A stretch of DNA of 51,299 nucleotides from a bacterium (GCA_021372575.1 JAJFUE010000027.1:1-51299), one strand, 5' to 3'; shown: positions 1 through 51,299, counted from the stretch's first letter. Notes: a model not told the origin generated them from the letters alone. Translations and numbers: made by a program.

Positions 1-23
1 CGAAAAAGTTCCGGCAATTCGAT

Positions 24-133
24 GGCTGAAGCCGGGCCCGAAAAGCGCGCTGAAGCGCGCTGATAAGAAAACCAATGGATCGCTGACCACCGGCTGAAGC
101 CGGTGGCAACCCGTTCAGCCCGCTAAAGCGGGC
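24..133. repeat. Array of four short GC-rich hairpins
   Basis: Four perfect inverted repeats follow one another: GGCTGAAGCC (24-33), AGCGCGCTGAAGCGCGCT (44-61), CCACCGGCTGAAGCCGGTGG (87-106) and GCCCGCTAAAGCGGGC (118-133). All share a CTGAAG or CTAAAG core, so they look like one family of palindromic units with diverged stems. They lie upstream of the first gene. The rest of 1-322 shows no convincing gene. They could be REP-like elements or structured RNA from a gene that ends left of the window. Confidence 0.7.
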
Positions 134-190
134 AGCGCAAAGAGCTGTTGCGCGCAACACGCCGGACACCAAGGGGAGACCATAAAATCT

Positions 191-214
191 TGTCAGAAAA
201 ACAAAATTCTGACA
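191..214. promoter_or_regulatory. Inverted repeat TGTCAGAA-N8-TTCTGACA
   Basis: A perfect 8-bp inverted repeat with an 8-base A-rich spacer lies about 110 bases before the YbjQ start. It has the size and symmetry of an operator for a dimeric regulator. It has no U-run, so a terminator role is less likely. No cognate regulator can be named. Confidence 0.4.
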
Positions 215-322
215 GATAGTGGTACGGAACAAAGAAATATCCCGAAGTATCATTTTGTGTATTCCGTGGTTGATCATTCGGGTTTTCGATATGATGAGTC
301 ACAACCGATCAAGGAGGGCGCC

Positions 323-655
323 GTGCACGTCACCACCACATTTTCGTTCGAGGGCTACAGGATCACGCAGTATCGCGGCGTGGTGCGCGGCATCATCGTG
401 CGCGCGCCGACGATCGCGCAGGGGATCGTGGGGGGCTTGAAGAACATCGTCGGCGGGACAATCGGCGCCTACACGGAGATGTGCGAGCAGGCGCGCGGCC
501 AGGCGTACGAGCTCATGTGCCAGCACGCGGCCGAGGTCGGCGCCAACGCGATCATCGGCATGCGCTACGACGCGTCGGAGGTCGTCAGCCGCGGCTCGGC
601 GACGGAAGTGCTGTGCTACGGAACAGCTGTTGTTATCGAGCCCGACACGAAATGA
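323..655 (+). CDS. YbjQ/UPF0145 family protein (putative heavy-metal-binding fold)
   Basis: About 110 residues, close to the usual 105-110 of the YbjQ family. The N-terminal beta strand with T-T-T-F-S-F-E-G-Y, the R-G-V-V-R-G turn and the A-x-x-x-G-A-N-A-I-I-G-M-R-Y-D segment near the C-terminus are typical. I chose the GTG at 323 because AAGGAGG lies at 311-317, five bases upstream, and because the family starts just before this strand. An upstream ATG at 257 would add an unrelated tail. The family forms pentameric rings; its biochemical role is not established. The stop codon overlaps the start of the next gene (ATGA), so the two are probably co-translated. Confidence 0.85.
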   Translation: MHVTTTFSFEGYRITQYRGVVRGIIVRAPTIAQGIVGGLKNIVGGTIGAYTEMCEQARGQAYELMCQHAAEVGANAIIGMRYDASEVVSRGSATEVLCYGTAVVIEPDTK

Positions 656-1662
656 TCATCACGAAAGTCCGCGACGACCAGGCTTCATCGCGCCCCGCGC
701 AGCTCTTCAGCATGCGCGACATGCTCATGCCCGCCGAGCTCCTGGAGCGCACGAACTGGCGAGACAACCCGCTGGTGGTTTACTCGCAGCGGCGCGGGCG
801 GTGGCTGTTTCGCGTGCTGATGACCCGGCTGCTCGAGATCTTTCTGGTCTTCTGGTGCTACGAGTTCCTGACGCGGATTGTTGTCCATGTCCATCGGCAG
901 GAGACCGAGCTGAACGAACTCGCGCTCACGTGGCGCATTCATTGCTACCTTGGCGACGGCGTCGTTGCGCATCATCTGCACAATCTCCCGTTTTCCATAA
1001 CGATTTCGATTTTTCTCGGCATCCCGGTTTTCCTGCTGCTGCGGTATCATCTCTTCATCAACGATCACTCGCACCACATCAAGACGCTGTCGTACGAGCG
1101 CCTGTCCGAATTGCTGCTGACGCGGCTCGGGCGCGAGGAATTCTTCCTGCACCATTTCCTGATGTTCTGCCAGCGATACCGGGCCATTGTGGCGTTCGGC
1201 GCGATCGCGCTGGTTTGCTGGGGCAAATACATCGCCTCGGGTGAATCGCTGTTTTTTGGCACGATCTATCAGCTCATTCCGGCCATGCTGAACATCGTGG
1301 TCCTGACGTGGATCGCGGGCGTGCTGCAATACGTGATGGAGTGGAAATGGTTTGCGGGCGGAAGGGCGAGGGTGTGGCGTCCGGTGGCCAGCTTTTTTTA
1401 CAGCGTCATCCTGGCCTGCCCGATTACGTTGATCTCGCTGGCGATGATGAACGCGCTCCTGTTCTACAGCCTGCCCTCATGCCTGATGATATGGTTGATC
1501 GCGGTGACTTGTGTCCATGCGAAGGGCAGTGAAATCTACATCCTCGCGGAAGAGCAGCTCTGGTCGAGGATCGGTGATTCGGCGCCAAAAACAATGAATT
1601 CCCCCCTGGCGTGGATCATTCTGTTTGTGGTTCTCGCCCTATTGATCATGTTTGTCGCCTGA
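652..1662 (+). CDS. Hypothetical multi-pass membrane protein
   Basis: A 336-residue protein starting at the ATG that overlaps the stop codon of the YbjQ gene by four bases. The first 75 residues are cytoplasmic-looking and charged (L-L-E-R-T-N-W-R-D-N-P). About five or six hydrophobic segments follow, near residues 58-75, 105-125, 175-195, 210-230, 245-285 and 315-335. Downstream of the first segment there is a His-rich stretch (N-D-H-S-H-H). I do not recognise the family. The four-base overlap suggests that its function is linked to the YbjQ protein, possibly as the membrane partner of a soluble ring. That is inference. Confidence 0.7.
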   Translation: MIITKVRDDQASSRPAQLFSMRDMLMPAELLERTNWRDNPLVVYSQRRGRWLFRVLMTRLLEIFLVFWCYEFLTRIVVHVHRQETELNELALTWRIHCYLGDGVVAHHLHNLPFSITISIFLGIPVFLLLRYHLFINDHSHHIKTLSYERLSELLLTRLGREEFFLHHFLMFCQRYRAIVAFGAIALVCWGKYIASGESLFFGTIYQLIPAMLNIVVLTWIAGVLQYVMEWKWFAGGRARVWRPVASFFYSVILACPITLISLAMMNALLFYSLPSCLMIWLIAVTCVHAKGSEIYILAEEQLWSRIGDSAPKTMNSPLAWIILFVVLALLIMFVA

Positions 1663-1745
1663 AAGGAATGAAGCACGAGGGGCAACAGGACCGTAACGGT
1701 TCCGACCACCAAACACGATATTGCGGTGAGGGATAAGAAATGATC

Positions 1746-1923
1746 GAACCGGTAAACCGGTTCTGGATATATTTTCGACTCGACCGTGGGTAGGTTTGTC
1801 GAACAAGTTCTCCAAACCAACCCACGGCTTTGATATCGAACCGCTTCGCGGTTCCAAATTCGAATACGATTGGTTTGCAGATTTTGGGAAGGAAAATCGA
1901 TTACGATTACGAGCACGAGCACG
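1746..1923. repeat. Structured intergenic cassette: three hairpins plus hexamer repeat
   Basis: Between convergent genes. Contents in order: hairpin GAACCGG-TAAA-CCGGTTC (1746-1763); a 13-bp stem with one mismatch, GTGGGTAGGTTTG (1786-1798) with CAAACCAACCCAC (1813-1825), whose loop holds GAACAAGTTC; hairpin GAACCGC-TTC-GCGGTTC (1838-1854); then two GATTAC and two GAGCAC units (1899-1922). A decayed relative of the hairpin part lies in opposite orientation near 47100-47230. I see no gene in 1663-1946. It may serve as a bidirectional terminator or be a non-autonomous mobile element. Confidence 0.7.
1898..1923 (+). repeat. (GATTAC)2(GAGCAC)2 hexamer repeat, copy A
   Basis: Two GATTAC units (1899-1910) are followed directly by two GAGCAC units (1911-1922). 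The same arrangement occurs at 22246-22281, 22383-22418 and 43710-43745. This copy lies 24 bases beyond the stop codon of the STAS gene, in the same orientation relative to a 3' gene end as both copies near 22.3 kb. Confidence 0.85.
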
Positions 1924-1946
1924 CGGCGGCAAGCTTTTGTTGGGTG

Positions 1947-2309
1947 TTAGACAACCTGCATGTAGGTATCGATGCGCGTGAGGCGCAGGAGGTCGCGGAG
2001 GAACGGGCTGGGGTCGCGCAGGGAGAGCGTGCTGCCGGCCGCGCGGCACGCGTTGTGCACCTGCAGGAGCATCGCAAGGCCCTGGCTATCGACGAACGTG
2101 ACGTCGTGGCAGTCCACGATCATGCACTGGGGCTTGTGCTCGGCGAACAGGCCGGTCAGGAACTGCTGCACGGGCACGGTCGCCTCGAACTTGATCTGGC
2201 CCGCCAGCGTCACGGTCAGCATGGAATCATGCAGCTCGACCAGCCTGGCGCAGATGCACTCGTGGATGTGTTGATCGCTCATCAGCATGAAATTACCGGT
2301 GGCCGCCAT
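1947..2309 (-). CDS. STAS-domain protein, anti-sigma-factor-antagonist type
   Basis: A 120-residue single-domain protein. The beta strands around L-T-V-T-L-A-G-Q-I-K-F-E and C-M-I-V-D-C-H-D-V-T-F-V-D-S-Q-G-L-A-M-L-L match the SpoIIAA/RsbV fold. D-S-Q-G carries the serine that anti-sigma kinases phosphorylate in this family. The start is uncertain: ATG at 2309, 2288 and 2282 are all possible and none has a strong ribosome binding site. It lies 25 bases downstream of the Hsp70-kinase fusion on the same strand and is very likely in its operon. It could therefore be a substrate or readout of that kinase. That pairing is inferred from position only. Confidence 0.85.
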   Translation of the reverse strand: MAATGNFMLMSDQHIHECICARLVELHDSMLTVTLAGQIKFEATVPVQQFLTGLFAEHKPQCMIVDCHDVTFVDSQGLAMLLQVHNACRAAGSTLSLRDPSPFLRDLLRLTRIDTYMQVV

Positions 2310-2334
2310 TATTGGTACAACTTTCTACATGGCT

Positions 2335-5300
2335 TTAAATGATACGGGTCATGATTTCCTCAACGGTTTGGAAACGGTCCTCGGGCCGTTTTTGCACGCA
2401 GTGCATGATGATCTTGCGCAGGCGATCGCTCACGCCGACGGCGATCTCCGGCACCGGCGTGTGGATGTGCTGATATTCGATGTTGCCCTCGTGGAAGGGG
2501 GGCGAACCCATCACCATCTCGTAGAGCATGATGCCGAGGGCGTAGATGTCGCAGCGGTGGTCGATCTTGCCGCCCTCGATCTGCTCGGGGGCCATGTAGA
2601 GCGGCGTGCCCATGACCATCGTGCCGGCCTTGGTCTGCGGCTCGGTGAGCAGCTTCGCGATGCCGAAGTCGGTGATCTTCACCTGGTTGTGGTCGTTGAT
2701 CATGATGTTGGCCGGCTTGATGTCGCGGTGCACGATATGGAATCGGTGCGCGTAGGCCAGGCCCTCGCAGATCTGGACGAGGTAGGTGAGGACCATGTCC
2801 TCGCTGAACGTGACGTTGCGCGACAGCAGGGTCTTGAGGTTGTCGCCCTCGATGAACTCCATCGAGATGATCTTCTTGTTGTCGAGCTCGAACATGTCGT
2901 GGATGCGGACGATGTTTGCGTGCGTGAGCTTGCGCGCCGAGCGCGCCTCCTGCTTGAAGCGCTCGACGGCCTCCGGGTCCGTGCACAGGAAATCGTTGAG
3001 CAGCTTGATCGCGACGACCTCGTCGAGGATCTTGTCGCGGGCCTTGAACACGATGCCCATCGAGCCGCGGTTGATTTCCTCGATGATTTCGAAGCGCGCC
3101 TTGAGCTCGGAGTTGGTGTCGCCCCCCGGCGACGTCGGCGCATTGCCGATGCCGCCCGGCCCCGAGCCGTAACGCAGGTCCTTCTGCAGTTCGAGCCGGT
3201 AGGTCAGTTTCTTGAGCCGCTCGGCCGTTTCGCGGAACGAGATGTCCATTTCATAGATGCGCTCGAGCGCGTATTTGGCGTGCAGCAGCTCGTCGTGGAT
3301 TTCCATGTCGTCGGCGAGGCGGTAGAGGATGTCCTTGATCTCGTCGGTCAGCGGCAGGGCGCGGAACTTCTGCCACGCCAGGTAGCGCATGCCCTTCTGC
3401 CAGAAGCACAGGCCGAGGATCTTGTTGGCGCGGTTGCGGTGCTCGGGCATGGCGACGAGTTGCTGGAGCTGGGCAATGGCCGCATCGACCTCGCGCAGCT
3501 GCAGGTGAATCTTGATGAGCTTGAACTGCACGACGGGATCGGACTTGTCGTTGAGCACGCGCCGGTAGAGGCCGATCAGCTTCTGCGCATTGACCGGGTC
3601 TTCGGGGTCGTGCTCGACGATCGCCTCGAGGTCTTCCATCGCGGTGTTCAGGTTGCCGGCTTCCTCGGCGAGGCCCGCGCGTTCGCCGCGCGCGGGAAGG
3701 AAATCCGGGAAACGGTTGCAGAGTTCGTTATAGACGCCGAGCAACTCGACGGGGGGCGTTGCCCGCCGTTCGCGCAGCTCTTCGAGCACCTTGAGCGAAT
3801 CCTCGGCCTGGCTCACCATGATGAAATAACGCGCAAGCAGCAGCTGCAGCGCGACCTGCCCGGGATGCTCGCGGCAGAACGCGAGGAAGCTCGCGCCGGA
3901 AGATTCATAGACGGCCCGCGCGGATTCGTCGTGCCGGCCTTCGAGCAGGTGGCTCACGAGCGGCTCGAGCGGCGGCGGCACGTTGGGCGGAATCGCCGGC
4001 CTGAGCGGACGGCGGTCGCCGGTCCGCGGATCGGGCGGGGCCGATACGGCGACCGTTTCGGCCGCTTCGGCCTGTGCGCGCGAAACGGGCGGCACCGGGG
4101 CCATGGCGCCCATTGCGGCCACCAGTCCCGCGGTTGAGGTTGCGGCCGGCCGCATGCGGGTGTCGTCGTGGCGGGGTTGCGTCGGCGAGGTTGGCGATTC
4201 TTCCTGGACCTCGGCGAAATCGGGCGCAACGTTTTCGGAGGCGTGGTCGGCGAGCGCGGCGGCGTGCCGGCGGGAGCCCGTTTCGGCCGAAAGCTGCGCC
4301 GCGCGCGGCAGCGGCGGCCGCGAATCATCGCGTCCCCGCGATGACGCGCGCTCGCTGTTGGATGCGGTCGCGGCCGAGCGGCGGCGGCGGCGGCGGCGCT
4401 CGCCCGTCTGGCTTGTGCGGCGCTCGTCAGCCGGCAGGTAGGCGTGGTTGATCATGAGCGAACGTTCGGCGCCGCTCTGCATGTCATTGGCCGAGATCTC
4501 GACCATGCCGTCGGCGTTGATGAAGAACGTGACGCGGATGCGCGGCACGCCTGCCGGCGCGTCCTGGATCCCGGAGAGCGTGAACCGGCCGAGGCTGCGG
4601 CAGTCGCACGCCTTGTCGGAGTCGCCCTGCAGCACGTGGATGTTCACGAACTGCTGGTGATCTTCCGTCGTGCTGAACGTCTTGAAAACCTTGATCGGGA
4701 TGGTGCTGTTTTTCTCGACGATGTTCGATTTGCGGTTGCCCTTGATCTCGATGCCGAGCGTGTGCGGGGTGACGTCGAGCAGGACGACCTCATCGAGCTC
4801 GCCGTTCATCACCGCGCCCTGCATGGCCGCGCCGATGGAGACGATTTCGTCCGGGTTGATGCCCTTGAACGGCTGGATGCCGAAGAAATCCTCGACGCTG
4901 TCCTGCACGAGCGGGATGCGCGTCGAGCCGCCGACGAGGATCACCTTGGAGAGTTCGCCCTTGCGGATCTTCGCCTGGCGCATGCCGTGCATGCAGCACT
5001 CGAGCGTCTCCTGAATGAGCGGCTCGATGAGGTCCTCGAGCGTCTCGCGGTTGATCCGCTCCTCGAGGTGCAGCGCGTTTCCGTCGCGATACGTGATGAA
5101 CGGCAGGCTGACGATCGTTTCCTCGGCGGTCGAGAGCTCGCATTTGGCGCGCTCGCAGGCGTCCTTCAGCCGCCGCAGCGTCACGGGGTCGGCCCTCAGG
5201 TCGAGGCCATGGCTGGACTGGAAGCGGTCGGCCACGTAGTCGAGGAGGACCGTGTCGAGGTCGTCGCCGCCGAGCCGGCTGTTGCCGGTCGAGACGAGAA

Positions 5301-5940
5301 CCTCGAACGTGTTGTTTTCGATGTCGAGGATGCTGAAGTCGAACGTGCCGCCGCCGAAGTCATAGACCGCCACGGTTTCGTGGCCGTCGCGGCCGAGTCC
5401 GTACGCCATCGCCGCCGCCGTGGGCTCGTTGAGGAGCCGCAGCACTTCGAGGCCGGCGAGGCGGGCCGCTTCCATCGTCGCCTGGCGCTGGTTGTCGTCG
5501 AAATAGGCCGGCACGGTGATGACGGCGCGCCCGACCGGCCCGCCGAGGTAATTCTCGGCCGCTTCCTTGATTTTCTGGAGCACGAGCGCGGCGATCTGCT
5601 CCGGCAGGTAATCGCGCTCGCCGACGCTCACCATGACGCGTCCGTCCTCGTGCTCGCTCAAAACGTATGGGTAGATTTCCTCTTCCTCGTTGATTTCATG
5701 GCGCAGGCGGCCGATGAGCCGCTTGATCGAGCTGATGATCCGGTGGGGCTGGGTGGCGGCCTGGCGTAGCGCGATTTCGCCAACGGTGTAATCGTTGTTT
5801 TCGCCGATGGCCACGACGGATGGCGTCCGCACGTGGCCTTCCTGGTTGGGGATCACCTTGGGTTCGGAAGACTCGATCACCGCAACGACCGAATTGGTCG
5901 TGCCCAGATCGATCCCGATGACAGGTTCGATTGCGTCCAT
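2335..5940 (-). CDS. Hsp70 (DnaK-like)-TPR-Ser/Thr protein kinase fusion
   Basis: One uninterrupted 1201-residue frame with four parts. Residues 1-385 form an Hsp70 nucleotide-binding domain: G-I-D-L-G-T-T-N-S (9-17), V-Y-D-F-G-G-G-T-F-D (192-201) and I-L-V-G-G-S-T-R-I-P (334-343). Residues 386-505 are a beta substrate-binding domain, but the helical lid is missing. Residues 506-660 are an Arg/Pro/Ala-rich linker with a run of seven arginines. Residues 660-920 are helical TPR-like repeats. Residues 950-1201 are a protein kinase with N-R-G-S-M-G loop, Lys979 in V-A-I-K, H-R-D (1071-1073), D-F-G (1091-1093) and A-P-E (1117-1119), so it should be active. No membrane segment is visible. The neighbour is a STAS gene 25 bases downstream. 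The likely role is signalling coupled to protein folding or client binding, which is inference. Domain calls are secure; the fusion is unusual. Confidence 0.93.
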   Translation of the reverse strand: MDAIEPVIGIDLGTTNSVVAVIESSEPKVIPNQEGHVRTPSVVAIGENNDYTVGEIALRQAATQPHRIISSIKRLIGRLRHEINEEEEIYPYVLSEHEDGRVMVSVGERDYLPEQIAALVLQKIKEAAENYLGGPVGRAVITVPAYFDDNQRQATMEAARLAGLEVLRLLNEPTAAAMAYGLGRDGHETVAVYDFGGGTFDFSILDIENNTFEVLVSTGNSRLGGDDLDTVLLDYVADRFQSSHGLDLRADPVTLRRLKDACERAKCELSTAEETIVSLPFITYRDGNALHLEERINRETLEDLIEPLIQETLECCMHGMRQAKIRKGELSKVILVGGSTRIPLVQDSVEDFFGIQPFKGINPDEIVSIGAAMQGAVMNGELDEVVLLDVTPHTLGIEIKGNRKSNIVEKNSTIPIKVFKTFSTTEDHQQFVNIHVLQGDSDKACDCRSLGRFTLSGIQDAPAGVPRIRVTFFINADGMVEISANDMQSGAERSLMINHAYLPADERRTSQTGERRRRRRRSAATASNSERASSRGRDDSRPPLPRAAQLSAETGSRRHAAALADHASENVAPDFAEVQEESPTSPTQPRHDDTRMRPAATSTAGLVAAMGAMAPVPPVSRAQAEAAETVAVSAPPDPRTGDRRPLRPAIPPNVPPPLEPLVSHLLEGRHDESARAVYESSGASFLAFCREHPGQVALQLLLARYFIMVSQAEDSLKVLEELRERRATPPVELLGVYNELCNRFPDFLPARGERAGLAEEAGNLNTAMEDLEAIVEHDPEDPVNAQKLIGLYRRVLNDKSDPVVQFKLIKIHLQLREVDAAIAQLQQLVAMPEHRNRANKILGLCFWQKGMRYLAWQKFRALPLTDEIKDILYRLADDMEIHDELLHAKYALERIYEMDISFRETAERLKKLTYRLELQKDLRYGSGPGGIGNAPTSPGGDTNSELKARFEIIEEINRGSMGIVFKARDKILDEVVAIKLLNDFLCTDPEAVERFKQEARSARKLTHANIVRIHDMFELDNKKIISMEFIEGDNLKTLLSRNVTFSEDMVLTYLVQICEGLAYAHRFHIVHRDIKPANIMINDHNQVKITDFGIAKLLTEPQTKAGTMVMGTPLYMAPEQIEGGKIDHRCDIYALGIMLYEMVMGSPPFHEGNIEYQHIHTPVPEIAVGVSDRLRKIIMHCVQKRPEDRFQTVEEIMTRII

Positions 5941-5976
5941 ATGCTGACCGGCACCATCGTTTTAAGATTCCACGCA

Positions 5977-5988
5977 GCCTCGCGAGGC
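5977..5988. promoter_or_regulatory. 12-bp perfect palindrome upstream of the Hsp70-kinase gene
   Basis: GCCTCGCGAGGC lies 37 bases before the start codon of the fusion gene, in the 275-base divergent space shared with the gene at 6216. It is a candidate operator. No CIRCE heat-shock element is visible in this space, and I could not pick a convincing -35/-10 pair. Confidence 0.35.
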
Positions 5989-6059
5989 GGCGTCCACCCC
6001 CCCCGATTCGATACTCTTATCGGCAGCCGGACGACCGAAGAATAGTGCCCAAAAGCACG

Positions 6060-6078
6060 GAGTGCGGAATGCGGTGCG
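6060..6078. repeat. GAGTGCGGAATGCGG motif, copy 1
   Basis: The motif GAGTGCGGAATGCGGTGCG recurs with small changes at 47458-47488 and 49897-49917. All three copies lie between genes, which marks it as a dispersed short repeat rather than coding sequence. Confidence 0.5.
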
Positions 6079-6215
6079 TCGTTTCCGCGCCCGTCATTCC
6101 CATAAGTCCCGTGCTTCCGCCCGGCTGCCGCGCATTCGGCGCCCAATTCACTCCGGACTCGCAATGGCTTCCCGCTTTGCGCTATCTTGTTCTCGGCTCG
6201 TGAGGTGCATGCCAT

Positions 6216-7646
6216 ATGCCATTGACCCGGACAACCGATGCCGCGCCAGGCCGCCGGCCGCTTTCGGCTCCGCGCTACGCCGTCGGTTATATCATCTTCG
6301 TCACCCTGCTCCTCGGCGGGGCGCTGTGGGGGATGAGCGCGTACCGCGCGTGGATCGATCGCTATCAGCGCGAGCGGCCCCGTTACGCGGCAGAGCGCGC
6401 CATCGAGGCGCTCGACGCCGGCCAAACCGATGAAGCGCGGCTTCAGATCGACCTGCTCGCCGACGAGCGGCCGATTTATGCGGGCGATTTTCTGCACCCC
6501 AATGTCAGCGAGGTGTATGAAGGGGCGGTCTTCCGCGACCGCGTCACGATTTATGAGCGGTTGTGCGCGCGGCTCATCAAGGCGGGGATGTTCGAGCAGG
6601 CCCGCACGGTCGCCAACAAGACGCTGTTCGAATACCACATTGCCTCGCGCCCGTTGGAAATGATCGAGCCGTGGGAACTGGTGTCGCTCGCGGCGGCGGT
6701 CAACAACGACTGGTATGCGTCGTTCGAAGCGGCGCGGATTCTCGCCGCGCACGGCGCCGACCGCGTGCGCACGCCCGCGCAGATGCAGCCGATCCCGCAG
6801 CCGGAGAATCCGACCCAGTTCAAGGATTTCGCGCGCAACGTTCCGCCCGTCGCCATCCGCGCAATGAAGGTCTTCTACGACAATCCCACGGGCAACGAGT
6901 GGGACGGCGTGACCGGCATGCTCGACACCGCGCGTGGCGCGACGGCCAGTCCCGCCGTCGCCAACCAGATCGACTCGATGCTCCACCGGGCGTATCTGAG
7001 GGCGGGCAAGCCCGACCGCGCCCGCCAGCTTCTGGCCCGCAAGTGGGGACGCGACCCCGGATTCATGGAAACATACTGGAAGACGTGGCCGCACGCCCCG
7101 GCCAGCTTCCTCACCGACCGCGAGCCGAGCCTCATGGAGTTCCTGTGGGCCGAGCGCGCGCCCGGCGCGAAGCCGACGCTCGCGAACTTCATGGACAGCT
7201 TCCAGCCCGACCCGCGCGTGCAGGTTTATGACTTTTCGGCCCCCGACGCGTTCAAGCCGCTCGACACCGGTTACTTCAACGAGAAGAACGAGTTTTACGT
7301 GATCGGCGACAGCGTCGGCATGTTCAACAACGTGGCCGGCTGGATGGAAGTCGAGACGCGCGCGCCGTCGTACCAGATCGCGATCGGCTACAAGGGGAGC
7401 AACGCGATCGGCATCATGCCGATCCTGCTCGTGCAGGTCGATAACGGGCCCTACATCCCGGTGTATTGCGACTCGAGCGAGCCCGCGATCGCCACGGCCG
7501 ACATCAACATGGCGCCCGGCATCCATCGGCTCAGCTTCGTGTATGTCAACGACGGCATCTTCGAGTGGCCGCCGCGAAAGATCGAAGAAGACCGCAACCT
7601 GACGCTGTACCGTTTCGCGCTCATTCAAGTCAAACGCCCTGGTTGA
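6216..7646 (+). CDS. Membrane-anchored protein with helical-repeat and C-terminal beta domains
   Basis: A 476-residue protein with GAGGTG eight bases before its ATG. A short cytoplasmic N-terminus is followed by one membrane segment (about residues 21-43), so the bulk lies outside the cytoplasm. Residues 50-310 are alpha-helical and resemble degenerate TPR repeats (A-I-E-A-L-D-A-G-Q-T-D-E-A-R and A-Y-L-R-A-G-K-P-D-R-A-R-Q-L-L). The last 150 residues look beta-rich with aromatic residues, ending in a segment that reads like a carbohydrate-binding sandwich (Y-I-P-V-Y-C-D-S and F-V-Y-V-N-D-G-I-F-E-W-P). I do not recognise the family. A glycosyltransferase gene starts five bases after its stop, so a role in envelope glycan assembly is plausible. 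Confidence 0.75.
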   Translation: MPLTRTTDAAPGRRPLSAPRYAVGYIIFVTLLLGGALWGMSAYRAWIDRYQRERPRYAAERAIEALDAGQTDEARLQIDLLADERPIYAGDFLHPNVSEVYEGAVFRDRVTIYERLCARLIKAGMFEQARTVANKTLFEYHIASRPLEMIEPWELVSLAAAVNNDWYASFEAARILAAHGADRVRTPAQMQPIPQPENPTQFKDFARNVPPVAIRAMKVFYDNPTGNEWDGVTGMLDTARGATASPAVANQIDSMLHRAYLRAGKPDRARQLLARKWGRDPGFMETYWKTWPHAPASFLTDREPSLMEFLWAERAPGAKPTLANFMDSFQPDPRVQVYDFSAPDAFKPLDTGYFNEKNEFYVIGDSVGMFNNVAGWMEVETRAPSYQIAIGYKGSNAIGIMPILLVQVDNGPYIPVYCDSSEPAIATADINMAPGIHRLSFVYVNDGIFEWPPRKIEEDRNLTLYRFALIQVKRPG

Positions 7647-7651
7647 CGCCC

Positions 7652-8797
7652 ATGGCCGGGACCGTTCCCACGATCCTCTACCTGCTCGATCTCGTCGATC
7701 TTGGCGGTGGTGAGACCAGCTTTCTGGCGCTCATGGATCGGGCGCGTTTCGCGCTGAAACCGGTCGTGATCGCGCCGGCGCGCGGGCCGCTGACCGACGC
7801 CATCGAGCGGCTCGGCATCCAGGTCCACATCATCCCGTATCCGCTTTCATTTCGCAGGGGGCTGATCCCGACGTGGCGGCCGGGTCCTGCGCGCAGGATC
7901 GAAGCGCTCGCGCGGGAGCTTCGGCCGGTGCTGATGCACGTGTTTCATTTCTTCGGGATGGTGCCGGCCGGCCCGGTTTCCAAGAAGCTAGGGATTCCGC
8001 TTGTGTGGACGTGCCACGGCGATTTCGAGTTGTCGAACCGGGCGCGGCGGTGGGTGGCGCGGCGGTGGGCGACGCATGCCGCGTGCGTGGCCGAATCGGG
8101 CCTGCGCGTTGCCGCGGCCGTGCTCGGCGAACACCGCGTTTCGCTCAATTATCTCGGGATTCTGCCGTTTGATCCGGCCGGCGCGACGGTCGAACGCGCG
8201 GCCATCCGCATGGAATTGGACGAGCCCGTGGACGCCACGATCATCGGCGTGATCGGGCGGTTTCAGCCGGTCAAGGGCCATCAGCACCTGCTTGACGCGC
8301 TGCCGGCGGTGCTCGAGATGGTGCCGAACCTGCGCGTGTGGATCATCGGCGACGCGCTCTACGGCAGCGCGCAAGAAGCGGAGCACAAGGCGCAAATCGA
8401 GCGGCGCGTTCACCATGAGCATCTCGACTCGTGCGTGCGTTTTCTCGGGTATCGCGGCGACGCGCGGCGCCTCATGCGCGCGCTCGACGCGGTCGTGATC
8501 CCGTCCGAGGCCGAGTCGTTTTCGCTGGTTGCGGTCGAAGCGATGGAAGCCGGCGTGCCGGTTGTCGGCCCGGATATCGGCGGCCCGCGCGAGGTGATCG
8601 AGTCGCCTTCGACCGGGCTAAAATTCCAGCCGCTCAATCACGCCGACCTGGCCGAGAAAATCATTTGGATTCTGCGGCGCGACGGGCCCGGCGCGGCGTT
8701 CGACAAATCGGCCGGCCCGCGCCGCGCCCGCGCGCTGTTCTCGATCGATGCCCACCTCGAGCGCACGCTCGCGCTTTACGGCCGCCTGTGCGAGTAG
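7652..8797 (+). CDS. Glycosyltransferase family 4 (GT-B fold)
   Basis: 381 residues from the ATG at 7652. The N-terminal L-V-D-L-G-G-G-E-T-S-F-L loop is the acceptor-side G-G-x-E motif of GT4 enzymes. The C-terminal half has G-V-I-G-R-F-Q-P-V-K-G-H, which begins the donor domain, and P-S-E-A-E-S-F-S-L-V-A-V-E-A-M-E-A-G-V-P-V-V, the E-x7-E retaining GT4 signature. It transfers a sugar from a nucleotide donor, probably at the inner membrane face during polysaccharide or glycolipid assembly. The exact donor and acceptor cannot be read. It is downstream of, and probably co-transcribed with, the membrane-anchored protein. Confidence 0.9.
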   Translation: MAGTVPTILYLLDLVDLGGGETSFLALMDRARFALKPVVIAPARGPLTDAIERLGIQVHIIPYPLSFRRGLIPTWRPGPARRIEALARELRPVLMHVFHFFGMVPAGPVSKKLGIPLVWTCHGDFELSNRARRWVARRWATHAACVAESGLRVAAAVLGEHRVSLNYLGILPFDPAGATVERAAIRMELDEPVDATIIGVIGRFQPVKGHQHLLDALPAVLEMVPNLRVWIIGDALYGSAQEAEHKAQIERRVHHEHLDSCVRFLGYRGDARRLMRALDAVVIPSEAESFSLVAVEAMEAGVPVVGPDIGGPREVIESPSTGLKFQPLNHADLAEKIIWILRRDGPGAAFDKSAGPRRARALFSIDAHLERTLALYGRLCE

Positions 8798-8812
8798 GTC
8801 GCCGGCCGGATC

Positions 8813-9340
8813 CTATTTTCTCGCCATAACGTCATCCAGCGCATGCCGGTGCGCGTCGAGCGAAGCCTTTCCGTAACAGACCAGATAGACCTTCTGGACA
8901 ACTTTTGCGGCCGGAAGGAAACGCATCACCGTATCGACGGCGATGCGCGCCGCCCGGTCGATGGGAAAACCATAAGCCCCTGTGCTGATCGACGGGAAGG
9001 CAACCGTGCGGCAGCCGTTTTCGTCGGCGAGCTTGAGGCTCAGGCGATAGCAGTTCTCGAGTTCCTCGTCCTCGCGGTGCATGCCGCCGCGCCACACCGG
9101 ACCGACGGTGTGGATGATGAAACGGGCGGGCAGATCGAAGCCCTCGGTGATCTTGGCCTGTCCGGTGGGGCAGCCACCGAGCCGCGCGCAGGCCTTGGCG
9201 AGGCGCGGGCCGGCCGCGCGATGAATCGCGCCATCGACGCCGCCGCCGCCCATGAGCCGGCTGTTGGCCGCGTTCACAACGGCGTCCACGCGCATTTTGA
9301 CAATATCGCCTTCCATGATTTCGATTCGGTTCTCCATCAT
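8813..9340 (-). CDS. Macro-domain protein, O-acetyl-ADP-ribose deacetylase type
   Basis: 175 residues, the usual size for a stand-alone YmdB/MacroD-like protein. G-D-I-V-K-M-R-V-D-A-V-V-N-A-A-N-S (residues 10-26), G-G-G-G-V-D-G-A-I-H-R-A-A-G and I-S-T-G-A-Y-G-F-P are the ADP-ribose-binding loops with the catalytic N-A-A-N and G-G-V-D-G-A-I-H elements intact. It should bind ADP-ribose and hydrolyse O-acetyl-ADP-ribose or ADP-ribosyl-protein esters. TGGAGG precedes the start. It converges on the GT4 gene with a 15-base gap and has an A+T-rich upstream region of its own. No ADP-ribosyltransferase is visible nearby. Confidence 0.93.
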   Translation of the reverse strand: MMENRIEIMEGDIVKMRVDAVVNAANSRLMGGGGVDGAIHRAAGPRLAKACARLGGCPTGQAKITEGFDLPARFIIHTVGPVWRGGMHREDEELENCYRLSLKLADENGCRTVAFPSISTGAYGFPIDRAARIAVDTVMRFLPAAKVVQKVYLVCYGKASLDAHRHALDDVMARK

Positions 9341-9640
9341 CGGCCTCCATCAAGTCAAAAAAATCTTTTTTTAACGTATTAAGTAATGTTAATAGAATCA
9401 GAAATCTATCGAAATCCCTGGCGGGCAATTTTCGCATTATTTGCTGTTATTGCCCTGTTTGCCGTGTTTTTTCGCAACTTGTGAAAGACTACTTATAGCA
9501 CAAGCGCGCGCGGAAATCAACCCGCGGGGACGAATTCCATTAATTTATATCAATAAATTCCGGACGACATGCAAATCTTGCAAATCGGCGTGGAAAATTG
9601 CACGGCGGTGGCGCTGCGGGCAAATCATGCGGTGGAAAAA
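9341..9640. other. A+T-rich intergenic region upstream of the macro-domain gene
   Basis: 300 bases without a convincing gene. The part next to 9341-9420 is strikingly A+T-rich for this genome, with homopolymer T and A runs, and should contain the macro gene promoter. I could not choose a clear -35/-10 pair. The left-going EnvC-like gene ends at its right edge without an obvious terminator hairpin. Confidence 0.5.
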
Positions 9641-10879
9641 TTATTTCCCGATCGCGGTAAACAGGTTGTGTTCCCACTGCGTGGGCAGGGCCGGCCACTG
9701 GTCCGGCCGAACGGCCGTCACGCCCTGGCGCACCTCGAGCCAGAACGGCTCCGCGCGCGACGCTCCCTCGCTGGATTGATACTCGCCGAGCGTGTCGCCC
9801 ACCGCCACCTGGGCGCCGAGCCTGACGCTGCAACGGGTCAGGTTCCCGTACAGCGTGCGCCAGCCGCCGCCGTGATCGATGATGACCAGGTTGCGATAGC
9901 CGGCGAAGGGCTCGGCGAAGACGATGCGGCCGGATCCGAGCGCGCGCACGCCGATCGGTTCGGCGCGCCAGAACACTTGGCGCGTGCCGTCGCCGTTTGC
10001 GGGCGTTTGGCTGTCGCGGCTCACGAGTGGCTCGTTTTCAACAGGGGCGACGCCTTGATCCTGCTGCCTGACGGCGGTCACAAGGCGTTGTTCGGCGGCC
10101 GCGATGACGGGCGCCTGCGTTGGCGCGGGGGTCGGGGCCGGCGTCGCCTTCGCTTCCTGCTCGACGAGGCGCGCCATCAGCTTGCGCAGTTCCTCGCGCC
10201 GCCCGGCGAGCTCCTTGATTTCCCGTTCCGACTGGCCGATGGTCCCCTGCAGGTCCTCGATCTGGTTCGCAAGCTCCTTATGCCGTTCGCTGAGTTCCTG
10301 TTCGCTGAGCGAGCCGAAGATCGAATTCTCCTGCGTGATCTGTTGCGCCTCGGTCCGGCCCTCGAGCAGTTGCGCGCGCCGGCTTTCGAGCCTGAGCAAT
10401 TGCCGCGACGTGATCGTCGCCGTCTGGTGCTGGTTTCTCCAGAGGAGCAGCAGGCCAAGCCTGTCTGTTTGCGACGCGCCCGCGCTTGGTCCGGCATGCA
10501 GCATCGCCGCGGCGCTCAGGGCGAGGCCGCGCCGCGCCGCGCGCAGGCGGCCGAGCCCTTCCTCCATTTGCGCGTCGATCCGCCCGGCTTCCCTGCCGGC
10601 CTGGGCCTGATATTCATTCAGGAATTGTTCGCCCTCTTTTTTGAGGGCCGCGCGTTCGCCGAGCCGCTTTTCGATCGATTGCAGCGTTCCCTGGCTCTTG
10701 AGCAGCCGGTTGCGTTCCTCCCACTGGTTCCTGCGCAGCTCATCGATCTGCTTCTCGATCGTCGCCATCTGGTCGAGCGACTCGCGCACCGAGGCCGCGC
10801 GCGGCGAGCAAATCGCCAGCAGCAGGACCAGCGTCCAGGCTCCGAAATGAAGAATGTATTTCCTGCGTTCTTGGCTCAT
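9641..10879 (-). CDS. EnvC-like coiled-coil protein with degenerate LytM (M23) domain
   Basis: 412 residues from the ATG at 10879. There is a signal peptide (about residues 1-29), a long coiled coil (about 33-245), a Thr/Ala/Pro linker (245-260) and a LytM domain (about 305-398). The domain keeps the core (G-Y-R-N-L-V-I-I-D-H-G-G-G-W, 327-340) but lacks zinc ligands: the expected H in Y-A-H-L is Asn346 (Y-G-N-L), and the H-x-H-F-E strand reads F-W-L-E-V (379-383). It is therefore probably not a peptidase. In the EnvC family such proteins activate amidases that split septal peptidoglycan. No amidase is visible in the window. The divergent neighbour is the GroES-like gene. Confidence 0.88.
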   Translation of the reverse strand: MSQERRKYILHFGAWTLVLLLAICSPRAASVRESLDQMATIEKQIDELRRNQWEERNRLLKSQGTLQSIEKRLGERAALKKEGEQFLNEYQAQAGREAGRIDAQMEEGLGRLRAARRGLALSAAAMLHAGPSAGASQTDRLGLLLLWRNQHQTATITSRQLLRLESRRAQLLEGRTEAQQITQENSIFGSLSEQELSERHKELANQIEDLQGTIGQSEREIKELAGRREELRKLMARLVEQEAKATPAPTPAPTQAPVIAAAEQRLVTAVRQQDQGVAPVENEPLVSRDSQTPANGDGTRQVFWRAEPIGVRALGSGRIVFAEPFAGYRNLVIIDHGGGWRTLYGNLTRCSVRLGAQVAVGDTLGEYQSSEGASRAEPFWLEVRQGVTAVRPDQWPALPTQWEHNLFTAIGK

Positions 10880-10972
10880 CTCTGCTTCCCTGCGACGGGG
10901 CTTTAGTTTTTCCCCAGCCTTGCACATTTTATTGATATACTTGGCGGAGATCAATGGAGGTATGCGTTCCCG

Positions 10973-11359
10973 ATGCTTTCCGGTTCCCATCCCCGCCGCA
11001 ACCTGTTCGTCGTGGGCGACCGCGTGCTGATCAAGCCCGAGTCGGGCGAGGACCGCACCGACGCCGGCCTGATTCTTCCACAAACCGTCGCCGATCGCGC
11101 GCAGGTCCAGTCCGGCCGCGTGGTCGCCGTCGGGCCGGGCGTCCCGATGCCGCTGGGCAACGAGGACGACGAGCCGTGGCGCCAGCAGGAGCGCGAGCCG
11201 CGCTACATCCCCATGCAGGCCAAGATCGGCGACCTGGCGATCTTCCTGCGCAAAGCCACCGTCGAGATCCGTTACGAGGGCGACAACTACCTGATCGTGC
11301 CGCAGGCGGCGATCCTGCTGCTTTTGCGCGACGAGGACGAATCCCTGTTCCATGACTGA
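10973..11359 (+). CDS. GroES/Cpn10-like protein without adjacent groEL
   Basis: 128 residues, longer than the usual 95-100. V-V-G-D-R-V-L-I-K-P near residue 13, the G-L-I-L-P mobile-loop end, G-R-V-V-A-V-G-P-G and the final Y-E-G-D-N-Y-L-I-V-P strand match co-chaperonin 10. The extra length is a charged insertion of about 18 residues after V-G-P-G (containing E-D-D-E-P-W-R-Q-Q-E) and a short acidic tail. GGAGG lies at 10956-10960, twelve bases from the ATG. No groEL follows; instead it overlaps miaA by eight bases. It may be a diverged paralogue with a role other than capping GroEL. Confidence 0.8.
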   Translation: MLSGSHPRRNLFVVGDRVLIKPESGEDRTDAGLILPQTVADRAQVQSGRVVAVGPGVPMPLGNEDDEPWRQQEREPRYIPMQAKIGDLAIFLRKATVEIRYEGDNYLIVPQAAILLLLRDEDESLFHD

Positions 11360-12335
11360 CGGACCGCCGACGCTTCTTCTCGCCGGGCCGACGGCCGTCG
11401 GCAAGACCGGCCTCGCGGTCGCGCTTGCCGAACGGTTCGGCCTCGAGATCATTTCGGCCGACTCGATGCAGGTCTATCGCGGCATGGAGATCGGCACGGC
11501 GCAGCCGACGCCGGAGGAAGCGGCGCGCGCGCGGTTTCATCTGTGCGGCGTGCGCGATCCCGCCGAGCCGTTCAGTGTGCGCGAGTGGCTCGGCCTCTGC
11601 GACGCGGCGCATGCGGATATTCTTTCGCGCGGCAAGCTGCCGCTCTACGTCGGCGGCACCGGCATGTATCTGCGCGCCCTCAGATGGGGGATGTTCGATC
11701 TGGACGAGCCGACCTCCGGGAATCGTCAGTCGCCGATCGACACGCGTCAGTCGGTTCACCGGACGCAGCTCGAGGCCGAGCTGGCATCGATCGGCCCCCA
11801 GGCGCTTCACGAGCGGTTGGCCCAAGTCGATCCGGACGCGGCGCGAAGGATTTCACCCAGCGACGCGGTGCGCATCGTGCGCGCGCTCGAGGTGCACGCG
11901 ATGACGGGGCGGCCGATCAGCCGGTTGCAAGACCAATGGGAGAGCCCGCGGCCGAGATTCCCGCACGTGCTCATCGCGCTCGTTGCGGAGCGGGGGGCGT
12001 TGCGCGAGCGCATTGCGCGGCGCACCGACGAGATGCTCGCCGCCGGCTGGATCGACGAGGCGCGTGCACTCCTGGAGCGCGGCATCCCGCCGACGCGGCA
12101 CTGTTTCAAGGCGCTCGGCTACCGCGAGATTGTCGAACACCTCGATGGGCGCCTGGGGCTCGATCGACTGCGCGATCTGATCGTGACGCGCACCGGGCAG
12201 TTCTCGAAACGGCAGATGATCTGGCTGCGCCGCGAGCGTCCCGCCCTGTGGATTGAGATCGATTTTGCCGACCCCGGCCGCGCGTTCGGGCGCGTCGAGA
12301 ATATCCTTGCAAAGATGATCGGGCGCTCCGTATAG
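11352..12335 (+). CDS. miaA: tRNA dimethylallyltransferase
   Basis: 327 residues, close to the usual 300-320. It has the P-loop G-P-T-A-V-G-K-T near residue 12, the D-S-M-Q-V-Y-R-G-M substrate motif near 37 and G-G-T-G-M-Y-L-R-A-L near 101. The conserved C-terminal R-Q-M-I-W-L-R region is also present. The enzyme transfers a dimethylallyl group to the N6 of adenosine 37 in tRNAs reading UNN codons. The start overlaps the end of the GroES-like gene by eight bases, so these are coupled. The order miaA then hfq is conserved in many bacteria. Confidence 0.97.
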   Translation: MTDGPPTLLLAGPTAVGKTGLAVALAERFGLEIISADSMQVYRGMEIGTAQPTPEEAARARFHLCGVRDPAEPFSVREWLGLCDAAHADILSRGKLPLYVGGTGMYLRALRWGMFDLDEPTSGNRQSPIDTRQSVHRTQLEAELASIGPQALHERLAQVDPDAARRISPSDAVRIVRALEVHAMTGRPISRLQDQWESPRPRFPHVLIALVAERGALRERIARRTDEMLAAGWIDEARALLERGIPPTRHCFKALGYREIVEHLDGRLGLDRLRDLIVTRTGQFSKRQMIWLRRERPALWIEIDFADPGRAFGRVENILAKMIGRSV

Positions 12336-12448
12336 TTTGGACTCTATTGGTGATTCCTATTTCCCGATGTGTTATGGTATTAAGGAAAATTGCCTGCTGA
12401 CGGACTCGGCAATCATACGACTCGGCACTTTTTTCTCGAGGTGGTTTC

Positions 12449-12934
12449 ATGATGGGGAAGGCGACCGTAAATCTTCAGGACAGCTTCCTGAATCAGGTCC
12501 GAAAAGAAAATTCCGAAATCGAAATGGTGTTGGTCAACGGCACGCATCTGACCGGCCTTGTTCGCGGTTTCGACAACTTCACGGTCGTGGTCAATGCCGC
12601 CGGCAAGCAGCATCTTGTTTATAAGCACGCCATTGCCCAGATTGTGAGCCAGCGCCCCGTGCAGGACTTCGTCGGCGCCCCGCAGCAGGCGCAGGGCCAG
12701 CCCCCGCGCGAGCCCCGCGAATCGCGCGAGCAGCGCGAGCGCCGTCCGCCCCAGCCGCCGCGTCCCGCCGAGCCGCGCCCGGCCCGCCCGGCCGAGGCCG
12801 TTCCCGAGCAGCGGCAGCAACAGCCGCCCCAGCCGCCCCAGCCGCGCCCGGCCAAGCCCGAACAACAGCAGCAGCGCGACAAGTTCAACGTGCTGGACCT
12901 GAGCGAAATCAAAATCGATCAGAAAAAGGGCTGA
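12449..12934 (+). CDS. hfq: RNA chaperone Hfq with long low-complexity C-terminal tail
   Basis: 161 residues. Residues 1-75 are the Sm-like core: N-L-Q-D-S-F-L-N-Q-V-R-K at the start, Sm1 with L-V-N-G-T-H-L-T-G-L-V-R-G-F-D-N-F, and the Sm2 Y-K-H-A-I motif. It should form a hexamer that binds U-rich small-RNA ends. Residues 80-150 are a Pro/Gln/Arg/Glu-rich tail, much longer than the core, and the protein ends in a conserved-looking hydrophobic and charged patch (F-N-V-L-D-L-S-E-I-K). GAGGTGG precedes the ATG; a second ATG directly follows. It lies 113 bases after miaA, enough space for its own promoter. Confidence 0.96.
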   Translation: MMGKATVNLQDSFLNQVRKENSEIEMVLVNGTHLTGLVRGFDNFTVVVNAAGKQHLVYKHAIAQIVSQRPVQDFVGAPQQAQGQPPREPRESREQRERRPPQPPRPAEPRPARPAEAVPEQRQQQPPQPPQPRPAKPEQQQQRDKFNVLDLSEIKIDQKKG

Positions 12935-12962
12935 GGACTTGCACGACGATTGCAACGGCCCC

Positions 12963-13946
12963 ATGAGTCACACAACTTATCCCTACACCAATCCGCAGTT
13001 GCTCGATGAGATCATCGGGCAATTGCGCGGCGCGCGTTTTGTCCAGATCATCGGCCATGTGAATCCCGACGGCGACTGCGTGGGGTCGATGCTCGCGATG
13101 CATCACCTGCTGGCGATGTGGGGCGTGCCGCACGCGCTCGCGGCGCAAAAGATCGGTCCCGGCGGTTACGACCAGCTCGCCGGTTTCGAGCTCATCGGCG
13201 CCGCCCCCTCGGCCAACGCCGGCCTTGTCGTCTATCTCGACACCGCGACGATCGAACGCGGCATCGAGGGCTGGACGCCGGTCGCCCCGATCATCAATAT
13301 CGATCATCACGCCGGCAACACGCGCTTCGGCGCGCTCAACTGGATCGAGCCGCGCTTCGCCGCGACCGGCGAAATGGTGTACCACCTTGCCGCGCGCGCC
13401 GGCGTCGAGCCGACTGTCGAGATGGCGAACAATCTGCTGCTCGCGATCACGACCGACACCGGCTCGTTCCGCTACAGCAATACCGGCGCCGATCAGCACC
13501 GCGTCGCCGCCAACCTCATCGAGGCCGGCGCCTCGCCGCAGCTAATCGCGGGGATTGCCTACGACAGCCAGCCGCTCGAAAGCCTTCGGATCACCGGCCA
13601 CGTTCTTTCGAACATGAGGATCGAGGCCGGGGGGCGCCTTGCGTGGAGCGAACTGCGGCTCGAAGAAGTGCGTCCGTTCGGAGGGCCGGCCAACGCGCCC
13701 GAGAACCTGGTGAGCCTGCTGCGTTCGGTTCGCGGCGTGCGCGTGTGCCTTCTGTTCCACGAGCTCGAGTCCGGGCGCGTGCGCGTCAACTTCCGCTCCG
13801 ACGGCTCGTACGACGTCAGTCGCCTTGCCGCACAGTGGGGTGGCGGCGGCCATGAATGCGCCGCCGGGCTGATGGTCAGGAACTCTCCCGCCTACGACCA
13901 GACGCGCGACGAAATTCTCGCCGCCGCGATCAAATTCCTGCAATAA
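12963..13946 (+). CDS. DHH-family phosphoesterase, NrnA-like oligoribonuclease/pAp phosphatase
   Basis: 327 residues, typical for NrnA. Motifs in order: G-H-V-N-P-D-G-D-C-V-G-S (motif I), L-D-T-A (motif II), I-N-I-D-H-H (motif III), I-T-T-D-T-G-S-F-R-Y (motif IV), and in the DHHA1 domain G-G-G-G-H-E-C-A-A-G. These are the metal ligands and the substrate-binding glycine loop. It should degrade short oligonucleotides and perhaps convert pAp to AMP. I chose the ATG at 12963; a TTG at 12939 with GAGG three bases away is the alternative. It directly follows hfq, so it may complete RNA turnover in the same operon. Confidence 0.92.
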   Translation: MSHTTYPYTNPQLLDEIIGQLRGARFVQIIGHVNPDGDCVGSMLAMHHLLAMWGVPHALAAQKIGPGGYDQLAGFELIGAAPSANAGLVVYLDTATIERGIEGWTPVAPIINIDHHAGNTRFGALNWIEPRFAATGEMVYHLAARAGVEPTVEMANNLLLAITTDTGSFRYSNTGADQHRVAANLIEAGASPQLIAGIAYDSQPLESLRITGHVLSNMRIEAGGRLAWSELRLEEVRPFGGPANAPENLVSLLRSVRGVRVCLLFHELESGRVRVNFRSDGSYDVSRLAAQWGGGGHECAAGLMVRNSPAYDQTRDEILAAAIKFLQ

Positions 13947-13970
13947 GCGTCCGCCGGATCGGCTCCATAA

Positions 13971-13997
13971 AATAAAAACGCGGGCGACATGGCCCGC
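13971..13997 (-). terminator. Rho-independent terminator of the pseudopilin gene
   Basis: On the minus strand the sequence reads GCGGGC, a six-base loop, GCCCGC, then GTTTTTATTTT. The hairpin lies 29 bases after the pseudopilin stop codon. On the plus strand it follows the NrnA-like gene but has no U-run in that direction. Confidence 0.75.
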
Positions 13998-14025
13998 ATA
14001 CCGTTTGTGCTTTGTTTGGGTTCGC

Positions 14026-14592
14026 TTAGTCGCGCTGGACCCTGATGATGTCGCCCGCGCTCATCGTGCCGTTCGTGGGATCGTAGGAATTCTTGATGAT
14101 GTATTCCTCGGCTTCCGCGGCGCTCATGAGCGTGCCGTTGCGCGAATCGCCGCTCAGGTTGCCGCCCTGGCTTTTCTTCTGCTCGAGGATCGGCGCAAGG
14201 TCGAGCTGGCCGTCGGGCCCGCGGCTGATGATCACAAACGAGTGCTTGGGCGAAAGATTACTGTAATACGCGTATGGCTCGCGGAGTTGCGTGTTGCGGC
14301 TGAAGGGATCGATCGGGACCTGGTCGCCCGGGCGATACGGGTTGAAGGCGCGGTTAAGACCCTGATTGTCGGAGGGGATCGTTCCGGAGATGGACGCGTA
14401 AAAGTGGATCTGATCGGAGATGACGCGTTCGTCGTTGGCGACGCGCGCCGCGCGCGTTTTGACCATGGCTTGTTGGGAGGTGACGACAAACAAAAGCGTC
14501 AGCATGGAGAAGACAGCCAGAACGACCAGCATCTCCCCAAGGGTTAGACCCGCACGACCCGACACCAGGTATGGAGCCCTGCCTTGCCTCAT
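14026..14592 (-). CDS. Type II secretion/type IV pilus-type pseudopilin (GspG-like)
   Basis: 188 residues. The N-terminus has a prepilin peptidase site, G-R-A-G followed by L-T-L-G-E-M-L-V-V-L, with Glu at +5 of the mature protein and a hydrophobic helix up to about residue 40. The later region has D-N-Q-G-L-N-R-A-F-N and a D-P-F-S-R-N segment with Y-A-Y-Y-S, and a G-P-D-G-Q-L-D motif that recalls the GspG calcium-binding loop. It would be cleaved, methylated and assembled into a short periplasmic fibre or act as a stand-alone pseudopilin-like secreted protein. GGGGG lies four bases before the ATG. No secretion ATPase or secretin is present in the window, so this is an orphan. Confidence 0.85.
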   Translation of the reverse strand: MRQGRAPYLVSGRAGLTLGEMLVVLAVFSMLTLLFVVTSQQAMVKTRAARVANDERVISDQIHFYASISGTIPSDNQGLNRAFNPYRPGDQVPIDPFSRNTQLREPYAYYSNLSPKHSFVIISRGPDGQLDLAPILEQKKSQGGNLSGDSRNGTLMSAAEAEEYIIKNSYDPTNGTMSAGDIIRVQRD

Positions 14593-14602
14593 TTTGCCCC
14601 CA

Positions 14603-14626
14603 GGATATCCGCTTGGTTGGATATCC
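14603..14626. promoter_or_regulatory. Duplicated palindrome GGATATCC
   Basis: Two copies of the perfect 8-bp palindrome GGATATCC lie at 14603-14610 and 14619-14626, 16 bases centre to centre. They are 11 and 27 bases before the pseudopilin start codon. The spacing suggests tandem binding sites on one face of the helix or a leader-RNA structure. This is inference from symmetry and spacing. Confidence 0.4.
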
Positions 14627-14797
14627 CCCTCCGTTTGCTATTATCGGTTACTTCCACAACTATTCAAGCAAAAATCTCGCTCATTTCGACTCCATCTTAA
14701 GAGCCATCGTTCCGGGGCGCAAGTTTTTTTTCGCGTCGGTTTCTTACCATATTGTCGCTGCTCACGTTAGCGCAAGGCCCCGATTCCGGCGCCGGGG

Positions 14798-15307
14798 CTA
14801 CCCGACATACTCCTCAAAAGCCCTCATGTAGCCGTCCAGATAATAGATGACCTCATCGCGGATGACGTCCGCCGCGAGGTCTTCTTCGCGCTGATATGGA
14901 ATGTCGCTTGCGAAATAGTCCATGTCGTCATGAAAATGTTGCACCTCGTGCTCCAAGTCCTCGTCGCTGTCGAGGGCATCGGACAGGAAATCCGTCAGCG
15001 AGCCGCCGGCCTCATCGACGGCTTCCTCGATCCTCTCGACCGTGTCCTTGGACTCCGTGGCCAGGCCGATTCGGATGAATCCGTCCTCGCTCAGGACTGA
15101 AACCAGGAAATGGGTGTGGGCATTGCAGATGAACTGCACGCGAACGTCCTCGCCGTCGAGCGGCCCGGGCTCGGCCACCTCGACCGACTCGAAGCGGTCG
15201 TCGCCGGCGTATTGCTCCTCGAGCCAATGGGCCAGGCCGGCCGGCGTCGGTTCGAATCCATGTGCTCCCGGCGAAATCTCCTCGCCCTCATCCGAGTAGT
15301 CGATCAT
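14798..15307 (-). CDS. Hypothetical acidic protein
   Basis: 169 residues, very rich in Asp and Glu, with no signal peptide or membrane segment. GGGAG precedes the ATG. It reads as a compact domain of about 100 residues (W-L-E-E-Q-Y-A-G-D-D-R-F through the L-V-S-V-L-S-E-D-G-F-I-R-I-G-L-A strand and a long acidic helix) with a C-terminal helical part (A-A-D-V-I-R-D-E-V-I-Y-Y-L-D-G-Y-M). The strand-helix pattern recalls YbjN or type III chaperone-like folds, but I see no diagnostic motif. It lies between the second Ser/Thr kinase gene upstream and the pseudopilin downstream, all on the same strand. Confidence 0.65.
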   Translation of the reverse strand: MIDYSDEGEEISPGAHGFEPTPAGLAHWLEEQYAGDDRFESVEVAEPGPLDGEDVRVQFICNAHTHFLVSVLSEDGFIRIGLATESKDTVERIEEAVDEAGGSLTDFLSDALDSDEDLEHEVQHFHDDMDYFASDIPYQREEDLAADVIRDEVIYYLDGYMRAFEEYVG

Positions 15308-15400
15308 GTTGGTGCTCCCGCGAACGATGAGAATTTTTCTTCTTCATTCAACCTTCGCAAAGCCGATCCGCGGCGTCAAGCTTTTGATCCGCGCGGCCCG

Positions 15401-17095
15401 TTATTTGCTTGCATATAACTGATTGTAGTCGTTGTCGCTGAGATTGAACACGTCCTGCACTTCCCGGCGATTGTCGATGTCGTACGGCCGCTGCAGCGGG
15501 CGGTTGGCCCAGCGCGCTTCGGCGATCTGCTGGCGGGCCTGTTGCAACTGGTGGTCGCGGTAATAAGCATAGGCGGCGATCAGATGCAGCGGCGGCAGGT
15601 CCATGCGCCTCGACCGGCGCGCGTCCTCGATGGCCCTGCCAATCTTCGCGTGGCTGTCCGAGATCGTCAGTTGCCGCGTGATCTGCGCGAGCTTGTCATA
15701 GTCCTTGAAATTCTCGAACGCGGTGTTCAGGTCGCGGTTCGTCGCGAGCAGCCTGCGGATATCCTCGGCAACGGGCCTGAGGGGCGGCGGCGTCTCGAGC
15801 CGCGGCGGCCGCTGGGGCGGACGGAACAGCGGCGACATGACCGGCCTGATCGGACGCGGCCTGAACGGAGGCTCGACCACGGCGACGGTGGGCTGGGGCG
15901 ACGGCGTGGCCGCCGGTGTTGCGATTGCCGCGGCGGGAGTCTGGATGGCGGCGGCCGTTTGGACCGGTTTCCGATCGCCGCCGCGGAACGTGAGCGAGGC
16001 AACGGCCGCGAGGGCAATCACGGTCATGACGCCGGCGGCCATGGCCCAAAGCGGCCTCGCGTGTTTCGCCGCGGCCGGTTGGCCCGGCATCGTGAGGGTC
16101 GGGGCCGAGCCGGCGCCCGTGGCGGTGGCGGGGGGTTGGATGCCGATCGTGGTCGAGCCGGCGTCGGCGGTGGGCTGTTCGCCGCGCGTTTTGCCCGCCT
16201 TGAACTCCCGCTCGATCTGGTCGAGCGTCGCGCAGAATTGTTCGGCCGAAACCATGCGCTGATTGCGATCCGGATACGTCGCATGCTTGATGAGCGACCG
16301 GAACGCGGGCGGCACGAGGTCCAGGTCGATCACGCGCGGCGAGTGCCCCGTCAGCATCACGTAAAGTGTCAGGCCGAGCGAGTAGATGTCGGCGCGCGGA
16401 TCGACGTCGCGCGAGTCGCTCGACTGCTCGGGCGCCATGTAGATCGGCGTCCCGATGATCATGCCGGTCTGGGTGTATTCGTGGCTGGTCACGCTGGCCG
16501 CGATCCCGAAATCGCCGAGCTTGACGGCGCCGTCGTTCATGAAGAACACGTTGGCCGGCTTGACGTCGCGGTGGATGAACTGGTGCTGGTGCGCGTGGGC
16601 GAGGGCGTGCCCGACCTCCCGCGCGATCTGGATCGCCCGCGCCGGCTTGAGCGCGCCCTTGGACTTGATCAGCTCGGCGAGCGTTCCGCCGGGGCAGAAC
16701 TCCATGATCATCTGCAGGCCGTCGGGGGCGAGGATGATGTCGAACACCTGCGCGATGTTGTGATGGCGCAGGCGCGCGCCGATGCGCGCTTCCCTGAGGA
16801 ACCGCTCCTGGTCGGCCTTGCTTGTCATGCTCAGCTTGAGGATCTTGATCGCCACCTGCTGGTCGAGCACGTTGTCGTGGGCCAAATAGACGGTCGCAAA
16901 GCCGCCCTTGCCGAGGACGCGCAGCAGCTTGTAGCGCCCCTGCAGCGATTGCGGCAGGGCGCTGTCCGAGTCCGCCGGCGGCTGGTTCCCCGGGCCGAAC
17001 GGCGACCGCGCCGTCGGCGACTGGCGCTCGAGCCGGGTCGCCCCGGGCTCATCGCCGGCTGCTCGATCCACAGGCTTGTCGGTTCCCGATTCCAT
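15401..17095 (-). CDS. Transmembrane Ser/Thr protein kinase
   Basis: 564 residues from the ATG at 17095 (GGGGAT seven bases upstream). Residues 55-300 are a Hanks-type kinase with loop G-K-G-G-F-A-T-V (62-69), Lys84 in V-A-I-K, H-R-D-V-K-P-A-N (175-182), D-F-G (195-197) and A-P-E (221-223), so it should be active. A membrane segment lies at about 349-370. The outer part begins with a Pro/Ala/Thr linker (375-440) and ends in a helical domain (440-564) that is not PASTA and that I do not recognise. It is divergent from the C25-TPR-Wzy operon across a 309-base gap, which suggests a regulatory link to it. That link is inference. Confidence 0.93.
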   Translation of the reverse strand: MESGTDKPVDRAAGDEPGATRLERQSPTARSPFGPGNQPPADSDSALPQSLQGRYKLLRVLGKGGFATVYLAHDNVLDQQVAIKILKLSMTSKADQERFLREARIGARLRHHNIAQVFDIILAPDGLQMIMEFCPGGTLAELIKSKGALKPARAIQIAREVGHALAHAHQHQFIHRDVKPANVFFMNDGAVKLGDFGIAASVTSHEYTQTGMIIGTPIYMAPEQSSDSRDVDPRADIYSLGLTLYVMLTGHSPRVIDLDLVPPAFRSLIKHATYPDRNQRMVSAEQFCATLDQIEREFKAGKTRGEQPTADAGSTTIGIQPPATATGAGSAPTLTMPGQPAAAKHARPLWAMAAGVMTVIALAAVASLTFRGGDRKPVQTAAAIQTPAAAIATPAATPSPQPTVAVVEPPFRPRPIRPVMSPLFRPPQRPPRLETPPPLRPVAEDIRRLLATNRDLNTAFENFKDYDKLAQITRQLTISDSHAKIGRAIEDARRSRRMDLPPLHLIAAYAYYRDHQLQQARQQIAEARWANRPLQRPYDIDNRREVQDVFNLSDNDYNQLYASK

Positions 17096-17404
17096 CAAAC
17101 GATCCCCGCTCGCTCTCCGGTCCCCATTGCCGTGCGGCCGACCTTCATGTAAACTCCATACGATTCCAAGGCGCGGCCCGCCTTGACGATTTTGAGCCCG
17201 AGCGTTCAGTCCGATTATGAAACATTTCCCGAGCCGAGTGCAACGCCAAGTCCATGCAGGCCAGGCACTGATTGTTTCCTGCGCCGTCACGACCCCGGCC
17301 GCCGGCTTCATCCATCACCTTATCGACCGCTTCGCCGGTTCACTTGCGGAACAAATTGCGCCGCCGGCCGCCGAGCCCTGCGCACATTCATCCGAGATTC
17401 GGCC
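17096..17404. other. Divergent intergenic region between kinase and C25 lipoprotein genes
   Basis: 309 bases with no convincing gene. It must hold promoters for both directions. I see no strong inverted repeat or clear consensus promoter pair. Confidence 0.5.
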
Positions 17405-20089
17405 ATGATGCATCTCAGGCGTTTTCAACTCAGGACTTTTGGGGCGGCCTGCGTCGTGGCGCTGGCTGCGCTCGCGCTGTCGTGCGGCGGGCCCAAACCG
17501 GCGGCGGACTCGAACCTTCGCGCCGTGCGCATCGCGTGCTGGAAGCGCGGCGTGTATCGCATCACGGGCGCCGACCTGCAAAAACTCGGCATCGACCTGG
17601 CGACCGTCTGCACGCGCGACATCGCGCTGGTCCACATGAGCGACTCCGTGCCGGTCCTGCTCGAGAACGCCGGCCGCCGCCTCACCCCCCAGACCGAGAT
17701 GATCTTCTATTCCGTCGGCGGCAAGGCGGCCCCCATCCCGTATGTCAACATGGAGGAGCGCTACTACCCGGCCACGCAGGATTTCATGCTTTACCTCGAC
17801 CCGGGCCCGTGGGCGCCGCGCCGGTTCGAGACCGTTCCCGTCAAGACCCCCGCCGAAGCGGACCTGCGCCGCTGGCCGACGCTCACGGTCAACGGCCGCT
17901 GGCATTACGAGGATGACCCGATCTGGGACTTCTTCAAGATCATCCCCGGCGACCGCCCGATCGATTTCGTCTTCTGGAAAAAGCTCTCGTTCCCGGCGAC
18001 GACCGAGTCGCCCTCGTCCGCTGAGCTCGACTTCGCGCTGCCGAAGATCGAAACCGGCGATGAGATGGAGATGGAGTTGTTCCTCGTCGCCCGGACCGAG
18101 ATCGGCGACGTCGCCCACAACGTGACCGCGCACCGGATCGCGATCGACGTCAACGGCCTTTACCAGGAGAAGGCGCAGTGGTCCGGTGAACGCGGCCGCA
18201 TCAAGATCAAGATTCCGCCCAACGTCCTGCGCGAAAACATCAATCACCTCACGGTGCGGATTCTCGAACCGTTCATCGACAGCTCGTTCCAGAACACGCT
18301 CATGAACGTCGATGTCGCGTTCCTCGACTGGTTCGAGGTCCGCTTCCGCCAGCGCACGCAGCTCGAGGGCGACTACAACGAATTCCTCATCGGCGCCGGC
18401 GAGGACGCCTCCACGACCGCCACGCGCTCGGCTGGGCCCGTCAAGGCCGAGCCGCTGCATTTCAGCATCCGCCAGTTCACCGACGCCGGCGTCCTGACGC
18501 TCGACATCGACCGCGGCCTCAAGCTCGAGGCGCCGCCTTACGTGCAGGGGCGCGGCTCGCCGTTCATGGCCGTCAACCTCGACCTGCCGAACCGGCCGAC
18601 GCGCCTCGTGGCGCTCACGCACAAGAGCCTTCAGAAGCCGCTCGACATGCGCGCGGTCGAGATCAAGAACCTGTTCCGCAAGCCCAACGAGGCCGAGATG
18701 TTGATCCTCGCGCCGCCGCAGTTCATCGCGCCGCTCGAGAGGCTTGCGCAGTGGAAGCGCTTACGCGGCCTGTCGGTTTCGATCATCGACATCAAGGACC
18801 TGTTCAACGAGCGCACGAGCGGCTACGCCTCGCCGATGCCGATCCGCGACTACATCCGCCACGTGTATCAGTCGCAGCAGCCGTCGCCGCGCCTGCGCTA
18901 CGTGCTGCTCGTCGGCGACTCGAGTTCGATTTCGAAGGAACCCACGCAGCTGCCCGCCTACAGCTACGTCCAGGGCGGCCGCCACGCCAACGACAACTAC
19001 TTCGTGGCGCTCAAGCGCCCGCAGGATAACCCGTTCGTCGCCGTCGGCCGCATCCCCGTTCAGGACGGGAAGCAACTCGCCAACGTGGCCGACAAGATCA
19101 TTCGCTATGAGAAGGGCGAGGGGTGGGGCGCGTGGCGCGCGCGGTTCCTGCTTATCGCGGCGTCGCACCAGTGGGCGCGCGACGATTGCGACAAGATGAT
19201 CAGCGGTTACCTCAACCCGTTCGAGGTGCGCTACCTCAAGACCGACATCTCGCGCCGGGACCTCGCGTACCACGCCGAGCTGAACAGGACCCTGAGCGGC
19301 TATTTCAACGAAGGCAACCTCATCACCGCGTTTTTCGGCCACGGCGGCGGCGGGGTGTGGGAAGTCGGCCCGACCTCGATGGACCAGGGCTTCCAGCGCC
19401 ACCTGTTCGACCAGTCGGCGGTCGAGGCGCTTGCGAACGGCCCGCGCCTGCCGCTCGTGTTTGCGCTCACGTGCTACACGAACGACTTCGATAGCCCGTT
19501 CCACCCGCAGACGCTCGGCGAGACGTTCGTCGATGCGCCCGGCGGCGCGATCGCCGTCATCGGCGCCAACGACCGCTCGTATATCGAATTCAACAGTCAG
19601 TATATCGACAAGTTCATGGACCTTCTGTTCAAGCGCCGGCCGCGCACGCGCCTCGGCGACCTGTTCCTCGAGACCAAGCTCGCGCTCAATCAGCCGATCG
19701 CCAACGAGCACTACCAGCTGCTCGGCGATCCGTCGCTCGAGTTCAGCCTCCCCGGAAACCGCCTGAATATTTCCGAGGCGCGCGTCGATGGGGCCCGGCT
19801 CCATTTCAAATACCTGCTCGACCAGCCGCAGTCGGCCGGCCCGTGGCAGCTCGACGGTTATATCCTCGACAGCAAGGACCGGCTTGTTGTTCACTGGCAC
19901 GAGGCCCAGGCCCTGCGCTCGGGCGAGGTCGTTCGCGCGCTCAACCGCGAGGAGCAAACCTCGGCGACGCGCCTGGTGCTCTACTTCAACAAGCCCGGGT
20001 CGGGCGACCAGGTCGGCGCGGCGGCTCTCACGAGCGGGAGCCTCGCCGCCGTGGCGCCCGCCAAAAATACGGAGGCCGGCAGGCCGTGA
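17405..20089 (+). CDS. Peptidase family C25 (gingipain-like) lipoprotein
   Basis: 894 residues from the ATG at 17405 (a second ATG follows). A signal peptide ends at A-L-S-C with Cys27 as the likely lipidated residue. Residues 30-430 are mainly beta and resemble the N-terminal regions of PorU-type proteins. Residues 430-780 are the C25 domain, with H-G-G-G-G-V-W (His646) and L-T-C-Y-T-N-D (Cys690) as the catalytic pair, and the typical end Y-Q-L-L-G-D-P-S-L. About 110 residues follow. It should be a cysteine endopeptidase or transpeptidase at the envelope. The stop overlaps the next start by four bases (GTGA), and a Wzy/WaaL-type gene follows. This neighbourhood is reminiscent of PorU, a C25 enzyme that attaches glycolipid to exported proteins. 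Confidence 0.9.
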   Translation: MMHLRRFQLRTFGAACVVALAALALSCGGPKPAADSNLRAVRIACWKRGVYRITGADLQKLGIDLATVCTRDIALVHMSDSVPVLLENAGRRLTPQTEMIFYSVGGKAAPIPYVNMEERYYPATQDFMLYLDPGPWAPRRFETVPVKTPAEADLRRWPTLTVNGRWHYEDDPIWDFFKIIPGDRPIDFVFWKKLSFPATTESPSSAELDFALPKIETGDEMEMELFLVARTEIGDVAHNVTAHRIAIDVNGLYQEKAQWSGERGRIKIKIPPNVLRENINHLTVRILEPFIDSSFQNTLMNVDVAFLDWFEVRFRQRTQLEGDYNEFLIGAGEDASTTATRSAGPVKAEPLHFSIRQFTDAGVLTLDIDRGLKLEAPPYVQGRGSPFMAVNLDLPNRPTRLVALTHKSLQKPLDMRAVEIKNLFRKPNEAEMLILAPPQFIAPLERLAQWKRLRGLSVSIIDIKDLFNERTSGYASPMPIRDYIRHVYQSQQPSPRLRYVLLVGDSSSISKEPTQLPAYSYVQGGRHANDNYFVALKRPQDNPFVAVGRIPVQDGKQLANVADKIIRYEKGEGWGAWRARFLLIAASHQWARDDCDKMISGYLNPFEVRYLKTDISRRDLAYHAELNRTLSGYFNEGNLITAFFGHGGGGVWEVGPTSMDQGFQRHLFDQSAVEALANGPRLPLVFALTCYTNDFDSPFHPQTLGETFVDAPGGAIAVIGANDRSYIEFNSQYIDKFMDLLFKRRPRTRLGDLFLETKLALNQPIANEHYQLLGDPSLEFSLPGNRLNISEARVDGARLHFKYLLDQPQSAGPWQLDGYILDSKDRLVVHWHEAQALRSGEVVRALNREEQTSATRLVLYFNKPGSGDQVGAAALTSGSLAAVAPAKNTEAGRP

Positions 20090-20895
20090 CCGAACCCGCT
20101 GTGAAAACCCGAAACTCCCTTGCCGCGCGCGCGATCGGCGCCGTTCTCGCCGTTTGCGCGCTGGGGCTGATCTGCTGGGCGTTCGTCCTGATGAGCGTCG
20201 AATACCGGTTCCGCCGGCTGCCCGCGCTCGCCGAGGAGGAGATCGATCCGCAGATGCTCGCGCGGATGGGCGACGAGCTTGAGCGGCTCATTCGCCTCGA
20301 CCCGAACAACGGTGAAATCCGCAACGCTTACGCGAGCGTCCTCGGCCGCCGGCAGAAAAACAAGGAAGCCGTCGAACAGCTCGAAAAGGCGCTCAAGATC
20401 CTCAACGCGCAGAACAGCCTGTTCTTCCTCGCCGACATGTACGACCGGCTGGGCATGACCGCCAGGGCCGAGGCCGCGATGGGCGACGTCGTCGTGATCA
20501 ATCCGTCCAACGCCCAATACAACGAGGCCTGGATCCGCCTGCTGTTCAACCGCCTGAACGAGGCCCAGCAGGTCTTCGATAAGGGCCGGAAGAACCTGGC
20601 GGCGTACAACGACGCGCGGCGCGCCTACGCCGAAGCGGCCCGCTCATGGGCCGTCCGCGCGCCGCACGACATGAACTCCTACCTGTTCCTCGCCAACCTT
20701 CACGTGAGCCAGTACCGCGGCCCGGAGATGCAGCTTTACCTCGTGCAGGCCTACCGCCTCATGCTGCTCGGCCTGTCGCGCGCGTCGTGGATGGACCTTT
20801 CGAAAAACTACATCGTCAAGCCGCGCGGCGTGCAATCCACGATCGGCGAGATCCTCAACAACCATTTCGCCAAGCCCTACAGAGGTCTCCCCTGA
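20086..20895 (+). CDS. Membrane-anchored TPR protein
   Basis: 269 residues starting with GTG at 20086, with GGAGG at 20071-20075. One membrane segment at about residues 13-36, then a periplasmic helical domain. Two or three TPR units are readable, for example L-D-P-N-N-G-E-I-R-N-A-Y-A-S-V-L-G-R-R and L-F-F-L-A-D-M-Y-D-R-L-G-M-T. The C-terminal third (residues 180-269) is helical without clear repeats. It lies between the C25 lipoprotein (four-base overlap) and the O-antigen ligase-like gene (one base gap). TPR proteins often act as scaffolds, so it may hold those two in one envelope complex. Confidence 0.8.
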   Translation: MTEPAVKTRNSLAARAIGAVLAVCALGLICWAFVLMSVEYRFRRLPALAEEEIDPQMLARMGDELERLIRLDPNNGEIRNAYASVLGRRQKNKEAVEQLEKALKILNAQNSLFFLADMYDRLGMTARAEAAMGDVVVINPSNAQYNEAWIRLLFNRLNEAQQVFDKGRKNLAAYNDARRAYAEAARSWAVRAPHDMNSYLFLANLHVSQYRGPEMQLYLVQAYRLMLLGLSRASWMDLSKNYIVKPRGVQSTIGEILNNHFAKPYRGLP

Positions 20896-20896
20896 G

Positions 20897-22267
20897 ATGA
20901 CGCCAATCGAGCAGCCCGCCGTTGCAACCCGGTTCGACCGGATCATGAGCTGGATCGTGCCGGCGATCGCCGCGCTCACGCCGCTCGTGATCGTGTACGG
21001 CTTGCAGCGCCCCAACGTCGGCCAGTCCTACTTCTTCATCATCGCGGTGCGGGCCGCGACGGCCGCGCAGGGGATCGCGTGGACGCTCGGCTGGTCGGCA
21101 TTCCCACGCCGCCTGCGCCTGCCGTTCTGGCTCATCGCGCTCAACGCCGCCACCGTGCTGGCCTCGCTGCCCGTCTCGAACAACGTCGTCTTTTCGATCA
21201 AGCAGCTTCTGCTGCCGATTGCCGGCGTGCTGTTTTTCATGCTCGTCACAGTTTCGCCGCAGCGTCGCGCGATCCTCACGCGCGTCACGCTCGCGATGAT
21301 CGCCATCGGCGCCGTGCTCGCCCTCGTCGGCATCGGCCAGCATTTCGGGATCAAGTTCCTGGCCTACAGCGAGCAGGTCCGCAAGAACGTCGTCACGGCC
21401 ACGATCGGCCATCCCAACCACCTGAGCTCGGTGCTTGGCCCGCTCGTCTTCTTTATCGTGAGCCTCTATTACGCAAGCCGCCGGCGTGGCCTGGCTGTCC
21501 CGGCGCTTGCGCTCGTGATCCTGTGCCTGTGCTGCATCATTCTTGCGCGCACGCGCTCGATCTGGCTCGGCCTGATCCTCGGCATGACCGCGATGTTCAT
21601 CGGCGGCTTCTTCTACATGCTGCGCAACCGGGCCGCCGCCCCGCTCGTCGGCAAGGCCGGCATCGGCGCGCTCGTCGCGATCTGCGGCGTGGCCGTGTTC
21701 GCGATGCTGATGCCTGTGCTGGGGCATCCGATCGACCTGCAGGAGCGCCTCGGCTCGAAAAAGGAAATCAGCAGCCGGTTCTTCTACTGGAACGCGGCGA
21801 TCGACATGGGCCGCGAGCGCCCGATCCTCGGCCGCGGCTACGCGATGTTCGACCCGCAGTTCTGGACCTACACCCTCAATCACCAGAAGACGGCGATGGG
21901 CAAGTATTACAACGACGTCCTGCCGGCGATCTCCGGAACGATCCCCGGCCACCCGCACAACGAATATCTGGAAGTGTTCTGCGAGCAGGGCCTGTTCGGC
22001 CTCGTTGCGCTGCTGGCGCTGATGGGATTCTTCCTGTATTACGGCTGGCTGTGCGTGATGCGCGAGCCCGACCCCGACCGCGCCATGCAACAACTCGCGA
22101 TCTGGTGCGCGCTGGTCCTGATCCTTACCGACGCCATGCTGGCCTTCCCGTGGCGCCTCCCCGTGAGCCTCGTCATGCTCACGCTCACGCTCGCGTGGCT
22201 CTATGAGTTTATCTATTCCGAGCCCGATCCAGCGTGCTCGGAATCGTGCTCGTGCTCGTGCTCGTAA
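20897..22267 (+). CDS. O-antigen ligase/polymerase family protein (Wzy_C/WaaL type)
   Basis: 456 residues with about ten to twelve membrane helices. The large periplasmic loop and its end, G-H-P-H-N-E-Y-L-E-V-F-C-E-Q-G-L-F-G-L, carry the H-P-H-N-x-Y-L-E and E-x-G-L-x-G-L signatures of the Wzy_C family, whose members link O-antigen or other glycans to lipid A or protein. The substrate cannot be read. The last residues S-E-S-C-S-C-S-C-S and the TAA stop are encoded by the (GTGCTC)n(GTAATC)n repeat element, so the natural C-terminus has been replaced or extended by an intergenic repeat. It is third in the C25-TPR-Wzy operon. Confidence 0.9.
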   Translation: MTPIEQPAVATRFDRIMSWIVPAIAALTPLVIVYGLQRPNVGQSYFFIIAVRAATAAQGIAWTLGWSAFPRRLRLPFWLIALNAATVLASLPVSNNVVFSIKQLLLPIAGVLFFMLVTVSPQRRAILTRVTLAMIAIGAVLALVGIGQHFGIKFLAYSEQVRKNVVTATIGHPNHLSSVLGPLVFFIVSLYYASRRRGLAVPALALVILCLCCIILARTRSIWLGLILGMTAMFIGGFFYMLRNRAAAPLVGKAGIGALVAICGVAVFAMLMPVLGHPIDLQERLGSKKEISSRFFYWNAAIDMGRERPILGRGYAMFDPQFWTYTLNHQKTAMGKYYNDVLPAISGTIPGHPHNEYLEVFCEQGLFGLVALLALMGFFLYYGWLCVMREPDPDRAMQQLAIWCALVLILTDAMLAFPWRLPVSLVMLTLTLAWLYEFIYSEPDPACSESCSCSCS

Positions 22268-22418
22268 TCGTAATCGTAATCGAAAACCTTTCGCCCGCTT
22301 ATTCCATGCCGCGTTCGGCGAACGCGGCCTACAGGGGATGCTGGCTGGCTGCCCCGGCAGGCTGCGGTATACGAGCGCTTTCGATTACGATTACGATTAC
22401 GAGCACGAGCACGAGCAC
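22246..22418. repeat. Inverted pair of (GATTAC)3(GAGCAC)3 repeats with nested hairpin
   Basis: Left arm 22246-22281 is three GTGCTC then three GTAATC units; right arm 22383-22418 is three GATTAC then three GAGCAC units. With four more matching bases each the arms form a perfect 40-bp inverted repeat around 93 bases. The loop contains a second hairpin, GCCGCGTTC-GGC-GAACGCGGC (22308-22328). The element sits exactly between the convergent Wzy and LysE genes. It could terminate transcription from both sides. The left arm encodes the end of the Wzy protein. Confidence 0.85.
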
Positions 22419-22426
22419 GAATATAC

Positions 22427-23092
22427 TCACTCCGTGCGCATGCCCTTGACCAGTTTCCACCCGGTCACGAAGAACCATACGCCGAGCGCCAGCAATACCG
22501 TTCCGCATGAGACGATCAGCCATTGGTACATCCCGTCGGTCAGCCACCGCCTGCTTGTCACCAGCAGCAGCCCCACGATCCCGTACCACGAGAAATCCGC
22601 GATCTCGTGGCCGACGTAAAACCCGAAATATTCCGTCTTTGTCCGCGGCGTCAGCTGCGCCATCTGGCCGACCCCGATCGTTCCCCACCAGCCGGTGAAA
22701 TACGGGTTCACGATGCTGACGCCCGCGCCGAGCAGCATCAGCTGCGGCCACGAATAAACCATCGAGCCCTTGCCTTCGAGCGCCAGCGTGATGCCCCAGC
22801 CGGCCCGGATCATGTCGCACGCCATGTAAAGGAGCGCCACGCCGCCGACCAGCCCGATGAACGCCCGCACGCCCGTGCGCGCGATGAGCGGCCGCAATCC
22901 CATCACCAGCAGCACGACGATGATGAACTCCAGCAGGGCGTGACCGGTCATCATCACCATCGGCACGCTGAATCCCTGAAGCGGCGTTTGCTCGATGACC
23001 TTGACCAGGAACGGCCCAGGCATGATCGCGCCGGAAAATCCCGTGATGAATGCCACAGATGAAATCTTTACAAGCGTCTTCGACACGTGCAT
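22427..23092 (-). CDS. LysE-family export protein
   Basis: 221 residues with about six membrane helices. The first helix contains F-I-T-G-F-S-G-A-I-M-P-G-P, which corresponds to the conserved G-x-x-x-x-x-x-P-G-P of LysE/RhtB translocators. The fourth-fifth segment has V-N-P-Y-F-T-G-W-W, the conserved N-P motif. Members export amino acids or related small molecules using the proton gradient. The substrate cannot be inferred. It begins 27 bases after the end of the small YD-like gene and may belong to the end of that minus-strand operon. Confidence 0.88.
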   Translation of the reverse strand: MHVSKTLVKISSVAFITGFSGAIMPGPFLVKVIEQTPLQGFSVPMVMMTGHALLEFIIVVLLVMGLRPLIARTGVRAFIGLVGGVALLYMACDMIRAGWGITLALEGKGSMVYSWPQLMLLGAGVSIVNPYFTGWWGTIGVGQMAQLTPRTKTEYFGFYVGHEIADFSWYGIVGLLLVTSRRWLTDGMYQWLIVSCGTVLLALGVWFFVTGWKLVKGMRTE

Positions 23093-23119
23093 CAGCCTCA
23101 GTGTCCCAGCATGGCGCAG

Positions 23120-23575
23120 TTATTGGTAGCTCGTCCAGTTGATTGTTGCGGTCTGGGCCGCCGTATAGATGCCCGTCATCGTGAGGCCGCCGGCCGATGC
23201 GAGCACGCCGCACCCCGGATTCGTTTGCGGCGGGTCCATGCCGGCCACTGGTTTCCAGAAAATATCGATGCGCCCGAGCGGGATGTTCGCGACGTCCTGG
23301 TTGCCTGTCCCGGAATGCAGCGCGCCCGCGCTGTCGGTGAACGCCCATGAGGCCGCCGCCGGCGTGACGCGCACCTTGACGCCCGCCGTGGTGGCGATTC
23401 CCGTCGCGGTCGCTGAGAGAACATTGCCGGTCGCGTCGCAGGTGTAGTCGATGCGGCCGCCGGCGCAGGTGGCGCGCGTCAGGCGTTGTTCCGCGTCATA
23501 CTGGTATTGCACCGTGGCGGCCATCGGGGCCGTTGCGATCCACGCCAATAAAAATGCCGGCAGAATGCGTCGCAT
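23120..23575 (-). CDS. Small secreted protein with a single YD-like repeat
   Basis: 151 residues from the ATG at 23575. A signal peptide covers about residues 1-19 (ending A-P-M-A-A). It is followed by Q-Y-Q-Y-D-A-E-Q-R-L-T-R-A and Y-T-C-D-A-T-G-N-V-L-S-A, two turns of the YD/RHS type. The rest is a short beta-rich domain with P-G-C-G-V-L-A and T-A-Q-T-A-T-I-N-W. The ATG lies four bases after the stop codon of the RHS gene, so translation is probably coupled. Its secretion argues against a cytoplasmic immunity protein. It may be a partner of the RHS shell or a broken-off RHS relative. Confidence 0.75.
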   Translation of the reverse strand: MRRILPAFLLAWIATAPMAATVQYQYDAEQRLTRATCAGGRIDYTCDATGNVLSATATGIATTAGVKVRVTPAAASWAFTDSAGALHSGTGNQDVANIPLGRIDIFWKPVAGMDPPQTNPGCGVLASAGGLTMTGIYTAAQTATINWTSYQ

Positions 23576-23579
23576 GGGA

Positions 23580-26500
23580 TCACCATCCTGTGTTGTTGTA
23601 TTCGGGGAATCCGTTGTCCGGGAAGATGACCCGGCCGGTCTCGGGGTCGATCGGCGGCTGCGGCAGGATCTTCTCGAGGATGTCGAGCACGGTGCCGACC
23701 ACGCCGATGGCCTCCTTGCCGAACTCATAGCCGGCCGTCGGCAGGTCGCCGTTGTAAAGCGCCTTGCCGCCCTTGTAAATCCCGCTGCCGGGCGCGCCGG
23801 GGATTTCGGAGTAGGTCTCGACGCCGCCGATCGTCGTGTCCTTGATGAACTGGGCCGTGTCCTCGCCGAACGAGGCGTCGCTCATGTTTGTCGGCATGGT
23901 GCAGCTGTTGAGGTCGGCCGTTCCGCTCATGATGTCGAGCCCGAACGGATCGATTTCATTGACCGGATTGTTGCGCGCGTAGCGGTAAAGGTTCGTGCCG
24001 CCCGAGATGCCGGCCGGGTCGCGCTGAATGAACCGGCCCGTGCGCGCGTCATAGTGGCGGCGCCGCATGAGATACAATCCGTCGCCGTCATCGACCACGC
24101 CGACCGCGCCGCAGAACGTGAACGGATTGTAAATCGTCCCGGTCTGATTGCAGACAAGGCCTTCGGGGTTATAGGCATATGCCGCGGCCACGTTGCCGGC
24201 GCCGTCGGTCAGGGCCAGCACGTCGCCCTTCGGCGAGCAGTGATAGTAATACGTCTGCCCCGCGGCCGTGCGCATCGCGAACAGCCGCCAGCCTGCGTAG
24301 ATATACATCACGGTGACGTTGTTTTTCTTGTCTGTCTCGAACAGCAGGCGCCCTTCGGAGTCGTGGTAATAGTTGCGGACGTGATTCCCCGTCGCCGAAC
24401 GCACGCGCCGGCCGAGCGCGTCGTATGTGAACGCCGTCTCGACGCCGTTGCGCGTGACGCGCGTCAGCCTGTTTTCCGGGTCGTACTGGCCGCTCCATGA
24501 GCGCGCCCCCGTCACCGACGCCAGGTTGCCGTCGAGGTCGTATTGATACGCGGCGCCACCGCATTGCACGATCTGATTCAGCTTGTTGTAGGTCGCCGTC
24601 CGCGCCTGCGTGGCGATGATCGGCGACAGCGGCAGCGTCGAGTTCTCCTGCGTGATGTTGCCGTTCGCGTTATAGGCGTACGCGGATTCGATAAACGGCG
24701 CGGCAGCGCCTTTGCGCGCGCTGAACGCCGTCACGCGATTGGCCGCGTCGAACGTCGATGCGGACGCAACAGCATTGGGTCTCGCCACCGCCGTGACGTT
24801 GCCGGCCGGGTCGAGCGTGATCGTCGAGGTCGAGCCGTTGATTGCGATCTTCGTCAGGCGGTTGCGCGAATCATATCCGTAATCGACAACCAGTAGGCCG
24901 CCGGGATAGACGATGCGCGTCGGATTCCCCTGCGCGTCGCGGGTGTAATTGACCGCGAGGCCGGTGCCGTAACCCTCGCGAACGATCCGCTGGCACGAAT
25001 CGTACAGGAACCACATCGATTCCTCGGGCGAACGGCCCGTCGCCGACGTCAGCCGCCCGTCGGCGTCGTGCTCGAACTGCGCGACCAGCGTCCCGTCATG
25101 CAGCTTGCGGGCGATCCTGCCGTCGGCGGTGTATTGGTACGAGACCGTCTGGCCGCGCGAATTCTTGAACGAGGCGACCCGGCCGAGCGTGTCGCGCGTG
25201 ATCGTCATGCGGTTGCCGAGTTCGTCCTGCATCGCGATCAGGCGATTGGCCGCGTCGTAGCCGAAGCGGTGCCGGTTGCCGCGCTCATCCGTCAGCGTCA
25301 GCAGGTTCCACGAATTGTCGAACACGCGCGAGATGGAATTCCCCAAACGATCAACTGCCCTGACCTGCCGGTTGATCGCGTCGTATTCGAACCTCGTCAC
25401 GCGCCCGAGCGGGTCGGTGCGCGTCGTCAGGTTGTCGTTGGCGTCGTAGGCAATCTTGTGCCTTTCGTTCGCGCCGTTGCGGAACGCGATCACGTCCATC
25501 ACCATGTTGCGCGTCACCGAGGTCATGTGGTCGTTCTCGTCGATCGTGGCGATGCGCGTGCATGGGATGTAAATGTGGCCCAGGAACGAATGGTCGGGGT
25601 GGGTGAGCTTGGTGATCCGCCCGTTGGCGTCGTATTCCATCCGGGTCTTGTTGCCCCGGCGGTCGGTCACCGCGATGCAGCGGATTCCCTGCGCGTCGTA
25701 TTCCATGACGTCGGCGTTCCCGAGCGGATCGATCGTCTTCTTCAGGTTCCCGAACGCGTCGTATTCGAAGCGCGTCGTGTTGCCCATCGCCGTTTGGGTC
25801 GAGGTCAGCTGCCCGAGCGCGTTGTAGGCCATCCGTGTTTTGCCGCCGCCGGGGCTCGTGATGGTGAGTACGTTCCCGGCCGCGTCGTGCGTGTATGAGG
25901 TCGTCTGGCCGAGCGCGTCGCGCATCGAGGTCTTGTTGCCCTTGGCATCGTAGGTCCAGGCCGTGCGGGCACCCGTCGGGTCGGTGCGCGAAATCAGGTT
26001 CCCGGCCGCGTCGTACTGGGACGTCGTGATCCCGCCCCGCGGCCCGATCGATTTGGTCAGCCGCCCGTTCGTGTATTCCCGCGCCGTGACATGCCCGAGG
26101 TGATTTTGAATGCGCACGGTCTGGCCGGCGGCGTTGAACGTGTGCGTCGTCAGCCGATCGAGCGGATCGGTGACGAGCGTGCATGTCGTCGTTGGCTTGG
26201 TGTAGCGCGTCGTGTGGCCGGCCGCGTTCGTGATGCTTGCGATCTCGGAGCGGCCGTTGGCGCTGCGATACTCGAACTGGGTGATCTTGCTGTTGACCTT
26301 GATTCGGCTGATCAGCCCGCCGCCCGTTCCATACGTGTATTCGATGCGCGTGCCGAGCGGATCAACCGATGCGGTCAGGTTGCTGTTCGGGTCATATTCG
26401 AACGTCGCCTGCCTGCCGCCCGGCAGCGCGATCTTCGTACAAAGCCAGTTGCCGTCATACGTGAACGAGGTCTTGCGTCCGGCCGCGTCGGTCAGGTCCT

Positions 26501-27788
26501 TGATCGCCCAGAACGCCGGCGCCGTGGTCGCCGTGTCGTTCATGTAGGTGAACGCGATGGACTTGCCGAAGCGGTCCGTGATCCGGTCGAGGCGCCCCAG
26601 CTTGGGCGCGTAGTCGGCGGACTTGACCGCGAAGCGATACGTCATGTGGTCCCGGTCGCGCGTGAGCAGCCAATAATCCTTCGCGCTGCTCAGGACCAGC
26701 TTGTCGCGGTTGGCCGGATTGACGGGACGGAAAACAAATCCCGTTCCGGCCACGTCGTCGTAGCCGTTATAGGCGAGCTTCTCGCCCGTCCCGGTGTAGA
26801 ACGCGACGGCGTTGGGGATCGCGTCGGCGATCGTCGGCGCGCCGGTCAGCACCGCGGTCGAGGTGTAACGCCATTCGTGTTCGAAGCGCCACAATACGCC
26901 GAACATGCCGACCGGCCGGTCCTGCCCGCCCACCTGCGAGTTGTAGCTGCGCGTGATCGACACCTTCGGCCCGAGCCCCTCGTATGAAAAATCCGTGTCG
27001 CGCACGAACAGGTTGAGCGTGTCGAGATTGACGTTGTAGATCGGAAGGCCGTTCACCGAGCAGCGGCCCGGCCCGCCGCCGTCGTCGCCCGGTTCGTCAT
27101 TATCGCCGTCCTCGGGCGCGTCTTCCGGTTCTTCGTCGCGGCCTTCGCCGTCGTCGTACGACGTGTCCTTGTGGTCGTCAGGGCTGCCCGCCTGCTCGCT
27201 GGGGGACTCCGAGTAAGGCCGTGTCCAGAATTCGAAATCGACATAAATCTGGATCTGCGGCACGCCCATCGCCGTGTAGCCGACATATCGCAGTTTGAAC
27301 GGCGTGAAGGCGCGCGTGTAATATCCGGCGGCCGCGACCGTCAGGCCCAGTCCGCCGATGTCGGGATACCAGCGTGTCGCCTGGCTCACGGAGACGTCCT
27401 GGAAATCGTCGGACCGGTAGGCATACACCGACATCTGGTTGGCGCCGTACCAACCGCTGCCGGCGCTGCCGGTCGCGGGCTGCGGGCGCGCGGCGAGGCA
27501 CCATCGCGAATGCCGGTCGCTGCACGTTCCCAGGTAGCTGAAGAAATACGACGGCACGGTGTGGCCGGGGAACGACCACGAGTCCTGGTAAAAGTTGGTC
27601 CCCGTCAGGATCACGCTGCCGACGTTTTGCATCGACCAGGCGATCTTGTCGCCGGCGGGCGTTTGTGAAATGACGCTGACGTCGGCGCGCGCGGCGGGAG
27701 CAATCAGGACGAGGGCCAGTGCAAACCACGCCCTGCCCGTCCTCACCACCGCCTCGAGGCCCGAGGAAAAACCATGAAATTTCATCAT
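23580..27788 (-). CDS. Secreted RHS/YD-repeat protein with variable C-terminal tip
   Basis: About 1402 residues from the ATG at 27788 (another ATG follows). A signal peptide (to A-A-R-A) leads into a 220-residue domain of unknown type, an Asp/Glu-rich segment (D-E-E-P-E-D-A-P-E-D-G-D) that may bind calcium, then an RHS entry domain (N-L-F-V-R-D-T-D-F-S-Y-E-G-L-G-P). Dozens of YD repeats follow (such as Y-D-A-A-G-N-L-I-S-R). The core ends with N-L-Y-R-Y-A-R-N-N-P-V-N-E-I-D-P-F-G-L-D near residue 1285. The last 117 residues are a separate tip. In this superfamily the shell encloses a tip that is often a toxin. I do not recognise the tip's activity. No classic immunity gene is obvious. Confidence 0.9.
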   Translation of the reverse strand: MMKFHGFSSGLEAVVRTGRAWFALALVLIAPAARADVSVISQTPAGDKIAWSMQNVGSVILTGTNFYQDSWSFPGHTVPSYFFSYLGTCSDRHSRWCLAARPQPATGSAGSGWYGANQMSVYAYRSDDFQDVSVSQATRWYPDIGGLGLTVAAAGYYTRAFTPFKLRYVGYTAMGVPQIQIYVDFEFWTRPYSESPSEQAGSPDDHKDTSYDDGEGRDEEPEDAPEDGDNDEPGDDGGGPGRCSVNGLPIYNVNLDTLNLFVRDTDFSYEGLGPKVSITRSYNSQVGGQDRPVGMFGVLWRFEHEWRYTSTAVLTGAPTIADAIPNAVAFYTGTGEKLAYNGYDDVAGTGFVFRPVNPANRDKLVLSSAKDYWLLTRDRDHMTYRFAVKSADYAPKLGRLDRITDRFGKSIAFTYMNDTATTAPAFWAIKDLTDAAGRKTSFTYDGNWLCTKIALPGGRQATFEYDPNSNLTASVDPLGTRIEYTYGTGGGLISRIKVNSKITQFEYRSANGRSEIASITNAAGHTTRYTKPTTTCTLVTDPLDRLTTHTFNAAGQTVRIQNHLGHVTAREYTNGRLTKSIGPRGGITTSQYDAAGNLISRTDPTGARTAWTYDAKGNKTSMRDALGQTTSYTHDAAGNVLTITSPGGGKTRMAYNALGQLTSTQTAMGNTTRFEYDAFGNLKKTIDPLGNADVMEYDAQGIRCIAVTDRRGNKTRMEYDANGRITKLTHPDHSFLGHIYIPCTRIATIDENDHMTSVTRNMVMDVIAFRNGANERHKIAYDANDNLTTRTDPLGRVTRFEYDAINRQVRAVDRLGNSISRVFDNSWNLLTLTDERGNRHRFGYDAANRLIAMQDELGNRMTITRDTLGRVASFKNSRGQTVSYQYTADGRIARKLHDGTLVAQFEHDADGRLTSATGRSPEESMWFLYDSCQRIVREGYGTGLAVNYTRDAQGNPTRIVYPGGLLVVDYGYDSRNRLTKIAINGSTSTITLDPAGNVTAVARPNAVASASTFDAANRVTAFSARKGAAAPFIESAYAYNANGNITQENSTLPLSPIIATQARTATYNKLNQIVQCGGAAYQYDLDGNLASVTGARSWSGQYDPENRLTRVTRNGVETAFTYDALGRRVRSATGNHVRNYYHDSEGRLLFETDKKNNVTVMYIYAGWRLFAMRTAAGQTYYYHCSPKGDVLALTDGAGNVAAAYAYNPEGLVCNQTGTIYNPFTFCGAVGVVDDGDGLYLMRRRHYDARTGRFIQRDPAGISGGTNLYRYARNNPVNEIDPFGLDIMSGTADLNSCTMPTNMSDASFGEDTAQFIKDTTIGGVETYSEIPGAPGSGIYKGGKALYNGDLPTAGYEFGKEAIGVVGTVLDILEKILPQPPIDPETGRVIFPDNGFPEYNNTGW

Positions 27789-27924
27789 GAACCCGGCCGA
27801 ATGGAATTTGGTCGCCAATCGGGGACACAAATTGGCATGACATCGAATCCGATGCTCGGCAAACCCGCGCGATTGGTCAAGCGGATAGTGAACGAACGGC
27901 TGATGACTCGAAAAATGGCCGCGT

Positions 27925-28857
27925 CTATCTCCGGGCTGCTTCGCGCAGCAGTTCCACGTCGCGCAGCGGCGGCTCGCCGAACAGCCGCTTGTAATCGCGG
28001 TTGAAATGCGAGGCGTCTTCGTAGCCGACCCGGAACCCCGCCTGCGCCGCGTCGAGATCCTCGCCGAGCATCAGGCGGCGCGCCTCATGCAGCCGGAGCT
28101 TCTTCTGAAACTGAAGCGGGCTCATCGCGGTGACGGTCTTGAAATGATGATGGAAACTGGAGACGCTCATGCCGAGTTTTCGCGCCATGCTCTCAATCCG
28201 AAGCGGCTGGTCGAAGCTCTGGCGGAGCAATCCGATCGCGCGGGCGATATATTGGGTTCGGCCGCTCGACGCCACAAGTTGCCGAAGCCGGTCGCCCTGC
28301 TCTCCCATGAGCAGCCGGTAGATGATCTCCCGAGTCACGAGCGGCGCCAGGACCCGGAACTCGGCCGGGGAATCGAGCAGCCTGACGAGCCGCACAATCG
28401 CATCCAGCAGTCCCGCGTCGAGCCTGCTCACATCCATGGCATTCATATCGGTTTCACGATGCGTCTGCGAACGGGCTTCGATCATCAGCGACGCAATGAG
28501 TGTGGGATCGAGGTCGAGCCGCAGGCCGAGAAACGGTTTTTCCCGCGTCGCCTCGACGATCCGGGCGGCGGCCGGCAACTCGACGCATGCGATCAGGTAG
28601 TGAGCCGCGTCATAGTGGTAACGTCTCGAACCGACTAGAACGTCCTTGCTCCCCTGGGCGATCACGCACAGCATCGGCTCATAGACCAGTTGAACCGGCT
28701 TCGAGGGAGAGGAATAGCGTGAGAGGTAAAGGCCCGGCTGGGTCTCGAGCGACGCATCCTCGGGAACGGCCCGCAGAATCCGCTCCGCCAGTTCGTCCCG
28801 GTCGGTCTGCATTCTTCGGGCGTCGCGATCGGCGGATTGTGAGCTCTTCGACGCCAT
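27925..28857 (-). CDS. AraC-family transcriptional regulator
   Basis: 310 residues. Residues about 35-200 are an AraC_N-type cupin sensor domain (P-M-L-C-V-I-A-Q-G-S-K and the Y-L-I-A-C-V-E-L-P strand). Residues about 205-305 carry two helix-turn-helix units: I-E-S-M-A-R-K-L-G-M-S-V-S-S-F-H-H-H-F-K and the A-Q-A-G-F-R-V-G-Y-E-D-A-S-H-F-N-R-D-Y-K recognition unit. This subfamily usually stands next to aldo/keto reductase and short oxidoreductase genes. Here it is five bases downstream of the flavoprotein gene at the end of the five-gene redox cassette, so it probably controls that cassette. The effector is unknown. Confidence 0.93.
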   Translation of the reverse strand: MASKSSQSADRDARRMQTDRDELAERILRAVPEDASLETQPGLYLSRYSSPSKPVQLVYEPMLCVIAQGSKDVLVGSRRYHYDAAHYLIACVELPAAARIVEATREKPFLGLRLDLDPTLIASLMIEARSQTHRETDMNAMDVSRLDAGLLDAIVRLVRLLDSPAEFRVLAPLVTREIIYRLLMGEQGDRLRQLVASSGRTQYIARAIGLLRQSFDQPLRIESMARKLGMSVSSFHHHFKTVTAMSPLQFQKKLRLHEARRLMLGEDLDAAQAGFRVGYEDASHFNRDYKRLFGEPPLRDVELLREAARR

Positions 28858-28862
28858 CGGTG

Positions 28863-29399
28863 TTACGCCTTTTTCCCCATTTCATACGCTTGCTTCATGG
28901 CCGGGCTTGTCTTGATGTCGCCCACCTTCCACGCGCCGACTCCATATATGATACCCTTTTCCTTGGCTCCCGTCAGGCATGAGGTGAAGCCCCGGAATCC
29001 CTCGAGCGTTCTCTCCAGCGCCGGCTTGCTGCTGACGGCCGCCGTCATGATGAAATAAAAGTCCTTGTTGCTGATCTCGGCATAGCGGGCGCAGGTCCGG
29101 TCGATCAGGGTCTTCATCTGCCCGCACATCGTGTAAAAATAGACCGGCGTGGCCATTACGATCGCGTCGGCCGCGATCATTTTCTCCAGCACCTCGGCCA
29201 TGTCGTCCTTCTGCGAGCACTTTTTCCCGTTGAAACAGGCGCCGCACCCGGTGCAGTAGCCGATCTTCTTGTCCTTGAAATAGATTTTCTCCGCCTCGTG
29301 CCCGGCTTCCGCCGCTCCCTTTATAAATTGGTCGCACAGCAAGTCGGAATTGCCGCCCTTGCGCGGACTGGATGATATCACCAGGACTTTCTTGCTCAT
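28863..29399 (-). CDS. Iron-sulfur flavoprotein-like NADPH-dependent FMN reductase
   Basis: 178 residues. S-S-S-P-R-K-G-G-N-S near residue 9 is the FMN phosphate loop of the flavodoxin-like family, and T-P-V-Y-F-Y-T-M-C is the isoalloxazine loop. Cysteines 49, 52, 55 and 61 form C-T-G-C-G-A-C-x5-C, which matches the cluster-binding pattern of Isf-type iron-sulfur flavoproteins. It should pass electrons between an iron-sulfur protein or NAD(P)H and a small acceptor. It sits in a minus-strand set with DUF362, aldo/keto reductase and cupin genes. Its base composition is less G+C-rich than most of the window. Confidence 0.9.
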   Translation of the reverse strand: MSKKVLVISSSPRKGGNSDLLCDQFIKGAAEAGHEAEKIYFKDKKIGYCTGCGACFNGKKCSQKDDMAEVLEKMIAADAIVMATPVYFYTMCGQMKTLIDRTCARYAEISNKDFYFIMTAAVSSKPALERTLEGFRGFTSCLTGAKEKGIIYGVGAWKVGDIKTSPAMKQAYEMGKKA

Positions 29400-29415
29400 T
29401 GTAAACGCGCACCTT

Positions 29416-30396
29416 TCAAATAGTGATCAACTTATACTGATCGTTGCCCATGTTCAGCTCTTTCATATATGACAGCTGGCGCAGGCCCTTGCGGGATTCA
29501 ATGCGTTCCTTGAGGTCGTGAAGTTCCGCTTCGGGCAACTGATACACCATGTCGATGGAAGCTTGATCCACGGCCAGCAGATCGGTGGAAGCCAGGATGC
29601 CCAGGTCGCGCGCCTTGACCGGAGCAGCCGCGGTGCCGGCGCAGTCGCAATCCACCGACATATTGCGCAGCACATTGATAAACACGATTCTCCTGCCGAA
29701 GTGATCGATCGTGGCTTTTGCCGACTCCACCATGTTTTCCTGGAAAGGTTCGCCTTTAAGCCAGAGCTCGTAATTGTCGTTGTCAGGGGCGGCGTGGACC
29801 ATTTTCTTGCCGATCGCCCCATCCGCGCAGCCGATGGCGATATTCTTCAAGGAACCACCGAAGCCGCCCATGAGGTGTCCCTTGAAATGAGTCAGCACCA
29901 CCATCGAGTCGTAATCAAGCATATGTTTGCCGACTGATATTTGCTTGAAGTGTTTGCCGCCTGTGACGGGAAGCATCACGGCCCCGTCCTCGTCCATGAT
30001 GTCCACCGGGCAGAAATCCCAGCCGTTGATCTTGATCGTTTCGCGATGATCCGCCGTGGTAAATCGTTTGCCCTTATACAGGGTGTTGGTTTCCACCAGG
30101 GTGCTGTTGGGAATATGCTGCTGCAGGGCTTTCACCATATCCCGCGGCAGGATGTTTGGCCCGTGCGGCTCGCCGGTGTGGATTTTGATGGCGACCCTTC
30201 CCGTCATGCCCTGATTGATCTTCGAATAGACTTTCAGCAGTCCATCGGCGCTGATGTCTTTCGTGAAGAACACCTTTGATTTGTTCGATGCCGGCGCGGC
30301 GGTGCCGCCGAGCGATTCGCAACCGGCAATGGTTGCCGTGCCCAACGCAATGGCGGTTGTCTTGAGAAAAGTTCGGCGGGAAATCTCGTCATGCAT
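29416..30396 (-). CDS. DUF362 protein with Tat lipoprotein signal
   Basis: 326 residues. The N-terminus has a Tat signal, S-R-R-T-F-L-K (6-12), and a lipobox I-A-G-C with Cys26, so the folded protein is exported and anchored. The body matches DUF362, with I-H-T-G-E-P-H-G-P-N, K-G-H-L-M-G-G-F-G-G-S-L-K-N, and the C-D-C-A-G motif near residue 250. Other DUF362 proteins often carry ferredoxin-type clusters; here only C-D-C-A-G is visible, so cluster binding is uncertain. The Tat signal suggests a cofactor is inserted before export. Two counted 60-base samples gave 53% and 48% G+C, against 67% in the C25 gene. Confidence 0.85.
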   Translation of the reverse strand: MHDEISRRTFLKTTAIALGTATIAGCESLGGTAAPASNKSKVFFTKDISADGLLKVYSKINQGMTGRVAIKIHTGEPHGPNILPRDMVKALQQHIPNSTLVETNTLYKGKRFTTADHRETIKINGWDFCPVDIMDEDGAVMLPVTGGKHFKQISVGKHMLDYDSMVVLTHFKGHLMGGFGGSLKNIAIGCADGAIGKKMVHAAPDNDNYELWLKGEPFQENMVESAKATIDHFGRRIVFINVLRNMSVDCDCAGTAAAPVKARDLGILASTDLLAVDQASIDMVYQLPEAELHDLKERIESRKGLRQLSYMKELNMGNDQYKLITI

Positions 30397-30426
30397 ATTG
30401 CTCGATGTTCCTTTCTCTATAAAGGG

Positions 30427-31817
<1,391 letters not shown>

Positions 31818-32160
31818 GATGGCCAACCCGTCCCTGGCAATCTCAGCGCCGGTTCCCGGGGGGATCCGCCGCCGATGCGCGGGAGCCGAAAACGACCCCC
31901 TCATCCATGACGAAGTATATATGCCATTGGGATGGATGCGGTAGAACGCCGATGGAAGATTATTGAACAATCCTGCAAATTCTTCGATCCAGAGGCGCGG
32001 ACGAAACCAATCGCGGCGGCGGCGTGTTCATCGTTGCCCGATACCCGCGGGCGCTGCGCAGGGCTGCCGTGTCTGGCGCCCCGTTCATGGACCGGTTTCT
32101 TCGCGGTGTTTGGTGTTTGCAGTCCGCCGGCGTTTTTCAGGCCTGCGCCTTTGGCCGGGA
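31818..32160. other. Intergenic region upstream of the cupin operon
   Basis: 343 bases without a convincing gene. It should hold the promoter of the redox cassette; an A+T-rich patch (CATATATAC on the minus strand near 31913-31921) is the most promoter-like stretch. I see no clear terminator for folE, whose stop lies at the right edge. Confidence 0.4.
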
Positions 32161-32784
32161 TTACGGAATGATGCGCATCCCCGCCAGGCCGAGGAACTCC
32201 TCGCGTGTTTTTCGGTTTTCCCTGAAAGCGCCGGTCATCTCGCTCGTCAGGGTGAGGCTGGACTCTTTTTCCACGCCGCGCATCATCATGCACAGATGGT
32301 GGGCTTCCATCACGATGGCCACGCCGCGCGGGTTGAGAACCTGATTCAGCGCCGCTGCGATCTGCTGCGTGAGCCGCTCCTGGATTTGCAGGCGGCGCGC
32401 GAACATATCGACGATGCGCGGGATCTTGGAGAGCCCGATCACGCGGCCGTTCGGGATGTAGCCCACATGGCAGATCCCGAAGAACGGGAGCATGTGGTGC
32501 TCGCACATCGAGAAGAACCGAATATTCTTGACGGCAACGATTTCGCCGCATTTCTCATCGAAGATCGCCGAGTTGACGAGTTCGTCGAGATCGGTTTGAT
32601 AGCCCTGCGTGAGGAACCGCCACGATCTGGCAACGCGTTCGGGCGTTCGCGCCAGCCCTTCGCGCCCGGGATCTTCTCCGATCGCGATGATCGTTTCCCG
32701 CGCGGCTTCGACGAGCCGGTCGTCAGGCGCGGCTTCCGGCGCATCCAAGGCTCCAATGTGGGGAACTGCCGTTGTGATCTGCAC
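32161..32784 (-). CDS. folE: GTP cyclohydrolase I
   Basis: 207 residues from GTG at 32784, chosen because AAAGGG lies eight bases upstream and upstream codons look non-coding. The zinc site is complete: S-M-C-E-H-H-M with Cys and His, and H-H-L-C-M-M-M with the second Cys. R-T-P-E-R-V-A near residue 45, [15 protein letters not shown] and S-L-T-L-T-S are family signatures. It converts GTP to dihydroneopterin triphosphate for folate or related pterins. It is the last gene of a minus-strand set containing glyA, which also belongs to one-carbon metabolism. Confidence 0.95.
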
Positions 32785-32815
32785 GAAAATTGCCCTTTCA
32801 ATGCCCCGAGTGACG

Positions 32816-33424
32816 TCAGGCCTGGCGGGGGCGCTTGCGGCTGGCGATCCAAAACCTGTTGAGCGGCAGGTCGCGCCGCTCGACCGAATTAAAGTTTTTG
32901 CGGAGGAACAAGTCGATTGTGCCGGTGGCGGTCTTGCCGCGGTCATGCGTGCTGCCGTGGAGTTCCAGGTGTATGTTGTCGATGACATCAAACCCGTGGC
33001 CGTTGAAATCGGCGATCAGCAGTTTGCCGTCCGGTTTCAGGACGCGCGTCAGCTCTTCGAGCACGTGCACCGGATTGGCCATGTGGTGCATGGCGTTGGC
33101 GGTGGCGATGCTCTCCACGCTATCGGTCCCGAAATCAAGGCGGCCCGCGTCCATGACGCGGAATTCCGCGACGTCGTGAACGAAATCGATCAGCCGGTCA
33201 TGCGTTTCGCGAATCGTGCGCTCATCGATGTCGCAGGAAATGACGTAATAGCCCGCATCGGCCAAGGCCAGCAGCATGCGTCCCGAGCCGGTCGCCACAT
33301 CCAGCACGAATGCGTTCTTGTTGAATTGGGCGAGCCGCACCGCCTCGCGATTCTCGTCCAGAAGATCGTAACCGAGCGCGATCAGTTTCTTGTCATGCTC
33401 GGTTCGGGGGTAGGAGGCGCTCAT
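32816..33424 (-). CDS. Class I SAM-dependent methyltransferase
   Basis: 202 residues. [12 protein letters not shown] (40-51) is motif I for SAM binding, V-I-S-C-D-I-D-E is motif II, and [10 protein letters not shown] follows as the post-III segment of ubiE-like enzymes. No substrate domain is visible. It has 16 bases to pssA upstream and 31 to folE downstream, so it shares their transcript. A role in lipid or cofactor methylation would suit the neighbours but is not proven. Confidence 0.88.
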
Positions 33425-33440
33425 GTTGCCCGTCTTTCAT

Positions 33441-34244
33441 TCAGGAATGCGATCGAGAATCGTGAACGACGGCGTTTGCGCGCCCTCGATGCCCGATCGC
33501 GAGTCTCGTCGCCGCCGCAATCACCCCGATCCCGATGTAACCCCAGATCCCGGCCATGAGCAGGACGTTCAGGCGCTCCTTCAGCAAAAACAACAGGCTG
33601 GCTACGACCACGACCGTGACCAGGATTTCAAACGGCTGCCGGTTGGAGAGCTTGAAGCTTTTCAGCCCGAGATACGGCACCTTGCTCACCATGAGCGTCC
33701 CGAGCACGACCATCAGCGGCGCCAGGATCGGTTCGATGCGCAAATGGAACGGCTCGAGCCGGGACTCGAGCCACGGCATGTCGTTCAGGACCCAGATGAT
33801 CGAAATCACCGCCAGCGCGGCCCCGGGAATCGGAATGCCGGAGAATTTCTTGCTTTCCTCGCGCGTGGCCTGGACGTTGAACCGCGCCAGGCGCAGCGCC
33901 CCGCAGATCACGTAAAACGCGCAGACCGTCGTGGCCGCGCCCGTGGGTACCGCGCCGTGGAGCCGGTGATAGGCCAGCAGCGCCGGCGCCACGCCGAACG
34001 CCACGAGGTCCGCCAGCGAATCCAGGTTCAGGCCGAAAAAGCTTTGGCTGTTGGTCAGCCGGGCAATGAACCCGTCCGACACGTCGAGGAATGCCGACAG
34101 CAGGATCAGCAGGCATGCCTGCTCGATGTGGTGGGACGGAACATTGCCCGCGCCGTTGTTGCCGTAAACATGAAAGATGGCGCACATGCCGCAAAACAGG
34201 CTGGCCGACGTAAACAGGTTGGGCAGGATGATGACTTTGCGCAT
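33441..34244 (-). CDS. pssA: CDP-diacylglycerol-serine O-phosphatidyltransferase
   Basis: 267 residues from the ATG at 34244, which has AAAGG eight bases upstream; an in-frame ATG at 34274 has no good site. The CDP-alcohol phosphotransferase motif D-G-x2-A-R-x8-G-x3-D-x3-D is complete: D-G-F-I-A-R-L-T-N-S-Q-S-F-F-G-L-N-L-D-S and then L-A-D. About seven membrane helices are visible. The N-terminal L-P-N-L-F-T-S-A-S-L-F-C-G pattern is typical of the bacterial PssA type II group. It makes phosphatidylserine, the precursor of phosphatidylethanolamine, which fits a Gram-negative membrane. Confidence 0.93.
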   Translation of the reverse strand: MRKVIILPNLFTSASLFCGMCAIFHVYGNNGAGNVPSHHIEQACLLILLSAFLDVSDGFIARLTNSQSFFGLNLDSLADLVAFGVAPALLAYHRLHGAVPTGAATTVCAFYVICGALRLARFNVQATREESKKFSGIPIPGAALAVISIIWVLNDMPWLESRLEPFHLRIEPILAPLMVVLGTLMVSKVPYLGLKSFKLSNRQPFEILVTVVVVASLLFLLKERLNVLLMAGIWGYIGIGVIAAATRLAIGHRGRANAVVHDSRSHS

Positions 34245-34275
34245 GCGCGCGCCTTTCGGGTCAATGGGTCTCATT

Positions 34276-35562
34276 TCAGCGGGGGGCGATGACTTCGCAG
34301 CCCATGTAGGGCACCAGCACGTCGGGGACCTTGATCGTGCCGTCGGGCTGCTGGTAGCTCTCCATGATCGCGATCACGCAGCGCGGCAGCGCGAGGCCCG
34401 AGCCGTTGAGCGTGTGGACGAACTCCGGCTTGGATTTCTGGTCGGCCTTGAAGCGGATGTTGGCGCGGCGCGCCTGGAAGTCCTCGAAGTTCGAGCACGA
34501 GCTGACCTCGAGAAAGCGGTCCATGCCCGGCGCCCACACCTCGAGGTCGTAGCACTTGGCCGCGGCGAAGCTCAGGTCGGCCGAGCACAGCGACAGCACC
34601 CGGTAATGCAGCCCGAGCTGCTGAAGCAGGAACTCGGCCTGCGCGCGCAGCGTCTCCAGCTCGTCGTACGACGTCTCGGGCTTGACGAACTTGACCATCT
34701 CGACCTTGTGGAACTGGTGGACGCGCGTGAAGCCGCGGACATCCTTGCCGTAGCTGCCGGCCTCGCGCCGGAAACACGGCGAGAACGCGCAGTGGTAGAT
34801 CGGCAGGCGTGAGCCGTCGAGGATCTCGTCCTGGTAGAGGTTTGTGACCGGGACCTCGGCCGTCGGGATGAGCCACAGGTCGTCGGCGCCGTTGTCGGCG
34901 GTAACCTTATACATGTCCTCGGCCATCTTGGGCAGCTGGCCCGTGCCGGTCATGGTCTTGCTGTTGACCAGGTATGGCGGCATGATCTCGGTGTAGCCGT
35001 ACTGCCTGGTGTGGACGTCGATGAACCAGCTGACGAGCGCGCGCTCGAGCCGCGAGCCGAGGCCCTTGAGGCAATAGAAGCCCGAGCCGGAGAGTTTCGT
35101 GCCGCGCGCGAGATCGACGATGTCGAGCGACTCGCCGAGTTCCCAGTGCGGCTTGGGCGCGAAGTCGAACTTTGGTTTCTCGCCCCAGCGGGCCACCTCG
35201 ACGTTGTCCTCCTCGCTCGTGCCGACGGGGGTCGAGGTGTGCGGCGTGTTGGGGACCATCAAGGCGAGATCGGTGAGCTCGGTCTCGACCTTGGCCAGTT
35301 CTTGTTCGGTTTCGGCGATCTTGTCGCCGAGGGCGCGGACTTCGGCCTTGGCGGTCTCGGGATTTTCGCCGGCCTTGATGCGCTGGCCGATCGATTTGCT
35401 GGCCGCGTTGCGGCGGGTGTTGAGGTCGTCCACCTCTCGGGCGAGCGTGCGCCGGCGTTCGTCGATCTCGATCATGCGGTTCAGGTCGATGTTGACCCGC
35501 TTGGTCTCGATGGCGCGGCGCAGGTGATCCGGGTTCTCACGGAGCAGCTTCAGGTCGATCAT
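34276..35562 (-). CDS. serS: Seryl-tRNA synthetase
   Basis: 428 residues, the usual length. An N-terminal helical hairpin arm (about residues 30-100) binds tRNA. The class II core has motif 2 (C-F-R-R-E-A-G-S-Y-G-K-D-V-R-G) and motif 3 (N-G-S-G-L-A-L-P-R-C-V-I-A-I-M-E). AAAGGA lies eight bases before the ATG. It charges serine tRNA. It lies between glyA (69-base gap, containing a strong hairpin) and pssA (31-base gap). All three use or make serine, so the order groups serine metabolism. Confidence 0.98.
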   Translation of the reverse strand: MIDLKLLRENPDHLRRAIETKRVNIDLNRMIEIDERRRTLAREVDDLNTRRNAASKSIGQRIKAGENPETAKAEVRALGDKIAETEQELAKVETELTDLALMVPNTPHTSTPVGTSEEDNVEVARWGEKPKFDFAPKPHWELGESLDIVDLARGTKLSGSGFYCLKGLGSRLERALVSWFIDVHTRQYGYTEIMPPYLVNSKTMTGTGQLPKMAEDMYKVTADNGADDLWLIPTAEVPVTNLYQDEILDGSRLPIYHCAFSPCFRREAGSYGKDVRGFTRVHQFHKVEMVKFVKPETSYDELETLRAQAEFLLQQLGLHYRVLSLCSADLSFAAAKCYDLEVWAPGMDRFLEVSSCSNFEDFQARRANIRFKADQKSKPEFVHTLNGSGLALPRCVIAIMESYQQPDGTIKVPDVLVPYMGCEVIAPR

Positions 35563-35585
35563 GGGTAAGTCCTTTGCATGCGTGC

Positions 35586-35613
35586 GGGAGTCCCGCCGGC
35601 GGGCGGGACTCCC
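35586..35613. repeat. Strong 12-bp hairpin between glyA and serS
   Basis: GGGAGTCCCGCC (35586-35597) pairs perfectly with GGCGGGACTCCC (35602-35613) around a four-base loop. It lies between the glyA stop and the serS ribosome binding site. There is no U-run on the serS side, so it is not a classic terminator. It may partly end transcription, protect an mRNA end, or be a REP-type repeat. Confidence 0.7.
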
Positions 35614-35631
35614 CGGCTGAACGGTTGCAAT

Positions 35632-36903
35632 TTACTTGGCCGCCCCGGCCGTTTCGTAAACCGGAACGTGCAGCGGGAACTTCGCGGCGAACTCGCGAAC
35701 TTCCCTGGCGACGTCGTTCTGGACCTGCTCATTGGTCACGTCGCGCAGGACGCGGCTGATCCACCTGGCGATGCGGACCATGTCGTCTTCCTTCATGCCG
35801 CGCGTCGTCAGTGCCGGCGAGCCCAGCCGGATGCCGCTCGTCTCGGCCGGCTTGCGCTGGTCGAACGGGATCATGTTTTTGTTGCAGGTGATGCAGGCGC
35901 GGTCCAGGGCCTTCTCGGCCTGCTTGCCGCTGATGCCGTACGGGCTCACATCGACCAGCAGCAGGTGGTTGTCCGTGCCGCCCGTGCACAGGCGCAGGCC
36001 TTCAGTCACGAGCGTTTCGCCGAGGATCCTGGCGTTGGCGCGGACCTGCTTCGCATACTTCTTGAAGCCGGGCGTCATCGCCTCGCCGAACGCGATCGCC
36101 TTGGCTGCGATGATGTGCATGAGCGGGCCGCCCTGGAAGCCGGGGAAGCACGCCTTGTCGATGGCCTTGGCGTATTTCTCTTTGGCGAGAATAAATCCGC
36201 TGCGCGGCCCGCGCAGGGTCTTGTGCGTCGTCGAGGTGACGATGTCGCAGTACGGGACGGGGTTGGCGTGCTCGCCGCCGGCGACGAGGCCCGCGAAGTG
36301 GGCCATATCGACCATCAGCATCGCGCCGACGCTGTCTGCGATGCGGCGAATCCGCTCGAAATCAAGCGTGCGCGGGTAGGCGCTGTGGCCGGCGACGATC
36401 AGCTTGGGCCGGTTCTCGCGCGCCAGCTTTTCCATCTCGTCGTAATCGAGGTAGTCGTCCTCCTGGCGCACGCCGTAGGGGACGAACTTGAAGAACTTGC
36501 CGGAGAAGTTGATGTTCAGGCCGTGCGTCAGATGGCCGCCGTGGGCCAGGCTCATGCCCATCACGACATCGCCGGCGTCGAGCACCGAGAAGTAGGCGAT
36601 GAGGTTGGCCGAGGAGCCGGCGTGCGGCTGCACATTGGCGTATTCGGCGCCGAACAGCGCCTTGGCGCGGTCGATCGCGGCCTGCTCGACGACATCAACG
36701 AACTCGCAACCGCCGTAATAGCGGCGGCCGGGATAACCCTCCGCATACTTGTGCGTCAGCACCGAGCCGGCGGCCTGCAGGACGGCCGGCGAGGCGAAAT
36801 TCTCCGAGGCGATCATTTCCAGCTTGTAGAGCTGACGATCCAACTCGTTGCGCATCGCTTCGGCTACGGCCGGATCCTGGGCCTCAATCTGATCGAACGA
36901 CAT
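35632..36903 (-). CDS. glyA: Serine hydroxymethyltransferase
   Basis: 423 residues, full length. L-E-M-I-A-S-E-N-F and Y-P-G-R-R-Y-Y-G-G are the substrate and folate residues near the N-terminus; D-M-A-H-F-A-G-L-V is the PLP Asp motif; [11 protein letters not shown] carries the PLP lysine. It interconverts serine and glycine with tetrahydrofolate. CAGGAGGAAG precedes the ATG. It heads the minus-strand block glyA-serS-pssA-methyltransferase-folE. Confidence 0.98.
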
Positions 36904-36994
36904 GCTGTCTTCCTCCTGAATGATGGTTCAATGGGTTTTTCGGGTTTGATGGGTCATCTTCACCAATATTGCTCATCGCCCGTAGGTTCCCCGA

Positions 36995-37360
36995 TCACGA
37001 ATGACCGTGGTGGTGATGGTGATGGTGATTGCATGTGGCTTTTCCGGAAACAAGCCGGCCGTTGAGGAATTCCGTTGCCAGCCATTCCGGAGTCTGGACC
37101 GGCGCGCCGAGAATGACCTGGACGCCTTGCGCGCCGAACAGCCCCTGCGCCCGCGCGCCCATGTTGCCGGCGATGACGACCGTCGCGCCGCGCTCGGCCA
37201 GCCATGGCGGCAGCACCCCGGGGACGTGTTCCGGCGCGTCGATGAGCTCCTGCTTCAGGATCTTCCTCGCCTCCGGATCGGCGTCGATCATGATGAACTG
37301 CGGGCAATGGCCAAAATGGTCCGCCAGTTTCCCGCTTTCTACCGGGATTGCGATTCGCAT
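36995..37360 (-). CDS. NifX/NifB C-terminal-like (dinitrogenase FeMo-cofactor) protein with His-rich tail
   Basis: 121 residues from the ATG at 37360 (AAAGGA upstream). It is a single domain of the dinitrogenase iron-molybdenum cofactor family: M-R-I-A-I-P-V-E-S-G-K-L-A-D-H-F-G-H-C at the start and G-A-T-V-V-I-A-G-N-M-G-A-R-A in the middle. The C-terminus is C-N-H-H-H-H-H-H-H-G-H-S, a likely metal-binding tail. Such small proteins bind iron-sulfur or iron-molybdenum clusters. Nitrogenase genes are absent here. It overlaps the end of the C_GCAxxG gene by 22 bases and is the last gene of this operon. Confidence 0.9.
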   Translation of the reverse strand: MRIAIPVESGKLADHFGHCPQFIMIDADPEARKILKQELIDAPEHVPGVLPPWLAERGATVVIAGNMGARAQGLFGAQGVQVILGAPVQTPEWLATEFLNGRLVSGKATCNHHHHHHHGHS

Positions 37361-37707
37361 GGTTTCAGTTCCTTTCTTGTGCATTCTTCTTCAAGCAGTC
37401 CGGCCGCCAGCTCGACGCAATCGGCGCACAACAGCTTGCGGGCGGCGCGAATTTGCCGGCAGGCGGCATGGCCGTCCGTCGCCTCCCGGAACCGCGCTTC
37501 GATCGATTCGGCAACCGGCTGGCCGGCCAGCCGGCAGCTCGCGTAAAGCGCCCCGCACGTTCCCTCCGGCGAGCGCCCCCCGCCCATGCCGGCAAATTCG
37601 TTGACCCGGCCGGCTGCTTCGGGATTCTTTTGCGCCCACGCCGCCGCCACCGATTGCGCGCAATTGCCGCGCCGTTGCATGAAATATTCCCGGGCGATCT
37701 TCCTCAC
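37339..37707 (-). CDS. C_GCAxxG_C_C family protein
   Basis: 122 residues. The family pattern is visible as N-C-A-Q-S-V near residue 15, G-M-G-G-G-R-S-P-E-G-T-C-G-A-L-Y-A in the middle, and Cys residues near 83 (A-A-C-R-Q), 93 (L-L-C-A-D-C) and the tail. The conserved cysteines are likely to bind a metal or cluster and the family is found in genomes with anaerobic redox metabolism. Function is unknown. It starts by a four-base overlap with the preceding NifX-like gene and overlaps the following one by 22 bases, so these three genes are translated together. Confidence 0.9.
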   Translation of the reverse strand: MRKIAREYFMQRRGNCAQSVAAAWAQKNPEAAGRVNEFAGMGGGRSPEGTCGALYASCRLAGQPVAESIEARFREATDGHAACRQIRAARKLLCADCVELAAGLLEEECTRKELKPCESQSR

Positions 37708-38090
37708 GATTTCTCCTTAGACTTGTGGCGGGGGCTCTTGGGTTCGTGCCCGGTTTGTGCGCAGCATCCCGGCATCAGGAACTCGGCGCTCGGCAGGCGG
37801 GCTTCCATGTACGCCCGGAGGATTTTGTCCACTTCCCCCGCGATGAAGGGGATGACCCGAATGCCGGCCGCCAGCACCTGCTTGGCCAAAGGCTCCGAGA
37901 TCGCCCCGCAAATGAGCAGCTCGACCGATGCCTCGTCCAGCCGCCGAATGCGCTCGGGCGCCTCGCCGCCGATCTCGATCTCCTTGCGGGCCGACGTCTT
38001 CCGATCGACCACATCGACCACCAGAAGCCGGCGCGAGGAATCGAACACGGGCGAGACGCGATCCTGCCAGATGGGAATGGCAACCTTCAT
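37704..38090 (-). CDS. NifX/NifB C-terminal-like protein, second copy
   Basis: 128 residues from the ATG at 38090, with GGAGG eight bases before it. M-K-V-A-I-P-I-W-Q-D-R-V-S-P-V-F-D and L-L-I-C-G-A-I-S-E-P are the family's strands. A C-terminal tail holds M-P-G-C-C-A-Q-T-G-H-E-P with two adjacent cysteines and ends Lys-rich. It is the first gene after a predicted sigma-54 promoter at 38116-38131 and overlaps the C_GCAxxG gene by four bases. It may carry an iron-sulfur or molybdenum cluster for an unseen enzyme. Confidence 0.9.
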   Translation of the reverse strand: MKVAIPIWQDRVSPVFDSSRRLLVVDVVDRKTSARKEIEIGGEAPERIRRLDEASVELLICGAISEPLAKQVLAAGIRVIPFIAGEVDKILRAYMEARLPSAEFLMPGCCAQTGHEPKSPRHKSKEKS

Positions 38091-38115
38091 GCAGCGCTCC
38101 TCCGCCGCAATGAGG

Positions 38116-38131
38116 CGCAAGTCCCATGCCA
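38116..38131 (-). promoter_or_regulatory. Predicted sigma-54 promoter (-24/-12)
   Basis: The minus strand reads TGGCATGGGACTTGCG. Compared with TGGCAC-N5-TTGCW it keeps TGGCA, the five-base spacer and TTGC, with the GG and GC in the right positions. Transcription would start near 38105, and GGAGG at 38103-38099 followed by the ATG at 38090 fits a very short leader. The gene just upstream encodes a sigma-54 activator, which supports the call. Confidence 0.75.
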
Positions 38132-38205
38132 GCTTCGGTTCTTAAGCCAAAAGGCTGTTTTGCCCGGAGTTTTCTGGATTCTGAAAGGATGGAGCGTCTT
38201 TGTTA

Positions 38206-38223
38206 AGTCGCCGAAATGCGACT
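38206..38223. promoter_or_regulatory. Possible upstream activator site AGTCGC-N6-GCGACT
   Basis: A perfect inverted repeat lies 75-92 bases upstream of the -24 element, within the range where sigma-54 activators bind. It sits just beyond the stop codon of the activator gene, so it might instead be a weak hairpin for that gene, but no U-run follows. I favour an enhancer site. Confidence 0.4.
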
Positions 38224-38254
38224 CACGCGCGAGAACAGTCTCAATATCGGGACT

Positions 38255-39631
38255 CTACTTGCGCCGGCCCCGGGTGCGCCCATCGTCCGGCGGCAGCTCC
38301 ACCCCGAGCGCCTTGATCTTCCGGAAGAACGTGCTCTTGTGCATCTCGAGCGCCCGCGCCGCCGCCAGCCGGTTGTTCCCGTTCTGCGCCAGCGCGTCGC
38401 GGATGATCTGCGCCTCCATCATGCGCAGTGACGAAACGGCCGGAATTTTGGCCTGCCTGGCGGCCCGGCCGGTGAGCGCTTCCGGCAGATGCCGCGGCTC
38501 GATCAGGTCGCGGTCGCACAAAATAAACGCGTGCTCGATGACGTTCTCCAGCTCGCGGATATTGCCCGGCCAGTCGTGTGCCATGAGCAGCGCCATTGCC
38601 TGTGGGGTTACGCCGCGCACCGTCCGCCCCTGGCGCACGTTGAAGCGCTGCACAAAACGCTCGACCAGGCCCGGCAGATCTTCCTTGCGCCGCTTCAATG
38701 GCGGAAGCTCCAGCCGGATCACGTGAATCCGATAGAACAGGTCCTGGCGGAAGGCGCCCTTCTTGACCAATGCGGCGAGGTCGCGATTGCTTGCGGCAAG
38801 AATGCGCACGTTGGCCTTGAGCGTCTTCGTCCCGCCGAGCGGCTCGTACGCGCGCTCCTGCAGAACGCGCAGCAGCTTGACCTGCAACGCGGACGACAGG
38901 TCGCCGATCTCGTCGAGGAGCAGCGTGCCCCCCTCGGCCAGCGCGAAGCGCCCCGGCTTGTCCTTGTCGGCGCCGGTGAACGCGCCCTTCACGTAGCCGA
39001 ACAGCTCGCTCTCGAGCAGGTTCTCCGGCAGCGCGCCGCAATTGATCGCCACGAACGGTTTATTTTTGCGACTGCTCAAATTGTGAATCGCCCGCGCGAG
39101 GACCTCCTTGCCCGTGCCGGTTTCGCCCTGGATCAGCACGGTCGAGTCGCTTGCGGCAACCTGCGGCAGGATCTCGAAGATACGGCGCATCGACGAGCTG
39201 CGGCTGACCATGTCGCCCAGTTCGTAGCGCCCTGCGAGTTCCTTGCGCAGCTCTTCGACAAGGCTCAGGTCGCGGAACGTCTCCACGCCGCCGACCGTAT
39301 GGCCGCGTCCGTCTTTCAGCAAAGCCGTCGAAACGCTGATGGGGATCCGCCGCCCGTGGGCATCGACGATGAACGCCGGGCAGTTGACGATCGGCGCGCC
39401 GGTTTCCATCGTCCGTTTCAGCGCGCAATCGGCCTCGCACATGCTGGCGCGGAACACGTCGGAGCAGCGCCGCCCGACGGCCTCCGCGCGCCCGATCCCG
39501 GTGATCGTTTCGGCGCCCCGGTTGAACGACGTGATCCGCCACTGGTGATCGATCGTAAACACGCCGTCGGAAATGCTCTCCAGAATGATTTCCGTGGTTC
39601 CCAACGGCTTGGTCTTGGGTTGGCTCTTCAT
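38255..39631 (-). CDS. Sigma-54-dependent activator with cysteine-rich PAS domain
   Basis: 458 residues from the ATG at 39631. Residues 10-125 are a PAS domain with four cysteines, Cys56, Cys65, Cys69 and Cys84 (C-S-D-V-F-R-A-S-M-C-E-A-D-C), which may hold an iron-sulfur cluster or metal. The AAA domain has G-E-T-G-T-G-K-E (169-176), G-A-F-T-G-A (216-221), which touches sigma-54, and G-G-T-L-L-L-D-E (234-241). A Fis-type DNA-binding helix-turn-helix ends the protein (N-N-R-L-A-A-A-R-A-L-E-M-H-K-S-T-F). There is no receiver domain, so the PAS part should sense the signal directly. The small NifX-type genes downstream are the likely targets. Confidence 0.95.
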   Translation of the reverse strand: MKSQPKTKPLGTTEIILESISDGVFTIDHQWRITSFNRGAETITGIGRAEAVGRRCSDVFRASMCEADCALKRTMETGAPIVNCPAFIVDAHGRRIPISVSTALLKDGRGHTVGGVETFRDLSLVEELRKELAGRYELGDMVSRSSSMRRIFEILPQVAASDSTVLIQGETGTGKEVLARAIHNLSSRKNKPFVAINCGALPENLLESELFGYVKGAFTGADKDKPGRFALAEGGTLLLDEIGDLSSALQVKLLRVLQERAYEPLGGTKTLKANVRILAASNRDLAALVKKGAFRQDLFYRIHVIRLELPPLKRRKEDLPGLVERFVQRFNVRQGRTVRGVTPQAMALLMAHDWPGNIRELENVIEHAFILCDRDLIEPRHLPEALTGRAARQAKIPAVSSLRMMEAQIIRDALAQNGNNRLAAARALEMHKSTFFRKIKALGVELPPDDGRTRGRRK

Positions 39632-39666
39632 CGCGCGACAACGCTCCCTCGCCCACGCTATTATGT

Positions 39667-39689
39667 CTTGGCAGGGCGTCTTTGCCAAG
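39667..39689. promoter_or_regulatory. Inverted repeat CTTGGCA-N9-TGCCAAG upstream of the activator gene
   Basis: A perfect 7-bp inverted repeat lies 36 bases before the activator start codon, between it and the tRNA terminator. It may be an operator, for example for self-regulation, or part of a leader structure. It is not a -24/-12 element: the TGGCA-to-TTGC spacing is two bases too long. Confidence 0.4.
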
Positions 39690-39767
39690 CGGGTTGGTCT
39701 GCCCAACGGCGCAAAATGCCGCGAATCATTGATCAGCGCGCTCCCGGAAAGAAGATCGTACGACAGA

Positions 39768-39798
39768 AAACCCTGAATCCATTGAGGATCCAGGGTTT
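39768..39798 (-). terminator. Terminator after tRNA-Pro
   Basis: On the minus strand AAACCCTGGATCC, loop TCAAT and GGATTCAGGGTTT form a 13-bp stem with one mismatch, followed by TTCTGT. It lies 15 bases beyond the CCA end of the tRNA. Confidence 0.75.
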
Positions 39799-39812
39799 CG
39801 ACGCGAACTAAA

Positions 39813-39889
<77 letters not shown>

Positions 39890-40035
39890 ACACGATGCCG
39901 AAGTTAGAATCTATCATACGGCCCCCACTTTGCAAGAGCTTTCAAATTAAAGAGCCTTCCGGCCGCCGCCGATACGAAACCCGGCAGTGAGACCGCGTAC
40001 TGTTGCCGTAGCCAAGTTTACCCGGAAGCCCGGCC

Positions 40036-40947
40036 ATGCCGCCCAACGACCGCCTGTTGATTGCCTGCGAAGACCCCGATCTCATGGAGCATATCGGTCG
40101 GCATACGACCGAATTCGGCCACAACCCGCGCTATGCCGCCACGCTCGACCAGGCCCAGGCGGAAATCGACCTCGCCAGCCCCGACCTGATCATTTGCAGC
40201 TGGCGGCTCGGCAAGCTAGCCGGCGCCGAGCTGGTTCAAAAACTTCGCCGCCCGCAGGCGCGCACGCGCTTCATCCTGCTCGTCGAGCCCAACCAGCGCA
40301 TCGACGTCGTCCAGGCCACGCGCCAGCGCATCATTGCCTTCCTGCAGTTTCCCTACAGCCCCGACGACCTCGCGCGCTATATCAAGGCCGCCCTCGACTT
40401 TACCGAGGCGCACGCCAACCGCCGCGAATACAACCGCTACCTGTTCGCCGTTGAAACCCACTGCATCCTGATCAACCCGTTCGAGGACAGCGAGAGCCGC
40501 CCGATCGCGGCGATCATCCGCGACGTCAGCCGCTCCGGCATGGCGATGCTCGTGCGCCAGGTCATGCCCGTCCCGGCGATGCTCAAGGTCGTCTTGTCAA
40601 TCAACAGCCAGACCCAGCCCGTCGTCATGCTCGCCAAGTCGCTCTCCTGCACGCTCACGCAAATCCCCGACGTCTATCGCCTCGGCGCCAAGTTCGTCGG
40701 CCTTCTGCCGAAGGAATTCGACCATGTCCTCACCGAGCTCGGCCGGCCCGACATGAACCAGGCCGACATCTTCATGGGCCGTTCGTTCAAGGAGGCGATC
40801 GCCGACTGGCTGACCCATCACAAGGTCGAGCTGTCCGCCCCCGAGTCGTTCCACACCCCCACCGTCGCCGAGATCGCCGAGCAGCTCTTCGGCGAGCCCA
40901 CCGAGCTTGCCGAGCCCGTCGGCGGCAACGGCCATGGCCGCGCATAA
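40036..40947 (+). CDS. Pseudo-receiver-PilZ protein
   Basis: 303 residues. Residues 4-120 have a receiver fold: acidic pair Glu12-Asp13 remains, but the phosphorylation position after P-D-L-I-I-C is Ser55 instead of Asp, and the conserved Lys-Pro is Phe105-Pro106, so phosphotransfer is unlikely. Residues 129-225 are a PilZ domain with N-R-R-E-Y-N-R and D-V-S-R-S-G, the c-di-GMP ligands. The C-terminal 75 residues are helical and unrecognised. It lies 63 bases before a GT39-type glycosyltransferase gene with which it is probably co-transcribed, suggesting c-di-GMP control of glycan transfer. Confidence 0.85.
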   Translation: MPPNDRLLIACEDPDLMEHIGRHTTEFGHNPRYAATLDQAQAEIDLASPDLIICSWRLGKLAGAELVQKLRRPQARTRFILLVEPNQRIDVVQATRQRIIAFLQFPYSPDDLARYIKAALDFTEAHANRREYNRYLFAVETHCILINPFEDSESRPIAAIIRDVSRSGMAMLVRQVMPVPAMLKVVLSINSQTQPVVMLAKSLSCTLTQIPDVYRLGAKFVGLLPKEFDHVLTELGRPDMNQADIFMGRSFKEAIADWLTHHKVELSAPESFHTPTVAEIAEQLFGEPTELAEPVGGNGHGRA

Positions 40948-41010
40948 TCGATATTGCAGAAAATCGCCCTCCCGGCCGATGATAAACAAGACAGCGGCCG
41001 AGGAGTCATC

Positions 41011-42984
41011 ATGAGTCCCGACACTCCCGAAAAACAGCCGGCCGACAAGCCGTTCAGCATTGTCGAGCCCGAAGCCACCCCCCGGCCGCGTAAGGCCGAG
41101 CCGCCCAAGCCGGCCGCCGGCGAGCACTTCGACATCGAGTGGTTCGACGACGAGCGCGCCCCGCGCAAGGGCCGCCTGTTCGCCGAGCCCGCCCCCGAGC
41201 CCCCGCCGGCGCCGTTCGAGATCGTTCACGACCGCGACCTGCACCCGCGCTCCGGAAAAAAACAGCCCGCCCCCATGGCCGCCGCGCCGCTGCCGCGGGC
41301 CGATTCCAAATTTGTTCTGCCCCCGTTCTGGATCCGCGCCTTCTGGGGATTCATGCCGATCATCCTGACGCTCGCCGGCTACGCCTCGATCATCTTCACG
41401 CAGGGAAAGGTCGGCTATGCGTGGGATGAAGCCTACTACTTCGAGCCGTCGGAGAAGGCCGCCGACTGGCTGACCGAGGCCCTGCGCGGCAAACGCCCGT
41501 TCAGCCGCGAGAAAATCGACGAATACTGGAGCGAGCGCAGCGAGCACCCCTCGATCCAGAAATTCCTCTCCGGCATTTCCCTGCGCACCTTCTCCGACCC
41601 CAATCGGGCCGTTTATGCGATGCGGTTCCCCATGGCGATCCTGTTCGGCATCACGCTCGCCCTCATCTACCTCATCGGCCGCCGCGCGTTCGGGCCGATG
41701 TCGGGCCTCATCGCCGCCATCCTCTACGCGACCCTGCCGCGCGTGTTCGGCCACGCCCACTTCGCCACGATGGAGACGCCCCTGCTGTTCATGATGGTGC
41801 TGGTCGTGTTCTGTTACCTGCGCGGGCTCGACTCGCCGTTCTGGGCCGTGATGACCGGCGTCAGTTTCGGCCTGCTGCTCGCCACGAAGATCAACGGCTT
41901 CTTCCTGCCGATTCCGCTCATTATCTGGGGCCATCTCTACGCCCGCCGCAAATACATCAACAACCTGTTCGCGATGCTCACCCTCGGCCCGCTCGTCATG
42001 GTCGCCGCGTGGCCGTGGCTCTGGCACGACACCGCCATCCGCCTCCTCGAATACCTGCGCTTCCACGCGGCGCACCAGCTGACCGCCGTTTATTTCATGG
42101 GCGAGCAATGGGGCTTCAACAAGCCCAACGCCCCGTGGCTTTACCCGTCGGTGATGCTCCTCATCACCACCCCCGTCGTCGCGTTGGCGCTGATGGCGGT
42201 CGGCGTGATCCGCACGGTTTACCGGCCGCAACTGCGGCCCTACGGCGCGTTCTTCCTGATCTGCGCGCTGGTGATGCTGGCCGTGGCCAGCGCCCCCGCG
42301 ACCCCCAAATACGACGGCGTGCGCCTGTTCCTGCCGGTCTTTCCGTTCCTGGCCCTGCTCGGCGGATCGGGCTTCGTGTCGCTCATGCGCCGCATCGAGC
42401 GACTGCTCGGCCGTTACGGCGCGCACGACTCCCGCCGCCGCGAGTGGTTCACGCACAAGGTCGCGTTCGCGTTCGTCCTGCTGCTCCTCATCGACGGCGG
42501 CGGCGCGATCTGGCGCTACTATCCGTTCATGCTTTCCTACTACAACCCCCTCGTTGGCGGGCTCAAGGGCGCGAGCCGCAATTACGAATCGATCTATTGG
42601 GGCGAGGCGCTCAACCAGGACACGGTCAATTTCCTGAACAGCCTGCCCCCCGGCACGAAGATCAAGCCGCTTGCGATGCACGAGAAGTGCTTCAAGGACC
42701 TGCAGGGCTGGGGCGTACTCGACGCCGATCTCCGTTTCGACGCCGACCCGCCTTACGACTACCACATCCTGCAGTTCCGCCGCGGCCTGTTCGCGCGCCC
42801 CGAGCGCGCCCTCGCCGACACCGGCGCCTTCGACATGGTCTATGAAGTCACGGCCTCGCCGGTTCGCCACATCCTCGCCAAGGATGCCGCGCACCCGATC
42901 AAGCACGACAAGGGCGACGGCGTCCCGCTCCTCGCGATCTACAAGACCGGCCCCAGGTTCGAAACCTACTGGCCAAACATGTAA
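41011..42984 (+). CDS. GT39/ArnT-like glycosyltransferase, multi-pass membrane protein
   Basis: 657 residues from the ATG at 41011, chosen because GAGGAG lies five bases upstream; an in-frame ATG at 40954 lacks a site. Residues 1-105 are a cytoplasmic Pro/Ala/Glu-rich region. About nine to eleven membrane helices follow. The first outer loop has W-D-E-A-Y-Y, which matches the catalytic D-E of GT-C enzymes. G-M-x-x-A-x-x-F or R-x-A-Y-A-M-R-F elements and the large C-terminal outer domain (residues 500-657) fit lipid-phosphate-sugar transferases (GT39/GT83 type). It would move a sugar from a polyprenyl carrier to a lipid, protein or glycan outside the membrane. It follows the PilZ gene. Confidence 0.88.
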   Translation: MSPDTPEKQPADKPFSIVEPEATPRPRKAEPPKPAAGEHFDIEWFDDERAPRKGRLFAEPAPEPPPAPFEIVHDRDLHPRSGKKQPAPMAAAPLPRADSKFVLPPFWIRAFWGFMPIILTLAGYASIIFTQGKVGYAWDEAYYFEPSEKAADWLTEALRGKRPFSREKIDEYWSERSEHPSIQKFLSGISLRTFSDPNRAVYAMRFPMAILFGITLALIYLIGRRAFGPMSGLIAAILYATLPRVFGHAHFATMETPLLFMMVLVVFCYLRGLDSPFWAVMTGVSFGLLLATKINGFFLPIPLIIWGHLYARRKYINNLFAMLTLGPLVMVAAWPWLWHDTAIRLLEYLRFHAAHQLTAVYFMGEQWGFNKPNAPWLYPSVMLLITTPVVALALMAVGVIRTVYRPQLRPYGAFFLICALVMLAVASAPATPKYDGVRLFLPVFPFLALLGGSGFVSLMRRIERLLGRYGAHDSRRREWFTHKVAFAFVLLLLIDGGGAIWRYYPFMLSYYNPLVGGLKGASRNYESIYWGEALNQDTVNFLNSLPPGTKIKPLAMHEKCFKDLQGWGVLDADLRFDADPPYDYHILQFRRGLFARPERALADTGAFDMVYEVTASPVRHILAKDAAHPIKHDKGDGVPLLAIYKTGPRFETYWPNM

Positions 42985-43010
42985 AAGCGCCGGTATTTCG
43001 GTTAGGAGTT

Positions 43011-43024
43011 CAAACTTCAGTTTG
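43011..43024. repeat. Palindrome CAAACT-TC-AGTTTG between convergent genes
   Basis: A perfect 6-bp stem with a two-base loop lies 27 bases beyond the GT39 stop. It is followed by a T-rich stretch (GGTCTTTTTTG at 43036-43046) that could end transcription, but the hairpin is too weak and too far for a firm terminator call. Confidence 0.35.
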
Positions 43025-43077
43025 CTTCGGCCTTTGGTCTTTTTTGTCCTTGGTTGACCTGCGAATCGCGTCCCGTC

Positions 43078-43635
43078 CTACTTCTTCATTTTCCTCGTCC
43101 ACTCGACCAGTTCGATGAGGAACTGCTGGATGATGTTCCGCGTTGCCTCGTCCGCCAGCCTGCCGTTCCCGTCGATCTTCTTGTCGGCCGCCGGGACCAT
43201 CACCTCGGGCCGGTTCATGACCAGCATGTTGAGGAACACGCATGACTGGCGCAGGTGATACTGCGCGCGCGCCGTCCCGAGCATGCCGACCGATCCGCCC
43301 ATGATCCCCGCCGGCTTGCCGTCGAATGCGCTGTCGCCGTACGGGCGCGACGCCCAGTCGATCGCGTTCTTCAGCACGCCCGGCATCGAGTAGTTGTATT
43401 CGGGCGTCACGATCAGGATCGCGTCGGCCGCGCGGATCTTCTGCTTGAACTCGCCGACCTTCGCCGGCGGGTCCTGTTCGTCGTCCTGGTTGAACGGCGG
43501 GATGCCGTCGAGCTCGAAGATTTCGATGCGCGCGTCCGGCGGCGCGAGCTCAACCGCCGCCCGCAGGATCGCGCGGTTGACCGACTGCTTGCGCAGGCTG
43601 CCGGCAAAACCCAGGATCGTAAGCTGTTCACCCAT
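43078..43635 (-). CDS. NADPH-dependent FMN reductase
   Basis: 185 residues, typical of the family. The phosphate loop is G-S-L-R-K-Q-S-V-N-R, and T-P-E-Y-N-Y-S-M-P-G-V-L-K-N-A-I-D-W is the flavin and dimer signature. It reduces FMN or quinones with NADPH. No cysteine cluster is present, unlike the flavoprotein at 28863-29399. It converges on the GT39 gene and lies downstream of a hexamer repeat copy. Confidence 0.93.
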   Translation of the reverse strand: MGEQLTILGFAGSLRKQSVNRAILRAAVELAPPDARIEIFELDGIPPFNQDDEQDPPAKVGEFKQKIRAADAILIVTPEYNYSMPGVLKNAIDWASRPYGDSAFDGKPAGIMGGSVGMLGTARAQYHLRQSCVFLNMLVMNRPEVMVPAADKKIDGNGRLADEATRNIIQQFLIELVEWTRKMKK

Positions 43636-43709
43636 GATCGTTCGCTCCTGAGAGAATGATTTAATCCCAGATTAACACGCCACCGCGCCCCGCCAAAGTT
43701 ATCGGTTCG

Positions 43710-43745
43710 TGCTTATGCTCGTGCTCGTGCTCGTAATCGTAATCG
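43710..43745 (-). repeat. Hexamer repeat copy C, partly degenerate
   Basis: On the plus strand: GTGCTT, ATGCTC, GTGCTC, GTGCTC, GTAATC, GTAATC. That is the same (GATTAC)n(GAGCAC)n unit on the minus strand, with two altered outer units. The flank is also shared with the copy at 22246: GAAAAACC...CGCCCG-TT-TTCC here against GAAAACC...CGCCCG-TT-TTCC there, so the element is longer than the hexamers. Confidence 0.8.
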
Positions 43746-43826
43746 AAAAACCGCACGCCCGGTTGTTCCTCGCTCACGCTCGGGCTGCTGCATTCAATGC
43801 CGCACAGCACGATTCACCATCCACCA

Positions 43827-46800
43827 TTACTTCATCATGTTCCCGGCCCCGGTCGATGCCGTCGAATCCACCACAAAGCTCGAGTTCCCCGCCGGCACTT
43901 GGAGAAGTTTCTGCGCGCCGCCGGCGGTCGTGACCCTTACCGTCGCGGCCTGCGGCGCGTTGAAATACCAAGTCTCGTTCGTCGTCGCCGTCCGATCGAC
44001 CCCTGCGTTGAGCGCCTTGTCCGACACGAAAAATTCCATGCCGCCGACGCTGCCGCGCGTGGCCAGTTCGAACGCCGCCGACGTGACGCGGCCCGCAATC
44101 GCCGTCGAACTCGCCGACAGCCCGTCGGTCGAGATGCTGCCCTGAATGCCCGCGCCGATCACGACCAGGCTCTCGCGGTCGGCCGCAACAAGCCGCGCGC
44201 CCTTATAGCCGGCTCCCGAGGCGTCGCTGACCGTCACCGTCGGCGAACCGGCCTGCATCGGAATGAGCGCGACGACATAATCCTGCTGCATCGATTTGGC
44301 CGTGTTCACGAGCTGCAACGCCGCGCGTTCCTTGTATGCCTTGTTGATGTAGTCTGCGATCGGCATTGGCTTGTCGGCGATGCGCAGTTGCGTGCCGGCT
44401 CCTCCGACCACGTTGATTTTCACGGAGCCGCTGCTGCCGGCGATCGTCGCCTGCGTCGCGGCGTTGATCGTCAGCGCGTTCTTGCTCGGCGGGAACAGCT
44501 GCCACACGTATTGGTGCGGGTCGGCCGCGGATTGAATCCGGTCGCACAGCACGACCCACCCCGGATCGAGGAAGTAAATGCGCCGCGTCCATTCGCTCAG
44601 CGCGCCGCGATAAAGCTGTCCCAGTTGCGAGGCCAGGAAGTTGGTTGGCCCCGCGAGGATCGTGCGGTCGGTCTTTGCGTAATTGTTGAGCGCCTTGACC
44701 TCGCTCGTGAAATCGCCCGTCGCCTGGCTCTCCGGATTCCCATCGACCAGGATTACGTTGTGCCCCCCCGGCTGCGTGAAATACGACCAGAAATACGGGT
44801 CCTGGTAATAATAGCTGCCGCAGCCGGCTTCGCTGATGAGCTGTTCGCTGCCGACCGCCATAACGAAATTGCCCTGATCGACATGCGTGTGGTTGTAGTT
44901 CGGCCCACCGCGATAAACCAACACGACGTCATTGGTTCCCCATCCCGAGCGGAACACGACGTTGCCCTTGTCGGGGAACACGCGGCTCTTCAGCCATCCC
45001 GCCTGCGCCGGGCTTTGTTCGGGCAGCATCGTGTTGCGCCACAGGAAGTCCTCCCATTTGTTCTTGTTCGCGACCACGTTCACCCACCACTGGTAAGTCG
45101 GGTCGTTTGCCTTCGCCGCGAACCACAGCCACGTGTTGGATTGCGTGTGCCCCTCGTGCGAGTCGCCCATCGGCAACAGCGTCAGCCCGTTATTAAATGA
45201 CGCATAAACGGGGAAAATATGGCCGGTCGTGTAGTAAAGCGACCGCGCCACATCGGTCACGCCATAAACGTTCTCGAGCGCCGCGAGCATCGGCTGGCAG
45301 CCCTGCTGCGAGTAATCCTGGTAGCTGAAGTCCTCGCCCCACGCCGCGTCGGCGTGGAGCGTGTGGCGCGCATGCTCGAACGTCTTCTCGGCGAGCCCCG
45401 CGAAGTAGATGTCCCAATCGACGGCGTCCGCTCCATCCAGCTCGCCGTCCATCGCGGCCAGCGCCTCGATCGCCCCCGAGCAGCTGTGGTTGATCCAGTT
45501 GCTCGTGTCGCTGGCGATGCGGTTGTCGCGGAAATATTCCTTCCACGCCGGGATCACGCCGTTTTTCATGATCCCGTGGCGGATGGCCGTGCGCTCCGGC
45601 TCCGAGAGCAACCCATGCACCGTGTCATACGCGAACGCCAGCGACTGCGTGGCGCGCCCGATCGGATAATACGCATAGCGCCCCTGCCCCTCGAACCACG
45701 GGTGATTCCACGTGTCCCATGCGGCCATGTTGACGAGCCCGTCGCGCGCGTATTGGCCGGCATTGGCGTCGTCGCTGATCGCATACACGAACGCGTTGTA
45801 GAAAATAGCCTGTTCCGGCCCCGTGAGCGCGCTCGTCCAGCTGTTGTAGGCCGTCTGGTCGGGGACGAGATAATCCTTCGGGAAAAACCGGTTCACCGAG
45901 TTGGTCGGCACCGTCGTCGAACGGCCCGAGCTCGCCTTCGATTGGATCGTGCTCCAGCCGGCCTGGCCGTCCGGGCTGGTGCGGCGCGCTTTGAGATTCG
46001 GAATATCGACTGCGCTGAACAGCAGCCGCGGGTGCGTGCCGGCCGCGACCGCCTTGAGCAGCCACACGCGCACATCGCTGCGCGCGACCTTGCCTGCCGG
46101 GTCGGTTCCTTCGAAGACAATCATGTAGGGCCCGGGCACATCGGTCGTCTTGAACGCGCCGAGAGTCCCGGTCCACTGCCCGCCCGATGAAGCGAGGTTC
46201 ACCGGCCCCAACACGGTCTCCCCGTCAAAGTTCTGGAGTTTCGCGGTCACGGCGGTCAGCGTCGTCGAGGTCTTCGTCGCCAGGCTGATCGTGTCGCCCG
46301 GATGATAATGCGTGTTCGCGAACAGGATCGGCCAGTGCTTGAACCCGCGCGCGGGCGGCTGCGACGGGCTGAACCCCGCCTGCGCCCGGCAGCCGAGCGT
46401 CACGTTATCGAGCGCCAGGTAAATATACGAGCTCGCGTCGCCCTTGGCGAAGCCGGCCACGATCGCGATGGCCTGGATCGCGATCCCCGCCGGCGGCGCC
46501 AGCGTCCCCGACCGCATGTCCGCCAGCTTCACCGTCGCGTGCCGCCACTGGCCCGTCTGGATCGTGAGCGGATACGTGTAGCGTTTGCCGTCCCCGCCCG
46601 CGATCTGGACCTCGATTCCGCTCGGCTCGGAAATGTTCTTCAGCCAGTAATCGAAATTGATCTCGGACGTCGGCGCCACGCAGGCGTTGTTCAGCTTGAC
46701 CGTCGCGCCCACGAGCTGCGGCGACGCCGAATTGGGCCGATACGCGCGCAGCAAGTAAGTCGTGTTGGGCGTGGTCGGCGGCGCAAGATCGACCGGATAA

Positions 46801-47051
46801 AAAAACTCGCCGCTGCCGACGAATCCCTGCAGGTCGTAACGGTCGTGATAACGGCCCGGCAGGATCGTGTAATCGTAGCCGGTGTCCTCGAACGCGGGAT
46901 AACTTTCCCAGCCGCTGATCGTGCCGATCTCGAAGTCCTCGCCCCACGTCCCGTCCAGGAGGATCGGCTCGGCGGAAAATGCCGGTGAAAATACCGATGC
47001 GAGGATCAGGGCAAACAGGATCCCCGTTAGCCGTTTCAGTTTGCGCGCCAT
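43827..47051 (-). CDS. Secreted heparinase II/III-like polysaccharide lyase
   Basis: 1074 residues from the ATG at 47051. A signal peptide covers residues 1-27 (ending F-S-A). Residues 28-230 look like a carbohydrate-binding beta domain with N-I-S-E-P-S-G-I-E. A linker domain follows with H-P-R-L-L-F-S-A-V-D-I-P. The alpha-helical toroid spans about 330-650, including N-W-I-N-H-S-C-S-G-A-I near residue 520, and the heparinase II/III beta domain has Y-N-H-T-H-V-D-Q-G-N-F near residue 720. The last 150 residues are another beta domain. It should cleave uronic-acid-containing glycans such as heparin-like or alginate-like polymers. It stands alone. Confidence 0.87.
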   Translation of the reverse strand: MARKLKRLTGILFALILASVFSPAFSAEPILLDGTWGEDFEIGTISGWESYPAFEDTGYDYTILPGRYHDRYDLQGFVGSGEFFYPVDLAPPTTPNTTYLLRAYRPNSASPQLVGATVKLNNACVAPTSEINFDYWLKNISEPSGIEVQIAGGDGKRYTYPLTIQTGQWRHATVKLADMRSGTLAPPAGIAIQAIAIVAGFAKGDASSYIYLALDNVTLGCRAQAGFSPSQPPARGFKHWPILFANTHYHPGDTISLATKTSTTLTAVTAKLQNFDGETVLGPVNLASSGGQWTGTLGAFKTTDVPGPYMIVFEGTDPAGKVARSDVRVWLLKAVAAGTHPRLLFSAVDIPNLKARRTSPDGQAGWSTIQSKASSGRSTTVPTNSVNRFFPKDYLVPDQTAYNSWTSALTGPEQAIFYNAFVYAISDDANAGQYARDGLVNMAAWDTWNHPWFEGQGRYAYYPIGRATQSLAFAYDTVHGLLSEPERTAIRHGIMKNGVIPAWKEYFRDNRIASDTSNWINHSCSGAIEALAAMDGELDGADAVDWDIYFAGLAEKTFEHARHTLHADAAWGEDFSYQDYSQQGCQPMLAALENVYGVTDVARSLYYTTGHIFPVYASFNNGLTLLPMGDSHEGHTQSNTWLWFAAKANDPTYQWWVNVVANKNKWEDFLWRNTMLPEQSPAQAGWLKSRVFPDKGNVVFRSGWGTNDVVLVYRGGPNYNHTHVDQGNFVMAVGSEQLISEAGCGSYYYQDPYFWSYFTQPGGHNVILVDGNPESQATGDFTSEVKALNNYAKTDRTILAGPTNFLASQLGQLYRGALSEWTRRIYFLDPGWVVLCDRIQSAADPHQYVWQLFPPSKNALTINAATQATIAGSSGSVKINVVGGAGTQLRIADKPMPIADYINKAYKERAALQLVNTAKSMQQDYVVALIPMQAGSPTVTVSDASGAGYKGARLVAADRESLVVIGAGIQGSISTDGLSASSTAIAGRVTSAAFELATRGSVGGMEFFVSDKALNAGVDRTATTNETWYFNAPQAATVRVTTAGGAQKLLQVPAGNSSFVVDSTASTGAGNMMK

Positions 47052-47099
47052 CGCGGTTGACCTCGGATTTGAAAACGTGGGATGAATGGCCCCCGAACG

Positions 47100-47230
47100 A
47101 CACTGGAAACCAGTATTTGCCCGCAGGGTTCGGCGATTCAACTGATTTCGGGGTTGGCTGGGAGTCCGGGTGTCATCGAAAATGCCCGGCCGAATTGGAT
47201 TTGTTCAGGACCGGTTTACCGGGTCGATCA
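47100..47230 (+). repeat. Decayed copy of the hairpin cassette at 1746-1890
   Basis: Aligned with the reverse complement of 1740-1890 it shares GGTTCG, GGTTGG, TCGAAAAT and the long match CAGgACCGGTTTACCGGgTCGATCAT (written in pieces: AGRACCGGTTTACCGG then KTCGATCAT). The hairpin ACCGG-TTTA-CCGG is kept. The other two hairpins are lost. The two copies face opposite ways. Confidence 0.5.
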
Positions 47231-47282
47231 TGGAAGATTGCATCACACGATCTCGACTCATCATGATTTGTTGATCGATTGA

Positions 47283-47440
47283 CTACCCGAAGATGCGCTT
47301 TTCAATTTCCGGCTTGGGCCGCAACCAATGCTCGCGGATAAAATCGATGGCGGCTGGCCCGGCCGCCTTGCGGCAGCGTGCGTTGCGCCCGACAAAATCC
47401 CGCCGCAACGCGTCGCATCCGTGATGGCTGGTGTTGCCGA
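47283..47440 (-). pseudogene. Possible gene remnant
   Basis: A minus-strand frame ends at 47283 with a plausible protein-like composition (A-L-R-R-D-F-V-G-R-N, A-I-D-F-I-R-E-H-W-L-R-P-K-P). It runs upstream into the AGTGCGGAATGCGG repeat and has no good start codon. It may be the end of a decayed gene. I do not recognise it. Confidence 0.25.
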
Positions 47441-47457
47441 TTGTCCAGCGCACGACG

Positions 47458-47488
47458 AATGCGGAATGCGGAGTGCGGGGCGCGGAGT
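47458..47488. repeat. AATGCGGAATGCGGAGTGCGG motif, copy 2
   Basis: Repeated near-identical 8-9 base units (GAATGCGG, AATGCGG, AGTGCGGGG) related to 6060-6078 and 49897-49917. Translated on the minus strand it would give P-H-S-A-F, which appears in spurious frames. Confidence 0.5.
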
Positions 47489-47520
47489 CCGGAGACGAAG
47501 TGGGGACATCCCTCATTTCT

Positions 47521-47548
47521 TTGCCTTCGTTTGCCAGTATAGTATGAT
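47521..47548 (+). promoter_or_regulatory. Predicted sigma-70 promoter of the CgeB-type gene
   Basis: -35 TTGCCT (47521-47526), 16-base spacer, -10 TATGAT (47543-47548), which match consensus at four and five of six positions. Transcription would start near 47555, about 78 bases before the ATG at 47633. Confidence 0.5.
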
Positions 47549-47632
47549 GTTATTGCGATCACATAGAAATAGAGATTCGGGAACCGAAATCAAAGTCGCA
47601 TCCGGGCGCGCGGCGCGGCAGGAGCTTGCCTC

Positions 47633-48739
47633 ATGAATCACGACAAACTCGACATCGTGATGATCGGCCTGACCATCACGTCATCATGGGGCGACGGTCA
47701 CGCCCTGACGTACCGCGGGCTGGTTCGGGAACTCTGCGCGCGCGGCCACGGCGTCCTGTTCCTGGAGCGCGACGCCCCGTGGTACGCGTCCCATCGCGAC
47801 CTGCCCGAGCCGCCCTACGGCCGCACGGCGCTGTACGGCTCGCTCGAGGAACTCAAGGACGCGCACGGCAAGGCGATCCGGCAGGCCGACGTCGTGCTGG
47901 TCGGATCCTACGTGCCCGATGGGATCGCCGTCTGCGATTGGGTCCTCGAGAACGCGACGGGGCTCAGGATTTTCTACGACATCGACACGCCGATCACGCT
48001 GGCGGCGATCGACAAGGGCGAGTGCGACTACATCGAGCCGCGCCTCATCCCGCAGTTCGACCTGTATTTCTCGTTCACCGGCGGCCGCGTCATGGAGCAC
48101 ATCGAGCGCGTCTGCGGGGCGCAGCGCGTGCGCCCGCTCCACTGCTCGGTCGATGACAATTTCTACATGCCGCTCGACATGCCGAAAGTCTTCGACATGG
48201 GCTACATGGGCACCTACTGCCACGACCGCCAGGCCGGGCTGGAGCAGCTCCTGATCGAGCCGGCACGCCGCGAAATGGATTTGCGCTTCATCGTCGCGGG
48301 GCCGATGTATCCGCAGGAGATCGCATGGCCGCGCAACGTGATGCACGTCGAGCATATCGCCCCCGACGGGCACGCCGCGTTCTTCAACAGCCTGCGATTC
48401 GCGCTGAACGTCACCCACGCCGAGATGCTCAAGACGGGTTACTCGCCGAGCGTCCACCTGTTCGAGGCCGCCGCGTGCGGCGTGCCGATCATCACCGATC
48501 CGTGGGACGGGCTCGACTCGTTCTTCGAGCCGGGCAGCGAAATCCTTGTCAGCCGCTCACCCGAGGAGACGCTGAAATACCTGACAAAATTCGGCGAGCC
48601 GCAACGGCAGGAAGTCGCCCGCCGCGCCCGCCAGCGCGTGCTTTCGGAAAACACCGCCCGCCACCGCGCGTTCCAGTTCGAGCAATACGTGCGCGAGGCC
48701 ATGGAAGCCAAATCGGAAGGGCTTTCGGCCGCCGGCTGA
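47633..48739 (+). CDS. CgeB-type glycosyltransferase (GT-B, Glyco_trans_1_2)
   Basis: 368 residues. The N-terminal domain begins with D-I-V-M-I-G-L-T-I-T-S-S-W-G-D-G-H and H-G-V-L-F-L-E-R-D, which is typical for CgeB-like enzymes. The C-terminal donor domain has F-D-M-G-Y-M-G-T-Y and F-A-L-N-V-T, then Y-S-P-S-V-H-L-F-E-A-A-A-C-G-V-P-I-I-T-D, the conserved E-A-x-x-C-G-x-P region. It should transfer a sugar to an unknown acceptor. AGGAG lies ten bases before the ATG. It converges with the aldolase gene, ten bases apart. Confidence 0.87.
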   Translation: MNHDKLDIVMIGLTITSSWGDGHALTYRGLVRELCARGHGVLFLERDAPWYASHRDLPEPPYGRTALYGSLEELKDAHGKAIRQADVVLVGSYVPDGIAVCDWVLENATGLRIFYDIDTPITLAAIDKGECDYIEPRLIPQFDLYFSFTGGRVMEHIERVCGAQRVRPLHCSVDDNFYMPLDMPKVFDMGYMGTYCHDRQAGLEQLLIEPARREMDLRFIVAGPMYPQEIAWPRNVMHVEHIAPDGHAAFFNSLRFALNVTHAEMLKTGYSPSVHLFEAAACGVPIITDPWDGLDSFFEPGSEILVSRSPEETLKYLTKFGEPQRQEVARRARQRVLSENTARHRAFQFEQYVREAMEAKSEGLSAAG

Positions 48740-48749
48740 CGGCCGTTGC

Positions 48750-49727
48750 TTACACGTCGCTGATGTTCTTGTCATAGAACTCGAGGCACTGGTCCTTGTG
48801 TTCGCCCAGGCGCCAGGCGATGCCGGTGCGCGGGTGCTGGTTGAACTGGCCGGTGATGATGTAAGGCGGATACGGGCCCCACTCGATCTGTTGTTGCAGC
48901 TTGACGAAGTGGTCCTGCAGGAGCTTCCAGATCGGCCTGATCTTGAACTTCGGGTTGCGCAGAAAACCCATCAGCAGTTCCATCGGGCAGTTGCCGGCGC
49001 CGCGGCCGAGGCCGCCCATCGTCGCGTCGATGCGGTTGGCGTTGTGGATGATCGCCTCGATCGTGTTGGCGAACGCGAGCTGCTGGTTGTTGTGGGCGTG
49101 GATGCCGACCTCGATGCCGGTTCCCTTGAGCGCCGCCTGGTAGCGGTGCACGAGCATCTTGATCTGCTCGCTGTAGAGCGACCCGAAGCTATCGACGACA
49201 TAGACCGTCGAAACGGGCGCATGCGCGAGAAGCTCGAGCGCCTGGTCGATTTCCGAGTCCTGCGCGATCGAGATCGCCATGATGTTGCACGTCACCTCGT
49301 AGCCCTTCTGGTGCGCGTCGTTGATCATGTCGATGGCTTCGGAAACCTGGTTCGTGTAGCAGGCGACGCGCACGAGGTCGATGATGCTTTTTTCCTTGGG
49401 CAGGATGTCGGTGCGCCAGTCGCATTTGCCGCCGGCGTCGGCCATGACGGCGATCTTGAGCGCCGAGGGGTTGTCATCGACGATGCGGCGGATGTCGTCC
49501 TCGTCGCAGAATTTCCACGCGCCGAACTTGTCGCGGCCGAAGACCCGCTTGGAGGCCTTGTAGCCGATCTCCATGTAGTCGATGCCGGCCTCGACGCAGG
49601 TGTCATAGACCGCGCGGACGAGCCCGTCCTCGAACATATGATCATTGATCAGCCCGCCATCGCGAATGGTGCAGTCGAGCACCTTGATTTCGGGCCGGAA
49701 TGTGATCCAAGGGGCAATATTCGGCAT
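48750..49727 (-). CDS. HMGL-like (DRE-TIM) aldolase
   Basis: 325 residues from the ATG at 49727, with GGAGGG eight bases before it. A (beta/alpha)8 barrel of the DRE-TIM metallolyase family: L-D-C-T-I-R-D-G-G (17-25) is the D-x-T-x-R-D-G motif and G-I-H-A-H-N-N-Q-Q-L-A carries the H-x-H metal site near residue 215. The set is similar to 4-hydroxy-2-oxovalerate aldolases, which split or join 2-oxo acids with a divalent metal. Relatives also occur in surface polysaccharide loci. The substrate is not clear. An acylating aldehyde dehydrogenase partner is not present. Confidence 0.86.
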   Translation of the reverse strand: MPNIAPWITFRPEIKVLDCTIRDGGLINDHMFEDGLVRAVYDTCVEAGIDYMEIGYKASKRVFGRDKFGAWKFCDEDDIRRIVDDNPSALKIAVMADAGGKCDWRTDILPKEKSIIDLVRVACYTNQVSEAIDMINDAHQKGYEVTCNIMAISIAQDSEIDQALELLAHAPVSTVYVVDSFGSLYSEQIKMLVHRYQAALKGTGIEVGIHAHNNQQLAFANTIEAIIHNANRIDATMGGLGRGAGNCPMELLMGFLRNPKFKIRPIWKLLQDHFVKLQQQIEWGPYPPYIITGQFNQHPRTGIAWRLGEHKDQCLEFYDKNISDV

Positions 49728-49854
49728 GGGAACACCCTCCAAAATGAGAAAACGCCATATCCGGCGCCCTGCGCCTGATCCACACAGCCGGCAATTCCAG
49801 GTGGCAAGGTAACAATAAATTATGCCGCCCGTGTCTCCGAACGCAAGGCAATTT

Positions 49855-49957
49855 CGTGAATCGTGGATCGTGGATCGTGGATCGTGAGCGAGAGTTGAGT
49901 GCGGAATGCTGAATGCGAAACAATAATTCAAATCACGATGCACGATCCACGATCCGC
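49855..49957. repeat. Heptamer CGTGGAT tandem repeat with inverted copy
   Basis: 49855-49889 is CGTGAAT, three CGTGGAT and CGTGAGC. About 45 bases later the complement returns (TCACGATGCACGATCCACG, 49933-49951, then ATCCGCG to 49957). The two could pair as a long-range stem that encloses the AGTGCGGAATGC motif. Confidence 0.7.
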
Positions 49958-50160
49958 GTACTTGCGATTTTTTTCTTAAAAAATGTATTTACTTTCGCCT
50001 TGAGGGTTGGGTAGGCTGTTCAGCGGTGAAAATCTCGGTCCCATTTTTTGCAGTGGATTCGTAGCTTTCGCAGAGATTCCCGGCAAAGATTGACTGGCCA
50101 AGAGATCGAACCAGGCGCGCCCAGCGAAGGTCAATACACCCGCGCGCTGCACTTTGAATG

Positions 50161-50177
50161 GGTCGAGTCAATCGACC
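50161..50177 (+). promoter_or_regulatory. Hairpin beside the ribosome binding site of the RRM gene
   Basis: GGTCGA-GTCAA-TCGACC is a perfect 6-bp stem. GGGGA (50178-50182), the likely ribosome binding site, follows immediately, with the ATG at 50192. Such an arrangement can modulate translation. RRM proteins of this bacterial type are often cold-induced, so a temperature-sensitive leader is conceivable. Confidence 0.4.
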
Positions 50178-50191
50178 GGGGACATCTGTTC

Positions 50192-50494
50192 ATGAGACTT
50201 TATGTCGGCAACCTGAACTACAGCACCACCGAAGACGAGCTGCGCGAAGTCTTCGGAGCCTATGGTGAGGTGGTGTCCGTCACCCTCATCCGCGACCGTG
50301 AGACCGGCCGCGCCAAGGGTTTCGGATTCGTGGAATTCTCGAGCGATGACGCTGGCCATCAGGCTATCGAGGCTCTCGATGGCAAGCAGGTCGGCGGTCG
50401 CGCCCTGAAAGTCAACGAAGCCCGTCCGCGTGAAGCGGGCTCGGGCGGCGGTGGCTTCCGTGGCGGCCGTGGCGGCGGTTTCGGCCGGCGCTAG
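50192..50494 (+). CDS. RRM-domain RNA-binding protein with Gly-rich tail
   Basis: 100 residues from the ATG at 50192. The single RRM has RNP2 L-Y-V-G-N-L (residues 3-8) and RNP1 R-A-K-G-F-G-F-V-E-F (44-53), both with their aromatic residues. The C-terminal 20 residues are Gly/Arg-rich (G-G-G-G-F-R-G-G-R-G-G-G-F-G-R-R). This is the standard size of bacterial Rbp proteins, which bind single-stranded RNA and are often cold-regulated. A strong terminator follows. Its presence along with Hfq shows two general RNA chaperones in the genome. Confidence 0.94.
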   Translation: MRLYVGNLNYSTTEDELREVFGAYGEVVSVTLIRDRETGRAKGFGFVEFSSDDAGHQAIEALDGKQVGGRALKVNEARPREAGSGGGGFRGGRGGGFGRR

Positions 50495-50527
50495 GCCACT
50501 TCGGCAACCTACATTGAAAAACAAGCA

Positions 50528-50571
50528 TCGGCGGGAGGGGCCAGAAGCTCTTCCCGCCGAGTTTTGTTTTT
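50528..50571 (+). terminator. Rho-independent terminator of the RRM gene
   Basis: TCGGCGGGA (50528-50536) pairs perfectly with TCCCGCCGA (50552-50560), followed by GTTTTGTTTTT. It lies 33 bases after the RRM stop. Confidence 0.9.
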
Positions 50572-50584
50572 AATGTGATGAAAC

Positions 50585-50608
50585 CACGGAGACACGGAGG
50601 CACGGAGA
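50585..50608. repeat. CACGGAGA tandem octamer
   Basis: Three units CACGGAGA, CACGGAGG, CACGGAGA, preceded by AAAC and followed by AATGAATTTTC. From memory, the pattern ACCACGGAGACACGGAGG is seen between genes in many environmental bacterial genomes. I see no function. Confidence 0.6.
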
Positions 50609-50703
50609 AATGAATTTTCTTTCTGTGCGGCTCAGCGGCTCCGCGGCGAAGGTTATATATCTTTTGATGGGCATACTCGATCGTGGATGCGAGCCGGGAT
50701 ACG

Positions 50704-51299
50704 ATGAAAGGCATTCGCTCATTTCTAATCCGGTTGGGGCTTGGCGCGCTGGCTTCGATTGTCGGGCTGGCGATCTGGCTGCCGCTCGTGCATTTCTTCT
50801 TTACGCCGAAGCTCGAAGAGTATCGACGCGACGAGGGGATCGCCCCCAACGCGATGGCGCTTGCGCGGCGGCATCTCGATTTGTGGGCGGATCCCGCACT
50901 GCGCCAGCAGGAACTCAATCGCATGCGCGTGAGCAACGCCGAGTGGGATTTCATGGGGCGCACATTTTTTGTGCTCGCGCTGGCCAACATGGCGCTGCGC
51001 GACCCGTCGCTCGAAAAACAGAACCTCGCCGTGATCGACGCGATCATCGACGAGACCGTGCGGCTTGAGCGCGAGAACGGAATGTATTTTTTCCTCATGG
51101 ATTATGCCCGCAACAGCGCGTTCGTCGGCAAGCCGGCGCGCAGCCTGTTTCTTGACGGCGAGATCGCGCTCATGATCGGCGCGCGGCGCATGGTGCGCGA
51201 GCGCCCCGATTACAAGCCGCTTCTCGCCGAACGCGTTGATGTGATCGTTCGATCGATGCAGTCCAACCCCGTGATGAGCGGCGAGAGTTACCCGAACGA
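50704..51299 (+). CDS. Hypothetical membrane-anchored protein, cut by the window end
   Basis: An open frame of at least 198 residues that runs off the right edge, starting at the ATG at 50704. One membrane segment lies at residues 8-31 (L-I-R-L-G-L-G-A-L-A-S-I-V-G-L-A-I-W). The outer part is helical: L-A-R-R-H-L-D-L-W-A-D-P, W-D-F-M-G-R-T-F-F-V-L-A-L-A-N-M-A-L-R-D-P and F-L-D-G-E-I-A-L-M-I-G-A-R-R-M. The spacing of helices suggests an alpha/alpha toroid, perhaps of the linalool dehydratase/isomerase-like or six-hairpin type, but this is a weak resemblance. No strong ribosome binding site is seen. Confidence 0.7.
   Translation, partial: MKGIRSFLIRLGLGALASIVGLAIWLPLVHFFFTPKLEEYRRDEGIAPNAMALARRHLDLWADPALRQQELNRMRVSNAEWDFMGRTFFVLALANMALRDPSLEKQNLAVIDAIIDETVRLERENGMYFFLMDYARNSAFVGKPARSLFLDGEIALMIGARRMVRERPDYKPLLAERVDVIVRSMQSNPVMSGESYPN

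Follow-up and report, generated by a model that had tools for sequence, protein, structure and literature searches.

We describe here a three-gene operon of a Sumerlaeota (BRC1) bacterium in which a PorU-like C25 cysteine peptidase is linked to a WaaL-like membrane protein outside type IX secretion, a linkage that is well supported. The mechanism that best accounts for it, to which we give a probability of roughly 0.4, is an envelope system resembling the last attachment steps of type IX secretion, which would join proteins to glycan without the type IX translocon.

Gene layout

The window, that is, the whole stretch of DNA analysed (51,299 nucleotides), belongs to genome GCA_021372575.1 (G000), and the features of interest are the following:

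15401-17098, minus strand: Ser/Thr protein kinase, transcribed divergently from the operon (its counterpart in relative G001 has the same location and 64% identity)
17405-20089, plus strand: clade S C25 protein of 894 aa, a PorU-like cysteine peptidase/transpeptidase and putative lipoprotein (PF01364, 4.1e-73)
17483-17485, plus strand: Cys27, predicted lipidation site (lipobox ALALS|C, from the motif alone)
19340-19342, plus strand: catalytic His646 (GHGGG motif)
19472-19474, plus strand: catalytic Cys690 (LTCYT motif)
19574-19576, plus strand: Arg724, a basic residue 34 positions beyond the catalytic Cys, close to PorU Arg722 but one residue off PorU's position
19742-20086, plus strand: C-terminal domain of the C25 protein, 3' of the catalytic domain (no homologues beyond the C25 proteins of family f1)
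20086-20895, plus strand: TPR protein with one N-terminal TM segment, 269 aa, GTG start (TPR_8, E=5.7e-6)
20897-22267, plus strand: Wzy_C/O-antigen-ligase-like membrane protein, 456 aa (PF04932, 6.4e-22)
21956-21958, plus strand: His354 of Wzy_C (HPHNEYLEVFCEQGLFG), which aligns with the HN conserved in WaaL and is invariant in alignment A6

The initial annotation had proposed that C25, TPR and Wzy_C genes are joined by a four-base overlap and a one-base gap, and the ORFs found at these coordinates agree with it, the C25 and TPR genes sharing the bases GTGA and the TPR and Wzy_C genes being separated by a single base. The operon region showed no sigma-70-like promoter, although this is a weak indicator for the phylum. 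The opposite strand carries, just 3' of the operon, the gene of a 1416-aa RHS/YD-repeat protein (positions 23580-27830, minus strand).

C25 proteins of Sumerlaeota and relation to PorU

A tree of 75 C25 catalytic domains resolved three large Sumerlaeota groups, S, M and L. Clade S proteins, including the one in the window, have mostly 750-900 aa; clade M proteins, to which two further C25 proteins of the same genome belong (1484 and about 1430 aa), have mostly 1400-1680 aa; and clade L proteins have about 1800 aa and carry CARDB domains. The His646 and Cys690 pointed out in the initial annotation were correctly numbered and are invariant in all 75 aligned domains. Its description of the protein as a lipoprotein has the lipobox at Cys27 (ALALS|CGG) as its sole basis, and this feature is given here as putative. 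The C25 protein of the G001 operon (candidate division BRC1 bacterium ADurb.BinA292) has a lipobox too (LLAS|C), and the second G001 copy has an ordinary signal peptide.

Profile comparisons support a PorU-like character of the window protein, with a homology that reaches past the catalytic domain. A clade S profile built from 12 proteins matched the solved PorU structure (6za2) with E=3.9e-51 over PorU residues 250-796 and also, weakly, over residues 38-146, upstream of the catalytic domain, whereas its match to gingipains (4e-30) was limited to the catalytic domain. RgpB and Kgp share with the window protein the catalytic fold and dyad, but they are weaker matches and lack the PorU arginine. 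PorU orthologues have a conserved Arg722, 32 residues past the catalytic Cys, that is missing in gingipains (PMC4560394). At the loop position of the window Arg724, 16 of the 21 clade S members have R or K, versus only one of 50 members of clades L and M (Fisher 1e-10, a value that ignores relatedness). In three type IX PorU-like outgroup proteins the Arg sits one residue earlier in the loop than in clade S, and for this reason the equivalence of Arg724 and Arg722 is likely rather than certain.

The window protein is like PorU in its sequence match over the catalytic and preceding domains, its Cys/His dyad, its basic residue near Arg722 (offset by one) and its probable character of Sec-exported envelope protein. 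However, it differs from PorU in being a putative lipoprotein devoid of the type IX C-terminal domain, in sharing an operon with TPR and Wzy_C genes, and in its score against the NCBIfam PorU equivalog (4.5e-60, 203 bits), which is below the cut-off of 420.

We considered two identities for the C-terminal 115 aa of the C25 protein and rejected both: a shared sorting domain, as no other protein carries it, and the small partner protein found in family f5, as the profiles have no similarity. This domain is strand-rich in a predicted model of low confidence; the AlphaFold model of the whole protein, made with 3 sequences, had a mean pLDDT of 44 and was therefore unfit for a fold search. The f5 partner itself is a small (190-230 aa) signal-peptide protein or lipoprotein with no Pfam family, encoded directly 3' of clade S C25 genes (L064:9902-10588, L065, L066, L068, L071 and L073) and fused to C25 in G033 (L072:6991-9750).

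The Wzy_C and TPR proteins

The O-antigen-ligase-like protein recognized in the initial annotation indeed has a Wzy_C domain with conserved Arg and His, and its nearest solved relative is WaaL (7tpg/7tpj, 5.4e-5). R220, H354 and N355 are invariant in the alignment, and about 11 hydrophobic segments were found in this protein, while the TPR protein has its TM segment at residues 17-35. The window protein resembles the WaaL/Wzy_C superfamily in PF04932, in the conserved Arg and HN motif and in its polytopic membrane nature, but the similarity is remote, and the protein differs in sharing an operon with C25 and TPR genes and in belonging to a genome with 13 Wzy_C genes. These data support a WaaL-like assignment, at a level at which the sequence does not separate polymerase, ligase and O-oligosaccharyltransferase.

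Clade L C25 genes are followed by the gene of a 350-aa TM+TPR protein, often with a 4-base overlap, in 18 loci (including L104, L115, L117 and L121), and this is apparently an undescribed gene pair that is conserved in most Sumerlaeota. An orthology between this protein and the window TPR protein was rejected, as their likeness is at the TPR level only. In families f8 and f13 the clade L C25/TPR pair is followed by varying combinations of genes for a GT-C-glycosyltransferase-like membrane protein (no Pfam match), a GDP-mannose-dehydratase-like enzyme and a Wzy_C-TPR protein.

Conservation of the operon and linkage of C25 to Wzy_C

In G001, which belongs to a second genus, the divergent kinase and the C25, TPR and Wzy_C genes keep the same order, with 64, 39, 40 and 45% identity, respectively, and the genes downstream of the unit differ from those of the window. 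The conservation of the three genes as a unit, which mattered to the initial proposal, holds in part: the unit is complete in two of the three family members, but the third has TPR and Wzy_C genes without a neighbouring C25 gene, and other families have C25-Wzy_C without a TPR protein of the window's type. G002 has a TPR-Wzy_C pair with no adjoining C25 gene, on a short contig; in G003, Wzy_C is followed by the gene of a small TPR-like protein and C25 is on a separate contig; and in G008 and G014, C25 directly precedes Wzy_C, with a gene for a PMT/TMTC-like TPR glycosyltransferase after the pair in G014.

Because Wzy_C genes are abundant (3-16 per phylum member), the linkage has to be weighed against that abundance. 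In 40 genomes, we found six cases (G000, G001, G008 twice, G014 and G016) of a Wzy_C gene that has the same orientation as a C25 gene and starts at most 1.5 kb 3' of it, versus 0.20 expected (P about 8e-8, or about 6e-5 for the four cases left when relatives are collapsed), in an estimate that uses approximate C25 counts and a post hoc test. The C25-TPR-Wzy_C arrangement exceeds chance, its order being kept in G001 at ~40% identity and the adjacency of C25 and Wzy_C in the phylum being ~30 times the expectation. The Wzy_C proteins adjoining clade M and clade L C25 form well-supported groups of their own, each distinct from the clade S partners, and more than one origin of the pairing is therefore probable. 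About 7 of the 20 genomes with clade S C25 have no close Wzy_C of the operon's type, and the co-occurrence of the two is weak (Fisher P=0.025, with no phylogenetic correction).

Glycan genes around C25

Wzy_C (6 of 95 proteins) and GT2 (5 of 95) occur within three genes of clade S C25, and neither is among the 25 most frequent families around clade M C25. Clade S C25 of family f8 has Wzx-like (Polysacc_synt_3) proteins and glycosyltransferases as neighbours. Three f5 genomes have a set of Gfo/Idh, hexapeptide acetyltransferase and DegT aminotransferase genes after clade S C25, the acetyltransferase having been called in two of them and not in G006. A polysaccharide region of G038 with clade S C25 also holds a gene (L061:16144-16998) judged by its sequence to encode a NeuB-like sialic-acid synthase. 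A Wbp pathway with the enzyme types of the f5 set is required for the linking sugar of type IX secretion (PMC7468200). Such Gfo/Idh genes are found in 30 of the 40 genomes, mostly away from C25, so the f5 set is only suggestive. Wbp-like enzymes constitute a common O-antigen pathway, and in G000 such a set does not lie near C25.

Type IX components and other sorting routes

In accordance with the suggestion that the operon could work without the rest of the type IX apparatus, SprA (PF14349) and PorV (PF19572) were found in none of the 40 phylum genomes, while the same search gave strong matches in 5 and 6 outgroup genomes, respectively. The type IX cargo tail PF18962 was absent from G000 and matched once in the 40 phylum genomes, in the distant G037. 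Thus, no complete type IX system with a PorU of its own was found elsewhere, and the lack of SprA, PorV and cargo tails is a further difference between the window genome and those with PorU.

A search for a shared C-terminal sorting domain gave none that fitted in 708 kb (15%) of G000, while the same type of search, used as a positive control with a simpler gene caller, recovered 20 cargo tails in 400 kb of a type IX genome. Within the 708 kb, a DPTNG tail present in 10 proteins formed the only large C-terminal cluster; it was judged to be a GspG-like pseudopilin feature and rejected as a sorting tail. The window itself encodes a pseudopilin-like protein ending in YDPTNGTMSAGDI (positions 14026-14592, minus strand), a C-terminal motif shared by 10 of the G000 proteins sampled, some of them prepilins, and found in many genomes of Sumerlaeota, and the genes of such proteins sometimes adjoin long C25 genes (L113, L138 and L107). 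If there is cargo, it may consist of few proteins, be encoded in the other 85% of the genome or carry a signal too short or diverse for the search.

G000 also has two exosortases (C156:1575-2336 and C42:69941-70672), off the operon, and four PEP-CTERM proteins over the cut-off, one of the exosortases adjoining a 960-aa PEP-CTERM protein; exosortases are present in only 4 of the 40 phylum genomes. This is a sorting route separate from the operon. It resembles the operon in that a cysteine transpeptidase is tied to polysaccharide genes and a TPR protein (PrsT), but the enzyme family is unrelated to C25 and the G000 exosortases are on other contigs.

Discussion

In the mechanism that we favour, the C25 protein would be a lipoprotein that is exported by Sec and stays anchored to the membrane. 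In the inner membrane, the WaaL-like Wzy_C protein would transfer a lipid-linked glycan to an acceptor, and the TPR protein, tethered there with its repeats facing the periplasm, might hold the enzymes or the substrate together. C25, by means of Cys690 and His646, would cut periplasmic or surface proteins and link the end so created to an amino group on the glycan, as does PorU, which in the bacteria of gum disease attaches proteins to sugars of the cell surface. We infer the topology, the transpeptidation, the cargo and the identity of the glycan in this scheme. It is favoured by the better match to PorU than to gingipains, the basic residue of clade S, the Wzy_C protein being closest to WaaL with its conserved Arg and His, the six adjacencies versus 0.20 across clades, the clade L TM+TPR loci, the f5 sugar genes and the absence of SprA and PorV in the 40 genomes. 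However, it is weakened by the failure to find a sorting domain in the 708 kb, the restriction of the C-terminal domain to C25, the frequent separation of C25 and Wzy_C, the commonness of the Wbp-like set and the offset of the Arg by one residue. Of the related glycan-attaching machine proposed in the initial annotation, the PorU-like/WaaL-like pairing without type IX components stands, the repeated C-terminal cargo domain did not appear in the 708 kb, and the attachment of protein to glycan is putative.

It is also possible, and this reading ranks second, close to the favoured one, that this is a surface-polysaccharide operon in which the TPR and Wzy_C proteins polymerise or ligate polysaccharide and C25, as a hydrolase, takes part in the maturation or turnover of envelope proteins without joining protein to glycan. 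The Wzy_C-TPR pairs or fusions without C25 in G002, G003 and G007, the presence, in several families, of Wzx, glycosyltransferase and Wzy genes around clade S C25, and the failure to find a cargo-tail family in the 708 kb would fit such a role, but the homology of C25 to the PorU transpeptidase over gingipains and the PorU-type basic residue retained in clade S argue against it.

The Wzy_C family takes in both WaaL and PglL enzymes, and the pair in G014 is followed by the PMT/TMTC-like glycosyltransferase, which would be compatible with a PglL-type O-oligosaccharyltransferase having the adjoining C25 lipoprotein as its main substrate, so that the operon would yield a glycosylated secreted protease. 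We consider this improbable, given that the nearest solved match is WaaL, that Pfam and NCBIfam gave no PglL-specific match and that the Wzy_C clade varies with the C25 clade of the pair. Still less probable is an adjacency without functional link, in which one family would have come by the shared transcript through historical accident. Such a reading would fit the disruption of the unit in most families, the large number of Wzy_C genes and the about 5 chance pairs expected within 10 kb on either strand in the 40 genomes, but direct same-strand adjacency is well above its expectation even with relatives collapsed, and the unit is kept between genera whose downstream genes differ.

More tentatively, PorU-type transpeptidases, WaaL-type ligases and TPR scaffolds might have been combined more than once, and from various C25 and Wzy_C clades, into a translocon-free anchoring of proteins to glycan in Sumerlaeota, a generalization that we regard as possible but doubtful. 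To the best of our knowledge, PorU-type attachment is known only as the final step of type IX secretion, and the reviews found in the literature search describe type IX secretion as confined to Bacteroidetes. We found no paper on C25 peptidases of Sumerlaeota/BRC1 in the literature searched. A PorU-like enzyme genetically tied to a WaaL-like ligase without SprA and PorV would show that glycan attachment is possible without the type IX translocon, and the operon offers a minimal three-gene set for testing it. If such a translocon-free anchoring exists, PorU-like attachment would be separable from type IX secretion and might predate it.
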